Both the position numbers and the translations under genes were made by a program. A DNA stretch of 64,000 bases from Spirochaetales bacterium. Lineage in GTDB: Bacteria > Spirochaetota > Spirochaetia > SZUA-6 > DRHE01. A model generated the notes under the pieces. The model made no database searches, was not told where the DNA came from, and saw only the letters and a program-made list of their open reading frames with translations. The DNA lies in the NCBI GenBank assembly GCA_030604195.1, contig JAUVWI010000012.1, positions 1-64,000 of the forward strand, written 5' to 3'. This document shows positions 1 to 64,000 of this stretch, one piece after another (position 1 is the stretch's first letter; each line of letters begins with the position of its first letter).

Positions 1-102
1 AAGAATCTCGGCAGAAAGCTGGGCATTGATTTCAGCAAAAAATACAGAACGGTCCAGGAGATAAAGAAAATTATTGGGGATTCCAAAAAGACAGACAAAT
101 AA
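1..102 (+). CDS. C-terminal fragment of an upstream CDS (unknown product), truncated by the window edge
   Basis: Open frame from base 1 (KNLGRKLGIDFSKKYRTVQEIKKIIGDSKKTDK) ending in TAA at 100-102. Confidence 0.55.
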   Translation, partial: KNLGRKLGIDFSKKYRTVQEIKKIIGDSKKTDK

Positions 103-291
103 TACAACAACTTTGTGTAATATGTTAGCAGCTGTAATTCATTTCATAATAATGATTTACAGCTGTTTTTTTACTTTTCAACTGCAAAAGTCAGGATATT
201 ATACAATGCAAATATTATATCATCAACATACTGCCGTGATTCCACCGGATCTATTCAAGAGAAACTGAATCTAAGCCGTTTATTTAAAATA

Positions 292-732
292 ATGAGAGTT
301 ATCAGATTAATAGTGGCTCTTTATGCCGGTTTCCTCTTCAGTGGTAGTATGTTATTTTTCTGGGGTCACAGCGGCATTTACAGCTACAATAAATTAGTGA
401 ATTACCGCAATTCCCTGGAAGCAAATATCAGATATCTTGAGCAAATTAATCAGCAGCTGCTAAATGATATTGATGCTCTAGGCTCCAATCCCGAGATTAT
501 TACGCTCCAGGCCCGTGAACTTGGTTTTTTCAAGGATGATGAACACGTTATCAGAATTGAAAACTATTCAGCCAGGGGGAATATTCATCAGGTCGGAAGG
601 CTAATCTATAAAGCGGAAGGCAGAGCCACAGGAGATATCCTGATTAAAATATCTGCGCTGTTTCTGCTGTTGTTTTTTTATTTATTCAGCCATATAGTAT
701 TAAAAGAAAATGCTGGTAAATACAGGAGATAA
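292..732 (+). CDS. FtsB/DivIC-like septum formation initiator-type protein
   Basis: Short protein: N-terminal TM, then coiled coil (LEANIRYLEQINQQLLNDIDAL) and ARELGFFKDDEHVIRI, typical of the DivIC/FtsB family. Confidence 0.6.
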   Translation: MRVIRLIVALYAGFLFSGSMLFFWGHSGIYSYNKLVNYRNSLEANIRYLEQINQQLLNDIDALGSNPEIITLQARELGFFKDDEHVIRIENYSARGNIHQVGRLIYKAEGRATGDILIKISALFLLLFFYLFSHIVLKENAGKYRR

Positions 733-1282
733 AAAGAGCTTTTGCCGCCTGGTTGATACTGTCAGGCGTGGCGGTGTGGCAATTATTCCCTGCGATACAA
801 TTTACGGAATTGTTGGCATAGCTCCGGATACGGAGCAGAAAATTCGCCGGATCAAGGGCAGGAGCAAAGACTCCCCCTTTGTCAGGCTGATCCAATCTGC
901 TGACTGGCTGCCGGGGATCACGGATCAAAAGCTGCCGGCAGTTTTGCATGCCTACTGGCCAGGTCCTTTAACTCTTATCTTTACTTCCAGGGAGGGAGGC
1001 AGTGTCGCCCTGCGGGTGCCTAAAGATGATCAATTGCAGCGGTTGCTTACGGAGATCGGCCAGCCGCTATTTTCCACCAGTGTAAATCGTAGCCAGGAGA
1101 AAGCTCTCTGGAGGATCAAAGATATTATTGAACAATTTGAGCATAAAGTTGATCTGATTGTCAGTGCCGGAGATATCAAAGCAGTAAAGCCTTCAACTAT
1201 TATAGATATTACCCAGAGCCCCTTCCGCCTGTTGCGCCAGGGTGTTCTGGAATTACCTGACTCGCTTTTTTTGGAAAAATGA
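710..1282 (+). CDS. tsaC: Sua5/YciO/YrdC-type threonylcarbamoyl-AMP synthase
   Basis: GGVAIIPCDTIYGIVG, WPGPLTLIF, LFSTSVNRS, PSTIIDI motifs; overlaps the upstream gene. Confidence 0.8.
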   Translation: MLVNTGDKKSFCRLVDTVRRGGVAIIPCDTIYGIVGIAPDTEQKIRRIKGRSKDSPFVRLIQSADWLPGITDQKLPAVLHAYWPGPLTLIFTSREGGSVALRVPKDDQLQRLLTEIGQPLFSTSVNRSQEKALWRIKDIIEQFEHKVDLIVSAGDIKAVKPSTIIDITQSPFRLLRQGVLELPDSLFLEK

Positions 1283-2050
1283 GCTTTTCCGCTTCCAGAA
1301 TTCTAAAAAATATTGTTGCTGATTCAGAAAAAACTCCCTGGTAATCCTGGCGCCATGTCTGCCGATATAGCGATAGTGCCACGGTTCGTAACGGTAGCCG
1401 GTTATTTTTTCACTGTCCGGCGGATAGGAAAGCGAGAAGCCGAATTGCCAGCCATGTTCCGCCAGCCAGATCCCTGCAGGATGGGAAGCAAAACTGTCAT
1501 CTATACTGCCAAAATCAATCGTAGTTCCCAGTTGATGTTGTGAATGACCGGGTTTTGCCGATTCTCTATCCGCAATTTCCCGGCCAAGGCTCTGGACATT
1601 ATAATTATAGATCAATTCCTGTCGAGAATAAGAGCGGTAGGTGGAGGAAATAACCAGCTCAATCCCCTGTTCACGGCTGCTTTCCACCATGGCCAGCAAG
1701 TCAGGAATAATCATTCTGCGTAGTTCTAATTTATTTCCGGCCAAAGAAAGGGAATAACCCTGGAGATTGATCAGGTCAGGGGGAACATATTGCTTTTCCA
1801 GGGTGTGTTCTTTATCCACCAGGATTAACAGATCCTCAGGTGATTCCATCAGCTGCAAAATAAGATCAAGAAAGATCTGAGCTTTGGCTGCAATTTTGTC
1901 CCTGGTTGCTGCCGGCAGATCAGAGATTGATTCCATTAGCTCTTTCTCACTGATATTAAAAAGAGGATGCAGATTTTGAACCTCCTGTTTAACCTGTGGG
2001 CAGGAGGTCATGGAAAGCGCCGTCAGCAACAGCAGTAACAAGCTTCTCAA
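1253..2050 (-). CDS. D-Ala-D-Ala carboxypeptidase (VanY/M15B family), lipoprotein-like
   Basis: STYRSYSRQ, GHSQHQLGTTIDFG, EPWHYRYIG motifs of M15B peptidases. Confidence 0.8.
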   Translation of the reverse strand: MRSLLLLLLTALSMTSCPQVKQEVQNLHPLFNISEKELMESISDLPAATRDKIAAKAQIFLDLILQLMESPEDLLILVDKEHTLEKQYVPPDLINLQGYSLSLAGNKLELRRMIIPDLLAMVESSREQGIELVISSTYRSYSRQELIYNYNVQSLGREIADRESAKPGHSQHQLGTTIDFGSIDDSFASHPAGIWLAEHGWQFGFSLSYPPDSEKITGYRYEPWHYRYIGRHGARITREFFLNQQQYFLEFWKRKSSFFQKKRVR

Positions 2051-4386
2051 AATAGTCTGTCAATAACCTCCTCCATTTTAGATAAAGCATGGAAGCGTAT
2101 GCCTTTTTTAATGTGCTCGGGAATTTCCTCAAGATCCTTTTGGTTTTGCAGAGGAATGATTATTTCCTTTATTCTATTACGGCGTGCAGCAATAACCTTT
2201 TCTTTTAAGCCGCCGATAGGCAGTATGTCACCCACTAATGATAGTTCGCCGGTCATGGCCAGGGATCTATTTATTTTTTTATTCAAAGCCAGGGAAAGCA
2301 GGCAGGATGCCATGGTTATACCCGCTGATGGTCCATCCTTGGGGGTGGCTCCGGCCGGAATATGCAGGTGGATCTGGTTCCTTTCGAAAAACTTCCGATC
2401 AACTCCTAATTTTCCGGCTATATGACGGACATAGGTATAGGCTATACTGGCAGATTCCTGCATTACATCACCCAACTGTCCGGTAAGCTTGAAACCCTCT
2501 TTACCGGCATTCTCTACCGCTTCAATAATCAGGGTTGCTCCCCCTAAAGGAGTCCAGGCCAGACCTATGGCCATACCCGGCCTGGTAATCTTTTTTATAC
2601 CTTCATCATGGAACAGGGGTTTGCCAAGGTATTCCACCAGATTCTGTTTATCAATTTGTACAGGGAAATCTATCTCCTGCAGAACTCTCAATTTGGCTAA
2701 TTTCCGGTGGATTTTATCGAGAGCCTTCTCATAATTTCTCAAACCTGCTTCGCGGGCGTAATCACGGGCAATCCGCAGCAGAGCAGCTTTATCATATTTT
2801 AAAGCCTTTTTCGATAGTCCATTACGTTCCAGGGATTTGGGCAGAAGATACTTTCTGGCAATAGCAAGCTTTTCTTCATCGATATAACCTGATAGGCGGA
2901 TTATCTCCATGCGATCAAGCAGAGGTGAGGGGATAGTATCCACAGTATTTGCCGTTGTAATGAACAGGATGTTAGATAGGTCAAAGGGAAGATCGAGATA
3001 ATGATCACGGAAAGCAATATTCTGTTCGGGGTCGAGAACTTCAAGCAGCGCGGAGGAAGGGTCCCCCTGAAAAGAGGCGCCAAGCTTGTCAATTTCGTCG
3101 ATCATAAAAACCGGGTTCTTGACTTTTACTATTTTGAGTCCCTGCAGGATCTTTCCCGGCATGGCGCCGACATAGGTTCGCCTGTGCCCCTTGATCTCAG
3201 CTTCATCACGCATGCCTCCCACTGAAAAACGAAAAAACTTTTTTCCCATGGCTCTGGCTATGGATTTTCCTACTGATGTTTTACCCACACCCGGCGGGCC
3301 TACCAGACAGAGAATTGATCCTTTGGTATCTTTTTTCAACTTGCGTACAGCCAGGTACTCAATGATTCTCTCTTTGACATCTTCCAGCCCATAATGGTCG
3401 TGGTCGAGTACTCTCTTTGCCCTTACCATATCGATTTTTTCAGACTCGGGCTCTCTCCAGGGTAAATTGATAATAGTATCCAGATAATTCCTGGTAACAA
3501 TAAACTCAGATGAATTGGTGTCCATGAGTGAGAATTTTTCCAGTTCCTGGTTAACCGTTTCCAGGGTTTCCTCACTAAAGTTGGATTTTTCAATTGCCTC
3601 TTTAAAGCGGAGGTATTCACTGCTTTTGGAATCAACAGGCATACCAAGTTCAGCTTTGATGGCTTTGAGCTGTTCTTTGAGAAAATAATCTCTCTGGCTT
3701 TTAGATATTTTTTCATTGATTTGCTTCTGGATTTTTTTCTGAATATTGATCAGTTCCTGCTCTTTCTTTATAAAGATCAGAACCTGCATCATACGCTCAT
3801 GAACATCGAGTGTTTCCAGTATTTTCTGCTGTTCCTGCCGTTTAATGTTTAGAATGGAAGTAATGAAGTCTGCTATTTTTCCCGGGTGATCAATATTGAC
3901 CATATTAAGGCGCATTTCTTCGGAGAAGAGCGGGTTATTCTCTGATACCTGCTTCATCTCACTTATCAGGGCGCGGGTTAAAGCCTTTACCTCGTCATTT
4001 GTATAGTTCGTATCTTCAAGGTATTCTACAGCTGCAGTAATCGGGTTATCGCGTTTAAGGAACCTTTTTATCCTGAAACGGCTGAGTGTCGAAATAAAAA
4101 TATTCATGCCGCCATCGGGAAGATTAATCTTTTTAATAATCTTGGCGGCTGTACCGGTACGGTAAAGGTCGCCGGCGGCAGGCTCTTCTATCTCTCCGGA
4201 AAGGGTAAGCACCAGACCGATAAAACCATCTGCTGCCAAAGATTTTTCGATTACATCAATCTCTCTCTGCGAGGAGATCATCAACGGCGTTAAAAGGCCC
4301 GGAAAAAGAGGATTCCCATGAAGAGATATCAGGCACAATTTTGCGGGAAGAACCTTGGAAGTGGGGATTATCTGTTTATCAGCCAT
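2047..4386 (-). CDS. lon: ATP-dependent protease Lon
   Basis: Walker A GPPGVGKTSVGKSIA, MIDEIDKLG, C-terminal KDGPSAGITMA Ser-Lys protease domain. Confidence 0.95.
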   Translation of the reverse strand: MADKQIIPTSKVLPAKLCLISLHGNPLFPGLLTPLMISSQREIDVIEKSLAADGFIGLVLTLSGEIEEPAAGDLYRTGTAAKIIKKINLPDGGMNIFISTLSRFRIKRFLKRDNPITAAVEYLEDTNYTNDEVKALTRALISEMKQVSENNPLFSEEMRLNMVNIDHPGKIADFITSILNIKRQEQQKILETLDVHERMMQVLIFIKKEQELINIQKKIQKQINEKISKSQRDYFLKEQLKAIKAELGMPVDSKSSEYLRFKEAIEKSNFSEETLETVNQELEKFSLMDTNSSEFIVTRNYLDTIINLPWREPESEKIDMVRAKRVLDHDHYGLEDVKERIIEYLAVRKLKKDTKGSILCLVGPPGVGKTSVGKSIARAMGKKFFRFSVGGMRDEAEIKGHRRTYVGAMPGKILQGLKIVKVKNPVFMIDEIDKLGASFQGDPSSALLEVLDPEQNIAFRDHYLDLPFDLSNILFITTANTVDTIPSPLLDRMEIIRLSGYIDEEKLAIARKYLLPKSLERNGLSKKALKYDKAALLRIARDYAREAGLRNYEKALDKIHRKLAKLRVLQEIDFPVQIDKQNLVEYLGKPLFHDEGIKKITRPGMAIGLAWTPLGGATLIIEAVENAGKEGFKLTGQLGDVMQESASIAYTYVRHIAGKLGVDRKFFERNQIHLHIPAGATPKDGPSAGITMASCLLSLALNKKINRSLAMTGELSLVGDILPIGGLKEKVIAARRNRIKEIIIPLQNQKDLEEIPEHIKKGIRFHALSKMEEVIDRLF

Positions 4387-4499
4387 AATTATTATTTAAG
4401 AAGTTATTATTATGGTTCTCAGATGTCAAGCTGAAATATTTGCCGCTCACCGCTTGCTACTGCTTAATATCTAAATTATTATATACCGGATTTAGAATT

Positions 4500-5249
4500 A
4501 TGTTTAGAACTTCTTCCACACAGGCTGTTGTGCTTCACAGGTACAGAGTCGGTGAAATTCACAAGGGATTGTCACTCTTAACTCTGGATATGGGTATGAT
4601 CAGGGCTCTAGCTCACGGTGCTTATAAAATGAGAAGCAGGTTCAGGACTTTAACCGAACCTTTCAGCAATATAAAAGTCTATCTTTACCATGATCCGGTT
4701 AAGGATCAGTATAAAATAACTGATATTGAAAGCCTTTCTCTATTCACCTGTATACAGGGCAATATGGTGAAATTCTTTACCGCTTCTCTATGGGCAGAGG
4801 TGATTATGAAATCATACGGCGGCGGTGAAAGTTCAGCGGAGTTATTCAATCTTTTTCGAAATGCTTTGAAATACCTTGATTCAGCAGCGCCGGGCAGTGA
4901 ACACTTCATTTCCCAGCAATTCCTCTGGCGCTTTATGGCCCTTTCGGGCTTCAGTCCTGAATTGTCTGTCTGCAGCAATTGTCACGCTGAGATCGCAAAC
5001 ACGCTTTTTTTCCCTGACGGGGAGATGGAGCCGTTCTGCAACAAGTGCATAAAAGGAAAATGCTCAAGCCTATCTTCAGGTGCGCGGCGCTACCTGCAGA
5101 CTACACTACAGCTTCCCCTGTCTGCCGCTTTGAAGGTAAGGTTAATGGCAGAGTCTGCCATTGCGCTTAAGCAAGTTACCTTTCAACTCGTACAAACCAT
5201 GGTGGAGAGTCCGTTGAATACTATTAAGAGCGGAATGGGTATATTATGA
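4500..5249 (+). CDS. recO: DNA repair protein RecO (likely start MFRTSSTQAVV, internal to the ORF)
   Basis: N-terminal OB-fold-like TQAVVLHRYRVGEIHKGLSLLT and CSNCHAEI..FCNKC zinc motif. Confidence 0.8.
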   Translation: MFRTSSTQAVVLHRYRVGEIHKGLSLLTLDMGMIRALAHGAYKMRSRFRTLTEPFSNIKVYLYHDPVKDQYKITDIESLSLFTCIQGNMVKFFTASLWAEVIMKSYGGGESSAELFNLFRNALKYLDSAAPGSEHFISQQFLWRFMALSGFSPELSVCSNCHAEIANTLFFPDGEMEPFCNKCIKGKCSSLSSGARRYLQTTLQLPLSAALKVRLMAESAIALKQVTFQLVQTMVESPLNTIKSGMGIL

Positions 5250-5809
5250 GGGTTTTTGCAGCACTACCGCTTTCTTCAGAAATCCGAAAGCTTCTGTCGG
5301 AGGTCATGGATAAATTAGATTTATTTTATAAAAACCTGAAAATGGTACCGGAGGCGAGTCTGCATATTACTCTTCATTTTTTCGGCGAAATAGGCAAGGA
5401 GAAAACAGAAAAACTAAAAAGCGCTCTGGATAATCCTCTCTTAGCAGGAAGGATAATTAAGGCCGCGTTAGGAGGGTTAGGTTCTTTCCCGGCGCGCGGT
5501 AATCCGCGGGTGATCTTCTGCACCCTCAAAGAGGGAGCGGAAGAGGTGGTCAGTTTCAGAAAAACATTCAATGAGATTATTCATAATTCCGGTTTAGCTG
5601 CACAAGAGGAGGAGCGAAGCTTCACCCCCCATATAACACTGGCTCGCAATAAACAGGGAAGAATCGACCCCCATTTCCTCAATTCATTCGATCTTGAGCA
5701 GCGGGTATTTTCATTTGATCGCTTGATTCTTTATCAATCTATTTTAAGGTCTACAGGTGCGGAACACTGCCCCTTGAAAACGTTGATCTTTACAGGGGAG
5801 GGAAAATGA
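5246..5809 (+). CDS. thpR: RNA 2',3'-cyclic phosphodiesterase (LigT/ThpR)
   Basis: Two HxT motifs (HITLHFFGEI and FTPHITLAR). Confidence 0.85.
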   Translation: MRVFAALPLSSEIRKLLSEVMDKLDLFYKNLKMVPEASLHITLHFFGEIGKEKTEKLKSALDNPLLAGRIIKAALGGLGSFPARGNPRVIFCTLKEGAEEVVSFRKTFNEIIHNSGLAAQEEERSFTPHITLARNKQGRIDPHFLNSFDLEQRVFSFDRLILYQSILRSTGAEHCPLKTLIFTGEGK

Positions 5810-7107
5810 GAGCAGTCGATCTGATTATGAAGAAAAGGGACGGCCAGGTATTAGATAGGGAGGAGATCAATTTCTTGATCACAGGCTATGTAAACGGAAA
5901 GATCCCCGACTATCAAATATCCAGTCTGGCCATGGCTGTTTTCTTCAAGGGAATGACTTTTGAGGAAACCGGTTTTCTGACCAGGGAAATGATCAATTCC
6001 GGAGATATCATTGATCTGTCAGATATTGAGGGGATGTTGATAGATAAACATTCCACAGGCGGAGTTGGTGATAAGGTTTCCCTTATTCTTGCGCCCCTGG
6101 CTGCTGCCTGTGGCCTTAAAGTGCCTATGATGAGCGGCAGAGCTCTGGGCCATACCGGAGGCACCCTGGATAAGTTGGAATCTATTCCCGGGTATCGCAC
6201 AAATCTTTCACTGGCTGAATTTAAAGAGGCTTTGGAGAAAATCGGTTTTGCCATGATAGGACAGAGCGAAAGCGTGGTTCCGGCTGACCGCAAGCTTTAC
6301 GCTTTAAGAGATGTAACAGCCACAGTGGAATCTATTCCCCTGATCACCGCCAGTATAATGTCGAAGAAATTCGCCGAGGACGCCGAATCCTTCGTTTTTG
6401 ATGTAAAGTGCGGCTCAGGCGCTTTTATGAAAACCCTTGAGCAGGCTGAAGGGCTGGCCATATCACTGGTTGAAACCGGCAGAAGTTTGAATAGAAAGAT
6501 CAAGGCAGTAATATCAGATATGGATCAGCCGCTGGGGCTGATGATCGGCAACTTCCCTGAAGTTCGGGAGGTTATTTCCTCTCTTCATAACCAGGGGCCA
6601 GATGATTTGATGGATCTGACAATACGGCTCACTGCCTGGATGGTTGTGCTGGGGGGTCTGGCCGCAGATATCTCCACTGCTGAAAAGATCTGCCGGGAGA
6701 AAATAATCGATGGCTCGGCCTGGAAGAAATTCCTGGAAAATGTTGAATACCAGGGAGGAGACATCGAAGTACTTTTAAACCCGGATAGAGCGCCCAGGGC
6801 GCAGCATATAATTCCCTTGAAGGCAGAAAATCAAGGTTTCCTGAAGAGAATCGATGCCTTTAAAATGGGGTTGGCCTCCGGTATGCTGGGAGCCGGCAGA
6901 TCCAGAAAGGAAGATCCCGTATTCCCGGCTGTCGGCATAGAGCTTCTTAAGGTACAGGGTGATGCAGTGAAACCTGGTGAAGAATTATGTTTGATCCATG
7001 GTGAGGATCTCTCGAAAATCGATGAAGTGAAAAAACTGCTTAAGGATTCTTATTCCTTTAATGAAGAGCCGCTTCCTCCGGGAGGGCGGGTCTTGAAAGA
7101 GCTTTAG
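5806..7107 (+). CDS. Pyrimidine-nucleoside/thymidine phosphorylase
   Basis: DKHSTGGVGDKVSL and GRALGHTGGTLDKLESIPG signatures. Confidence 0.92.
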   Translation: MRAVDLIMKKRDGQVLDREEINFLITGYVNGKIPDYQISSLAMAVFFKGMTFEETGFLTREMINSGDIIDLSDIEGMLIDKHSTGGVGDKVSLILAPLAAACGLKVPMMSGRALGHTGGTLDKLESIPGYRTNLSLAEFKEALEKIGFAMIGQSESVVPADRKLYALRDVTATVESIPLITASIMSKKFAEDAESFVFDVKCGSGAFMKTLEQAEGLAISLVETGRSLNRKIKAVISDMDQPLGLMIGNFPEVREVISSLHNQGPDDLMDLTIRLTAWMVVLGGLAADISTAEKICREKIIDGSAWKKFLENVEYQGGDIEVLLNPDRAPRAQHIIPLKAENQGFLKRIDAFKMGLASGMLGAGRSRKEDPVFPAVGIELLKVQGDAVKPGEELCLIHGEDLSKIDEVKKLLKDSYSFNEEPLPPGGRVLKEL

Positions 7108-7110
7108 AGA

Positions 7111-9237
7111 ATGAACTGGCAAAAAAAACCCCTTGATTCCCATACGGTACGGGAGCTCTCCAGGAAGTTTGATCTGAATCTGCTTGTTTCCTCAATCCTG
7201 GTGCGCAGGGAGTTGGATGCTGCGGAATCACTCTTTTTTTTCCTGGAAAGTGACCCCTGTTATCTTCATAACCCCTTTCTCTTCAGTGATATGGAAGAGG
7301 CTGTGGAACGTATCTATGCTGCTCTGGAGAGCGGTGAAAAAATTATGATTTTTGGAGATCGGGATGTCGACGGTATAACCGCCACTGTTCTATTAGTTGA
7401 GGCCCTTGGCGAGCGAAATGCACAGGTGGATTGGTTGCTCCCAAAAGGTGATGAGTCTTATGGGCTCACCGCCGAAGTCATTGATGCCATTGCTCTGAAA
7501 GGTGTGACCCTGCTGATTACCGTGGACTGCGGTATCTCCAATGTGGAAGAGGTCAGGCTGGCCGGAGAAGCAGGTATCGATACTATTATAATAGACCACC
7601 ATAATCCGCCCTCAATACTGCCCGATGCTCTGGCTATTATAAATCCTAAATCAACAGATACCCGTTATCCATTCAGGGACATGGCCGGCTGCGGCGTAGT
7701 TGCCAAGCTTGATTGGGCACTGCGCTTTTACCAGACCAGCTTTTATGGCCAGACTGTCTGTTTGCTTAATATTAAGCCGGTAAATGAGGGTTTCGAGGTT
7801 GGAGCGGTAAAAATTGTTAATCTGGTAGAAGAAGAGAGAGTAGTGGAGAATCTGATCCCGCCAACCGCTCCGGGGAGGGGAAGAGAATATTTCCAGCGAA
7901 CACGCCTGGCCAGGTTGATTGCCGGATATGATCTGCTTGTTTTTAATTCAGAGCAGCAGAAGCGAATGCTGGAAGAGGCCCTGGGCGGGGAAACTGAGCT
8001 ATCTTTTACCGATATCCGGCCCCTTTTGCTCGAACATTTCCCGGCATTGCAGGGGAAAAGCCTGCTTAAAATAATCGAAATGAGCAGGCTCTGCCGCTAT
8101 ACCTCCACCAGGTTCAGTGAGCTGGATATGCTGAAAACTCTCTTCATTGCTTTAGCGCACAGGCGTATACAGAATCTTGACCAGGCGCATACCAAGGTAA
8201 TGGACCTGGTGGCCCTGGGGACTTTAGCGGATCTAATGCCGTTGATCGATGAAAACAGGATAATGGTTAAAGAAGGGCTCGAAGTGCTCAACCGTATGGA
8301 GCGTCCCGGGCTCCGGGGTTTGCTAACACGTCAGGATCTGCAGGGAAAGAAAATAACCACGACGGATATTTCCTGGCATGTAAATCCGGTATTAAATTCA
8401 ACCGGCCGTCTTGGCAAACCGGAGATTGCTGCGGAGCTTCTTCTTTCAGATAATCCGGAAAGGATCAACGAACTGGTCGACCAGATTCGAAGTATGAATA
8501 AAGAGAGAAAAAAGCAGGGCGGTAAGGTATGGGAAAAAAATCTCCATAAAGCTCAGGAGAGTTATAAGAGATCAGAAGAGAAGTTCGTATTAATATACAA
8601 TGATAATATCAACCGGGGAAATACCGGTATTATTGCCGCCAGGTTAGTCAATTTTTTTAAGGCTCCGGCCATTGTTATTGCTCTATCCAAGGAAAGAGCA
8701 GTCGGTTCACTTAGAAGTCCCTATAATCTCGGCGGTTTCCTGGATAATTTCGCTGATATATTTGATAATTATGGGGGTCACAACCAGGCTGCCGGTTTCA
8801 GCATGGACAGCGGTAACCTTGCTCTCTTTGAAAAAAGATTATACGAGCAGGTGAAAAACCTGACGGCTCCCGATCGAAGTGAAGAAAAACTGGTAATTGA
8901 TGCTGAAGTACCGCATGAATATCTGAATCCGGATTTAATCAAAGTTGTCGAGTTTTTTGAACCATTTGGAGAGAGAAATCCTACTTTAGTATTTCTTACC
9001 AGGAAGGTTCGTATTGAATCACTGGAGTTTATCGGTAAGAAGGGAGCGCCTCATCTGAAGCTGCTTATTTCAGGCGGCAAATACCGTTGGCCGGCTGTTT
9101 TCTGGCGGGCTGCAGAAAGAGCAGGAAAGGATTTTGATATTAATGAAGAAGTGGATATTGTTTATCAATTAGCCAGAAATTACTTCCAAAATACAGATAC
9201 CCTGCAGCTAACCATATTAGATATACATAGATGCTAA
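7111..9237 (+). CDS. recJ: Single-stranded-DNA exonuclease RecJ
   Basis: DRDVDGITATVLL, DHHNP, GLGTLADLMPL-like region, YGGHNQAAGFS; large insertion between the GCGVVAKL and DLVALGTLAD motifs. Confidence 0.9.
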   Translation: MNWQKKPLDSHTVRELSRKFDLNLLVSSILVRRELDAAESLFFFLESDPCYLHNPFLFSDMEEAVERIYAALESGEKIMIFGDRDVDGITATVLLVEALGERNAQVDWLLPKGDESYGLTAEVIDAIALKGVTLLITVDCGISNVEEVRLAGEAGIDTIIIDHHNPPSILPDALAIINPKSTDTRYPFRDMAGCGVVAKLDWALRFYQTSFYGQTVCLLNIKPVNEGFEVGAVKIVNLVEEERVVENLIPPTAPGRGREYFQRTRLARLIAGYDLLVFNSEQQKRMLEEALGGETELSFTDIRPLLLEHFPALQGKSLLKIIEMSRLCRYTSTRFSELDMLKTLFIALAHRRIQNLDQAHTKVMDLVALGTLADLMPLIDENRIMVKEGLEVLNRMERPGLRGLLTRQDLQGKKITTTDISWHVNPVLNSTGRLGKPEIAAELLLSDNPERINELVDQIRSMNKERKKQGGKVWEKNLHKAQESYKRSEEKFVLIYNDNINRGNTGIIAARLVNFFKAPAIVIALSKERAVGSLRSPYNLGGFLDNFADIFDNYGGHNQAAGFSMDSGNLALFEKRLYEQVKNLTAPDRSEEKLVIDAEVPHEYLNPDLIKVVEFFEPFGERNPTLVFLTRKVRIESLEFIGKKGAPHLKLLISGGKYRWPAVFWRAAERAGKDFDINEEVDIVYQLARNYFQNTDTLQLTILDIHRC

Positions 9238-9414
9238 TGATAGCTCAAAAGTTTGTTATTTTAACAAGAAATATTAAAGTCAGCGACCGGAGGAAATCCT
9301 GTGGACGCCTGAATATATTGAGTTCGACTTCTGCCTTGAGAACTTCGGTTGCGGATGTAATTCGTAGACCGCAGGTGCCCGTACAGGGCGGCCCGCATGG
9401 GTGCTGCGATGGGA
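9231..9414 (+). repeat. Dispersed repeat family, copy 1 (expanded)
   Basis: ATGATAGCTCAAAAGTTTGTTATT...GAATATATTGAGTTCGACTTCTGCCTTGAGAACTTCGGTTGCGGATGTAAT...CTGCGATGGGA. Confidence 0.85.
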
Positions 9415-10397
9415 GAATAATTTATTTTATATTTCTGCTGATTTTTCAGCTGGCGGCTGCTTCTATAAATAGTGAGCAGTTATCCCAACCGCTGGCTATC
9501 TATGAGCGGGAACTGTATCGGGGAGATGTGTTGAAGGTGTTTATTTTTCCTCAAAAGCCTTTGCAGGAGCTCACTGCCCGGGTGCTGGATGGTTCCGGGG
9601 AGCCGGTAGTTAAAGGAAAGGGTTTTGCGCTGGGGGAAATCGAGGGTAATAATACCTGGTGTTTACTGTTAGGGCTGCCGAATTATCTGGAAGCACAGGA
9701 GTATGGGCTGGAGATTAGCGGCAGGAGCAGGCAGGCAGCCGCTCTGTCGGGGGAGGGTTTCTCATATCATGGCAGCATAGTGGTGAAGCATAAGGCATTT
9801 ATTTCAGAAAAAATATTCTTAGATGAAGAGCTGACTGATTTGAGAAGCGTGTTTGATCCACGGAAGCAGGAAGAGTCAGAATATTTGTGGAATATTTTAA
9901 CTACATTTAATAGCGATGCAATATTTCATGAAGAGAGCTTCAAGCTGCCCTTAGGCGAGACACGCAGAAGCGGGAATTATGGTGACCGCCGCACCTTTCA
10001 GTATTCAGACGGAGGCTCTGCTCTGTCCTGCCATCAGGGAATTGATTTCGCTGTGCCTGAAGGGACGCCGGTGGCTGCCTGCGGTTCGGGCAGTGTGGCG
10101 CTGGCGTGTTATCGGATTATTACTGGAAATACTATTGTGTTGGAGCATCTGCCTGGTCTTTACTCTATCTATTATCATCTTTCTTCTCTGTCGGTGAATC
10201 AGGGCGACTATGTGGAGAACGGCGATATTTTAGGGAAGGTAGGGAACTCGGGTTTGGCAACCGGACCACATTTGCACTGGGAAGTTCGGGTTAGCGGTGT
10301 AGCTGTAAATCCGGAGTGCTTTACCTGTGAATCTATTATTGACAAAAGTAATATTATTAGTATTATTAGAGAAACAATTGAAATTGAGGGGAGGTGA
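9231..10397 (+). CDS. M23-family metallopeptidase, exported; N-terminal about 60 aa encoded by a dispersed repeat
   Basis: [33 protein letters not shown] (LytM H-x(n)-D and HxH). Confidence 0.88.
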
Positions 10398-10612
10398 TTT
10401 CCATAGCTCAGGTATTAGTTGGTGAAGATGAAGTTTTGGAAAGGGCAATAAAGCGCTTTAAGCGCATAGTGGAGAAGGAAGGAATTATTAGAGAATGGAA
10501 AAGAAGAGAATATTTTGAAAAGCCTTCCACCATACGCAATCGCAAAAAAAAGGCTCTTATTCGCAAAAGAATGAAAAAACAGCGCAAGCTGAATATGATG
10601 AAGAATTATTAA
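10394..10612 (+). CDS. rpsU: 30S ribosomal protein bS21
   Basis: Small basic protein [35 protein letters not shown]. Confidence 0.88.
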
Positions 10613-10640
10613 AAAGGGGCCCAAGGGGGCCCTTTTTTTG
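10611..10640. terminator. Hairpin terminator between convergent rpsU and glnQ-like genes
   Basis: AAAAAGGGGCCCAAGGGGGCCCTTTTTTTG. Confidence 0.8.
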
Positions 10641-11372
10641 TTATAGAATATGCTTCAGGAATCTCTTGGTTCTCTCTTCCTTAGGATTATCAAAGAGAAC
10701 ATCAGGCGGCGCAATTTCAATTACCTCGCCATTGTCCATGAAAACAACTTTATCCGCAGCGGCTCTGGCAAAACCCATCTCGTGTGATACCACTATCATA
10801 GTCATACCGTCGTTTACTACGGCCAGCATAACATCAAGCACTTCTTTTATCATCTCCGGATCTAAAGCTGAGGTTGGTTCGTCAAAGAGCATTACCTTGG
10901 GGTTCATGGCCAGGGCGCGGGCAATTGCCACCCGCTGCTGCTGGCCGCCTGATAGTTTGGAGGGATAAGAGTGCAGCTTGTCGGCCAGATCGATACGCTT
11001 CATAAGCTTTACACCGATCTCTTCAGCAGCATCACCTGACATTTTTTTTACTATTTTCAGCGCTATTGTAACATTCTCCAGAGCGGTGAGGTGCGGGAAA
11101 AGGTTGAAGGACTGGAAAACCATACCCACTTCTTCCCTGATCTTTCGGATATCCCCCCTGGGGTCGGTTACCAGCTCATCATCTATCCATATCTCGCCGG
11201 AGGAAAGGTTTTCCAGGCGGTTTATGCTGCGCAGCAGAGTGCTCTTGCCGCTCCCCGAGGGACCGATAACAAGCACCACCTCGCCATGCTTGACAGTCAG
11301 GTCAACATTAACCACGGCGTGAACATCTCCGAAATTCTTACAGGCCTTGATAATACGGACGCGGTCACTCAT
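10641..11372 (-). CDS. Polar amino-acid ABC transporter ATP-binding protein
   Basis: [37 protein letters not shown]; adjacent permease and SBP. Confidence 0.92.
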
Positions 11373-12147
11373 TTCTGTTCAACCTTTCTTCCATCAATGC
11401 TACCAGCCGGGAAAAGAATAGGGTCATTATCAGGTATATTATGGCTATAATTGTGTAGGTCTCAAAGTAATAGAAGGTTTTTGATGCAAACTCCCGGCCG
11501 CGGCGCAGCAGGTCTGAAACGGCAAGAATGGAAACCAAAGATGAATCCTTTAACAGGGCAATGAATTCATTTCCCACCGGCGGCAGAACCACTTTGATAG
11601 TCTGGGGCAGGATGATCCTGGTCATGGCTTGAGCCCGGGACATGCCCAGGGCCAGTGCCGCCTCCATTTGACCCTTGGGTATTGATTGGATACCTGCCCG
11701 GAAGATTTCACCCATATAGGCGCCGTAACAAACAGTCATGGCAATTACAGCGGCGGTAATGCGCGGTACCCGAACAATCTTACCCAGCGCATAATAGATA
11801 TAGAAGAGCTGTACCAGCAAAGGTATTCCCCGGATTATCTCAACATATATGGTGGCTATTCTATTGATAAAGACATTGCGGGATATGCGTCCCAGGCCGG
11901 TAAACAATCCCACAAAGAGTGAGAGTATAATGGCCATGGTTGTTACCTGAAAGGTGCGCAGTATGCCGTCAGGCACAAATTTTATGACCCGCCAGTAGGG
12001 ATCAGGGGAAATAACCGGGAGCAGAATAAGCAGGGCCAGGGCCCCGAAAAAGGAGATACGCCAGGCAGTAAAGACTGGCTTATCCCCCTTTCCCGGGATT
12101 AAAGCCCCGTCTGAGATATCAATTTTTGTCTTTTTTATCTCAGCCAC
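11365..12147 (-). CDS. Polar amino-acid ABC transporter permease
   Basis: HisM/GlnP-like [19 protein letters not shown] and [29 protein letters not shown]. Confidence 0.92.
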
Positions 12148-12896
12148 TTCTCTTCGATCTTCGTATAAGTTTTGGTATTCAAGACCTTTTCCAGTCCGGC
12201 ATTTATGGTCTCAAGAACCTTGGTGTTGCCCTTCTTAACGGCAATTCCATAGAACTCATCGGTAAAGGGCTCGCCGACTATTTTAAGCTTGCCCTTGTAA
12301 TTTTTGTTCTGCAGGGCGAAATCAGCGGCAACCGGTGTATCTGCTACAGCGCCGTCAATTCTGCCATTTACCAAATCTTCAAAGGCCAGGCCGATTTCAT
12401 CATAGGTCCTTAGGGTCAGGCCGGCGATTTTTTCAATTTCAAAGGAACCGGTAGTGCCGATCTGAGCGCCTACGGATTTGCCCTTTAGGTCTGCCAGCTT
12501 TTCTACACCCTTGACATCGGCGCGTACTATAAGGATCTGGCCGGCATTAATGTAGGGAATGGAAAAATCCATCTGTTTTTTTCTTTCCTTTGTAATGGTG
12601 ACGGAAGACATAACTGCATCATACTCGCCTGCGGGAAGACCGGCAAAGATGCCGTCCCAGGCAGTATTGCGGAATTCAACAGTGAAGCCGCCGGCTTCTG
12701 CAGCAGCATTCAGCAGATCAATATCGAAACCTACGATATTTTTGCTTTCATCCACCATCTCCATTGGCGGCCAGGTAGCGTCGGTTGCCACAATGATGTG
12801 CAGCGCACCTTCAGACTCTTCCTTAGTTCCGCCGGCTATCAGCAGACCGGTGAGAACAGTCAGACAAATCATTACCAGTAGTAATTTCTTAAACAT
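12135..12896 (-). CDS. Amino-acid ABC transporter substrate-binding protein
   Basis: Signal peptide plus ATWPPMEMVD..VGFDIDLLNAAAEAGGF. Confidence 0.9.
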   Translation of the reverse strand: MFKKLLLVMICLTVLTGLLIAGGTKEESEGALHIIVATDATWPPMEMVDESKNIVGFDIDLLNAAAEAGGFTVEFRNTAWDGIFAGLPAGEYDAVMSSVTITKERKKQMDFSIPYINAGQILIVRADVKGVEKLADLKGKSVGAQIGTTGSFEIEKIAGLTLRTYDEIGLAFEDLVNGRIDGAVADTPVAADFALQNKNYKGKLKIVGEPFTDEFYGIAVKKGNTKVLETINAGLEKVLNTKTYTKIEEKWLR

Positions 12897-12979
12897 AGCT
12901 TTCTCCTTTATCTTTTTGTGTGTTATAGGATAATAATATAAATAACAGCTATGTCAAGGGGGCGGATATCTGCGGTGGC

Positions 12980-13008
12980 TTGACAATTTAGGGACAAGTG
13001 ATTATATT
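12980..13008 (+). promoter_or_regulatory. Sigma-70-type promoter for the initiator tRNA
   Basis: TTGACA-N17-TATATT immediately upstream of the tRNA. Confidence 0.75.
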
Positions 13009-13020
13009 AAGCTCAATCGA

Positions 13021-13093
13021 CGCAGGGTAGAGCAGTTGGCAGCTCGTCGGGCTCATAACCCGGAGGTCGCAGGTTCGAGTCCTGCCCCTGCTA
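13021..13093 (+). tRNA. tRNA-fMet (CAT), initiator
   Basis: 73-nt cloverleaf fits by hand; anticodon stem GGG..CCC with loop CTCATAA; mismatched 1:72 pair (C:U), both initiator hallmarks. Confidence 0.92.
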
Positions 13094-13111
13094 TATAAAA
13101 TTACTTTTCAG

Positions 13112-13142
13112 TCCCCGGATAGATGAGTCCGGGGATTTTTTT
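13112..13142 (+). terminator. Rho-independent terminator after tRNA-fMet
   Basis: TCCCCGG-N10-CCGGGGATTTTTTT. Confidence 0.88.
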
Positions 13143-13201
13143 GCATACGAATTAAGGTTGTCACACAGCCTCGTGCAACCGCTGTTTGGGCCGGGCAGTT
13201 C

Positions 13202-14458
13202 TTAATCTTCCCTGCTTTTAATTTTAAGCAGCGGAAAAAAGATTAGCAGCAGAAACCCCATTATCAATAAAGCAGGTCCGATACCCAGAGCATCAGCTAT
13301 AGAGCCCATAAAAGGAGCAAGCAGGGCTACCAGTAGTGTCTTTAATTGAGATTCCCCTGATAATCCGGTTGCCATTACTCTGTTTGAAATAAGCTCACTG
13401 ATATAACCAATACTAAGAGGCCGCCGCAGGTTATGGAGCATATAGAAAAGAATAAAAAGTACTACTGCAATGACGGTGAATCCGGAAAAAAGGAACAGTC
13501 CGGTGATGATGATAAAAAGAGCGCCCAGAATAAAGGTAAGGTTTATGGCCCGGGGTAAAGAAGGGATTATCCTGCGTACAAGGCCGGCTCTGCTGGAAGC
13601 AAAAGAGGTTAACAGATAGAGCAGTGAGTAGACTATACCGGTTATCAGAGCCACCCTCTGGCTGTCGGCAAGCAATAGCAGAACCGGCAGAGATAGAGCC
13701 AGGCTCTGCAGGATTGGCTGTATGTAATCTTTTACAGTCTTAAAGACTGAATCAAAGGATGATGAGTTGATCAATATTTTCAAGAAACGGGGATTTTTGA
13801 AAATTGCAGCAAAGCTTCTCAGGGTATTGACTATCTGAACCATGCTGTCTTTGAGGGCATTACCGGTTTTTTCACGCTCAATTGAGCCGTCCAGTTCCTT
13901 CGGATAGGTTAGTATCAAAAAAAGATTTCCAATATAGGGTATTACCGAGGCAAGGAAGACTATGCGGTAGCTGCCCACGTAAAAAACAATTCCCGCAGCA
14001 ATCAAAGCGGAGAGCGCTGATCCCAATTGCGAACTGGCCCTGGTGTGGCCATAGTATTCAACTTTACTCTCCTGCATATTATTTACCTGCAGATATTCCA
14101 GGATCATGGCCTTATGGGTCCCGGTTCTGAAAGCCTCGCCTAAGGCAAACATGAGCATAGCAAGAGTGTAGTAGAAAAAGCTGGGAAAAAAATAGAATAT
14201 CAAAAATGAGAGAATATAGGAGAGGAAGGACATCACCATTGATTTCCTTCTTCCGTAGGAATCGGCCACCACCCCGGTGGGGATTTCCAGGATATTGGTG
14301 GCGATCTCCCGAATTGCAAAGAGAGTGCCTATCTGCAGAAAAGAGAAGCCCATTTCAAGGAAGAAGAGAATAATAAAGGGATCAAAAAAACGGAGGTTCT
14401 TGAGAAAACCGTAAGAGCAGAACTTGTAATACTGTTTATCTTTTACAAATGAAGCCAT
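13202..14458 (-). CDS. MFS transporter
   Basis: Polytopic protein with EIPTGVVADSYGRRKSMVMSF (MFS motif A-like). Confidence 0.8.
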   Translation of the reverse strand: MASFVKDKQYYKFCSYGFLKNLRFFDPFIILFFLEMGFSFLQIGTLFAIREIATNILEIPTGVVADSYGRRKSMVMSFLSYILSFLIFYFFPSFFYYTLAMLMFALGEAFRTGTHKAMILEYLQVNNMQESKVEYYGHTRASSQLGSALSALIAAGIVFYVGSYRIVFLASVIPYIGNLFLILTYPKELDGSIEREKTGNALKDSMVQIVNTLRSFAAIFKNPRFLKILINSSSFDSVFKTVKDYIQPILQSLALSLPVLLLLADSQRVALITGIVYSLLYLLTSFASSRAGLVRRIIPSLPRAINLTFILGALFIIITGLFLFSGFTVIAVVLFILFYMLHNLRRPLSIGYISELISNRVMATGLSGESQLKTLLVALLAPFMGSIADALGIGPALLIMGFLLLIFFPLLKIKSRED

Positions 14459-14476
14459 TATTCCGGGAAAAAAAAT

Positions 14477-14549
14477 TAGCGGCGAAGGGACTTGAACCCC
14501 TGACCCAGCGGATATGAGCCGCTTGCTCTACCATCTGAGCTACGCCGCC
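14477..14549 (-). tRNA. tRNA with CAT anticodon (elongator Met or lysidine-type Ile2)
   Basis: GGCGGCGTAGCTCAGATGGTAGAGCAAGCGGCTCATATCCGCTGGGTCAGGGGTTCAAGTCCCTTCGCCGCTA folds as a cloverleaf. Confidence 0.9.
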
Positions 14550-14561
14550 AACAATTATAGG

Positions 14562-14591
14562 AATATAGCAGGCTTTTGCTGACAGTGTCAA
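14562..14591 (-). promoter_or_regulatory. Sigma-70-type promoter for the CAT tRNA
   Basis: Minus strand TTGACA-N18-TATATT upstream of the tRNA. Confidence 0.6.
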
Positions 14592-14765
14592 TAATTATAA
14601 AGGTGGAAAGCGTCCACTTGACCCACGGCTGGTAACTAATTACAATTCTCTTCAGATTATTAAGTGGCGTGGGCAAGTATCAGTGTAGAAAAAAGTCATA
14701 GGTTGTCAATTGTCCGTTGTTGATTGGTCGGCCGACAGCGGCCCGGCAAAAAGGAGAAAGCTAAT

Positions 14766-15158
14766 TTGGAGCATAAGTGTTCTTTGACCGTACGGGCGTA
14801 TGAATGCGACAGTTACGGTCATGTGAATAATGCTGTCTATCTCAACTATTTGGAATATGCCCGCCATGAGTTTCTCAATTCCGCCGGGATCACTCTGAAA
14901 ACCTTCAGGGAAATGGGGTTTGGCCTTATCGTAGCCAGATTGTGCATAGATTATAAGCGCCAGGCAGTAGAGGGTGATCTTCTTGATATCATCACCGTGC
15001 CGATTAGGAAGAATAAAGCAAGCGGAGTTTTTAGACAAACCGTGCTTAATAATGAAGAAGTAATAGCAGAGGCTGAGGTTACCTGGGTCTGTATTGACAG
15101 TAAAATGCGGCCGGTCAGGATACCGGCCGGTCTGGATCTCCCGGAGCTGGAGCCGTGA
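14766..15158 (+). CDS. Acyl-CoA thioesterase (4HBT/YbgC-like); likely TTG start inside ORF 14724-15158
   Basis: VRAYECDSYGHVNNAVYLNYLEYARHEFL hot-dog fold signature. Confidence 0.85.
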   Translation: MEHKCSLTVRAYECDSYGHVNNAVYLNYLEYARHEFLNSAGITLKTFREMGFGLIVARLCIDYKRQAVEGDLLDIITVPIRKNKASGVFRQTVLNNEEVIAEAEVTWVCIDSKMRPVRIPAGLDLPELEP

Positions 15159-16072
15159 AAAAAAATCCTTATCTGGTAAGAATGATAATCGATTCCCTGG
15201 CCCGTTCCATGCATGTTCATCGAATGGTAAAACTGGCTGCCAGGGTTATACCCAATTATGACCTCTATAAGAGAAGCGGCTTTCCCAAGAGCATCGCCAT
15301 ACCTCAAATCGATGCAGCCCGGCAGATTGTCCACGATATTGAGCAGAGTGGTCTTCTGACTCGCTTTGTAGAAGTATTAATAGATGTGCATGAAAATGGT
15401 GAAATGGGCAGAAAAATTTCCATCAGACTTCTGCCGCAGATAATAAAGGAAATAGAATCTGTGGGCTATGCCTATAGGATTGAAGATGGGATTTTTATTG
15501 AATCGGGAGACGGTGTAAAAACCAAGGGGTGGGGTGTCCTGCGTGAGGGTTCATTTTACGATTTTTCTTTCTTGCGGGTGGATATTGTAGGTAACACGGA
15601 ATTGGTCAGGATGTATCCTGAAAAAGAGATTTCCCGGCTCTACTCTGATCTGCAGAAACTCTTCGGCCGGCTGGTGGAAAATAGAGAGGGACGCGTCTGG
15701 GGCTGGGAGGGGGATGGCGGGTTGGCTGCCTTTTATTTTTCCAATAAGAATATTGATGCAACAATCTGCGGCATAGAGGTGCTCCTGGAACTTTTTCTGT
15801 ACAATTTGTTGAAAAGGCCCGGCAAAAAACCCCTTGCCCTGCGCGCTGCCGTACATACCGGCGAGTGCCGGTTCCTGAATAATACTGAGCAGATTGAAAG
15901 TGAGACCTTAAAAAGGGTCAATTTGATTGAATCACAGCAGACAGAGGTTGATAGTCTCACAATTTCACCGGGAGTGTATAGCGATCTCGGTGGCAAACTG
16001 GCCACTTTTTTTCGGCCATTTGAAATATCATCTCAGAACTTTCTATATAAATATCGATTGAGGTGGGAGTAA
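15155..16072 (+). CDS. Class III nucleotidyl-cyclase-domain protein
   Basis: RVDIVGNTELVRMYPE, EGDGGLAAFYF, RAAVHTGECRF, arranged as in class III cyclases. Confidence 0.6.
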   Translation: MKKNPYLVRMIIDSLARSMHVHRMVKLAARVIPNYDLYKRSGFPKSIAIPQIDAARQIVHDIEQSGLLTRFVEVLIDVHENGEMGRKISIRLLPQIIKEIESVGYAYRIEDGIFIESGDGVKTKGWGVLREGSFYDFSFLRVDIVGNTELVRMYPEKEISRLYSDLQKLFGRLVENREGRVWGWEGDGGLAAFYFSNKNIDATICGIEVLLELFLYNLLKRPGKKPLALRAAVHTGECRFLNNTEQIESETLKRVNLIESQQTEVDSLTISPGVYSDLGGKLATFFRPFEISSQNFLYKYRLRWE

Positions 16073-16075
16073 ATA

Positions 16076-17080
16076 GTGGACCTTCTGATTTTCTCGGATA
16101 ACTGCCAGGCTCATGATTATTTCAGCTCATTCCGCAGGAACAAGTTTTTCTCTGGTCCGGCATATTATTCACTTAATGAGCTTAAAAAGAGGGTCAGCCT
16201 GGCTGAAATTAAGAATATTCCCACTTTAATATATTTGGATCGAAGCACCCTTTCGGAAGAAGAGACTACCAGTTTATTCAGATTTCTCAGCCGGAAACGT
16301 GGCATTTATTGGGGATTGATCGATCCGCAAAATCATACCAGGGATATCGGCGCCTTATTCCATCAGGGCGGTGTTGATTATGCCGGTTCAAGTATACTTC
16401 AAGATGTGATCTCGCTTAAGAGACTCAAAGGTGTTCAAAAATATCTGCACGAATACAGAAAGGTAATTGTTGATAATCCTCCGGATAAAGAGCAGGCTGC
16501 AATACAAAACGATCTGACACCGGTTAGGCAAGGCTGGCGGGAAATTGTTCCCGGGAAAGAATATACCTTTTTTTTGATGTATATTGAGCTGGATGACAGG
16601 TCGGAGATGGAGAAGAAATATGGGTCCAGTAACCTCGCTGTTGCCCTCAACTCTTTCAGAGATTATGTTGAATCCTCTATTCAACCTTACGGTGGCAGGC
16701 TCTGGATCTGGTCCCGTTTTGGCGGGATTGCGCTTTTCCCTTTTTCTCCGAATAGTAATGATTTTATTTGCAGTGTTTTTAGAATGAGACTTTTTAAAGA
16801 GCTTTACGATGTTGAGGCTTCACTTTTCCCAAATTTTATCTCCTTGCGTATTGTGCTCCATGCCGGCAACCTGGTGTATGTTAAAGAGAATACCGGACAG
16901 GTTATCTCGGATACACTGAATTCCCTTTTTCATCTGGGACAGAAATATGCTGAAAAAGGCAATCTTTATGTTACCGAAGAAGTCTTTCCGTATCTGCCAG
17001 TACGGTTAAAAGATTATTTTGTGCCAGCGGCTGATTTTGACGGCAGGAGAATATTACGTATGAAAATTCCCGGCTATTAG
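16076..17080 (+). CDS. Degenerate class III cyclase-like protein (GTG start)
   Basis: YIELDDRSEMEKKYG, WSRFGGIALFPF, RIVLHAGNLVYV parallel the preceding protein but lack the GDG Asp. Confidence 0.5.
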   Translation: MDLLIFSDNCQAHDYFSSFRRNKFFSGPAYYSLNELKKRVSLAEIKNIPTLIYLDRSTLSEEETTSLFRFLSRKRGIYWGLIDPQNHTRDIGALFHQGGVDYAGSSILQDVISLKRLKGVQKYLHEYRKVIVDNPPDKEQAAIQNDLTPVRQGWREIVPGKEYTFFLMYIELDDRSEMEKKYGSSNLAVALNSFRDYVESSIQPYGGRLWIWSRFGGIALFPFSPNSNDFICSVFRMRLFKELYDVEASLFPNFISLRIVLHAGNLVYVKENTGQVISDTLNSLFHLGQKYAEKGNLYVTEEVFPYLPVRLKDYFVPAADFDGRRILRMKIPGY

Positions 17081-17100
17081 TTGAAGGAAAGCAGCTGCTG

Positions 17101-19215
17101 ATGAAAGAGCGATCCTTAATGCGTTTTTTAAAATTCAAATGGCGCTTTTTAATTCTATTTTCATTTGCTCTAATTCTCTCTTCTTTTTCAGCCGCTTATT
17201 TTATTCGCTACCTCTTTAAACCCAATACCGGGCTGGTAGTTAATTACCCTGAAGTGATTTATGATCAGGGGGAGGTGTTTTTTTCACCTAAAACCCCTTT
17301 TTCACCGGCAGTTGCCGCGGGGCTCAATCCGGATAAGGATGTAATATTAGAGATCGATGGCCGGCCCATCAAGGGCAGCCGTGATGTGGTGCTGGCGGAT
17401 GCAGAAGTATGGGATTTTGATCCTGTAGAAGTTAAGGTTAAAAGCAGGGAATCAGGCGAAAGAACAGTATATATACAGCCGGCAATCAATCCTGCCAGGA
17501 TTGACTGGCTCTTCACTTTAATATTTGCCATTGCTTTAGCATTTACGGTATTTTATCTTATTTTTAATATGCCGGAGGATAGAGCTTCCAATTTTATTGC
17601 CCTTGCCGCTCTTTTTTACCTGGTTTTTACCTGTGTTAAGCCCTTTTATTATGAGAGTTTTTTTTCAAATTTATTAATCCACTTCGGCAAACTGACATCG
17701 TGGTTCATGTTTTTTTTTGGATTGTACTTTCCATTCCCACGCTTCAAGCGCTTAATACGTTTGACGCTTATCTGGGGGATTCTGGGGATATATATTTTTT
17801 TCATAGCCATAAGGCTGTATTACTACTCCATGTGGAGCTGGAGCGGGCAGGAATCCTGGCTGGTCCAGTATCGTTATTTAGGCAAATTAAATAATATTGC
17901 TGATGGTATTGCCTATATTGCCTATACCGCCTTACTGGTAAGCGCCTATATCAAAACCCCTCACTTAAGCGATAAGCGGCAGATCGAGTGGATCCTGGCT
18001 GGCTTTTTAATTGCAATTCCTCCCTATTTTTTCCTGGATCAGCTGCCCCTGATCGTTGGCGGTTCTCAAGGGCTGCGCATGAGTATGGGTAATTTTGCCA
18101 ACCTTTTCCTGGTATTTGTTCCTATGTTTTTTGTTATTGGTTTGATAAAACATCGTGTTTTTAATATTAAATACTTTGTCAATCGCTATATTGTCTATGG
18201 TGTTTTATTTTTAATAATATTCGCTTTTTTTACCATCCTATACGAACCGGTTCTGAGGCTTTTTATTATCAACTATGGACTTACTGAAAGGGTGGCGGGA
18301 TTCCTGGTAACCTCTCTGCTGTTTGTTTTACTGCTGCCGATCAGAGCGCTGATCGGCACCCTGGCCGAGCGGGTTTTTTATAAAGCTTACTATAGCAAAT
18401 CGCTGAAGTATTCGGCTGCTCTGGAAAAACGCAACATGGAGCTGCTTATTATTGTTGACGAGCTGAACCGTCAGCAGTTAAGGACTTTTCAAACGGATAA
18501 AATAAAAGAACTCAGAGGAATTATTACCGGTATCGCTCATCGCATAAATAATCCCGCTAATTTTATTTCCAGCGGACTGGGTTCACTGGAGAACAGGCTC
18601 AATACTCTCTTTAAAAGTCTGAAAGACAGCAATGCTCTACCCCGGGAAGAGCTTGTGAAGCACGAAACAGAGATAGGGCGCTTTATGAGTATTGTTGAAG
18701 AGGGTAGTCTGCTGATAAAGGATTTTATCCGTAAGCTCGTATCTCTGACCGGAAGCCGGTCAAGTATACCGGTAAGTGTGGAAGTAATGCGTTTGGTTAA
18801 AAACAGCGAGATGGAGATGCGGCAAAGATATCCGCAGATGATTTTAGAGCTGCAGATAAACTCTTCAGCAAAGATAAAATGTTATCCGGCGGAACTAATT
18901 CAAGCTATAGAGTATATTTTAGAAAATGCAGTAGAGGCCAACCAGGGCTATGAACAGGCAATCTCCGTAAGAGTTATCGAAGACGATGGAGCTGTCAGCA
19001 TTATTATCGAAGATCAGGGGATTGGTATTGATGATCTAAATATAAAAAGGGTTTTTGACCCCTTTTTTACCACCAAGGTTGATCATGAGGGCCTTGGTCT
19101 TTATTTTGCAAAGACCATAGTCGAGCGCAACTCTGGCCAGGTCAATCTACGCAGTAAGAGTGATGGCGGCACTATAGCTCAATTCCTCTTTGCTTCAGAA
19201 AAAAATCCGGTATAA
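17101..19215 (+). CDS. Membrane sensor histidine kinase with an N-terminal PDZ-like domain
   Basis: PDZ-like SPAVAAGLNPDKDVILEIDGRPI; multiple TMs; H-box IAHRINNPANF; N-box ILENAVEANQ; G boxes DQGIGIDDLN..GLGLYFAKTIV. Confidence 0.85.
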   Translation: MKERSLMRFLKFKWRFLILFSFALILSSFSAAYFIRYLFKPNTGLVVNYPEVIYDQGEVFFSPKTPFSPAVAAGLNPDKDVILEIDGRPIKGSRDVVLADAEVWDFDPVEVKVKSRESGERTVYIQPAINPARIDWLFTLIFAIALAFTVFYLIFNMPEDRASNFIALAALFYLVFTCVKPFYYESFFSNLLIHFGKLTSWFMFFFGLYFPFPRFKRLIRLTLIWGILGIYIFFIAIRLYYYSMWSWSGQESWLVQYRYLGKLNNIADGIAYIAYTALLVSAYIKTPHLSDKRQIEWILAGFLIAIPPYFFLDQLPLIVGGSQGLRMSMGNFANLFLVFVPMFFVIGLIKHRVFNIKYFVNRYIVYGVLFLIIFAFFTILYEPVLRLFIINYGLTERVAGFLVTSLLFVLLLPIRALIGTLAERVFYKAYYSKSLKYSAALEKRNMELLIIVDELNRQQLRTFQTDKIKELRGIITGIAHRINNPANFISSGLGSLENRLNTLFKSLKDSNALPREELVKHETEIGRFMSIVEEGSLLIKDFIRKLVSLTGSRSSIPVSVEVMRLVKNSEMEMRQRYPQMILELQINSSAKIKCYPAELIQAIEYILENAVEANQGYEQAISVRVIEDDGAVSIIIEDQGIGIDDLNIKRVFDPFFTTKVDHEGLGLYFAKTIVERNSGQVNLRSKSDGGTIAQFLFASEKNPV

Positions 19216-19243
19216 TGAGAAAAAAACACAACGCAGAGGGTTC

Positions 19244-19711
19244 ATGGCTGATATAAAAGTGTTTACTGACGGCGGCTGCTCCGGTAATCCGGGGCCCGGG
19301 GCCTGGTCTTTCATAATTCTTAAAGGATCATTTCAGTTACAGAACTCAGGCTCCGTAGAGGCTACAACCAATAACCGGATGGAATTAACCGCTGTTATCT
19401 CTGCATTAATAGAAATAGATGCCAGACCGGAATTGCAGCAGAACACAATAGATCTTTTCACCGATTCCCGTTATGTGCAGAGGGGAATCAGCGAGTGGAT
19501 AGATAAATGGGAGAGGAATGGCTGGCTTACAGTCTCCAAAAAACCGGTTAAAAACCAGGATCTGTGGAAAAAGCTTAAAAATCTGTCCGGCACAATGAAA
19601 ATAAACTGGCACTGGCTTGAAGGCCACAGCGGTCATGAGTTTAATGAGCGGTGTGACCGTATGGTTCAGGAAGAAATAAAAAAAATAAAAAATAAAAGCA
19701 GCGCCTCTTAA
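19244..19711 (+). CDS. rnhA: Ribonuclease HI
   Basis: KVFTDGGCSGNPGPGAWSFI, TTNNRMELTAVI, TDSRYV, WLEGHSGHEFNERCD. Confidence 0.93.
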   Translation: MADIKVFTDGGCSGNPGPGAWSFIILKGSFQLQNSGSVEATTNNRMELTAVISALIEIDARPELQQNTIDLFTDSRYVQRGISEWIDKWERNGWLTVSKKPVKNQDLWKKLKNLSGTMKINWHWLEGHSGHEFNERCDRMVQEEIKKIKNKSSAS

Positions 19712-19739
19712 AACCCCTTTTAATAATACAGAGGGGTAA

Positions 19740-21296
19740 ATGTTATCTGTTATTATTAGCCATGCACCTTTGGGTATAAATGGCCGGCTGATCTATGTTG
19801 AAGTGGATATTCGCCGGGGCATGCCCGGTATAGATATTGTTGGTCTTCCCGATAATGCTGTGCGGGAGGCTAAGGAAAGGGTCAGGGTAGCTATCCGCAA
19901 CAGCGGTTTTTCTTTTCCGGCAGATAGGATCCTGGTTAATCTGGCACCTGCCGGCATTCGCAAAGAGGGAGCCGCCTATGATCTTTCTTTGGCGCTTGGA
20001 ATATTAGCGGCATCAAAACAAATTCCCTTTGATATTACCCGGAAAATTATGGTGCTCGGAGAGCTTAACCTGCGTGGAGCTGTGCGTTCTACTACCGGTG
20101 TGCTTTCAGCTGTGGGTTGTGGATTAGAGAACGGAACAGATTATTTTATTGTGCCTAAAGAAAACTTAAGGGAAGCTCAAGGGTTAAAGGGTGGAGAAAT
20201 TTTCGGTATCTCCTCTCTATCAGAAGCTGCTAAGATATTTTCCGGCATTACTAAGAAGAACCAGCTCAAACCTGATAAATGTGACCCTGTTCCCATATCC
20301 TCTGATTTGTATTCAAACAGCAGCTATGGGGATTTTTCTGATATCAGGGGGCAGGAATTTATGAAGCGGGCACTGGAGGTGGCAGCGGCGGGCAGGCATC
20401 ATCTGCTGATCTTCGGACCTCCCGGGAGCGGAAAGACTATGTCGGTTAACAGATTTCCAACCATACTGCCGCAACTTACTAAGGAAGAGTCCCTTACAGT
20501 GACCCGCATTCATTCTCTGGCTGGAATTCTCCCGGATAGTGCAGGGCTGATCCGCTATCCTCCCTTTCGTAAACCTCATCATACCGCCTCGAATGAGGGA
20601 ATTATTGGCGGCGGCGCTCTTCCACGTCCCGGTGAGGTTTCTCTGGCTCATGAGGGAGTCCTCTTTCTCGATGAAGCGCCTGAATTTAAAGTATCTCTCC
20701 TGCAAAGTCTTAGGGAGCCGGTTGAAGAGGGCAAAGTCACTATTGTGCGCGCAAGTTCAAAACTCTGGTTTCCATCTTCATTTCAACTAATACTGGCAAT
20801 CAATCCCTGCCCATGTGGAAATCTGGGTCAGAAAGGGCTGGCATGTATCTGTACCACCAGTGAGATTCATCGCTACTGGAAAAAGATCGGGGGAGCCCTT
20901 CTGGATAGGATTGATATCAGGATTCCATTACAGGCTGTGCCGGCAGAGGAGCTGGTTGGTGAAAAAGGTGAATCCAGTGTAAAAGTAAGGGCGCGTGTTT
21001 TACGGGCCGTCAATATTCAGAGAGAGAGATACCAGGGCATGGACTTTTCCTGGAACTCCCGTGTTCCACCGGGCCAGTTATCCAGGTTCTGTGCCCTGGA
21101 TAAGCAGGGAATGTTGCTCATGGCTCAAACGGCCAGAAAGCTGGGGCTCTCCTCCAGAGCCTGCCACTCAATTATAAAGGTTGCCAGAACAATTGCTGAT
21201 CTGGCGGCTTCTGCCGTAATAAAGAGTGATCACCTTTTAGAGGCGGCACAGCACCGGCGGTTTGGCGATAATGATATTTTCTGGAACTTTTCTTAA
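19740..21296 (+). CDS. comM: YifB/ComM family Mg chelatase-like AAA ATPase
   Basis: GMPGIDIVGLPDNAVREAKERVR, GPPGSGKTMSVNRFPTILP, FLDEAPEF. Confidence 0.92.
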   Translation: MLSVIISHAPLGINGRLIYVEVDIRRGMPGIDIVGLPDNAVREAKERVRVAIRNSGFSFPADRILVNLAPAGIRKEGAAYDLSLALGILAASKQIPFDITRKIMVLGELNLRGAVRSTTGVLSAVGCGLENGTDYFIVPKENLREAQGLKGGEIFGISSLSEAAKIFSGITKKNQLKPDKCDPVPISSDLYSNSSYGDFSDIRGQEFMKRALEVAAAGRHHLLIFGPPGSGKTMSVNRFPTILPQLTKEESLTVTRIHSLAGILPDSAGLIRYPPFRKPHHTASNEGIIGGGALPRPGEVSLAHEGVLFLDEAPEFKVSLLQSLREPVEEGKVTIVRASSKLWFPSSFQLILAINPCPCGNLGQKGLACICTTSEIHRYWKKIGGALLDRIDIRIPLQAVPAEELVGEKGESSVKVRARVLRAVNIQRERYQGMDFSWNSRVPPGQLSRFCALDKQGMLLMAQTARKLGLSSRACHSIIKVARTIADLAASAVIKSDHLLEAAQHRRFGDNDIFWNFS

Positions 21297-21327
21297 GTAT
21301 TGTGCTGAATGACAGCTATGAGCTATA

Positions 21328-22554
21328 ATGTATAATCAGGAGTCATTGATGAGTTTTGATTTACTTATAAAAAATGCCGGAACCCGGTTTTCTAAAGAAA
21401 AACTTGTTGATATCGGCATCAAAGATGGTAGAATTGCCCGAATCGCAACAGGCCTGAATGAAAGGGCTGACAGTACCATAGATGCTGCAGGTAAACTGGT
21501 AACTGAATCCTATGTAAACGGACATTTGCATCTCTGCAAAGTATATACCCTGACTATGGTAGGACAGGAAGCGCTTACCACCTACCAGGGAGGATCTATG
21601 GGCGGGGCTATGACGGCAATTGAGCTGGCCGCAAAAGTTAAGGAAAAGTATGACGAAAGCTGGATTATTGAGAATGTTCGCCGGGCGGTAAAACTTGCTG
21701 TTAAATATGGCAATACTCATATACGGGCATTTGCCGATACGGATACGAAAGCCAAACTCGAAGGGGTAAAAGCCCTGATCAAGGCCAGGGAGGAGTTTAA
21801 AGATTCTGTTGAGCTCCAGGTTGTTGCTTTTCCCCAGGATGGTGTAGTAAGAGACCCCGGAGCTGAGGATTATGTAAGAGAGGCTATGGAACTCGGCGCC
21901 GATGTTGTGGGGGGTATTCCCTGGATCGAATATACCGATGAAGATTCTCAAACTCACATTGACCTGATGTTCGAACTGGCCAAAAAATATGACCGTGATG
22001 TCTCTATGCTTATCGATGATGCCGGTGATCCCGGTTTAAGAACACTGGAAATGCTTGTTGTTAAAACTATAAAGGAAGGCTGGCAGGGAAGGGTCATGGT
22101 ACACCATGCCAGGGCAATGCAGCTCTATCCCGAACCTTACTTCAGAAAGATCGCGGCCCTGTTGAAGCAGGCTGAAATCGGCATAGTGAGTGATCCGCAC
22201 ACCGGTCCATTGCATGCGCGAGTGCGGGATCTCTATGACGGCGGTGTGGCCGTGGCTCTGGGGCAGGATGATATTGCGGATGCTTATTATCCCTTCGGGC
22301 GCAACAATATGCCCGAAGTGGCTTTCCTGGCCGCACACCTGCTGTGGATGACCACCTTTGAAGAAATGGAAATACTCTATGACCTGATCACTGTTAATGG
22401 GGCCCGGGCTATGGGAATTAAATATTTCACACTTGAAGAGGGAAATAAAGCCAACCTGGTGGTTGCCAATGCCGGGAGTGTCTGGGAAACTCTTACCAAT
22501 CATGAAGCGCCACTGCATGTAATCAAGGATGGTAAAGAGGTAACCGGCCGATAA
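21328..22554 (+). CDS. Amidohydrolase, cytosine-deaminase-like
   Basis: YVNGHLHLCK, IRAFADTDTKAKLEGVKALIKAREEFKD, VMVHHARA, VALGQDDIADAYYPFG. Confidence 0.82.
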   Translation: MYNQESLMSFDLLIKNAGTRFSKEKLVDIGIKDGRIARIATGLNERADSTIDAAGKLVTESYVNGHLHLCKVYTLTMVGQEALTTYQGGSMGGAMTAIELAAKVKEKYDESWIIENVRRAVKLAVKYGNTHIRAFADTDTKAKLEGVKALIKAREEFKDSVELQVVAFPQDGVVRDPGAEDYVREAMELGADVVGGIPWIEYTDEDSQTHIDLMFELAKKYDRDVSMLIDDAGDPGLRTLEMLVVKTIKEGWQGRVMVHHARAMQLYPEPYFRKIAALLKQAEIGIVSDPHTGPLHARVRDLYDGGVAVALGQDDIADAYYPFGRNNMPEVAFLAAHLLWMTTFEEMEILYDLITVNGARAMGIKYFTLEEGNKANLVVANAGSVWETLTNHEAPLHVIKDGKEVTGR

Positions 22555-22565
22555 AAATAGAGGAG

Positions 22566-23054
22566 GTGCCTGTGCCTATGAAGCGATTTCTGTTATTGCT
22601 CTTATTCTTAGCGCTTGTCTCTACTGCAATTTTTCCAGACCAATTTTACCTGAGTGCGACTCTGGACTGGGCATTCGCCCTGCAGGCGGGTTTTGAATGT
22701 CGGGGATCTGATTTTACCGGTGTAAAGGCGGACCTGGGCCTTTCCCTGTTCGGCCTCCTGGTCTGTGATATTTTTACTGTTTTCTACTTATTGCCGCAGG
22801 ATAATCCATTCAGATTGAATCTGCTGGTGGGCATACCCACGGCCGCTGTTCCCTTGAGCTTTAATGCGGCCATGATATCTTTCGGCGGTTCAGTTGTCCT
22901 TGGTTACAATTTAAGTGACTCCGTCAGCCTTGATCTACGACTGGGCGCCGGCTTTCCCCTATTTTTTGAAAAGGATAAGGAGATGATCCGCGATATCCAT
23001 TTCCCCCTGGATCTTTGGCCGGATGCTGCGATCAGTTTGAATTTTAAGAAATAA
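22566..23054 (+). CDS. Hypothetical exported protein, possibly small outer-membrane beta-barrel
   Basis: Signal peptide (FLLLLLFLALVSTAIFPD), alternating hydrophobic strands, GGAGG-type RBS. Confidence 0.5.
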   Translation: MPVPMKRFLLLLLFLALVSTAIFPDQFYLSATLDWAFALQAGFECRGSDFTGVKADLGLSLFGLLVCDIFTVFYLLPQDNPFRLNLLVGIPTAAVPLSFNAAMISFGGSVVLGYNLSDSVSLDLRLGAGFPLFFEKDKEMIRDIHFPLDLWPDAAISLNFKK

Positions 23055-23083
23055 TCTTAAGCAGGCTGCCTGTGAGGCGCCCG

Positions 23084-24034
23084 CTATCCCCCCTTTTCCT
23101 CCCTTCTATAGGGTTTGAGCAGCCCGGCCGGCACAGTTGCCTTCCTGGATACAATAATCAGGGCTACAATAGTCAATATGTAAGGGATCATCAGGAAGAT
23201 GTCAAAGGGAACCCTGAAACCCAGGCCTTGAAGCCGGAGCTGCAGGCCATCGAGGAAGCCGAACATAATTGCACCCAGGGCTCCTTTTAAAGGATCCCAG
23301 TTGCCGAAAATGACCATGGCAATGGCGATCCAGCCCCTGCCCCCGATTACATCGATGAGGAACATATTCTGATGTGCCAGGGTCAGGAAGGCGCCGCCTA
23401 TACCCATAAGAGCGCCGCCTGCTACCAGACAGAGGGTACGGGTCAGATTTACATTAACCCCTACTGTGTCAGCGGCAAAAGGATTCTCACCCACGGTTCT
23501 GATCTTTAAGCCCACCTGGGTTTTGTAGAGGATAAGGGAAATAACCGGGATTAAAAGCAGGGCCAGGTAGGTCAATAGATACTGGTTGAAGAGGCCCTCT
23601 CCAATAATCGGGATCCTGGAAAGCAGGGGTATGGCCACCTGGGTAAAGGGCTGTACAGTGGGCGGAATAATGGGAGAGCCTATATAAAGGCGGTAGATAA
23701 ACATGGCTAAACCGGTGGAAAATAGGGTGATGCTAAGTCCGGAAACATGCTGGCTTAAACCCAGGTATACGGCGAGCAGGGCCATAAGCAGGGCGAGCGC
23801 CATACCAACTAAAGCGGCAGCTATTACACCCACCCAGAGTGAGCCGGTGATATAGGTAACCAAAAAACCAGTCATGGCTCCCATGAGCATGATGCCTTCA
23901 ATCCCTAAGTTAAGAACACCGGATCGTTCAGATAAGATCTCTCCCAGGGTGGCAAAGATAATTGGCGTGGCCATACGCATTGCGGCGGCGATCAGTCCGG
24001 TAATAAAGGCTATATTAAATATTTCATTGATCAT
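23084..24034 (-). CDS. ABC transporter permease, nucleoside/BMP type
   Basis: GEILSERSGVLNLGIEGIMLMGA signature of YufQ/NupC-type permeases. Confidence 0.9.
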   Translation of the reverse strand: MINEIFNIAFITGLIAAAMRMATPIIFATLGEILSERSGVLNLGIEGIMLMGAMTGFLVTYITGSLWVGVIAAALVGMALALLMALLAVYLGLSQHVSGLSITLFSTGLAMFIYRLYIGSPIIPPTVQPFTQVAIPLLSRIPIIGEGLFNQYLLTYLALLLIPVISLILYKTQVGLKIRTVGENPFAADTVGVNVNLTRTLCLVAGGALMGIGGAFLTLAHQNMFLIDVIGGRGWIAIAMVIFGNWDPLKGALGAIMFGFLDGLQLRLQGLGFRVPFDIFLMIPYILTIVALIIVSRKATVPAGLLKPYRREEKGG

Positions 24035-25092
24035 TTTCGCACCGCCTTTATCTTATATTCAGTTAAGAGAAGGAAAACGAGCATGATCATCAAGGCCATA
24101 CCCTGGATTACCTCCGCAATGTAGGAGGGCACTCCGGTCATGCGGCTCATGGTCTGGGCGCCCACAATAATTACACTGAAGAAAAAAGAAGATAAAAGCA
24201 CGCCAACGGGATGAAGGTTGCCCAACATGGCGATTACGATACCGGAGTAACCGTATCCCGGGGAAATATCCAGGATCAGCCGCTGTTGAATGGCGCAGAG
24301 TTCTCCCACTCCGGCCATCCCGGCAAGGCCGCCGGAAATAATCGCGGTTTTAAGGATTACAGAGGTGGTATTAATGCCGCCGAAATGGGCCGCTTTAATA
24401 TTTACTCCAACTGCCCGTGACTGGTAGCCGAACACGGTCTTTTTGTTGATAAACCAGATAATAGCCACTGCAATTACAGCAAGGGGTATACCCAGGTGAA
24501 ATCGGGAGCGAAAGATCAGCATTGGGTATTTGGCTGCCTCCATGATCTCTGATGATCTTGGCCAGCTGGAACCCGGCTGCTGCAGCGGGCCGAACAGAAG
24601 TGCGCCCATGATGTGCAGCATAACGTAGTTTAAGAGCAGGGTAGATACAACATCATCTACCTTAAGCCTGGTCTTAAGAATAGCCGGTACAGCCGCCCAG
24701 GCCCCGCCGGCCAGGAAGCCGGCAACCATAACCAGGGGCAGCATTAAGAGGGGAGGGACCCGGGTAAAGTATATACCTACCCAGGTGGCCATTAAAGCTC
24801 CGGCTAAAAGCTGGCCTTCTGCACCGATGTTCCAGAACCTGGCACGGAAGGCAAAAGCCACGGCTAAGCCGGTAAAGATGAGAGGGCTGGCTTTGACACA
24901 GGTTTCGAGAAAATTAAACCTGGTTCCCAGGGCGCCCTTAAAGAGATAATAATAAGATTTCCAGAGGTTGCCCCCGGCTACCATAATGGGGATTGCCGAG
25001 AGGATCATTGTTACAAAAATTGCGGCAAGGGGGATTAATAATTTAGCCCAGCCCGGAAGAGGTTCGCGTTTTACAATTCTGAAACTGATCAT
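24031..25092 (-). CDS. ABC transporter permease, nucleoside/BMP type
   Basis: FRARFWNIGAEGQLLAGALMATWVG signature. Confidence 0.9.
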   Translation of the reverse strand: MISFRIVKREPLPGWAKLLIPLAAIFVTMILSAIPIMVAGGNLWKSYYYLFKGALGTRFNFLETCVKASPLIFTGLAVAFAFRARFWNIGAEGQLLAGALMATWVGIYFTRVPPLLMLPLVMVAGFLAGGAWAAVPAILKTRLKVDDVVSTLLLNYVMLHIMGALLFGPLQQPGSSWPRSSEIMEAAKYPMLIFRSRFHLGIPLAVIAVAIIWFINKKTVFGYQSRAVGVNIKAAHFGGINTTSVILKTAIISGGLAGMAGVGELCAIQQRLILDISPGYGYSGIVIAMLGNLHPVGVLLSSFFFSVIIVGAQTMSRMTGVPSYIAEVIQGMALMIMLVFLLLTEYKIKAVRK

Positions 25093-26582
25093 TTTTCTAC
25101 TCCGCTCATCCAGAGGCCCACCTGCTCTCTGGAAGCTTCATCTATGGTGATATCTCCCATTATTTCACCTTCATACATAACGATTATCCTGTCGCTTAAA
25201 GAAAAGATCTCATCGAGATCATCAGAGATAACCAGGATGCCGGCGCCCCGTTCCTTTTCCTCAAGCAGCCGCTGGTGGATATATTCCATGGCGCCTACAT
25301 CGAGACCCCTGGTAGGCAGTGAAGCGATTATTAAGCTGGGAAATCCTGATAGTTCCCGGGCAAGGATTACTTTCTGCAGGTTGCCGCCGGACAGGCTCTT
25401 TGCTGCAGCATCCCTGCCCGCAGTTTTTATGCTGAAGCTTTTAATCAACTCATCACTATAGTCATTAATTGCCTGGAAATTGATCAGGCCCTTTTTACTG
25501 AAATCACTTGAAATATGGTTTTCCAGGACCATATTCTCCGCCACTGTCAGGTCCATCAGCAGCCCGGTTTCAATACGGTCTTCAGGGATCCTGGCCATTC
25601 CGGCGCGTATGGCACTTTGGGGGTTGCCGGCAGGCAGCGGCTTTCCCTCTATTTTAATAGTTCCGGCCAGAGGTACTCTCAAGCCGAAGAGGGCCTGACA
25701 GAGCTCGCTCTGTCCATTTCCGGAAACCCCTGCTAAACCGACTATTTCCTTCTTTCGCACCAGTAGATCGATTTTTTTAACTGCTTCCAACCCCTTGTCA
25801 TTCGCTACAGTAAGCTCCTTAATTTCCAGTACCGCTTCACCGGCAGAGGTCTTTTTCTTTTCCAGCCGTTCCAGCATTTCCCTGCCAACCATTAGATTTA
25901 CCAATTCTCTGGTACTGGTTTCTTTTTTATTTTTTTCAGCAACGACCTCCCCGCCTCTCAAAACCAGAATACGGTCGCAGATCTCCATTACTTCATTCAA
26001 TTTGTGGGAAATAAAGATTACGGATTTATTTTCTTTTACTAATGACTTGAGGGTTTTAAATAATTCCCTTATTTCAATTGGAGCAAGCACAGCAGTAGGC
26101 TCATCCATTATAAGTATATCTACATCCCGGTACAGGGCTTTAAGTATTTCCACCTTCTGCTGCTCACCTACAGAAAGGCTCCACACCCTGGCCTGGTGGT
26201 CAACCTGAAGACCGAACCTTTCCTGAAGATGCAGTAGTTTTTCCGTTGCTGCTTTAATATCCAGAAAGAGACCCTTGCTCGATTTAGTGCCGATTATGAT
26301 ATTTTCCAGTACAGTCTGCGAGGGCGCTAAAGTAAAATGCTGGTGGATCATGCCGATGCCCCGGGATATGGCATCTCGGGGAGAGGTCAGCTCGGCTTTT
26401 TCCCCTTTAATGAATATCTCGCCATCATCACAGGTGTAGTAGCCGAAGAGGATATTCATCAATGTAGTTTTTCCGGCGCCATTCTCGCCCAGAAGAGCGC
26501 AGATTTCACCGGCATTTAAATAATATAACTTATTAATCGGAAATGGGTGGTTCCTCAACAACCGGAACGCGGAAAGTACCAT
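25089..26582 (-). CDS. Sugar/nucleoside-type ABC transporter ATPase, N-terminus apparently truncated
   Basis: Two NBDs (ALLGENGAGKTTLMN; SLSGGNLQKVILARELS), but the normal about 30-aa start preceding GEI.ALLG is absent. Confidence 0.82.
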   Translation of the reverse strand: MVLSAFRLLRNHPFPINKLYYLNAGEICALLGENGAGKTTLMNILFGYYTCDDGEIFIKGEKAELTSPRDAISRGIGMIHQHFTLAPSQTVLENIIIGTKSSKGLFLDIKAATEKLLHLQERFGLQVDHQARVWSLSVGEQQKVEILKALYRDVDILIMDEPTAVLAPIEIRELFKTLKSLVKENKSVIFISHKLNEVMEICDRILVLRGGEVVAEKNKKETSTRELVNLMVGREMLERLEKKKTSAGEAVLEIKELTVANDKGLEAVKKIDLLVRKKEIVGLAGVSGNGQSELCQALFGLRVPLAGTIKIEGKPLPAGNPQSAIRAGMARIPEDRIETGLLMDLTVAENMVLENHISSDFSKKGLINFQAINDYSDELIKSFSIKTAGRDAAAKSLSGGNLQKVILARELSGFPSLIIASLPTRGLDVGAMEYIHQRLLEEKERGAGILVISDDLDEIFSLSDRIIVMYEGEIMGDITIDEASREQVGLWMSGVEK

Positions 26583-27610
26583 TGAGAATTTTTTGTTCCA
26601 GATCTCTTACCTCTTTGATAACGGCTGCCGGTAATTTCTGCTCAAAAGCGTGAAGGGGAGCCAGGCTGGCTCCGCCCTTAGCCATCATGGACCATTCGCC
26701 GAGATCCATGGAAACCCAGGCATCTTTCTTTACCATATCGATGGCATATTCGATTGTGGCGATACATATTCCAGACCGGACCGGAAATAACTACATCAGG
26801 AGCCATTTGATTCTGGTCTGACATGTTGCCGAAGGCCAGAACACCCCTCTCTTTAGCGGCCTCAAATACACCGAAGCGTTCAGCATAGATCAGGTCGACC
26901 CCTGCCTCGATCTGGGCTAAAGCGGCTTCCTTGGCCTTGGGAGGATCAAACCAACCGCCGATATAAGCGATCTTGACTTTGGTAGCGGGATTCACCGACA
27001 GGGCGCCGGCTTTGAAGGCATTCACCAGCCTGTTTACTTCGCCTATTGGAATGGCTGCCACCACGCCCAGGGTATTGGATTTGGTCATTCTTCCCGCTAT
27101 TACACCGCAGAGGAAAGCGGGCTCATGGATCCAGTTGTCTAAAACACTGAAATTGGGAGCCACCGGACCGAATTCGGAACCGAAGGCAAAGGCAATTTCC
27201 GGGTAATCTTTAGCGACTCTTCTGGCCGGGTCTTCACCAGCCAGGAAGGCGTCGCCCACGATCAAATCAAAGCCGCGTTCAGCATACTCTCTTAAGACCT
27301 TTTCAAAGTCAGCAGCAGCGATCTTTTCTGTGAACTCATATTCGACGCCCAGTTCCTTCTGCGCCTGTAAACAGGCCTGGTGGATCACTCCATCCCAGGG
27401 CTCTTCAATAGCCGTCTGAAAGAGGGCGGCAATACGGAAGGGCTGTTCCTGCTTCTCTTCTACAACCTCTTTTTTTTCACAGCCTATAAAACCGAGCGAA
27501 GCGACAAGCAGAATGACTAAAAGAAACAGCACTCTTTTTCTCCCATAGCAGTCTTCGACTGCAATGGACTTAATCTTTCTTACTGTAGTAACAAAATATT
27601 GAGCTATCAT
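26533..27610 (-). pseudogene. BMP-family nucleoside-binding lipoprotein with a single-nucleotide frameshift near 26761 (pseudogene or sequence error)
   Basis: ORF 26678-27610 reads to GPVWNMY and then loses homology; another frame continues ATIEYAIDMVKKDAWVSMDLGEWSMMAKGGASLAPLH to the stop at 26533. Confidence 0.7.
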
Positions 27611-27613
27611 AAC
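27541..27613 (-). repeat. Dispersed repeat family, copy 5 (internally deleted)
   Basis: Minus strand ATGATAGCTCAATATTTTGTTACT...ATTAAGTCCATTGCAGTCGAAGACTGCTATGGGA; shares both ends but lacks the centre. Confidence 0.6.
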
Positions 27614-27711
27614 ATAAAATCCTCCTCTAAAAGATTATTTAATAAACTCTTGAGCAAAATTATTCTATTTCAATAAAAATTATCTGTTAAATAAAAGTTG
27701 AACAATAACTG

Positions 27712-28653
27712 TCATGATTTGTCAGTTCCTGCCGGAAGGGGGAATTGCTTATACCTGATGCGGATAACTATGAATGCGCCAGAGACCAGCAGCAGGCCGC
27801 CGAAGAGCCGCAGCAGGGAAAAATGTTCATTAAAGACAAAATATGAGATAGTACCGGCCACCAGCGGCACGAGCAGAGCCAGGTTGGAAGTGAGAGCCAG
27901 CCCTAAATGGGGTAGACATTTATAATGCAGGTACTGCCCCAGATAAACAGCGATTATGCCGGAGAGGAACATAAGTATCCAGGCAAAGAGGGGCGCATCA
28001 GGTATAAGGGGCCCGTCAGTTGAAAAGAGATAGGTGAACAAAAAGAGAGGGGTAACAATAGTATAGACAATACTTAATGAAAAAGTAGGGGGAATTGCGC
28101 GAAGCCACTTTTTTATCAGCGCGCTGAGCAGGGCCCAGCACGCGGCGCAGCTTATTACCACCAGGGCGCCGAGGTTTAATTGAGGCTGACTTAAATTTCG
28201 GCCGGCGCTGATTGTAATAACCACTCCGGCAATAGAGATGAGTATGCCGCCGAGAAATCGAAAGTTCCGCAGAGATTCACGTTCATCGGGAAAAAGAACC
28301 ATAGCCAGAAAAACTGAAAAAATAATGGCTGATTGAAAGAGCAGGGTAAATAAACCCGGATAAACCAGGAAGAGACCCAGGGTAAAGGTGATCTGGAAAA
28401 TAAATTGAACAGCTGTTATCGCAATTATTTTTAACACAAAACCACGGACCTTTTTTATTTTCTCTCTTCCCTTCCTCATTCCCCCGGACATAATGAGGAA
28501 AGGCCAGATCAGTGATAGAGAGATTAAGTAGCGGCAGAAATTCTGGAAATTCACTGAAAAATAATCTTTGCAGTAATGAACCATAGCCGGCGCCAGCGCC
28601 CAGAAAAGGATTGCCAGCAGATATAATAGGATGTATTTTGTCTTATTGTTCAC
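27712..28653 (-). CDS. EamA/DMT-family transporter
   Basis: About ten hydrophobic helices; C-terminal FNEHFSLLRLFGGLLLVSGAFIVI typical of EamA. Confidence 0.82.
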   Translation of the reverse strand: MNNKTKYILLYLLAILFWALAPAMVHYCKDYFSVNFQNFCRYLISLSLIWPFLIMSGGMRKGREKIKKVRGFVLKIIAITAVQFIFQITFTLGLFLVYPGLFTLLFQSAIIFSVFLAMVLFPDERESLRNFRFLGGILISIAGVVITISAGRNLSQPQLNLGALVVISCAACWALLSALIKKWLRAIPPTFSLSIVYTIVTPLFLFTYLFSTDGPLIPDAPLFAWILMFLSGIIAVYLGQYLHYKCLPHLGLALTSNLALLVPLVAGTISYFVFNEHFSLLRLFGGLLLVSGAFIVIRIRYKQFPLPAGTDKS

Positions 28654-28703
28654 CAGGCGGCCAGTGTAACCGGCCTACGAAATACTGACAAGGGCAGGCA
28701 GGA

Positions 28704-29603
28704 ATGGAGCGGCAGGGAAGGAAAAAAAGTTTCAAGGCTCAGGCTGTTGGTGATTTTGTTGAACAGATTATCACCAGGGGTGAGGTGGTTTCCATACACC
28801 AGGGTGCTGTTAATATTTTCGGTAGCAGGGACTTGCTTTTTTCACTGGTGGCAGATTTATCCGCCATGACCGCTCTAAGCATTTATCTGCCCGCCATGTT
28901 TCAGGATAAATTCCGGGGGAACCGGCAAGGAGCGGCGAAAATCAGGGCGGGTCTCGAGGTCAGAGGGCAGGGAAACAAACTTTATCTGGCCGATATGGTT
29001 ATCTCTCTGGATTTCAGTAATACGTGGAAAGGGACTCTCTCTCTTACCGATGTGGCCGGTTTTACAAAGCAGAATATTGATAATTTAGAGGAAACGCTTC
29101 TGGCATCAAAGATTGAGGAAGGTTTCATAGCTCTACACAAAAGCGCGCCGGCAGGTGATCTTTTTGTGCGCCAGGCACAAAAAATATTAGCTGGATTGTT
29201 GATTACGGGAAAACCGGCGCTGCTTAGAGGGTTATCCCGTATGGTAGGGCTGGGCATAGGCCTGACCCCTTCCGGCGATGATTTCATTGCCGGCGCCCTG
29301 CTTGGTGAAGGTATTCGGCAGCTGCTTGACAACACTGATCAGCAAAACTCCAACTTCCCGGCAATAGATAGAGCGGAGATTAATGGTGTATTATCAAAAA
29401 CCAGTTACGGTGGCAGAGCCCTGCTCTGGCTGGCGCTTCAGGGATCATTCCCCAATTACCTGATTCATACAGCCAGGGGGTTGGCCGGAGCCGTCTGCCT
29501 GGATGATATGGAGCTGGTAGTCAAAACGGCGATGCTCCACGGAGCGACTTCAGGAAGCGATGCTCTTTCGGGTCTTTTATGGTACTTGAGGCAAGCTTTT
29601 TAG
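28704..29603 (+). CDS. DUF2877 protein (AllH/YlbF-like)
   Basis: LVGLGIGLTPSGDDFIAGAL-type motif; adjacent to fdrA and DUF1116 genes. Confidence 0.78.
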   Translation: MERQGRKKSFKAQAVGDFVEQIITRGEVVSIHQGAVNIFGSRDLLFSLVADLSAMTALSIYLPAMFQDKFRGNRQGAAKIRAGLEVRGQGNKLYLADMVISLDFSNTWKGTLSLTDVAGFTKQNIDNLEETLLASKIEEGFIALHKSAPAGDLFVRQAQKILAGLLITGKPALLRGLSRMVGLGIGLTPSGDDFIAGALLGEGIRQLLDNTDQQNSNFPAIDRAEINGVLSKTSYGGRALLWLALQGSFPNYLIHTARGLAGAVCLDDMELVVKTAMLHGATSGSDALSGLLWYLRQAF

Positions 29604-29695
29604 TGGAAATGCTTGAGAGTACGGAGCTTTAAAAGTGCAATCCTGGGTTGCTAAGCCAAACAAAACAGATTTTAGATTATACTTTCAAATATTAT

Positions 29696-29724
29696 TTGAC
29701 AGGTATTGATATATTTTTTATTAT
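29696..29724 (+). promoter_or_regulatory. Candidate sigma-70 promoter for fdrA
   Basis: TTGACA-N17-TATTAT. Confidence 0.5.
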
Positions 29725-29777
29725 AATTTTTTATTTTTATCTAAATAAGGGTGCTAATGCTTCAAAGGAGGATGTTT

Positions 29778-31334
29778 TTGAAAAGGATTATTGTTGAGAA
29801 AGACTCCTATTACGATTCGGTATTCCTCATGTTGATCAACAGAGATGTTAAGAAAATTGAGGGGGTTAAAGATGCCGTAGTTTCTATGGGTACGGAGATG
29901 AACATAGACCTATTAAAAGAAATCGGGCTTTCTTCACCTGAGGTGGAAAGAGCTACGGCAAATGATCTTATTATTGCTGTGGAAGCTGAAAGTGAAGAAA
30001 CTTTAGCCAGGGCCTGTGACGCAGCTAATGACCTTTTAAAGAAAAAAAAGAGCACTGTGGAGGATAGCGGCGAATATAGACCGGCAAGCCTGGAGACTGC
30101 CCTTAACATGGTACCTGATGCCAACCTGGCAATTATTTCGCTGCCTGGACAGTATGCAGCGCGCGAGGTAAGAAAAGCCCTTTCCAGGGATCTACATGTA
30201 ATGCTTTTTTCGGATAATGTTCCGCTGGAAGATGAGATTGAGCTTAAGAAACTGGCCGTGGAAAAGGGGCTTTTAATGATGGGTCCCGACTGTGGTACCG
30301 CTATCATCAATGGCAAGCCGCTCTGCTTTGCCAATGTGGTTAGAGATGGTGATATCGGTATTGTGGCAGCTTCGGGAACCGGACTGCAGGAGGTTTTCTG
30401 CTGCATAGATAACCTGGGCAGCGGTGTAACCCAGGCAATCGGCACCGGCGGCAGAGACCTGAAAAATGCCAGGGTCGGCGGTATGATGATGATGCTCGGC
30501 ATAGAAGCCCTGGAAAAAGATCCACGCACAAAGGTGATCGTGGTAATTTCCAAACCCCCTGCACCTGATGTAGCTGATAAAGTAGTTGCCAGGTTGAAAG
30601 AAACCGGTAAGCCGGCGGTTATTCACTTCATTGGTCTTGAAGCTAAAGAGCAGAGGCATAACCTCTACTTTGCCGGTAATCTGGAAGAGGCTGCCGGCAT
30701 GGCAGTTTCCCTGTCAAGGTGCGAAGTCTACAAGCCCAGGGTCTTTACTTTACCGGAAGAAAAAGTAGGGGAAATTGTAGCAAGAGAGAGCGCCATGATC
30801 TCTTCCGGGCAAAAATACCTGCGCGGTTTGTATACGGGGGGTACCCTGGCGGATGAAGCGATGATTCTCTTTGATCGCGAGATAGGTGGGATTTATTCCA
30901 ATAACCAGGTAAAGCCGGAGCTGGTGCCTGCTGATCCCCATGTTTCTCAAGAACATACAATAGTGGATCTTGGGGATGATGTATTTACCGTTGGCCGTCC
31001 CCACCCGATGATCGACCCCTCCACCCGTGAGCAAAGGATTGTCAGGGAAATGGAGGATCCCGAGGTAGCCCTCCTGCTGCTGGACATTGTTCTCGGTTAC
31101 GGTTCTCATAATGATCCTGCCGGGGCTATTCTGGACAGCCTCAAAGAGGCCAGGGAAAAGGCCAAACAGAGAGGCGGCTATCTGGCCGTTATCGCTTCCA
31201 TTACCGGCACTGAGGGTGATTTTCAAAATATGGCGGAGCAGCAGAAAAAACTGGAATCAATTGGCTGTATTGTTATGTCTTCCAACTATCAGGCATCAAT
31301 GCTGTCCCTTGAGATTATCAGAAAGGTGGTTTAA
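29778..31334 (+). CDS. fdrA: FdrA-family protein (AllF-like; succinyl-CoA synthetase alpha-like fold); TTG start after AAAGGAGG
   Basis: MMGPDCGTAIINGKPLCFANVV, GIVAASGTGLQEV, QAIGTGGRDL motifs. Confidence 0.88.
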   Translation: MKRIIVEKDSYYDSVFLMLINRDVKKIEGVKDAVVSMGTEMNIDLLKEIGLSSPEVERATANDLIIAVEAESEETLARACDAANDLLKKKKSTVEDSGEYRPASLETALNMVPDANLAIISLPGQYAAREVRKALSRDLHVMLFSDNVPLEDEIELKKLAVEKGLLMMGPDCGTAIINGKPLCFANVVRDGDIGIVAASGTGLQEVFCCIDNLGSGVTQAIGTGGRDLKNARVGGMMMMLGIEALEKDPRTKVIVVISKPPAPDVADKVVARLKETGKPAVIHFIGLEAKEQRHNLYFAGNLEEAAGMAVSLSRCEVYKPRVFTLPEEKVGEIVARESAMISSGQKYLRGLYTGGTLADEAMILFDREIGGIYSNNQVKPELVPADPHVSQEHTIVDLGDDVFTVGRPHPMIDPSTREQRIVREMEDPEVALLLLDIVLGYGSHNDPAGAILDSLKEAREKAKQRGGYLAVIASITGTEGDFQNMAEQQKKLESIGCIVMSSNYQASMLSLEIIRKVV

Positions 31335-31336
31335 AA

Positions 31337-32758
31337 ATGAATGTTGAGAAGATAAATAAGCTCTTTAATCAGGACCTGGTTGCAGTTAATATGGGGCTCG
31401 AATCTTTTGCGGATAACCTGAAAAAAGAGGGTGCCAGGGCTATACAGGTAAATTGGAAGCCGCCTGCAGGAGGCAATGCCAGGATGGCTGTGCTGCTCGC
31501 TAAATTAGGGCGCTATCTCAAGGGAGATAGGGCGAACCAGGAAGCTGTTTCCCGTATTCTCAAGAGCAAGCCAACCCTGGTGGATATTTCCACAGCCGGT
31601 GAAGCTGTGCCCGGTATGCAGAAGAAGATGATTCTCCATGCGGGACCCCCGGTAACCTGGGAACGAATGTGCGGTCCCATGCGCGGAGCGGTAATCGGCG
31701 GCTTGCTGCTTGAAGGTCTGGCCGCTGATCAAGAAGAGGCGGAAAAGCTGGCTGCTTCCGGTGATATCATTTTTGAACCCTGTCACCATCACGATAGTGT
31801 CGGCCCCATGGCCGGTATTATGACCTACTCCATGCCGGTGTGGGTTCTGGAAAACAAGACCTACGGCAACCGGGCCTACTGCACCTTGAATGAAGGCCTT
31901 GGCAAAGTGCTACGGTACGGAGCCTACTCTGCGGAGGTAATTGATAAGCTTAAGTGGATGGCTTCGGAGCTGGCGCCGATTCTGAAAAAGGCTCTGCAGG
32001 CTCATGGCGAAATCGATATGAAGAATCTGATCTCTCAAGCTCTGCAGATGGGTGATGAGGGACACAACCGTAACCGGGCAGCCACTTCTCTGGTAATCAG
32101 GGAGTTGGCTCCATACCTGGTAATGCTCGATGAGGAGAGGGAAAAGATCGCCGGAGTGCTGAATTTCATGCACACAAACGATCATTTCTTTCTTAATCTC
32201 TCCATGCCTGCGAGCAAATGCACTGTAGATGCGGCTGCCGGTATTGAGGGCAGTTCTGTGATCACCACCATGGCAAGAAACGGCACCGACTTTGGTATCC
32301 GTATTTCCGGGCTTGGGGTTCAATGGTTTACCGCGCCGGCCACCATGGTGGATGGCCTCTATCTGCCCGGTTACCAGGCTGAAGATGCGGCTCCCGACAT
32401 CGGTGATTCGGTAATAACCGAAACAGTGGGTATAGGTGGTTTTGCCATGGCTGCGGCGCCGGCAATTGTCAAATTCGTGGGCGGCAGCCCCAAAGACGCT
32501 ATCAACTTCACCCTGTCCATGTATGAAATCACCCTGGCCGAGAATGATACCTTCCAGATCCCCGCTTTAGATTTCCGGGGCACACCCACAGGGATTGACC
32601 TGGTAAGGATTATTGAAACCGGAATACTCCCGGCCATTAACACCGGTATTGCCCATAAGGATCCGGGTATAGGTATGGTCGGCGCCGGGCTGGTTAAGCC
32701 CCCTGAGGAGTGTTTCCAGGATGCACTGGAAGCCTTTGTAGAGAGGTATGGTGATTAA
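31337..32758 (+). CDS. DUF1116 protein (AllG/YlbE-like)
   Basis: INKLFNQDLVAVNMGLESFADNLK, HAGPPVTWERMCGPMRGAVIGGL, EPCHHHDSVGPMAGI; position after fdrA. Confidence 0.87.
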   Translation: MNVEKINKLFNQDLVAVNMGLESFADNLKKEGARAIQVNWKPPAGGNARMAVLLAKLGRYLKGDRANQEAVSRILKSKPTLVDISTAGEAVPGMQKKMILHAGPPVTWERMCGPMRGAVIGGLLLEGLAADQEEAEKLAASGDIIFEPCHHHDSVGPMAGIMTYSMPVWVLENKTYGNRAYCTLNEGLGKVLRYGAYSAEVIDKLKWMASELAPILKKALQAHGEIDMKNLISQALQMGDEGHNRNRAATSLVIRELAPYLVMLDEEREKIAGVLNFMHTNDHFFLNLSMPASKCTVDAAAGIEGSSVITTMARNGTDFGIRISGLGVQWFTAPATMVDGLYLPGYQAEDAAPDIGDSVITETVGIGGFAMAAAPAIVKFVGGSPKDAINFTLSMYEITLAENDTFQIPALDFRGTPTGIDLVRIIETGILPAINTGIAHKDPGIGMVGAGLVKPPEECFQDALEAFVERYGD

Positions 32759-32786
32759 AAGTATAAAAATAATTTAGGAGGAAAAG

Positions 32787-33656
32787 ATGAAAATGATCGA
32801 TCTGACGATTCCTTTTGGAATCGCCACCCCGCCCTGGCCCAGCTACGAGCCGCTGCAGGTAAAATACTTCAAAAGGCTGGCCCCCAATGGCGCCAATGGA
32901 CAGCTGGTAACCCATTCCAACCATGTGGGGACCCATCTTGACGGCGAGATTCACTTCTACACCCCGGGTAAAGATATTGCCTCACTGGATATGGACTTCC
33001 TGGTAAATGAAGGTGTTGTAGTAGATCTTTCCGACTGCACTACCGACTACGATGTCTATACATCAAAGCAGGTAGAGGAAAGGGTAGAGGTAAAAGAAGG
33101 GGATATCCTGATTATCCATACCGGTTATCACCACTACGGCTGGGATCAGCCTACTGCGGATGAGATCCGTTACATGGTTAAACACCCGGGCCCGGACCGC
33201 GAGTTTGCCGAATGGGCCAAAAAGAAAAAACTGCGCTGGATCGGTGTAGACTGCGGCAGCGCCGACCATCCAATGAATACCATTATCCGGGATTGGATGC
33301 CGCGGCAGAAAAAGGAGGCTGAAGCCTTCTTTCAGAAGAAATTCGGCAAGAGCCTGGAAGAATATTTTACCGATGACAAGTACCAGTTAATGCACATCGA
33401 GATGTTTAACCACGGTATTATCCACCTGGAATGTGCAGGCGGTGACCTGGACCTGCTCCTTAATCAGCGGGTCACTATAGGCTGTTTTCCCTGGAGATTT
33501 GTAGATGGAGAATCGAGCATTGCCAGGCTGGTTGCCATGGTTGATGACGATCGTTATGAGAAATTGATGGAGAAGAAGAAGAAGGCCAGGCTTACCAGGT
33601 TCGGCGATGTAGCCGGCGCCCTCAATGACTGGCTCCATGAGGAAGCCAGGAAGTAA
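32787..33656 (+). CDS. Cyclase-family (kynurenine formamidase-like) metal hydrolase
   Basis: IDLTIPF, HSNHVGTHLDGEIHFY (HxGTHxD metal motif), GVDCGSADHP. Confidence 0.88.
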   Translation: MKMIDLTIPFGIATPPWPSYEPLQVKYFKRLAPNGANGQLVTHSNHVGTHLDGEIHFYTPGKDIASLDMDFLVNEGVVVDLSDCTTDYDVYTSKQVEERVEVKEGDILIIHTGYHHYGWDQPTADEIRYMVKHPGPDREFAEWAKKKKLRWIGVDCGSADHPMNTIIRDWMPRQKKEAEAFFQKKFGKSLEEYFTDDKYQLMHIEMFNHGIIHLECAGGDLDLLLNQRVTIGCFPWRFVDGESSIARLVAMVDDDRYEKLMEKKKKARLTRFGDVAGALNDWLHEEARK

Positions 33657-33693
33657 TCAAGAATAATCCGGCAGTGTAAGAGGGTGATTATTT

Positions 33694-33723
33694 GGGGCTC
33701 CTTATAAAGAGGAGCCCTTTTTA
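33694..33723. terminator. Bidirectional hairpin terminator
   Basis: GGGGCTCCTTATAAAGAGGAGCCCTTTTT between convergent genes. Confidence 0.85.
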
Positions 33724-34926
33724 TTTGGCCTCCATACCTATGGCACCCTTTGGACAGAGATCCACACAGGTGGAACAGGCCAGGCATTTGTCATGATCTA
33801 TGGTTGTGACATCTTCAGGGTGGCTGATGGCCGGACAATGGCCGATTTTCCAGCAGATACCGCAGGAATTGCATTTTTCCGGATCAACCCGGGCATAGCC
33901 GTCGTATATGGTGAGTTCATCAGCCGCCTTGATATTCTTATGCAGCAGGTCCCGGAAATCTCTTATCCGCCGGTAGCCCATTTCCCGCATGTAACTTTTT
34001 AGCTGTTCGAGCATTTTTGGCAGCCAGTCAAAGCCCCTGAGCATAGTCTCCGTACAGATCTGTACGGCATCACTGCCTACCATGATTTGCTGCACACCGC
34101 TCTGCAGGTCGGAGACGCCGCCCGACCCCATTATAAAGGGCTCCGGCCCCAGGTAGTAGCGCATCTCGTAAGTATCCCTTAAAGCCAGGGGTCTGATCCA
34201 GGGGCCTGACAAACACCCCAGCGTAATATTATCCTGCAGGCGGTAGATGGTTCCCATGGGATTGCGGATATCTATGTCCGGTATTCCCAGCCTGTTGGCT
34301 ACACTGACCACTGCGGCGGCTCCGGCATGGATCGATTGGTATGCCGCCTGGGCTATCTTGCCCCCCTCTGGAGTGAGCTTGACAAATACCGGTATTTTAA
34401 CCGCATCTACGATAATCTTTACCACCCTGGGCAGCTCCACAAGGTCTGATCCCAGGCTGGCGCCGGTGGCCTGTTCGGGATTCTCTCCTGTGGCAGTCAA
34501 ATTAAAGGACATGTTGGGGCAGCACATGTTGAGCTCAATGGCTTGAGCCCCGGCATCTTCATATCTTTTAGCCAATAGGGGCCAGCCCTCGCGGTCTTTG
34601 CCGTCATAAGTAATATTGGGGAAGACGAGTATATCTTTGGTAAACCTTCTGGCCTCTTCAATCAGTTTCAGGGATACATCAGGAGTAAGACGGCTTTCAG
34701 CTGTGAAGATGTGGAGCTTCTGTTTCTTGAGCCAGCGGTAGCGCGGCGGCCTGTTAATATAGGGCGCCGGATCAATGGCCAGCTTAATGGAAACACCGGC
34801 CCAGCCATTGTCTTCCGCTTCCCTTATCTGATCGACCGTTTTAACGGTAGGACCCGAGCCCACAATAAAGGGATTGCGCAGGGTTAGATTACCCAGTTTG
34901 ACAGATATATCTACAGCTTCCGCCAT
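33721..34926 (-). CDS. Dihydropyrimidine dehydrogenase PreA-like (DHOD-like barrel plus two [4Fe-4S] motifs)
   Basis: LRNPFIVGSGP, ELNMCCPNMSF, FVKLTPEGGKI, C-terminal CNSCGICWKIGHCP and CLACSTCVDLCP. Confidence 0.87.
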   Translation of the reverse strand: MAEAVDISVKLGNLTLRNPFIVGSGPTVKTVDQIREAEDNGWAGVSIKLAIDPAPYINRPPRYRWLKKQKLHIFTAESRLTPDVSLKLIEEARRFTKDILVFPNITYDGKDREGWPLLAKRYEDAGAQAIELNMCCPNMSFNLTATGENPEQATGASLGSDLVELPRVVKIIVDAVKIPVFVKLTPEGGKIAQAAYQSIHAGAAAVVSVANRLGIPDIDIRNPMGTIYRLQDNITLGCLSGPWIRPLALRDTYEMRYYLGPEPFIMGSGGVSDLQSGVQQIMVGSDAVQICTETMLRGFDWLPKMLEQLKSYMREMGYRRIRDFRDLLHKNIKAADELTIYDGYARVDPEKCNSCGICWKIGHCPAISHPEDVTTIDHDKCLACSTCVDLCPKGAIGMEAK

Positions 34927-35012
34927 TTTTTTTCCCTTTTACAGATTTTATAATATTGACCTGATAATAGGCTGGAGCATATCTGCCTGTCAATTGCTAC
35001 CGAAAATATCTG

Positions 35013-35062
35013 ATTATAGTTGACTTTATTACAATTAGCACTATTATTATAGTTGACTTTAT
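35013..35062 (+). repeat. Two direct repeats upstream of the DUF4143 ATPase gene
   Basis: ATTATAGTTGACTTTAT at 35013-35029 and 35046-35062 (33-nt period). Confidence 0.85.
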
Positions 35063-35084
35063 ACAAAAGAATGGTATTTAATAA

Positions 35085-36410
35085 TTGATCGAGAGAACTT
35101 TATTCAAGGAACTTTTTAAATGGAAAGAACGGAAAACACGCAAACCAATAATTATAAGAGGGGCGCGGCAGGTTGGAAAGACAACCGCAATTAATCTTTT
35201 CTCTAAAAACTTTAAACAGTATATATATTTAAACCTTGAGCAAGATGAAGATCGAAAGTTTTTTGAATCTGGAATATCTTTTGAGGATGTAGTAGCTGCC
35301 ATCTTTCTTTCAAGGAACAAAGCTCGAAACATAGAAACTCTTTTATTTATAGATGAAATTCAGAATAGTCCTGATGCTGTTAAAGGGCTGAGATACTTTT
35401 ACGAAAAAAATCCTGAAATATTTGTTATTGCAGCAGGTTCCCTTTTGGAGACTCTAATTGATAAGAATACCAGTTTTCCTGTTGGGAGGGTTGAGTATCT
35501 AATTCTTCGTCCTTTTTCCTTTATTGAATTTTTACAGCTTTTGGAAGAAAAAAGCGCCTTAGATGCAATTACTACTTTTCCTGTCCCGAATTTTGCACAT
35601 GATAAGCTGCTAAGCCTTTTTCACAAGTATGTTCTCATAGGAGGAATGCCGGATGCTGTTTCTGTCTATAGTCGCAATCGGGATTTTACTGAGACAAATA
35701 GAGTTTATGAAAGTTTGATTGTATCCTATATAGATGATGTTGAAAAATATTCAAAGAATTTTATGCAGACAAATGTCATAAGACATATAATAAATCATAT
35801 TTTTATTGAAGCAGGAACTAGAATTAAGTTTGAGGGTTTTGGAAGAGGTCCATATAAATCCAGGGAAGTAGGGGAAGGGATTAGAATATTAGAAAAAGCT
35901 ATGCTTCTGAATCTTGTCTATCCTTTTACAGGATACTCTTTACCCATTATACCGGATAGGAAAAAATCTCCTCGACTTCATTTTCTTGATACCGGGCTAA
36001 TTAACTATTTTTCAGGTATTCAGGATACATTATTGCTTTCAAAAGACATTTCATCTCTCTATAAAGGTCGAATTATAGAACATATAGTTGGACAGGAAAT
36101 ACTTGCTTCAACTCACTCACCATTGACAAATTTACATTTCTGGGTAAAGGAAAAGAAACAGTCGAACGCGGAAATTGATTACCTTATACAATTTGAAAAT
36201 ATATTAATTCCAATTGAAGTAAAATCAGGTGCAACAGGCCGGTTACGTTCTTTACATCAATTTATGGATAATAGCTCAGAATCTTTCGCTATTCGACTTT
36301 ATTCAGGAAGAATAAAAATCGAACAAGTCCGGACAATAGCAGGGAAAAAATTTCAACTTCTGAATTTACCCTATTACCTCGCAGGAAATCTGCATAGCTA
36401 TATAGAATAA
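35085..36410 (+). CDS. AAA ATPase with DUF4143
   Basis: IIIRGARQVGKTTAINLFSKNF, LFIDEIQNSPDAVKGLRYFYE, VGRVEYLILRPFSFIEFL, EIDYLIQFENILIPIEVKSG. Confidence 0.92.
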   Translation: MIERTLFKELFKWKERKTRKPIIIRGARQVGKTTAINLFSKNFKQYIYLNLEQDEDRKFFESGISFEDVVAAIFLSRNKARNIETLLFIDEIQNSPDAVKGLRYFYEKNPEIFVIAAGSLLETLIDKNTSFPVGRVEYLILRPFSFIEFLQLLEEKSALDAITTFPVPNFAHDKLLSLFHKYVLIGGMPDAVSVYSRNRDFTETNRVYESLIVSYIDDVEKYSKNFMQTNVIRHIINHIFIEAGTRIKFEGFGRGPYKSREVGEGIRILEKAMLLNLVYPFTGYSLPIIPDRKKSPRLHFLDTGLINYFSGIQDTLLLSKDISSLYKGRIIEHIVGQEILASTHSPLTNLHFWVKEKKQSNAEIDYLIQFENILIPIEVKSGATGRLRSLHQFMDNSSESFAIRLYSGRIKIEQVRTIAGKKFQLLNLPYYLAGNLHSYIE

Positions 36411-36466
36411 AAAAGCGTTTGGATTTTCGCTTTCCACTGGTTATATTGTTTATGGAGGATAATCTA

Positions 36467-37669
36467 GTGAAATTATACAGCAGATTTCAGGTGATAATCT
36501 ACGCAGTATTGAGCGGCTGCCTGGTTCTGGCCGCAGCCGCTCTTTTAGGATTCCTGAGTTTTCCGCAACAATCTTCTCTTACCGGTATTGCGGCGGCTGA
36601 AGCAAGGCAGCCTGTTGAATTAACCGGACAATCCGTCCAGTATAACACCCTTTATACTGTTTCTGACGATGAAGAGAATAACATTCAGATATATGAGCAT
36701 CTCAATAATGCAGTCGTGAATATCACCACGGTTACCTTTGAGTATAACTGGTTTTTAGAGCCAATTCCCAATGAGGGCACCGGTTCGGGTTCCATTATCG
36801 ATCAGCAGGGGCATATCTTGACCAATTACCATGTTGTGAAGGATGCCCAGAAGTTAAGCATAACCCTTGCAGATGGTGAGGAGTATGAGGGAAAGGTTAT
36901 CGGGGTGGATCCGGAGAATGACCTGGCTGTTATTAAGTTCAACCCCGGTGGTAAGAGCCTGGTTGCCATTCCCTTCGGCGTCTCGAAAAACATAAAGGTA
37001 GGGCAGAAGGTACTGGCCATAGGCAATCCCTTTGCCCTGGATAGAACCCTGACTACCGGGATTGTCTCCGGTTTGGGACGTCCGGTTAAAACTAATTCAG
37101 GATTGGTAATCCGGGAGATGATCCAGACTGATGCCTCTATTAATCCCGGCAACTCGGGCGGGCCGCTGCTCAACTCCCGTGGCCGGATGATCGGCATCAA
37201 TACCATGATATTTTCGCCGTCAGGCGGTTCGGTGGGTATCGGTTTTGCCGTGCCCATAGATACGGCAAAAAGGATAGTGCCTGATCTTATCAAATACGGA
37301 AAGGTACAGCGAGGCTGGATCGATTTTACCCCGGTCCAGCTTTTTCCGGCATTGGTTCGCTATGCCAAACTGCCCGTTACCGAGGGAATATTAGTATCAG
37401 AGGTGAAGAAGGGCAGTAATGCCGCCAATGCCGGTCTTGCGGGGGGCAATCCAGGACAGGGAGTACGCTACGGACGTTCAATAATATACCTTGGCGGGGA
37501 TATTATTATCGAGGTCGATAAGCTGCCGGTTACCTCGCTCTATGACCTGCTCGGCGCCCTGGAGGATAACAAGCCGGGAGAAACTGTCGAGGTTAAGGTA
37601 TTGCGCGGACGCAAGGAGAAAACCCTCTATATTAAGCTCTCCGAGCGCCCGAAAAATTTCCGCTGGTAG
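36467..37669 (+). CDS. HtrA/DegP-like trypsin-PDZ serine protease (GTG start)
   Basis: [44 protein letters not shown] at C-terminus. Confidence 0.92.
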
Positions 37670-37671
37670 TA

Positions 37672-39654
37672 ATGAAGGAATTCAAAGTTGTTGCTGATTT
37701 CTCTCCTGCCGGAGATCAGGCCGGGGCTATTGAGAGTTTAAGCCGCGGCATACTCGATAATTTTAGCTATCAGACCCTTAAAGGGGTTACCGGTTCGGGC
37801 AAGACCTTTACCATGGCAAAGATCATTGAAAAGGTTCAACTGCCCAGCCTGGTAATATCGCACAATAAGACCCTGGCAGCCCAGCTTTACCGGGAGTTTA
37901 AAGATTTCTTTCCAGAAAATGCTGTTGAATATTTCGTCTCTTACTATGACTACTATCAGCCCGAAGCCTATGTACCGGGCAAGGATCTCTATATAGAGAA
38001 GGATGCCTCAATTAACCAGGAAATAGACAGGATGCGCCTTTCTACTACCGCCTCACTAATGGAGCGGCGTGATGTTATTGTGGTGGCTACGGTTTCCTGC
38101 ATCTACGGTATCGGCAACCCCAGGGATTACCGGGATATGCGCCTGGAGCTTAATGTAGGTGAGAGTAAGGAGCGCAGCGGGATTATAAGGAGACTCGTAT
38201 CTCTGCAATATGAAAGGAACGATGCAGTGCTGGAACGCTCCCATTTCCGGGTAAAGGGTGATGTGCTGGAGATATGTCCCTCTTATACTACGGATGCTGT
38301 GCGCATAGAATTTTTTGGTGATCAGGTGGAGCGTATCAGAAAAATCAATCCCTTAACCGGTGAATCCCTGGAGGAACTTGATTTCTGCCAGATATATCCC
38401 GCCAAACACTTTGTTATGCCGGAACAATCAGTACACCAGGCTCTGGACAGCATCAGGGAAGAATTGGAAAAGAGCTACAATGATTTCCTTGCAGCCGGTA
38501 AACTTGTAGAAGCACAGCGGCTTAAGTCCAGGACTGAGTATGATCTGGAGATGCTGGAGGAAATGGGTTACTGCGCAGGTATAGAGAATTATTCCCGCCC
38601 CTTAAGTGGACGTCAGGAAGGGGAAAGGCCGGCTGTGTTAATAGATTTTTTTCCCGATAAATTCCTGACCTTTATCGATGAATCCCATATTACCATTCCC
38701 CAGATCAGGGGTATGTATGCAGGCGACCGCTCACGCAAGCTCTCTTTGGTTCAATACGGCTTTCGCCTGCCTTCGGCCCTGGATAACCGGCCCCTTTATT
38801 TTGCCGAGTTCGAGTCTCTTCTGGACCGTACCCTATGTGCTTCTGCTACGCCCAAGCAGGAAGAACTGGATAAGTCATCACAGCTGGTAGAGCAGATAAT
38901 CAGGCCCACTGGTTTGCTTGACCCCGAGATTGAGGTACGCCCCAGTGATGGGCAGGTTGATGATCTCTACAGTGAAATAAAAGAGCGGATCGGCAGAAAG
39001 GAAAGAACCCTGGTTACCACCCTTACCAAGAGAATGGCCGAGGATCTCTCCGATTATTTAAGCGACCTGGGGTTGAAGGTCAGCTATCTTCATTCCGAAA
39101 TCGAGACAATTGAACGGGTGGAGATCCTGAAGAGCCTGCGCACCGGGGATTATGATGTGCTGGTGGGCATCAACCTGCTGCGAGAAGGACTCGACCTTCC
39201 GGAGGTTTCTCTGATCGCCATTCTGGATGCGGACAAGCTGGGATTCTTACGCTCCGCCACATCACTGATCCAGACTATCGGCCGGGCAGCCAGAAATGTG
39301 AACGGTAAAGTGATCATGTATGCTGACCGCCGCTCTGCAGCCATGGAAGAAGCCATTACCGAAACCTACAGGCGCCGCAAGATCCAGGCGGAACATAACC
39401 GCAAACATGGAATAACCCCCCGAACTATTACTAAATCCATCCAGGACCTGCTGGTGCGCAAAAAAGAGGAAAAGCGGGAACTGGAGCATCTCGATCTGCA
39501 GATAATGGAAGAGCAGTATAACCTGCTCATACCCAAAGAGCGTAAGGCTCTGATCCGCGCACTGGAAAAGGAGATGTTTGAGCTGGCCAAAGACCTGGAG
39601 TTTGAGAAGGCGGCAGTGGTCAGGGATGAGATAGAACGGCTTAAACAAGGCTGA
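37672..39654 (+). CDS. uvrB: Excinuclease ABC subunit B
   Basis: [42 protein letters not shown]-terminal UVR motif. Confidence 0.96.
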
Positions 39655-39676
39655 AAGAACTCAACCCTTGGAACTA

Positions 39677-40762
39677 CTACTTTACGGTGTGCTTGCCCCG
39701 GAGGAGCATTATTTCAGAAAGGCCTGTTCCCTGCTCCGATAGATGCTTGCCTTCAATATCGAGCTTCAGTGCAACCCGGCTTCTAAATCGGAAATAGTAG
39801 GGCTTTGAAAATAGTCTTGCCATAAACCGGGTTAAGCAGGGCAGGTTCTCAATTAAGCTTGCGGCTTCGATAAGAACCGGTTGGGATAGATAAAGCTGAG
39901 CTCTTTTAGTTCCTTCCCGGACTTTAATAACAAGTTCTTCCGGATATTCCCTGCCGCTTTCATGGATAACCCAATCTGAGGTGTCAACCGTCATTTCAAT
40001 ATTTTCCACGAATAGAATATCTTCTCCTTTTGCCAGGAAAAAGACAGGAAGTATTTTCTCTCCATAGGCAGGGGAGGTAAGCATCTGCGAAAAAATTACC
40101 GTATATTCGCCAATACGGGCCCTTCCCCAGTACCATTGAGTCATTACCCGGTTGAGCTTTACATTTCCCCAGTTGTGATCATGGTATCCTGAGCCTTTGA
40201 CCTGGTAGCTTTTCTGATCATAGCTCAGGACACCATCTACATATCCCCATCGCAGATTACATCCGCAACCGAAGTTCTTAACGCAGAAGTACAACCCAAT
40301 ATATTCGGGCGCTGGACTTAATACTTCTTGCTAACACTGGTAATCCTTGAGATCTCCCTTTACCCGGCAGTTCCCTATTCGCACATCACACTGCTCTTTC
40401 GAAGCATAAAATACATCACTGCTAATCTCAGCTGTTCTTCTTCCTCCGTCAGGGAGTGTAATGGTAATACTTACCATCGGTCGGGCCGGTCCCGAAGGTT
40501 CCAACGGTCCCTTTGTAAAAAATACAATAACAGCTGTGGAGCCGTCGTTGAAAGAAGCGTCAAAATACCACCATTCAAAGGAATCTCCCTCCGGGTTTGT
40601 GCGCAGACCGTCCTCCCGGATATTGACAGCATCAGTAAGCCCATCCCTTTCAAGAAATTCCGGGCCGGTCGCTGGTATTGCTTTTCCCGTAGTACAGCCC
40701 GCGAGGATAATGAGAATGGAAAGTATAATAGGAATTGAATAGTGTCTTGAAAATATATTCAC
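39677..40762 (-). pseudogene. AttH/CrtC-like (lipocalin-like) lipoprotein gene interrupted by an in-frame TAG inside a dispersed repeat
   Basis: N half (lipobox LAGC; DSFEWWYFDASF) and C half (SGYHDHNWGN) share one frame, separated by TAG at 40331-40333 and repeat-derived sequence. Confidence 0.75.
40245..40345 (-). repeat. Dispersed repeat family, copy 2
   Basis: Minus strand TTAAGTCCAGCGCCCGAATATATTGGGTTGTACTTCTGCGTTAAGAACTTCGGTTGCGGATGTAATCTGCGATGGGGA. Confidence 0.92.
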
Positions 40763-41118
40763 ACTTCAATACCGGTCTTAATGATCTCACAAGCAAATGG
40801 ATTAGAGTCGTTAAAATCCTCAACTTCAATTGGATGGGGTTCAATTCGTGTGTCAAAATTTCTTCGCAATTTCATTAAATCAATCTGTGTATCAAAATGG
40901 TCATCAATATTTTCCATGATTATAGCTATATCGATATCACTGTCCTCAGTGTATGTGTTTTTAGAGTATGAGCCAAAAATATAAGCCTTTTTTATTTTAT
41001 ATCTTCGCTTTTTCAGGAAATCGAGATATTTATTTACAGTTTGGATAGCTGTTTTTTGATCCATATTCTTAATGCCCTGATATTCTGTATCCATTTTTTG
41101 GCGAATTCCATAGTACAT
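40759..41118 (-). CDS. MNT-type nucleotidyltransferase-domain protein
   Basis: IFGSYSKNTYTEDSDIDIAII (GSx..DxD). Confidence 0.82.
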   Translation of the reverse strand: MYYGIRQKMDTEYQGIKNMDQKTAIQTVNKYLDFLKKRRYKIKKAYIFGSYSKNTYTEDSDIDIAIIMENIDDHFDTQIDLMKLRRNFDTRIEPHPIEVEDFNDSNPFACEIIKTGIEV

Positions 41119-41429
41119 TTTCTATAGAAGCTTTGCTTATAATCGTTATATCGAGTATTTATATTAAAGCCTGAGATTGTGTCTAACATATCTTTTCGCT
41201 TTTCACTGATTTCTAATCCCCCTTTTTCAGCCAATCGTAATAAATCGTGAATAAAGGGTGGATTTTTATCAATTTGCTTTACATAATATGCCTTAAGCAA
41301 TTTTTCAAGGACTAAATGCCCTATAAACAGGGACCATTGATAGTCGCCCTTCTCAAACATATGCTCCATAGCTTTATAGTCATGTTCCGAGCTTTCGCTC
41401 CAATATGAAACCAATTTATCTTTTTCCAT
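41034..41429 (-). CDS. HEPN-domain protein
   Basis: FEKGDYQWSLFIGHLVLEKLLKAYYVK..HDLLRLAE, NINTRYNDY; overlaps the nucleotidyltransferase gene. Confidence 0.82.
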   Translation of the reverse strand: MEKDKLVSYWSESSEHDYKAMEHMFEKGDYQWSLFIGHLVLEKLLKAYYVKQIDKNPPFIHDLLRLAEKGGLEISEKRKDMLDTISGFNINTRYNDYKQSFYRKCTMEFAKKWIQNIRALRIWIKKQLSKL

Positions 41430-41522
41430 AATTCTACTGACTAATAGTATAGCTATAAATATTGATCTTTCAATAGAGCCTTGAAGCCTATAGGTAGGAG
41501 ATGTTAGCGTTTTTTTCAGATT

Positions 41523-42425
41523 TTACTGGGCTTCAAAGAGCACGAAGTCGACCGGGCCTCCGGACACGTGGGGAGCGTAAACCTGGGAAGAACCGCTGAA
41601 CAGGGACAACAGGTTTGCCCTGGCATAGTAGTAGGCCTCGGTTACCGTTACATAGCCGTCGCCATTGTTGTCGCCATATTGCGGGGTTTCCAGCAGGAAA
41701 TAGGTGAAGAAGCCATTCTCGATCGGCGGTGGGGGAGAAGAAGGTGCCGGTTCCATAGAAAACTCGCCTTCCCCTGCAGCGCTTATTACCAGGGCATCGT
41801 AGGGGGAGATATCGTATGCCGCTCCTGAAAAATTGGCCCAGAGGGAGATGGCCTCACCCAGGGAGCTGTCAGTTGTGCCGGTGTAATCGGGCGGGGTGGC
41901 GTCTACCTCCCGGCTGTTGCCTATCAGCCCCCCGGAGTGACAGGCGTCGATAATCACTATCTTTTTAAGGGCGGGTATGGAGGCGATCAGATCACCCAGC
42001 TCGTTGTCATAGATAAGATAGTTAGCTCCAAAATCTCCATCTGAAAGTACGATAAATTCGTCGGCATCATCACCCGGCGGCGGTTCGCTGAATTGACCTG
42101 AGGAATCCTGTCCTCCGTGGCCCGAGAAAAAGAATAGAAAGAGATCATCCTTGCCGGCCTGGGCTTTGGCAGCTTTGAAGTCAGTTATCATATTGTTTTT
42201 GGTAACTGCATGCATTTCGCTGTTAACGATTGAATATCCTTGAGCAATCAGCAAGGCTTTCATATCAACTGCATCATCATCAGTGTAGTTCAGATCGCTG
42301 CCACTATAATTAGCTATTCCATACACAATGGCATAGCGGTTGTAATCCAGGTCAAAGCTGCAGCCGCCAAAGAGCAGGGCCGCCACCATCAGCACCATAA
42401 AAATAAAACCTCTAAAATGCTTCAT
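41523..42425 (-). CDS. Caspase/metacaspase-family (C14) lipoprotein with an EF-hand-like loop
   Basis: Lipobox LFGGC; FFSGHGGQDSS (His) and IDACHSGGL (Cys); DNNGDGYVTVTE loop. Confidence 0.85.
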   Translation of the reverse strand: MKHFRGFIFMVLMVAALLFGGCSFDLDYNRYAIVYGIANYSGSDLNYTDDDAVDMKALLIAQGYSIVNSEMHAVTKNNMITDFKAAKAQAGKDDLFLFFFSGHGGQDSSGQFSEPPPGDDADEFIVLSDGDFGANYLIYDNELGDLIASIPALKKIVIIDACHSGGLIGNSREVDATPPDYTGTTDSSLGEAISLWANFSGAAYDISPYDALVISAAGEGEFSMEPAPSSPPPPIENGFFTYFLLETPQYGDNNGDGYVTVTEAYYYARANLLSLFSGSSQVYAPHVSGGPVDFVLFEAQ

Positions 42426-43002
42426 AATTTTTCCTTAAATACCAGCGCAGGGACATCCCCAGGCTCGCTGACAGTGACAGCTTCAGATCCCGCCTGAAAT
42501 AGTAATCCAGGGGCAGGGAGACTACCAGGCTTAAGCGCCCCGCCTTGCCCACCTCGACAAAGGGCTGCAGGAAGATGCCGGGATAAAAGAAATAGAGGGT
42601 GGTAAGCTCATACTTGTCATAGCGGGCCAGAAAGCCGGCTGATAAGCCGGGATAAATACGGAAATCTCTGAGCCGAAAGGGAAGCAGAATGCGCTCCGCT
42701 GTCAGATAAAGTCGGCTGTCCATTCCCGAATGGCCCCGGTAGAGAAAGCCCCCGTCCAGGGAAGAGGCAGCCGTATTGTGAAAAGCCAGTCCCAGCCCCA
42801 GAGAAAGCGTTTGGCCGATGGGAAGATCGGCGGCAGCTCCCAGATTGATATCCCACTGAGGTTTCATGGGAAAGCGCTCATCCCTGGTAAAGGCTCCACC
42901 GCCTGCAGCCCCAAAGCTTAAAGAAAGGGGCCTCTTTTCCGCAAAGATCGGCGCTGCACCTGTGACAAAGATTAATAAAAGGGTTATAATCCTTCGATAC
43001 AT
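42412..43002 (-). CDS. Predicted outer-membrane beta-barrel protein (start MYRRII, internal to the ORF)
   Basis: Signal peptide TLLLIFVTGAAPIFA; alternating strands; C-terminal aromatic AF. Confidence 0.6.
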   Translation of the reverse strand: MYRRIITLLLIFVTGAAPIFAEKRPLSLSFGAAGGGAFTRDERFPMKPQWDINLGAAADLPIGQTLSLGLGLAFHNTAASSLDGGFLYRGHSGMDSRLYLTAERILLPFRLRDFRIYPGLSAGFLARYDKYELTTLYFFYPGIFLQPFVEVGKAGRLSLVVSLPLDYYFRRDLKLSLSASLGMSLRWYLRKNYEAF

Positions 43003-43048
43003 TATGTAATAAAGATGTAATTGATCCGGAAAAAAATCAAGGGTATAA

Positions 43049-43441
43049 ATGGATAAAGTTAAATATCTGCAATTTTCAGCAGCAATCTCTATTGCGCTAC
43101 TGGCCATAATGGTTTCATGCCAGCGGCAAGTCGAACCGGAAAAAATTACCCTGCCGCCTACGCCGGTGCTCTCCATACGTTCCAGTTGGGCAGTGGTAAA
43201 CTCCCCATTCTTAAGAGTGCGTGAAGAGCCTTTTGCAGACGCAAAAATTCTCACCCATGTACGTCGGGGTGGTGTACTGGAGATTATCTCGCGCACGGAA
43301 AGAAAAGAAACGGTGGAGAATGAAAGTTCCTATTGGTACAATGTAAACTATGAAGGGCTGAGGGGGTGGGTTTTCGGTTCCTATATCGAGGTATTGGATT
43401 CACAGAGCAAAGCCCGGGAATATTCGGCAGGCCTTGAATAA
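43049..43441 (+). CDS. SH3-like domain lipoprotein
   Basis: Lipobox IMVSC; LRVREEPFADAKILTHVRRGGVLEII..WYNVNYEGLRGWVFGSYIEV. Confidence 0.75.
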   Translation: MDKVKYLQFSAAISIALLAIMVSCQRQVEPEKITLPPTPVLSIRSSWAVVNSPFLRVREEPFADAKILTHVRRGGVLEIISRTERKETVENESSYWYNVNYEGLRGWVFGSYIEVLDSQSKAREYSAGLE

Positions 43442-43455
43442 ACGGGTTACCTGAA

Positions 43456-45024
43456 ATGACAACAGAAGCCATTGTCAATCTTCTCCCCTGGGTGCTGCCT
43501 CCCTTTATCGGCGCGGTTATTGGTTATGTAACCAATGCTCTGGCTATTCGTATGCTTTTCCGGCCGCTGACCCAAAAGAGGTTCCTGGGTTTGCGTATAC
43601 CGCTTACACCGGGGATTATTCCCAAACAGAGGTTTGAGCTGGCGGAAAGCATCGGACGTATGGTGTCCCGGGAGCTGATTACCGAAGATGCTCTGAAACG
43701 GCAGCTCACTTCAGAGAAATTTCAGAATCGTCTTAATGTGAATATTGCTTCATTAGTTGAACATCTCTCTGAAATAAATCTGGCAGCTCTTCGTCAGAAA
43801 AAATACTCCTTTTTTTATACTTTTTTAGAGGAGTTCCTCGATGAATCTCTGTACCGGGCTTTTACTTCTTTAAGCTTCATCCGGAGCTCAAGGACATTTA
43901 TCTTTGACCTGGTTCATTCATTTTACCAGCGTGAGCTTGATGATCTGGCCGGAGCCGGTACTATAGAGACTTTTCTCAAAGGGAATCTGGTTCCAAAGCT
44001 GACTTCAAGAGAAACCCGAAAGACTATATCGCATACCGTACAGAAGTGGCTCAAGCAAGCCGGTGAAGAGGGGAGAGCCTTAAGCGCCTTTATTCCCGAG
44101 GAGCTCCCGGCGGTTCTGGCTGGATTTCTCTCCACCATGCTATCCCCTTTGTTTGATGCTCTTTTTCGCTGGCTGCGTACGCAAGGTATGCGCCGGGAGC
44201 TGGAGACCAGGGGTAAGTTCCTGCTGCGGGATATCTTTGCAAAGCTCAACCTCCTGCAGAAGTTCATTATCTCTGCCGGTCAGTTTGACCGGACCCTGGA
44301 AGAAAAGATGCCCGCAATAGTGGAAGAGGCCATCAACTACCTGGAGCAGACTTCAGCAGCTGAGGAAAACCGGGCCAGGATTATTCAGGCGGTAGAGAGC
44401 GGCATCAGTAAATGGCGTTCCCTGACTCTTAATGAGGTAACGGCAAAGGTGGAGAAAAAGGTTGACCTGGGTTCACTGCTGGAGAATATTCTGCTTTCCA
44501 TTGATGAAGAAAAATTAAAATCAGGGATCTCCGCCGCCCTGGAAGGGATTTTTACCAATTACCGGAAACGTCCCATCGGCCAGATGTTGGCCCAATATCT
44601 GGGGCTTCAGGAGCAGAATATTGGTGATTTCCTGGCCAATCAGTTCCTATCTTATATTTCAAAAAGAGAATCTTCAAAGAACCTGGCCGGAGAGATGATT
44701 TCCTTTGTGCACCGCTTTTTAGAGGAACAGGAAGAAACAACCATCGGAAATCTTTTTGATATAGACAATGAAAAGAAGGAAAAGATCACTCTTTTTCTTA
44801 CTGATGAGCTGATCAAGATACTTAACAATCAGCTTCCCTCATTGATCAGAAGTTTTGATATCCAGGAGCTGGTGGTAGATAAGGTAAATACTCTGGAGGT
44901 GATCGAAGTGGAGCGGCTGCTCCTGCTGGTTATTGCCAGGCATTTGAAGTGGATCAATCTCTTTGGCGCATTCCTGGGAGCGCTTATCGGTTTGTCACAG
45001 ATTGCCCTGCGCTTGCTTGACTAG
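43456..45024 (+). CDS. DUF445 family membrane protein
   Basis: PPFIGAVIGYVTNALAIRMLFRP..PGIIPKQRFELAESIGRMVS and C-terminal GAFLGALIGLSQ. Confidence 0.9.
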   Translation: MTTEAIVNLLPWVLPPFIGAVIGYVTNALAIRMLFRPLTQKRFLGLRIPLTPGIIPKQRFELAESIGRMVSRELITEDALKRQLTSEKFQNRLNVNIASLVEHLSEINLAALRQKKYSFFYTFLEEFLDESLYRAFTSLSFIRSSRTFIFDLVHSFYQRELDDLAGAGTIETFLKGNLVPKLTSRETRKTISHTVQKWLKQAGEEGRALSAFIPEELPAVLAGFLSTMLSPLFDALFRWLRTQGMRRELETRGKFLLRDIFAKLNLLQKFIISAGQFDRTLEEKMPAIVEEAINYLEQTSAAEENRARIIQAVESGISKWRSLTLNEVTAKVEKKVDLGSLLENILLSIDEEKLKSGISAALEGIFTNYRKRPIGQMLAQYLGLQEQNIGDFLANQFLSYISKRESSKNLAGEMISFVHRFLEEQEETTIGNLFDIDNEKKEKITLFLTDELIKILNNQLPSLIRSFDIQELVVDKVNTLEVIEVERLLLLVIARHLKWINLFGAFLGALIGLSQIALRLLD

Positions 45025-45793
45025 GCAGAGTTGCCAGCAGCCAGCTGGAAATTGCTTTAATACGGTTGTAAAATGAGGCTTCCTTGCGTTTTTCCAGGCC
45101 GAAAAAGCTTAAACTGTGCACGCTGGAGAGGCCATAGATAAGCAGATTCTTTTTTTGTGGTATAAAAATAAAATAATTGATTATATCCCCGGCCTTGACC
45201 ATGGGAATAAAAAAGTAGTGCATGGGGGTGAGATTCCGGATTTTCATAATCAGGTGATCATCGTGAGCAAAGTACTCCACTGAATTGATATTTTTGCCAA
45301 AGGTCAAATCATGCTGGTATATATAAATCTTGCTGTAAGCGGGGATATGGTCAGTCAGGGGGTCAGGTAGTTTCTGCTTGTTCTCAGGAGAATCAATTAC
45401 GTAGGATTCACGGAATAGAGTGCGCATACGGTTTCTGGAAGCGGAGAAATATTCAATTCCCTCCATAGTGCTGATGGATCTTAATGTGTTGTAGAGGGAT
45501 AGAAGACCACTTTCAGATTGGAGGTTCCCCAGACCGGTTTCATGACGGGTTATAACCTCAACACTCATTGTAGGTTCCAGGCCGGCAAGCTCCTGCAGAA
45601 TGGTATTCTTATAGGGAATATCAGGGATCAGGGTGGATGATCCATCTTTCCAGAAGGTTTGCCTGACTTCACCGGTTGAATAGAGCTCTTTTTTTATTTT
45701 CTCATCGAGTAATTGGTCTGCGGAAATAAGCGGGTTGATAATGATTAGAACAGGCAGCAGGAAAAACAATATTGATATAGGGTGTTTGGTCAT
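44984..45793 (-). CDS. Hypothetical exported protein
   Basis: Signal peptide; no confident family; converges on and overlaps the DUF445 gene. Confidence 0.6.
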   Translation of the reverse strand: MTKHPISILFFLLPVLIIINPLISADQLLDEKIKKELYSTGEVRQTFWKDGSSTLIPDIPYKNTILQELAGLEPTMSVEVITRHETGLGNLQSESGLLSLYNTLRSISTMEGIEYFSASRNRMRTLFRESYVIDSPENKQKLPDPLTDHIPAYSKIYIYQHDLTFGKNINSVEYFAHDDHLIMKIRNLTPMHYFFIPMVKAGDIINYFIFIPQKKNLLIYGLSSVHSLSFFGLEKRKEASFYNRIKAISSWLLATLPSQASAGQSVTNR

Positions 45794-45842
45794 GGTATTA
45801 TGAGTTTAAACAATACCAGGTTAACGATCAAGGAATATTTTG

Positions 45843-46925
45843 ATGTCGGAAAGCATTGTTTTTACCGGCGGCGGTACCGGGGGTCATGTTTTTCCCGCTT
45901 TAGCTGTGGCTGAGGAGCTGAAATCCCTCTGGCAGGGAAGGATTATCTGGATTGGCTCTAATAAGGGAATTGAACGGCAGCTTTTAAAGGCCACCGGGAT
46001 TCCCTTCTTTGGCATCCCGGCAGGAAAACTGAGACGTTATTTCTCAATCAAGAATATTATTGATATTTTCCGCGTGATGGGCGGGCTGGCAGCTTCTCTC
46101 CATATTTTAGCCAGAGAAAAGCCGCTGCTGCTCTTCTCCAAGGGCGGTTATGTCAGTGTGCCGCCGGTAATTGCGGCCAGATTGCTGGGAATCAGGGTGA
46201 TCACCCATGAATCGGATGCGCAACCCGGATTGGCTACCCGAATTAATTCCCGTTTTGCCGAGAAAATACTGATATCTTTCAGTGAATCGGCCGGTTATTT
46301 TAGTGATAAAATACGTAAACGGGTGGTGCATGTGGGGAATCCGGTACGCAGAGATATCTTTGAGGGTAAAAAGAAATATGGCCGGCATTTAGTAGGCTGC
46401 CCGGAGAATGAGAAATTACTGCTGGTGCTGGGCGGCAGCCAGGGCTCGGCGCAGATAAATTATTTAATTCGCAATAATCTTGACCGGCTGACCAAAGCCT
46501 GTTTTGTGGTTCACCAGGCTGGCAGAGCCGATTTCAGGGAGGGCAAGCAGCAGAATTATTTTACCGCTCCTTTTTTTGATGATGAACTGAAGCATTTGCT
46601 GGCTGCCGCCGATCTGGTTGTCTGCCGGGCAGGGGCCAATACACTCTGGGAACTCGCTTCTCTTGGCAAGCCGGCTGTGCTGATTCCTCTTCCCAGGAAC
46701 GCCAGCAGGGGTGACCAGCTGCTTAACGCCGAGATCTTTGCCCGTAATGGGGCTGCCGTGGTGCTGCCTGAAAATGATACCAGCGGCGCCAGGCTTCTTG
46801 AAATTATTCTTGATCTTCTTGATAATAAGAAGAAACTTAAACAGATGAAAAGCCGGGCTCGAACCTTGGACTTTCCCGGTTCAGCGGCAAAAATCGCGGA
46901 GTTGATATTAACATATGGCCATTAA
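45843..46925 (+). CDS. murG: UDP-GlcNAc--MurNAc-pentapeptide-PP-undecaprenol GlcNAc transferase
   Basis: FTGGGTGGHVFPALAVAEEL, FSKGGYVSVPPVIAARLL, CRAGANTLWELASLGKPAVLIPLP. Confidence 0.95.
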   Translation: MSESIVFTGGGTGGHVFPALAVAEELKSLWQGRIIWIGSNKGIERQLLKATGIPFFGIPAGKLRRYFSIKNIIDIFRVMGGLAASLHILAREKPLLLFSKGGYVSVPPVIAARLLGIRVITHESDAQPGLATRINSRFAEKILISFSESAGYFSDKIRKRVVHVGNPVRRDIFEGKKKYGRHLVGCPENEKLLLVLGGSQGSAQINYLIRNNLDRLTKACFVVHQAGRADFREGKQQNYFTAPFFDDELKHLLAAADLVVCRAGANTLWELASLGKPAVLIPLPRNASRGDQLLNAEIFARNGAAVVLPENDTSGARLLEIILDLLDNKKKLKQMKSRARTLDFPGSAAKIAELILTYGH

Positions 46926-47415
46926 TTTTTCACTGATAGACATAATAATTACGCTGGTAATTATTGCAGCAGCTATTCGCGCTACAATAAAAGGCTTTGT
47001 TGCCGAAGCGGCCTCCATGGCAGCATTAATCCTCGGTATAGGAGGAGCCATTCTGTTTTCCAGGAAATTATCTTTAGTCCTGGAAAAATATCTGGGCCGT
47101 ACAGCCTGGAACCAGATAATCACTTTTCTGCTTATCTTTTTGGTAATTTATATTGCAATAAAACTGCTTGAAGGCATAATGCACGCAATATTCGAGAAAT
47201 TGAATCTGAATAAACTCGATAGCGCGCTCGGCTTTTTTCTGGGTATTGCCGAAGGTCTGCTTGTAGGCGGACTGGCGCTTTTTGTATTAAATTGGCAGCC
47301 TGTTTTTGAGACCCATGAACTCCTGAGACACAGCCTCTTTTATCGCCTGCTTTTGCCTTTTCTGCCCAGGACAGATATTTTATTTACTCCCGGAGTTCTG
47401 CTTAATAATGTTTGA
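46915..47415 (+). CDS. CvpA family protein
   Basis: Four TM segments; IIITLVIIAAAIRATIKGFVAEAAS. Confidence 0.82.
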   Translation: MAINFSLIDIIITLVIIAAAIRATIKGFVAEAASMAALILGIGGAILFSRKLSLVLEKYLGRTAWNQIITFLLIFLVIYIAIKLLEGIMHAIFEKLNLNKLDSALGFFLGIAEGLLVGGLALFVLNWQPVFETHELLRHSLFYRLLLPFLPRTDILFTPGVLLNNV

Positions 47416-48604
47416 AAATATCATCGGTCAGGGAACGACAATTGAAATACTTAAAAAAGAGCTGCTGGCCAAAAACCTTCCCCGCGCCCTTCTCTTTTCC
47501 GGTCCTCAATACACCGGCAAACTTTCCACTGCACTGGAAACGGCAAGAGTTCTGACCTGCCAGGCTGAGAAAGGGGAATGGAATTGTTCCTGTAAAGCCT
47601 GCCGGGATCAGAGAGTGCTCAGCCATAATGACACACTGCTGCTTGGTCCGCATGATTTTAATGTTGAAATTGCAGCCGCAGCCGACGTTTTACGCAGAAC
47701 TAAAAAACTTTCAGCGCAGTATCTTTTTACCCGGGCAGTAAGAAAGCTGACCAGAAGATTCGATCAGATACTCTGGGAGGGTGAGGATACTAAGATTCGC
47801 AAAGTTCAGCCCCTGATTGCTGAACTTGAAGAGAGACTTGATGAATTTTCTCCGGATTCTGATCTACCGGCAAAAGAAGAGCTGGAAAAGGGTATTGAAC
47901 GTATTATGGAGATATCTTTAAAACTCATAACGGTTTTAAGTGCCGATAATATCCCTATTAATCAAGTTCGCCGGGCAAGTTACTGGTCACACCTTTCAAC
48001 AACGGGATCAAGTAAGGTTTTGATACTGGAGAATGCCGATCGTATGCATGAATCATCGCGCAACTCTCTATTGAAGATACTGGAAGAGCCTCCTGAAGAT
48101 GTATTCCTTATCCTGCTAACTTCTAATAAAGGAGCCATGATATCTACAATACTTTCGCGAGTTCGTTCTTACTCTTTTATTGAGCGATCTGTTCGGGAAA
48201 CAAGAGATGTTTTGAGGAGAATATTCCAGGAAGAGGATGAAAAGTATTCAACCATCAGGAAATATTTTTCATACTGGCAGGAGCTGAACCCCGAAGTCCT
48301 TACTAAGTTGGCGCGGAAATATGTCGATTTTCTTTTAGATGATAAAAAGGAAGAGCTGGATATTCTCACCGAAATGAAAATGCTGCTTTCCACAAAGGAA
48401 AAACGAAGTTCCGTTTCTTTCTTCCTGGAGGAGCTGGTCAATATTTTTTATGATCGTTATAGAGGCGGACAGCTATCACCATCCGGATTAAAAACAAGGC
48501 TTTCCCTGACACAGAATAAGCATATGGTTTTAAACCGGCTCAATCTCAATCCGGAGCTGGTTGTTGAATCTTTATTCTATTCCTTGAGTGAGCTTTCCCA
48601 ATGA
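47408..48604 (+). CDS. DNA polymerase III delta'/gamma-like clamp-loader subunit
   Basis: IIGQGTTIEILKKELLAKNLPRALLFSGPQYTGKLSTA; CSCKACR zinc motif; LKILEEPPEDVFLILLTS; SRVRSY. Confidence 0.82.
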   Translation: MFENIIGQGTTIEILKKELLAKNLPRALLFSGPQYTGKLSTALETARVLTCQAEKGEWNCSCKACRDQRVLSHNDTLLLGPHDFNVEIAAAADVLRRTKKLSAQYLFTRAVRKLTRRFDQILWEGEDTKIRKVQPLIAELEERLDEFSPDSDLPAKEELEKGIERIMEISLKLITVLSADNIPINQVRRASYWSHLSTTGSSKVLILENADRMHESSRNSLLKILEEPPEDVFLILLTSNKGAMISTILSRVRSYSFIERSVRETRDVLRRIFQEEDEKYSTIRKYFSYWQELNPEVLTKLARKYVDFLLDDKKEELDILTEMKMLLSTKEKRSSVSFFLEELVNIFYDRYRGGQLSPSGLKTRLSLTQNKHMVLNRLNLNPELVVESLFYSLSELSQ

Positions 48605-49767
48605 AAAGATTCGTTAATAAAGCTATTGAAAAAATTGCCAGGCTGGATAAAGAGCAGATCCATTCTTTCCTCACTGCTTTAGCTGCGGATAATGAGCTTT
48701 TAAAAATGGTATTTGACTCAATGCTCGACGGGGTTATTGTGACCGACTCCCAGCATAAAATACTTTTATATAATAAATCGGCTAAAAGAATGATCCCCTT
48801 TGTAAATGGTGACGCTTCCGGAAAGCTGATCTGGAAGATGATCAGTGATCGGGAAATAGCCGAATATTTTAAAGAAAAGCTGGTAAATCAGGAAAAAGTA
48901 AAAGACTATGAATTTACCCTGGCTAATGGCCTGGCGCTCACTCTTTCCTGTACTTTGATGCCACTGGTGCTGGAAGGAACAATAAGGGGCAATGTTCTGC
49001 ATATTGAGGATGTAACTGATAAAAGAGCCAGAGAAGCCCGTCTTCGGCGGGCGGAGAATTTGGCGGCGCTCACCACGCTGGCAGCCGGAGTGGCTCATGA
49101 AATAAAGAATCCTCTTGCCTCCATCGGCATTCACCTGCAGTTGATAAAAAGAGAAATAGAAGGAAAGAAAAAAGTAAATGTCAAACCGATTAAAGAATGC
49201 CACGCCATCCTGAACGAAGAGGTTGACCGCTTAAACCGCATTGTAGTTGATTTCCTTTTTGCAGTACGTCCAATGGACACCAGGTTAAAGATAAATGACC
49301 TTAACAGAGTTATTCGTGATCTTCTTGATTTTCTCAAGTTCGAACTTGATCAGGGGGGAATTGGCGTTGAGCTTAATCTCTCCAGGTATATTCCGGAAAT
49401 TGGGCTCGATGAAAAATATATGAAGCAGGCGCTGCTGAATATTATAAAAAACGCGATTTCCGCTATGCCCAATGGCGGTAAGTTGATTATCGAAACTCTG
49501 CAGCAGGGTGATGAGATCCAGTTGAAAGTTACTGATACGGGAACCGGGATACCGGATGAAATAATAGGTAAAATATTTGAACCCTATTTTACCACTAAAG
49601 ATTTTGGTTCAGGTTTGGGATTGACCCTGGTTTATAAAATTGTAAAGGAACATAAGGGAGACATAGCGATAAAATCAAAAGAGGGAGAGGGAACTACTTT
49701 TACGCTCAGCTTTCCAATACCACGGGGAGAAAAGAGACTCATCGGCTTTAAAGGAGAAACGGCATGA
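48601..49767 (+). CDS. PAS-domain histidine kinase, NtrB-like
   Basis: PAS VFDSMLDGVIVTDSQHKILLYN; GVAHEIKNPLASIGIHLQLI; TDTGTGIPDEIIGKIFEPYFTTK. Confidence 0.92.
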   Translation: MKRFVNKAIEKIARLDKEQIHSFLTALAADNELLKMVFDSMLDGVIVTDSQHKILLYNKSAKRMIPFVNGDASGKLIWKMISDREIAEYFKEKLVNQEKVKDYEFTLANGLALTLSCTLMPLVLEGTIRGNVLHIEDVTDKRAREARLRRAENLAALTTLAAGVAHEIKNPLASIGIHLQLIKREIEGKKKVNVKPIKECHAILNEEVDRLNRIVVDFLFAVRPMDTRLKINDLNRVIRDLLDFLKFELDQGGIGVELNLSRYIPEIGLDEKYMKQALLNIIKNAISAMPNGGKLIIETLQQGDEIQLKVTDTGTGIPDEIIGKIFEPYFTTKDFGSGLGLTLVYKIVKEHKGDIAIKSKEGEGTTFTLSFPIPRGEKRLIGFKGETA

Positions 49768-51113
49768 AATACAACATTCTTGTTGTAGATGATGAGAAGA
49801 ATATCCGGGAGGGTTTGGGGCGTGTTCTGGAATTAGACGGCTACCGCGTTTTTCTGGCTGCAGACGGCAGAAAAGGGTTGGAGCTGGTTGAGAGTGGAGA
49901 TATTGATTTAGTGATCAGCGATTTGAAAATGCCCGGGGTCAGCGGCGAAGAGCTGTTAAGGAAAACCAGGGATAAATATACGAATCTGCCGGTTATTATT
50001 CTCACCGGTCACGGCACAGTTGAAAATGCGGTACAAGCTATGAAGGATGGGGCCTTTGATTTTCTTACCAAGCCGATCAATCTTGAACATTTTGCTATCC
50101 TGGTTAAGAGAGCCCTCTCCAATAGAGAGTTGATACTGCAGCATCGTCATATGCAGAAGGAGCTGGAAAAGAGGAGCCAGTTCGCCAATATCATCGGAAA
50201 AAGCGCAGCTATGCATAGTATCTTTGAAAAGATTCGACAGGTGGCTCCCACCAGGGCTTCGATATTGATCACCGGAGAAAGCGGTGTGGGTAAGGAAGTA
50301 ATAGCAGAGGCAATTCATTATACCTCTCCACGCAAGGATAAACCTCTTATTAAGGTGCACTGCGCGGCTCTTACAGAAACGCTGCTGGAAAGCGAGCTCT
50401 TCGGTCATGAGAGAGGAGCTTTTACCGGTGCAGTGGCACGAAAAAGGGGACGCTTTGAACTTGCTCATCTGGGAAGCCTGTTCTTAGACGAAATAGGTGA
50501 AATAAGCCAGAGTGTTCAGATAAAATTACTGAGGGTGCTTCAGGATAAACAATTTGAAAGGGTGGGTGGTGAAGAGACTATTGAAACAGATGTGCGTATT
50601 ATTGCCGCAACCAACCGCGATTTAATGGCTGATATCAGTACAGGAAAATTCCGTGAAGATCTGTATTACAGGTTGAATGTTATAAATATCCATATCCCGC
50701 CGTTAAAGGAAAGAAACGAAGATATTCCTCTTTTGGTAGCTGCTTTTTTAAAAGAGTTTTCCCGGGAAAATAGCAAAAATATCGAGGGCATTGAGACAAA
50801 AGCGCGTCTGGCGCTGTATAATTATTCCTGGCCGGGGAATGTGCGTGAACTCAGGAATTGTATTGAGAGCGCGGTGGTTATGTCCAAAGATACAATTCTC
50901 TCATTGGAAGACCTGCCCCCGCATATCGGACAAACCTCCGGTGGGCAGAGCTTAAGGTTATCACCGGGAATATCTCTTGCAGAGGGAGAGAAAGAAATCA
51001 TACGTTCCGCTTTAAATATGAATAAGGGGAATAAAAGCAAGACAGCTGAAATTTTGGGTATTGGGAGAAAGACACTGCATCGCAAGATACAGGAATATAG
51101 TCTGGAGGGTTAG
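49764..51113 (+). CDS. Sigma-54-dependent NtrC-family response regulator
   Basis: Receiver ILVVDDEKNIREG; GESGVGKEVIAEAIH; ESELFGHERGAFTGA (sigma-54 contact loop); C-terminal Fis-type HTH. Confidence 0.95.
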   Translation: MKYNILVVDDEKNIREGLGRVLELDGYRVFLAADGRKGLELVESGDIDLVISDLKMPGVSGEELLRKTRDKYTNLPVIILTGHGTVENAVQAMKDGAFDFLTKPINLEHFAILVKRALSNRELILQHRHMQKELEKRSQFANIIGKSAAMHSIFEKIRQVAPTRASILITGESGVGKEVIAEAIHYTSPRKDKPLIKVHCAALTETLLESELFGHERGAFTGAVARKRGRFELAHLGSLFLDEIGEISQSVQIKLLRVLQDKQFERVGGEETIETDVRIIAATNRDLMADISTGKFREDLYYRLNVINIHIPPLKERNEDIPLLVAAFLKEFSRENSKNIEGIETKARLALYNYSWPGNVRELRNCIESAVVMSKDTILSLEDLPPHIGQTSGGQSLRLSPGISLAEGEKEIIRSALNMNKGNKSKTAEILGIGRKTLHRKIQEYSLEG

Positions 51114-51123
51114 AGGGTACAGG

Positions 51124-51248
51124 TTATGCTATTACCTTTAAAATCTTGCGTGTTAAGCGCAAAAAATAATCAAGTCCAGCGCCCGAATATATATTGTGTT
51201 GGACTTTTGCTTTAAGGAGTTCGGTTGTGGATGTAATCTGCGCTGGGA
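51124..51248 (+). repeat. Dispersed repeat family, copy 3
   Basis: TTATGCTATTACCTTTAAAATCTTGCGTGTTAAGCGCAAAAAATAATCAAGTCCAGCGCCCGAATATATATTG...TTCGGTTGTGGATGTAATCTGCGCTGGGA. Confidence 0.95.
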
Positions 51249-52846
51249 AAGAGAAAATAATCAGCAGGTTCTATCTTGGATATTCTATTATTGCTATAGC
51301 TCTGCTGCTTACAATTTTATCTGCGCTTGCGGCTGTCACCATTGTCAAACTGGGTAATACTGACAGAACTATCATGAATGAACTTAAAGGTAAACTCAGC
51401 CGCATAAGCGCTGCAGCAGTTGTTTTACCCTTTGAAGAGAGATCTGAGAATTTGCTGCTCCTCGGCCTTTTGCATGAGGAATTAACCGGTCAATTAGAGC
51501 AGTTTGAGACTCTGCCGGATAAATATTTTCTATCGAAAAAAATCAATCAACAATTTGCTGCTTTACGCTCTTCCATACTCCTTGAGTTTCAACAGGCTTT
51601 TAAGAAACTGGAGCTTGTTTTTACTGAGCAGCAATATTATTCAACCTCTGCTCTCGTGGCTGATCTTACGACAATTGAAACCCTTAAATTATACCTGCTC
51701 AAATCTTCCGGTTATATAGAAGATATAATCAACCTTGAAGAAGCTGTTCAGATTTACAGGGGAAATATTTTAAACCTGGTAATTATAATTTTTGTTTTCA
51801 TTGTGGCTCTTGGCACTGCCGGGGCTATGGTTTTTTTCATATTTTATATTACCGATCTGGTTCGGGATTTTCGTAAGCTGGTTTCTTTCAGCAGGCGGAT
51901 TGCAGGCGGAGATCTGCAAAAAGAAGAGGAACTGGTGCGCGAAGATGAGCTGGCAGAGATTTATGCATTAATAGAAGAGACGGCAGCTTTGAAAGAAAGG
52001 TTCCTTCAGGTGAAGGATGCTTCAGACGGGACCATGAAGAATTACACAAAAATTGAGGAAATTGTCAAGCAGATATATACATCGGTAACCAGGCAGGCTG
52101 ATCTGCTGGAGCAAACCATGACAGCTTTCAGTAGAATTGTTACTGCAGTGAGGGAGAGCAGCAACAATTCTCATGCTAACCTTGATAATGCAAATGAAAA
52201 GGGAAAAGAGATAATGGAGATAATTCAGAAGGTTGGCAGAGGGGTGGATGATGTGAATCTTTTAGAGGAACAAACTGGTCGTATTGAAGAGATTGTCACC
52301 CTTATCGGTGATATTGCTGATCAGACAGATCTGCTCTCGCTTAACGCGGCAATTGAGGCCGCGCGTGCCGGAGAGTTTGGTAAAGGATTCAGCGTAGTAG
52401 CCCTTGAAGTGCGTAAGCTTGCCGATAAAAGCTCCAGAGCAGCCTATGAAATAGCAGAGTTGATTCAACTGGTGGTTGACGGCGTGAAAGCGGTGGGCAA
52501 AAGTGCTGCTGGTTCTTCTGCCGCAATGGTTTCTATTCAGAAAGGAGTCAGTGAGCTCACAGCTGGAATAGGCAAAGTCGTTGAGATTTCCAAATCAACC
52601 ACCAGAGATGCTGAAAGTGTAACCACCTCTATTGATTCGATTATGAACCTTACAATGGAAAATTTAAATAATACCGATGAAATTGTCTCAGTAAATAAAT
52701 TGCTGAAAGAAGTGGTAGAGCAGCTTAAGGGAATTGTTTCCGGAAGAGTTGACAGCAGGGCAGAGTTAACGGATGGATTAATACCGGATACGCCTGTTAT
52801 GGCGATAGAAGAAGAAGTTGAAGAGCTTGAGGTTGTGGAGGATTAA
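51227..52846 (+). CDS. Methyl-accepting chemotaxis protein; likely GTG start inside a repeat copy (ORF track start 51194)
   Basis: TM-HAMP-MCP signalling hairpin ([38 protein letters not shown]). Confidence 0.87.
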
Positions 52847-53956
52847 TTATGATGACTTTTCTTCTGCTTCAGCCTCTTCTTCTACCCCGGACAAGTGTCT
52901 TCTAGCATCAATGTAGCTTAAAAACCAGTAGCCAAGCATACTGCCAATCCAGACAACCATTATCAGATAAACATTTATCTCTTTAGGCAGGACAACTGAA
53001 GTGATGGATACCACGCCAAGGTAGAAAGAAATACCGTAGATAACGCTCAGGATCTGCTTTTCACTCAAACCCATGTCCAGCAGTTTGTGATGAATGTGTT
53101 CTTTATCAGCGGAATGGATCGGCCTTTTTTGTCTGATACGGCGCAATATTGCTCCTGCAGTATCCATAATTGGAATTAACAGCAGGGTAATCGGCACAAT
53201 TAGAGTGCCGAAAGCTGAGGCTTTAGATATACCCATAAGGGGAAATACGGAAAGGGAAAAACCCAGAAGCAGGCTGCCGGAATCACCCATAAAAATCTTT
53301 GCCGGAGGATAGTTGTAGAATAAGAATCCGGCAATTGAACCAAAAAAGGCAAAGCATAAGACTGCAATAAGGATCTGTCCCTGAATTAAGGCGATTATAC
53401 CCATTGACAGGGCGGCAAATGCGCATATGCCGCCGGCCAGGCCATCCATACCATCAATTAAATTAACTGCGTTACTTATACCCACTATCCAGATAATGGT
53501 AACCGGATAGGCAAAATACCCCAAATTGAATGTTCCTAAATAGGGAATGGTCAGGGAGTGGATCAGGTATCCTCCGCCGGCTACAATGGTGGCTGCCAGG
53601 ATCTGAAAAAAAAGCTTTAACGGTGCTTTTACATTTCTCAAGTCATCGTATAATCCAAATATATGGATTAGAAATATGCCGGCAAAAAGAATATGAAGAT
53701 TTGATTGCGATTGAAGAAGAAGGTCTGTGGAATTAAAAATATGTAAAATTAAATATGTTAGAATGATCGTGGTTATAAAAGAAAGGAAAATACCGGATCC
53801 TCCCAGGCGTGGTATCAGCCCGGTATGTATTTTCCTTCTATCCGGAATATCATAGAGTTGGAAATGGTGAGCAAATTTAATGATCAGCGGGATCAGGCCC
53901 AGGTTGATAAACAGGGCGATAAATCCGGCTAATACTACAACGCTTAATTGAATCAT
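52847..53956 (-). CDS. MraY/WecA-family glycosyl-1-phosphate transferase
   Basis: IPDRRKIHTGLIPRLGG, NAVNLIDGMDGLAGGI, FMGDSGSLLLGF, HIHHKLLD. Confidence 0.9.
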   Translation of the reverse strand: MIQLSVVVLAGFIALFINLGLIPLIIKFAHHFQLYDIPDRRKIHTGLIPRLGGSGIFLSFITTIILTYLILHIFNSTDLLLQSQSNLHILFAGIFLIHIFGLYDDLRNVKAPLKLFFQILAATIVAGGGYLIHSLTIPYLGTFNLGYFAYPVTIIWIVGISNAVNLIDGMDGLAGGICAFAALSMGIIALIQGQILIAVLCFAFFGSIAGFLFYNYPPAKIFMGDSGSLLLGFSLSVFPLMGISKASAFGTLIVPITLLLIPIMDTAGAILRRIRQKRPIHSADKEHIHHKLLDMGLSEKQILSVIYGISFYLGVVSITSVVLPKEINVYLIMVVWIGSMLGYWFLSYIDARRHLSGVEEEAEAEEKSS

Positions 53957-54042
53957 AACTTATTATTATATTATATCACCTTTTTTCAGTAAAAGCTGTA
54001 TTAAATAACTTAATATAATCATAGTTAATTTAAATATCCATG

Positions 54043-54459
54043 TCAATTATAAGGGTTGCGGAATTGGTTATTCTTTAGTCGAACAATGCGTTGATAGGAT
54101 ACATTTAATTTTTGAGTAATTTTGGTTGCCATTTGTTGTTTTTGCGGATTATCCGCATGGCGGTCCGGGTGATATTTACGCAGTAATTTTTTATAGGATC
54201 GCCTCACTTCTTCTAAAGAAGCTGCGGGAGGAACTTCCAGATTAATGAAATCCTGCTTATAACTCTCCGGTACAGGGATATCTTTAACCGGCCTGCTCTG
54301 AGCGCTGCTTCGCGGCCTGTTATAACCGGTTTTTAAGAATTCATCAATTTCTTCCCACGCCGCTCTAAGGTCCGGGTCTCTTTGATTAATATTATCCTCC
54401 GGCTCTTCCCGGATTATTGAACGCAGTAAATTTCCCAGTTTATCAAAGAAGCGGTCCAT
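54043..54459 (-). CDS. J-domain protein (J domain at C-terminus)
   Basis: SLEEVRRSYKKLLRKYHPDRHADNPQKQQMATKITQKLNVSYQ with HPD; probable start MDRFFDK. Confidence 0.78.
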   Translation of the reverse strand: MDRFFDKLGNLLRSIIREEPEDNINQRDPDLRAAWEEIDEFLKTGYNRPRSSAQSRPVKDIPVPESYKQDFINLEVPPAASLEEVRRSYKKLLRKYHPDRHADNPQKQQMATKITQKLNVSYQRIVRLKNNQFRNPYN

Positions 54460-54514
54460 GGCAGTAAGGATAGCTGATGAAGAAGAAAAAGACAACTCCC
54501 GGCATGGTTTGGGT

Positions 54515-54549
54515 ATGATCCCGGTTTTGTTTGACCTGGCCGGGATCAT
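54515..54549. other. Perfect 10-bp inverted repeat abutting a dispersed repeat copy
   Basis: ATGATCCCGG-N15-CCGGGATCAT. Confidence 0.8.
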
Positions 54550-54672
54550 TTATGCTATTACCTTTAAAATTTTGCGTGTTCAGCGCAAAAAATAATCAAG
54601 TCCAGCGCCCGAATATATTGAGTTGGACTTCTGCCTTAAGAACTTCGGTTGTGGATGTAATCTGCGCTGGGA
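54550..54672 (+). repeat. Dispersed repeat family, copy 4
   Basis: Near-identical to copy 3: TTATGCTATTACCTTTAAAATTTTGCGTGTTCAGCGCAAAAAATAATCAAGTCCAGCGCCCGAATATATTGAGTTGGACTTCTGCCTTAAGAACTTCGGTTGTGGATGTAATCTGCGCTGGGA. Confidence 0.95.
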
Positions 54673-54673
54673 A

Positions 54674-55855
54674 TCAATATTTGAGTTTTTTGATCCTATG
54701 GGCAGCTTGTCTGGTATCTTCGATCGAAGGCACTAAAGCAAAACGGATATATCCCTCGCCCGGGTTGAGTCCGCTTTGAGTTTCTTGAGATATCCAGGCC
54801 CCCGGGGTAGTTACAATCGCTGTTTCTTCCTGGAGCAGCAGGGCGGCAAACTCTAAAGATGTATAACCCGCAGGCACTTGCTGCCAGATATATAGTGTAG
54901 ATTCAGGTGTACAATCCTCCAGGCCGCCGGCAGAGAGGGCATTGCAGAGAATATCTCTTTTTTCCCTGTATTGCAGGCGGAAATTCTGTACATGTCCCTC
55001 GTCGGAGAGAGCGGCAATTGCCCCTTCCTGAATAAAGTTAGGTGTCCCTGAATCGATATTGGTTTTTACTTTTTTAAAAATAGAAATCAGCTCAGGGTCG
55101 CCCATAGCCCAGCCAATGCGGTGACCGGTCATGGCGGAACGTTTGGAGAGTGAATTGAATACAATCACTCCTTCTTCAGCAATATTCAGAAAGGAGAGAG
55201 GAGCCTTATCTGTAAAATAGATTTCTGAATAGGCTTCATCCGAGGCGATGATGATGTCATGCTTGCGGGCAAAATTGTAGGCCTCTCGATAAAACTTCTC
55301 ATCTGCCAGAGCGCCCGAAGGTGAGTTGGGATAATTAAGCCACATCAATTTCGTTTTACCGGCTATTTCTTCCGGAATTTGGGAGAAATCAATGAGAAAA
55401 CCCTTCTCTTTTAGCAGCGGAACCTGATAGGGAATACCCTCGGCAAAGAGAGTGCCGCGTGAATAAGGGGGGTAACCGGGAGAGGGGCAGAGCACATAAT
55501 CACCGGGATCAATCACCCCTTCGTGAAAATTAAATACCCCTTCCTTTGAACCGATGGTCGATGTAATTTGATTTTCCGGATTCAGATCTAACCCGAAACG
55601 GAGCTTGACCCATTGAGCTACAGCTTCACGGAAATGGGCGCTGCCTATATAGCTTGGATAACCGCTGGCTTTATTGGTATCTATTCCCTGCTTTGCTGCA
55701 CGGCGAATATGCTCAGGCGTGGGCACAGTGGGATCACCAACACCAAAATCTATTGGCTTAATCCCTCTTTCTTTCAGTTCTTGAACTTTTTTATCAACCT
55801 CGGCAAAAGCATAGCTGCCGATTGATTGAATTCGTTTAGATGTCCAGTTTTTCAA
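54674..55855 (-). CDS. LL-diaminopimelate/succinyl-DAP-type aminotransferase (class I)
   Basis: IDFGVGDPTVPTPEHI, YPSYIGSAHFREAVAQW, NSLSKRSAMTGHRIGWAMG; next to asd. Confidence 0.82.
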   Translation of the reverse strand: MKNWTSKRIQSIGSYAFAEVDKKVQELKERGIKPIDFGVGDPTVPTPEHIRRAAKQGIDTNKASGYPSYIGSAHFREAVAQWVKLRFGLDLNPENQITSTIGSKEGVFNFHEGVIDPGDYVLCPSPGYPPYSRGTLFAEGIPYQVPLLKEKGFLIDFSQIPEEIAGKTKLMWLNYPNSPSGALADEKFYREAYNFARKHDIIIASDEAYSEIYFTDKAPLSFLNIAEEGVIVFNSLSKRSAMTGHRIGWAMGDPELISIFKKVKTNIDSGTPNFIQEGAIAALSDEGHVQNFRLQYREKRDILCNALSAGGLEDCTPESTLYIWQQVPAGYTSLEFAALLLQEETAIVTTPGAWISQETQSGLNPGEGYIRFALVPSIEDTRQAAHRIKKLKY

Positions 55856-55906
55856 TTATAAGCTCCTTGGTTTTCCGTACAACAACAGGTGTCTATCAGG
55901 ACAGAG

Positions 55907-56956
55907 TCATGACAGGTACCCTTTTTTTAGCAGAGTTTCCGCATTAAGAATTGCAGCTCCGGCAGCTCCCCGTACAGTGTTATGACCCATAATAACCATC
56001 TTAATATCAAATACGGGGCAGGTACGAATTCGGCCTATACAGGTGGACATACCACGGTTCAACCAGATATCTCTGGCCGGCTGGGGGCGGTCCCCTTCTT
56101 CAAAGAGGAGTAAAGGCTGTGCCGGAGCAAAGGGCAGTCCCATTTCCTGGGGAAGACCTCGAAATTCCCTTAAGACCTTTTTTACCTCTTCCACCTCAGC
56201 CTTATCTTTCAGCTTAATGGAAAGGGTTTCCGTATGACCGTCAAAAACCGGGACCCGGTTGCATTGGGCGCTGATTTGAAAATTAGCGGGAATGATGCGG
56301 TTATTATCGAGTTTTCCCAGTATTTTTAAGGGTTCTATCTCCATCTTCTCTTCTTCACCGCCGATGTGGGGGATAACATTGCCCAGAATATCCATGGAAG
56401 CAACACCGGGATAACCGGCGCCGGAGATTGCCTGTAGAGTGGTAACCTGAACGGCTTCAATGCCGAACTCAGTATAGAGGGGGGCCAGGGCCATGGTCAG
56501 GAACATGGTTGAACAATTTGAATTGGTAATAATCGCCCCTTTATACCTCTGGGTTTTAATAATTTCAAAATGATCATGATTGATTTCAGGTATAATCAGA
56601 GGGACATCCTCATCCATGCGGTGGTTCTTTGAATTGCTGATCACGAAATGGCCCTGGTCAGCATAAGCTTCCTCCACCGAACCGGCTATAGATGAATCCA
56701 GCCCGGAAAAAAGCAGGGGGCTCCGCAGCTTTTGATCAGTGCTTTTAACCTTTAACCGGCCAATATGTTCCGGCACCGGTATATCCTGCTTCCAGCGGCA
56801 GGCTTCGCGGTACAACTTTCCTGCTGATCGTGATGATGCCACCAATTCCGTAATCTCGAAGAAGGGATGATCCTCAAGTAAAACAATAAACTTCTGTCCC
56901 ACAGTACCGGTTGCGCCAAGAATGGCAACGGGAATTCTTTCCATGTTTTCCTCCAA
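55907..56956 (-). CDS. asd: Aspartate-semialdehyde dehydrogenase
   Basis: [47 protein letters not shown]. Confidence 0.95.
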
Positions 56957-56997
56957 AAAAAGTATGTGTGGATCTTTAAGCTATAGAGGAGTTATGA

Positions 56998-57170
56998 TAA
57001 ATAGCTCTCCACCATAAATGGTGACAGTCCCAGGGATTTAGCCCTGGCAACCAGGTAATGGACGGAATAGGGCGCCCATTCCTTCGGCGGCAAAACCCTT
57101 TTTCATACCCTTATGGAAGCCCTTTCCTTACCGGTTGGTATGATACTTATGATTGCCGCGCCTCTATTGA
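56998..57170 (-). ncRNA. Lysine riboswitch (L box) upstream of asd
   Basis: Minus strand AATAGAGGCGCG...AAGTAT...GCCGCCGAAGGAATGGG...GGACTGTCACCATTTATGGTGGAGAGCTATT matches the conserved L-box core; P1 AATAG/CTATT. Confidence 0.88.
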
Positions 57171-57289
57171 TCCTTTTAAGAGGCTTAAATAACACATCGC
57201 GGGAGAATTGTCAACTATTGAAATTTAAGTTTTCCGGACTTGCTGGAAATGCATGTTGAAATTTACGGCGTAAAAGGCATAATTAAGTA

Positions 57290-58267
57290 ATGGCAAAAAA
57301 ATTAAGGATCCAGGTTATAGGCTCCGGCGCAATCGGCTCACTGATAGGCGGTCTTTTGGCAGAGAAAAATCATCAGGTATCTTTTGTCACTAATAAGAAG
57401 GATCTTAAAACTCCGGAGCAACTGGATCTCCGTATTATACTTCCCGATAACTTTATAAATACTAAAATATTTGTGAGCAGACCGGGGGAAGAGGCTGATC
57501 TATTGATTGTTGCCCTGAAGAGGTTCCATCTTAAGAATCTGACTAAAGAGTTTTTCGCTGATTTCAAGCTCGCTCCAGGGGGAAAAATACTATTTATAAA
57601 CTGTGACCCCTCTATCATGAGGAGCCTCGTTCCTGATGGGGTGAAGTGGAGAGTTGCTCTGACCCTGCTGAATGCGGTACAGTTTGAAGCCGGGGAAGTT
57701 GAGCTCTGTTCAAAGCGCTCACTCTTGCTTGTCGAGAGGGATAAGGAGCTTAAGAATGTTATGAATGAGCTGCGCGGCTATGGGTTGGAAATAAAGGAAA
57801 GTGATAATATGGAGTCCTCTGCCAATTCATTTTTTATCCTGCAGCTGCTCAACCTGCCCGTAGCCATGTGCAATACAACACTTAACTATTTTCTCTCTTA
57901 CAAAGAAGGGCGTAAGATGGCGGTAAAGGTCATGGAGGAGGGAGTGGCCGCCATGATGCGCAGCGGCAGGAAATTAAAGGAGCTGCCCTTCATGGATCCT
58001 CAGGAGTTATTGAAAAGCCTGCAGAAACATGGTAATGATTTTGATGTTTATCGTTTTCCTCCTGATCGCTGCTACAACTCCATACTCCAGTCAATCATCA
58101 GAAATAAGATGACCGAGACCATGGAAATAAACGGGCAGCTGGTTAAAATGGCCGGCCCGGCAGGAGTAAATCCTCTATGGAATTGGCGCCTCACCCAGAA
58201 ACTATCCCGGGTAATTAGGGTGGGGTTTTATAGCACGCCAATTGATCTATTTAGAGCCTTAAAATAG
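57290..58267 (+). CDS. Ketopantoate reductase (ApbA/PanE) family protein
   Basis: IQVIGSGAIGSLIGGLLAEKNHQVSFV Rossmann motif; DLLIVALKRF. Confidence 0.72.
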   Translation: MAKKLRIQVIGSGAIGSLIGGLLAEKNHQVSFVTNKKDLKTPEQLDLRIILPDNFINTKIFVSRPGEEADLLIVALKRFHLKNLTKEFFADFKLAPGGKILFINCDPSIMRSLVPDGVKWRVALTLLNAVQFEAGEVELCSKRSLLLVERDKELKNVMNELRGYGLEIKESDNMESSANSFFILQLLNLPVAMCNTTLNYFLSYKEGRKMAVKVMEEGVAAMMRSGRKLKELPFMDPQELLKSLQKHGNDFDVYRFPPDRCYNSILQSIIRNKMTETMEINGQLVKMAGPAGVNPLWNWRLTQKLSRVIRVGFYSTPIDLFRALK

Positions 58268-58295
58268 CTTAATCACCAGAATAAAGGAGAAGGAT

Positions 58296-59102
58296 ATGTT
58301 TTCCGGATTTGAAGAACGTGTTAAGAGGGCAGTCGACTCTGTAAAAGAGGTTGAAAGTGTATCGCCGCAAGTGGGGATTATTCTTGGTTCCGGTCTGGGA
58401 GATTTTATCGACCGCTTTTCAGGCAGGGAAATTCCCTATAAAAAGATCCACGGGTTTCCCTTGCCTACGGTGGAGGGCCATCGAGGAACTCTAAAAATCG
58501 GCTCTTCTGCTGCAGTTTTAGCCGGAAGGTTCCATTATTATGAAGGTTATGATCCTGATAATATTGTACTGCCGATATTTCTTTTACATGGACTGGGTGT
58601 GCGAACCCTTATTATCACCAATGCCGCCGGAGCCGTTAATCCCGCTTATAAACCCGGTGAGCTGGTGTTAATCCGTGATCATGTTAACCTGATGGGCGTA
58701 AACCCCCTGCGGGGACCGAATATAGCTGATCTGGGCCCCCGTTTTCCCGATATGAGCGAAGTTTATAGCTCGCAGCTGCGGCAACTGGTGAACAGTATTT
58801 CCAGGCAGGAATATAAAGAGGGAGTGTATGCGGCTTTTCAAGGCCCCTGTTATGAAACCCCGGCGGAGATCAGGATGGCTGCGGCTTTTGGCGCCGATCT
58901 GGTGGGAATGTCTACCGTACCGGAAGTAATTGCCGCTGCTTATCTGGGAATCAGGGTGATAGGAATTTCCTGTGTTACCAATATGGCTGCCGGTATTCTG
59001 AAGCAGCCCCTGAGTCACGAAGAGGTTGTGGCGACCGGTAAGAAAGTAGCGCCCCAGTTCGCTGAATTGATCACCGCCATTCTGAATAACCTTTCAGGCT
59101 GA
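58296..59102 (+). CDS. punA: Purine-nucleoside phosphorylase
   Basis: GIILGSGLGDFID, VEGHRGTLKIG, GRFHYYEGYD, TNAAGAVNP, GPCYETPAEI. Confidence 0.93.
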   Translation: MFSGFEERVKRAVDSVKEVESVSPQVGIILGSGLGDFIDRFSGREIPYKKIHGFPLPTVEGHRGTLKIGSSAAVLAGRFHYYEGYDPDNIVLPIFLLHGLGVRTLIITNAAGAVNPAYKPGELVLIRDHVNLMGVNPLRGPNIADLGPRFPDMSEVYSSQLRQLVNSISRQEYKEGVYAAFQGPCYETPAEIRMAAAFGADLVGMSTVPEVIAAAYLGIRVIGISCVTNMAAGILKQPLSHEEVVATGKKVAPQFAELITAILNNLSG

Positions 59103-59104
59103 TA

Positions 59105-61570
59105 TTGATGAGAGCGGCGAGCAGATTTACTCAAGAGTCGATCCTGCATGTACGGCAGGCAATCAATGAGGCGCAGGGAAATGAAGTACTGGTTGTCGGC
59201 TCTCTGGATGATAATAAAAAGATATGCTCAATCACTGTTGCCGCCCGCGGCAATGAAGAGGCCGTGCCGGCGCTGAAACCATATCTGGAAAAAGGCGATG
59301 TAATTGTTCACAATCACCCCTCTGCTTTATTGAAGCCCAGCTATGCAGATCTCCGGATTGCCGCCCAGTTGGGAAATCAGGGAATCGGATTCTATATTGT
59401 AGACAACAATGTGGAAAACACCTATGTGGTAGCCGAACCGGTAACGGGCAGGGAAATAAAGGCTCTGGATAGTGAAGAGTTATCGGCAATTTTAGAGCCC
59501 GGGGGAAAGTTAAACAGTTGCTTCCCCGCTTATGAGGAAAGGTTATCGCAGATTGAGATGCTCAAGTTTTGTACCATGGGTTTCAATAAAGATCTGATCT
59601 GTCTTTCTGAAGCAGGCACCGGTATAGGCAAATCCCTGGCCTATTTAATACCTGCATTTTCCTGGGTGTTGCGCAATGATGAAAGGGTGGTTGTATCCAC
59701 CGCAACCATCAATCTTCAGCAGCAGCTTATCGAAAAGGACATCCCCCTGGTAAAGCGTCTCTTGGGCAGTGATCCCGGTGTTGTACTGGTAAAGGGAAGA
59801 AGCAATTATCTCTGCCTTACACGTTTACGCGAGAGCAGCAGTGAGCTGTCCCTCTTTGATGAGGTTAATGAGAATTTGAACGCCATTGTTGAGTGGTCTT
59901 TGACTACAGCTACTGGAAGCAGGAGCGATCTCTCTTTTTTCCCTGATGATGACCTGTGGTACAGGCTATGTTCAGAGGCCGATGCCTGCAGGGGGTTGCG
60001 CTGCCCGGAGCGGGAGAGATGTTTCGTGCTTCGAGCCCGCAGGGAAGCGGCTGCAGCCCGTATTCTGGTGGTCAATCATCACCTGCTTTTCGCAGATCTC
60101 TCCATGCGTATTGCCGGCGCAGGATTTGAGAGTTCCGCCGTGCTGCCGCCCTTCCATAGAATTATCTTTGATGAAGCACATAACATAGAGAAAAGCGCTA
60201 CTTCCTTTTTTTCCCGGAGTTTCAGCTGCTTGAGTATAGCCAGGTATTCAGGCAGGCTTCTGCGGCAGAAAAAGGGGCGAAACTACGGTTTGCTGCCGGG
60301 CCTGGAGAAGCTATTACATCATCATAATCTTATAAATCAGATACAGAATTTTCTTAGTGAGGTAGCGGGGAAATCCCGTTCTCTGGATGCAATGTCTGCA
60401 CAGCTTCTCGACGGGAACCTTCCCGGCAGGAAGCTGAATTTTCGTCTTACCAATGAAACGCCTGAAATACAAACCCTGCTTCTGGAACCTTTGAATGATC
60501 TGCGAAAGAGTATAATGGTTCTACTCTCCTGTTTTGAAGAGCTCTTTAAGGGTCTCAGTGAGGAACAGGAAGAGGAGAGTATAGTATATGAGTGCCGGAT
60601 TGAGCTGCGCAGGTTGAACACAGTTGCCGAGATCTGCAGCCATTTTTTAAGATTTCAGGATAATGATCAAGATGTTTTCTGGCTGGAAAACCGCAAGAAT
60701 TACCGGGGTGAGAATTATACCAGATTTGTAATTACCCCCCTGGATATCTCGCTGTTGATGAATGAAGCGGTATATAAACCATATAAAACAGTCATTTTCA
60801 CCTCCGCTACTTTAGCTGTGAACCATAATTTTGATTTCTGGAAATCAAGGGTCGGTTTTAACAGCGCTGTTGAAAGGGAAATCAAGGAAGGATTTTTTGT
60901 TTCTCCTTTTAACTACAAAAGAGATGTGCTTCTGGGTATACCAAAAGAGGCGCCTCCGCCCTCGGAAGAGGGCTATACGGCTTTCATCTCTGCATTTGTG
61001 CAGGAGGTCTTGAAGATATCAGAGGGCAGAGCCTTACTCTTATTTACTTCTTACTCAATGTTGAAAGAGGTATACGACGAAGTGGCAGCGGGATTAAGGG
61101 AATGGGGAATCAATGTGCTGAGGCAGGGCGAGGATGACCGTAGCCGCCTGCTGCAGCGTTTCCAGGAGGACACGGCCAGCGTACTTCTGGCTACCGATTC
61201 ATTCTGGGAGGGTGTAGATACGCCTGGAGAAGCCTTAGAGGTAGTAATTATGTGCCGGCTTCCATTTCGAGTGCCTACCGATCCGGTTATTGAAGCTCGT
61301 TTAGAGGCTATAGAGAAAAGGGGCGGCAACTCTTTCTGGGAGCTCTTGCTGCCCGATGCAGTATTACGGTTGAAGCAGGGTTTTGGCCGGTTAATACGCC
61401 GGAAGAGCGACCGGGGCATAGTATTAATCCTGGATTCCAGGATAATTACAAAATCCTATGGCCGGATTTTTCTCTCTTCTCTTCCTGAAACTCCGCAAAT
61501 TGTTTCAGAGAGCAGGTTCCTGTTGGAGAAAGTGGAGAATTTTATTGTTAATATGCGAAGCAATCGGTAA
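59105..61570 (+). CDS. DinG/XPD-type helicase with an N-terminal JAMM-like domain
   Basis: N-term VHNHPSALLKPSYAD fits HxHx7Sx2D; LSEAGTGIGKSLAYLIPA; CRGLRCPERERC Fe-S cysteines; FDEAHN; GFGRLIRRKSDRG. Confidence 0.88.
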   Translation: MMRAASRFTQESILHVRQAINEAQGNEVLVVGSLDDNKKICSITVAARGNEEAVPALKPYLEKGDVIVHNHPSALLKPSYADLRIAAQLGNQGIGFYIVDNNVENTYVVAEPVTGREIKALDSEELSAILEPGGKLNSCFPAYEERLSQIEMLKFCTMGFNKDLICLSEAGTGIGKSLAYLIPAFSWVLRNDERVVVSTATINLQQQLIEKDIPLVKRLLGSDPGVVLVKGRSNYLCLTRLRESSSELSLFDEVNENLNAIVEWSLTTATGSRSDLSFFPDDDLWYRLCSEADACRGLRCPERERCFVLRARREAAAARILVVNHHLLFADLSMRIAGAGFESSAVLPPFHRIIFDEAHNIEKSATSFFSRSFSCLSIARYSGRLLRQKKGRNYGLLPGLEKLLHHHNLINQIQNFLSEVAGKSRSLDAMSAQLLDGNLPGRKLNFRLTNETPEIQTLLLEPLNDLRKSIMVLLSCFEELFKGLSEEQEEESIVYECRIELRRLNTVAEICSHFLRFQDNDQDVFWLENRKNYRGENYTRFVITPLDISLLMNEAVYKPYKTVIFTSATLAVNHNFDFWKSRVGFNSAVEREIKEGFFVSPFNYKRDVLLGIPKEAPPPSEEGYTAFISAFVQEVLKISEGRALLLFTSYSMLKEVYDEVAAGLREWGINVLRQGEDDRSRLLQRFQEDTASVLLATDSFWEGVDTPGEALEVVIMCRLPFRVPTDPVIEARLEAIEKRGGNSFWELLLPDAVLRLKQGFGRLIRRKSDRGIVLILDSRIITKSYGRIFLSSLPETPQIVSESRFLLEKVENFIVNMRSNR

Positions 61571-61594
61571 GGTTGATATTTAATAGAAGATAAA

Positions 61595-61632
61595 AAAAGG
61601 AGCGCATTGCTGTAATACGCTCCTTTTCGATT
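61595..61632. terminator. Bidirectional hairpin terminator between dinG-like and groS
   Basis: AAAAGGAGCG-N13-CGCTCCTTTT. Confidence 0.85.
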
Positions 61633-61633
61633 T

Positions 61634-61897
61634 TTATTCGATAACAGCTAGAAGGTCATCCATCTTAAGGATAAGCTGTTCTTCGCCCTCTACCTTAATG
61701 GTGGAACCGGCGTATTTATCATAAATTACGCGGTCCTTGACTTTTACTTTAATTTCCTCATCAGTGCCGACCGCAAGGACAATACCTTCCTGGGTTTTCT
61801 CCTGAGCGGTCTGGGGAATTAGGATTCCTCCGGCGGTTTTTGCTTCTGCTTCCACCATTTTTACCAGCACACGTTCTCCTAGAGGCTTGATTTTCAC
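61634..61897 (-). CDS. groS: Co-chaperonin GroES
   Basis: KIKPLGERVLVKMVEAEAKTAGGILIPQTAQEKTQEGIVLAVG. Confidence 0.96.
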   Translation of the reverse strand: MKIKPLGERVLVKMVEAEAKTAGGILIPQTAQEKTQEGIVLAVGTDEEIKVKVKDRVIYDKYAGSTIKVEGEEQLILKMDDLLAVIE

Positions 61898-62052
61898 TGC
61901 TTTCCTCCTGAATTTGATTAAAAAGTTCTACAAAGGTTAATGATTTGTATTTTAAAGTGAATATACGCATTAAGATCATCAGGGTCAAGCAAATTGTTTC
62001 ACAAAATCATTTTACCGGAGCAGTAGATTAACTGCAATCTTGCTCTTTGAAT

Positions 62053-62116
62053 CATTTTGTCCCAGTTTTATGGTTGTAAGGAGGAATTGGGACATTTTGT
62101 CCCATTTCAGTGAAAT
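62053..62116 (+). promoter_or_regulatory. Cluster of dyad and direct repeats, candidate activator-binding sites upstream of the sigma factor gene
   Basis: CATTTTGTCCCA at 62053-62064 and 62093-62104; TGGGACA-TTT-TGTCCCA at 62088-62104; ATTTCA-G-TGAAAT at 62104-62116. Confidence 0.65.
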
Positions 62117-62189
62117 ATTATAGTATGGCCAATACATGACATTTAATTTCTTGTTTAATAAAGAGATGTAAAGCATTATAATTGAGTGT

Positions 62190-62206
62190 TTGGCACGATA
62201 GTTGCA
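62190..62206 (+). promoter_or_regulatory. Sigma-54 (-24/-12) promoter
   Basis: TTGGCACG-ATAG-TTGCA matches YTGGCACG-N4-TTGCW. Confidence 0.85.
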
Positions 62207-62232
62207 TATACTTCATTGGAGGAAATTAAAAA

Positions 62233-63132
62233 ATGATTACAGCAACCAAAGAAACAAAAATTAAGAATACAAGAAAGGGAAAAATTATAAATACTAACAA
62301 CAATGATGACAATATTCTCTCCTTATATCTGAAGGAAATCAATACTATTTCCCTGCTGACCAGAGAGGAAGAGGTAAAATATGCAACAGAAGCGGCTTCA
62401 GGAAATGAGTTTGCCAAAAACAAACTCATTAAAGCCAACCTTCGTTTTGTAGTAAATGTAGCTAAAAAATACCAGAATCAGGGTTTGCCTTTAGCTGATC
62501 TGATAAGTGAGGGCAATATCGGTCTGATGAATGCGATCGAACGTTTTGATGTTGAAAAGGGCTATCATTTTATTTCTTATGCGGTCTGGTGGATTCGACA
62601 GGCTATACTCAAAGCAATCTGTGAAAAATCAAGAATGATCAGGCTACCTTTAAATAGGGCGAATGAACTGGTGCAGATTGAGAAGGTGCGTAAGGACATG
62701 CAGAGCGATAACGGCCTTGAACCGGAAATGGAGGAAATCGCCAAAAAACTTTCCATGGATAAAGAACATGTAGAGGATTTATTGAATATTTCCCGTGACC
62801 TCGTTTCCCTGGATACACCGGTCTATGATGAAAAGGATTCTTCACTCTTAAGCGATTTTGTTGAAGATAAAGGATATCAGGCGCCTGATGAAATGGCCAT
62901 CGATAATTCTTTACGGGCTGATATTAATGATCTACTGGACACCTTGAGCCACAAGGAATCTGATATTATCCAGTATCGTTACGGGCTTAACGGCAGAAGG
63001 CCCATGTCACTTAAAGAGATAGGAACCCGTTATAATCTCACTAAAGAACGTATACGACAAATAGAGAAAAAGGCTATCAAACGCCTGCAGCACCCTTCGC
63101 GCAGCCAGTATTTAGCCTCATATATAGCCTGA
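62233..63132 (+). CDS. RpoD/RpoS-type (group 1/2) RNA polymerase sigma factor lacking region 1.1
   Basis: LIKANLRFVVNVAKKYQNQGLPLADLISEGNIGLMNAIERFD, FISYAVWWIRQAILKAI, LKEIGTRYNLTKERIRQIEKKAIKRLQHP. Confidence 0.92.
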   Translation: MITATKETKIKNTRKGKIINTNNNDDNILSLYLKEINTISLLTREEEVKYATEAASGNEFAKNKLIKANLRFVVNVAKKYQNQGLPLADLISEGNIGLMNAIERFDVEKGYHFISYAVWWIRQAILKAICEKSRMIRLPLNRANELVQIEKVRKDMQSDNGLEPEMEEIAKKLSMDKEHVEDLLNISRDLVSLDTPVYDEKDSSLLSDFVEDKGYQAPDEMAIDNSLRADINDLLDTLSHKESDIIQYRYGLNGRRPMSLKEIGTRYNLTKERIRQIEKKAIKRLQHPSRSQYLASYIA

Positions 63133-63164
63133 TTTTAACCAGTAATCAAGTTGTATTAGCTGAT

Positions 63165-63297
63165 CAACCTTCCTGGTCGGTCCTCCTACAGGACTTCCGC
63201 CGGGTGTCAAGCCTTCCTGGTCGGTCGCCCAAAGGATTCCCTTCGGTCATCCCACAGGGATTTCCTACGGTCAGCTGTCAACCCTCCCTAGTTGGTC
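63165..63297 (+). repeat. Intergenic cluster of imperfect short repeats
   Basis: CAACCTTCCTGGTCGGTC (63165), CAAGCCTTCCTGGTCGGTC (63208), CAACCCTCCCTAGTTGGTC (63279), with CCxAxAGGxxTTCCxxCGG-like spacers. Confidence 0.7.
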
Positions 63298-63320
63298 AGC
63301 TTGACAGCAATTTTTTTTTG
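63274..63320 (+). terminator. Rho-independent terminator after the sigma factor gene
   Basis: GCTGTCAA-N19-TTGACAGC-AA-T-run. Confidence 0.72.
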
Positions 63321-63374
63321 TTTTAGATTGACCACAACTAAATAAAAATAACAGTACAGATGGAGGTGTCTTTG

Positions 63375-64000
63375 GTGGCTAAAGATAAAAAAGATAAATT
63401 TGTATATTTCTTCGGCGGCGGTAAGGCTGAAGGTAAAACAGAGATGAAGGATTTGCTTGGCGGCAAGGGCGCCAATCTTGCAGAGATGACCAATATAGGA
63501 ATTCCCGTGCCCCCGGGTTTTACAATTACAACCGAGGTTTGTGATATTTATAATAAAAATAACAATAAATATCCCGCATCCCTGAGCGGTGAAGTAAAAG
63601 AGAATCTGAAAAAACTGGAATCTCTGATGGGCAAGAAGCTAGGTGATCCTAAAGATCCGCTTCTGGTTTCAGTTCGTTCAGGTGCGGCAGTCTCCATGCC
63701 TGGCATGATGGATACCGTACTGAACCTGGGATTAACAGACAGTGCGGTTGCCGCTCTGGCAGAGATGTCCGGCAATGAGCGTTTTGCCTGGGACGCGTAC
63801 AGGCGTTTTATCCAGATGTATGGAAACGTGGTAATGGGTGTTCCTCACCATGACTTTGAGCAGGAGCTTGCCAGTGTAAAAAAGGAAAAGGGTATCGAAG
63901 AGGACACTCATCTGGACGTAGATGATCTGAAGAAAGTGGTTGCCGGGTATAAAAAGATATATAGGAAGCATACAAAAGAAGATTTCCCCCAGGAACCGGA
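63375..64000 (+). CDS. ppdK: Pyruvate, phosphate dikinase, N-terminal part (runs off the window; absent from the ORF track)
   Basis: GGAGGTG RBS, GTG start; VYFFGGGKAEGKTEMKDLLGGKGANLAEMTNIGIPVPPGFTITTEVC..VSVRSGAAVSMPGMMDTVLNLGL. Confidence 0.93.
   Translation, partial: MAKDKKDKFVYFFGGGKAEGKTEMKDLLGGKGANLAEMTNIGIPVPPGFTITTEVCDIYNKNNNKYPASLSGEVKENLKKLESLMGKKLGDPKDPLLVSVRSGAAVSMPGMMDTVLNLGLTDSAVAALAEMSGNERFAWDAYRRFIQMYGNVVMGVPHHDFEQELASVKKEKGIEEDTHLDVDDLKKVVAGYKKIYRKHTKEDFPQEP

Follow-up and report, generated by a model that had tools for sequence, protein, structure and literature searches.

A conserved sigma-54-type promoter with tandem predicted enhancer sites before a TP1012-like secondary sigma factor gene in spirochaetes

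We analysed a stretch of 64,000 nucleotides (the window) from the 3.83 Mb assembly of a spirochaete, whose nearest named relative is Spirochaetales bacterium HyVt-362, with a sigma factor 95% identical to the one described here. In this window, a -24/-12 element of the sigma-54 type precedes the gene of a secondary sigma-70-family factor, with a pair of predicted enhancer dyads upstream of it and an orthologue of the Borreliaceae activator Rrp2 encoded on the same strand. Reading and comparison of sequences establish these parts, as well as rpoN in the genome, and also their conservation and physical linkage in relatives. On this evidence a cascade from sigma-54 to the sigma factor is well supported, and we consider it highly probable that an Hk2/Rrp2-like pair acts through the dyads on sigma-54 at the -24/-12 element, yielding a secondary sigma factor with its own regulon. 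The circuit works like the Rrp2-RpoN-RpoS (sigma54-sigmaS) cascade established in Borrelia burgdorferi (PMC11109971, PMC1976401), but its sigma belongs to another family and has an enhancer of its own.

The promoter element is found on the forward strand at 62190-62206, and consists of TTGGCACG (62190-62197), ATAG and TTGCA (62202-62206). Ten nucleotides lie between the GG at 62192-62193 and the GC at 62204-62205, which is the sigma-54 spacing, and this GG-N10-GC core has the TGGCAYG / TTGCW context of a sigma-54 promoter. The only exact TGGCACGNNNNTTGCW match of the window is found here, and it is unusual because looser matches, with up to 2 mismatches, are about as common as expected (6 in the window vs 7.7 expected). 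In the whole 3.83 Mb genome there are just 5 perfect TGGCAYG-N4-TTGCW sites. By geometry, about 12 nt after the -12 GC, transcription is predicted to start near 62217 on the forward strand. The leader would then have about 16 nt, with the Shine-Dalgarno sequence GGAGGA (62218-62223, forward strand, read directly and in relatives) almost at its 5' end and the ATG at 62233. The original prediction had proposed this consensus match, the Shine-Dalgarno sequence and the start codon, and all of them hold on direct reading, the promoter also by its conservation in orthologues.

For this conservation, a weighted -24/-12 consensus was run over the upstream regions of orthologues (proteins sharing mostly 57-95% identity), at a cut-off of at least 0.85. 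The cut-off is reached in 110 of 117 distinct orthologous upstream regions, with a perfect site in 71 of the 117, and four more fall just under it. As the relatives share ancestry, these counts are not independent events; in the compared pairs, though, intergenic sequence could hardly be aligned outside the genus. A short consensus can be matched by chance, and 84 of 2344 control windows of 450 bp from the same loci (3.6%) do contain a site scoring at least 0.85. None of these 2344 windows has a perfect site, however, and none of 2340 shuffles has one either. Conservation in the orthologues thus puts the element at 62190-62206 beyond chance, and a fortuitous match, whose probability we take as negligible, is ruled out. 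In relatives, the start codon also follows the -12 C closely, most often after 23-36 nt.

Some lineages show variants of the element. In treponemes of genus g41 (L137, L285, L160, L313, L315) the -24 part is TAGCA, not TGGCA, before most sigma genes, and in G123 (L301, L314) the -12 part reads ATGC before both sigma genes. These lineage-specific shifts suggest co-evolution with RpoN.

Upstream of the promoter we found two dyads, both on the forward strand. Their consensus is the 17-bp TGNGNCA-N3-TGNCNCA, scored out of 10 positions. Dyad 1 (TGGGACATTTTGTCCCA, 62088-62104) has half-sites TGGGACA and TGTCCCA around TTT and matches at 10/10, the sole such match in the window. Dyad 2 (TGAATCATTTTGTCCCA, 62048-62064), with TGAATCA and TGTCCCA around TTT, matches at 9/10. 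The two are exactly 40 bp apart, with centres about 121 and 161 bp upstream of the predicted +1. Only three dyads of 9/10 or better are present in the 64 kb, two of them being this pair. The third, at 47619-47635, stands alone (9/10) in a holB-like gene, roughly 1 kb ahead of the gene for the sensor kinase, and is probably due to chance.

The motif was revealed by k-mer enrichment upstream of the -24 part, where words of the TGACACA/TGACCCA type occur in 50 orthologues vs 2.4 expected and in 36 vs 1.6 expected; a generic inverted-repeat scan gave weak enrichment. Dyads of at least 8/10 are present in 104 of 115 orthologue upstream regions vs 7% of shuffles, and dyads of at least 9/10 in 70 of 115 vs 0.6%. 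Pairs 40 bp apart occur in 82 of the 115, against 0 of 2000 control windows. Because the motif was derived from these same orthologues, the weight rests on the shuffle and control comparisons and not on the raw counts. In 11 of the 115 no dyad of at least 8/10 is found within 250 bp. We also considered a covarying long hairpin between two TGYCCCA half-sites, from a two-row alignment, and rejected it since the dyad model fits better over the 115 relatives.

Tandem dyads with a 3-bp spacer, about 100-200 bp upstream, resemble an NtrC-type enhancer, and as predicted sites they supply the upstream activator sites expected of a sigma-54 promoter. The TGNGNCA half-site presumably differs from that of NtrC. 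The dyads sit in the divergent spacer between groES and the sigma gene and could serve groES instead. They are also present where no adjacent groES was found (L140), and at sigma-54 promoters of Hsp20 genes. Two of these genes, L250 (in G060, which has a single activator) and L263 (in G038), have a perfect -24/-12 site and dyad pairs about 40 bp apart, and would likely also belong to the Rrp2 regulon. No dyads of at least 8/10 were found at the remaining perfect -24/-12 sites in the window's own genome.

The clear exceptions without a -24/-12 element, L166, L182 and L183, are paralogues. L182 is directly behind dinG, and so apparently is L183, judging from its upstream sequence. These two dinG-adjacent copies have neither the element nor the dyads, and the second copy in the same genome (L171 and L174, respectively) has both. 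The more distant secondary-sigma paralogues tested mostly have neither, and RpoD upstream regions in the relatives' genomes score at most 0.76 for -24/-12. Such dinG-adjacent paralogues of the same family allow a reading where the gene is expressed chiefly from a sigma-70-type promoter or through regulation in the groES region, with the -24/-12 element as a secondary promoter. We regard this as improbable, given that the element is near-universal, stands close to the start codon and has its own enhancer.

The gene behind this promoter (62233-63132, forward strand) encodes a sigma-70-family factor of 299 aa, of the TP1012-like family. Pfam assigns it regions 1.2, 2, 3 and 4 only, which agrees with the earlier claim that region 1.1 is missing. 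In this it resembles Group 2 sigmas and proteobacterial RpoS. Unlike the latter, at 267 bits it is well below the cut-off of 378.7 bits for the RpoS equivalog TIGR02394 in NCBIfam, and in the sigma tree it does not branch with E. coli RpoS. It is also well under the cut-off of the NCBIfam RpoD equivalog. Group 1 features are lacking, as it has no region 1.1 or long non-conserved region and is not the only RpoD candidate: a separate RpoD of 576 aa is encoded on contig C119, which excludes a sole housekeeping sigma. Besides RpoD, the genome has seven other sigma-70-family genes. The neighbourhood is dinG-[groES]-sigma-ppdK, with a conserved DinG-type helicase gene upstream (59105-61570, forward strand), divergent groES (61634-61897, reverse strand) kept beside the sigma gene, and a conserved pyruvate phosphate dikinase-like gene downstream (ppdK, 63360-64000, forward strand) that runs off the window.

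The rest of the sigma-54 machinery is present as well. The genome has one convincing rpoN, with the RpoN-box-like ARRTIAKYRK, so that an absence of rpoN, which would have spoken against the prediction, is excluded; rpoN was found in 59 of 61 relatives. Nine full-length sigma-54 activators of the NtrC type are encoded, and thus both rpoN and enhancer-binding proteins accompany the promoter. Perfect sigma-54 sites also stand directly before the genes of a 309/318-aa protein family in this genome (C8:71970, L252) and in G028 (L251), whose members share 26% identity. The 309-aa protein has no Pfam match and the pair has no profile match to sigma factors, therefore it was rejected as a sigma factor.

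Within the window, murG-cvpA-holB-like genes are followed by a candidate activator pair, both on the forward strand. The first gene (48601-49767) encodes an Hk2-like PAS-HisKA-HATPase sensor kinase, 34% identical to the kinase beside Borreliaceae Rrp2. The second (49764-51113) encodes an NtrC-type response regulator with a receiver, a GAFTGA AAA+ domain and a Fis HTH, which is the full-length counterpart (53%) of Borreliaceae Rrp2, and so an Rrp2 orthologue and the likely activator. The Rrp2 comparison covered the genome's own activators other than L013, L015 and L020; those on C11 and C143 are more distant in the comparison with relatives.

Every one of the 61 genomes in the relatives set has a strong Rrp2-like match. 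In 32 of them it shares a contig with the sigma gene, and in 26 of these 32 the two are 3.1-13 kb apart on the same strand, with the regulator upstream of the sigma gene in 25 of the 26. The HTH of the activator is well conserved. In several genomes the Rrp2-like protein is the sole activator; of these, G031, G035 and G056 have dyads at the sigma promoter, and G035 has no perfect -24/-12 site other than that promoter. From this ubiquity, the linkage to the sigma gene, the sole-activator genomes with dyads and the dyad pairs at Hsp20 genes, we strongly infer that the Rrp2-like protein binds the dyads.

As the genome has nine full-length activators, one of the eight others could drive the sigma gene through sigma-54 in place of the Rrp2-like protein, and an activator/rpoN pair is indeed present on C11. 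We find this unlikely, since every genome of the set has the Rrp2 orthologue, its gene is linked to that of the sigma factor, and single-activator genomes, where the dyads are present, offer no other candidate.

With the Rrp2-like protein as activator, we infer sigma-54-dependent transcription, an inducing signal and a target regulon, in the following order. A signal would reach the PAS sensor kinase (48601-49767), which would lead to activation of the regulator (49764-51113). The regulator would then bind both 17-bp dyads, which lie 40 bp from each other and some 120 and 160 bp ahead of the start site, and oligomerise there. Through DNA looping, it would open RNA polymerase-sigma54 waiting at 62190-62206, and the secondary sigma gene would be transcribed with a very short leader. 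The secondary sigma could finally redirect the polymerase to its own regulon, making this a sigma-54-gated switch that yields a sigma-70-family sigma.

The same logic and activator family operate in Borrelia, where rpoS is 6.7 kb from rrp2 in Borreliaceae. One could then take the window gene as Borrelia rpoS itself, and the circuit as the known Rrp2-RpoN-RpoS pathway. The evidence makes this very unlikely. In a tree of 63 sigma proteins, rebuilt without the longest rows after a quick tree warned of long branches, Borreliaceae RpoS joins (support 100/97) a second sigma family of spirochaetes, whose member in the window's own genome is encoded on C128. The AU test rejects a tree that unites Borrelia RpoS and the window family (p=0.007), with the caveat that the Borrelia branch is long. 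For this reason, gene order was examined independently of the tree. Borreliaceae rpoS lies in the order flgF-flgG-flgA-flgI-rodJ-rpoS-297aa-tsaD, named from sequence appearance and mutual matches and not from an annotated record. The same order is seen at C128 and in G048, with fragments of it in G032 and G038. The flgI-rodJ-sigma-297aa-tsaD neighbourhood surrounds the C128 sigma and is not found at the window sigma, which has dinG-groES-sigma-ppdK.

The second sigma (C128:75073-75957, L340; L342:8573-9457), with its 297-codon frame, is thus the syntenic orthologue of Borrelia rpoS. Tree and synteny together rule out the window sigma as an orthologue of Borrelia RpoS (BB0771), under the same long-branch caveat. 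By these comparisons, the window sigma is distinct both from RpoD and from the orthologue of Borrelia RpoS, and its likeness to RpoS would be one of analogy, not of homology. The RpoN-to-RpoS-like cascade of the original prediction therefore stands in part: a sigma-54-type promoter before a non-housekeeping sigma, rpoN, activators and class-wide conservation were all found, but orthology with Borrelia RpoS does not hold. The enhancer dyads and the Hk2/Rrp2-like operon of the window had gone unnoticed in that prediction.

The C128 sigma also has a -24/-12-type site, TGGCATTAAACTTGCT. Sites of this second family are perfect in G048, G032 and G038, and score 0.95-1.0 in four Borreliaceae, so the genes served by sigma-54 in the window's own genome appear to include two for sigma-70-family factors. 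No dyads of at least 8/10 were found at the second sigma in C128, G048, G032, G038 or Borreliaceae. The window circuit shares with B. burgdorferi an orthologous NtrC-type activator with an adjacent kinase, RpoN and a -24/-12 site before a sigma-70-family sigma, and differs in the gene family of the driven sigma and in having a tandem enhancer, where Rrp2 was reported to activate Borrelia rpoS without an upstream enhancer (PMC1976401).

Genome G099 (1,139,633 bp) is presumably that of T. pallidum, as its size fits the Nichols strain and gene positions agree. It has an rpoN match, an Rrp2 orthologue (61%) and a sigma gene beside divergent groES with a perfect TGGCATGATATTTGCT. This sigma, by position TP1012, is the syntenic orthologue of the window sigma, about 40% identical, and unlike it has no enhancer dyads. 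TP1012 is annotated only as an RNA polymerase sigma factor, and the protein was detected by mass spectrometry (PMC5015957). No convincing dyad pair was found in G099, and a C128-type sigma was not detected there. Because the G099 gene keeps its -24/-12 site without dyads, the enhancer is not indispensable to the TP1012-like family. The only other perfect -24/-12 site of G099 (G099:C1:1136989, L441) is 26 nt before a 177-aa gene. The product of this gene looks like the Dps/bacterioferritin that we take to be TpF1.

Genome G043 (chromosome 917,330 bp) is, we assume, B. turicatae. Its rpoN frame (G043:C1:472400-472828, L271) is broken by several stops, and the -24/-12 site of rpoS is intact. No dyad pair was found on the G043 chromosome. 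A truncated rpoN has been published for New World relapsing-fever species, B. turicatae among them (PMC8316131).

In Treponema denticola, Hpk2/Rrp2 (TDE1970/TDE1969) are a PAS kinase and a predicted sigma-54 activator, described as unstudied and with no known target (PMC12070737). By name and domain make-up they are of the same kind as the window pair, a likeness drawn from the description only. AtcR of T. denticola was rejected as the sigma-54 activator, since its domain is of the LytTR type and the activator predicted there is Rrp2 (PMC12070737). In the open-access literature searched, we found no earlier account of TGNGNCA-type dyads, of the TP1012 promoter or of the circuit in any organism but Borrelia, an absence that is not proof of novelty.

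In B. burgdorferi, the sigma54-to-sigmaS cascade controls transmission and infection genes (PMC11109971, PMC1976401). By our comparison, the activator-RpoN-sigma logic extends over the class Spirochaetia and is seen in free-living species, gut species and the T. pallidum-matching G099. For the Rrp2 family the comparison supplies a candidate site on the DNA, and for Treponema Rrp2, so far unstudied, it names the sigma gene as a first predicted target. It also brings an orthologue and synteny to the dispute over where Borrelia RpoS comes from (PMC6719511).

Lastly, the ancestral spirochaete may have had one Hk2/Rrp2-RpoN module feeding both a TP1012-like sigma with a tandem enhancer and an RpoS-like sigma with no enhancer. 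Borrelia would have kept RpoS only, T. pallidum TP1012 only, and free-living species, the present one included, both. We give this history about an even chance. If it is true, the enhancer-independence of Borrelia Rrp2 would reflect the loss of the enhancer-bearing branch and not a peculiarity of the protein. These predictions are open to testing in non-pathogenic, cultivable spirochaetes.
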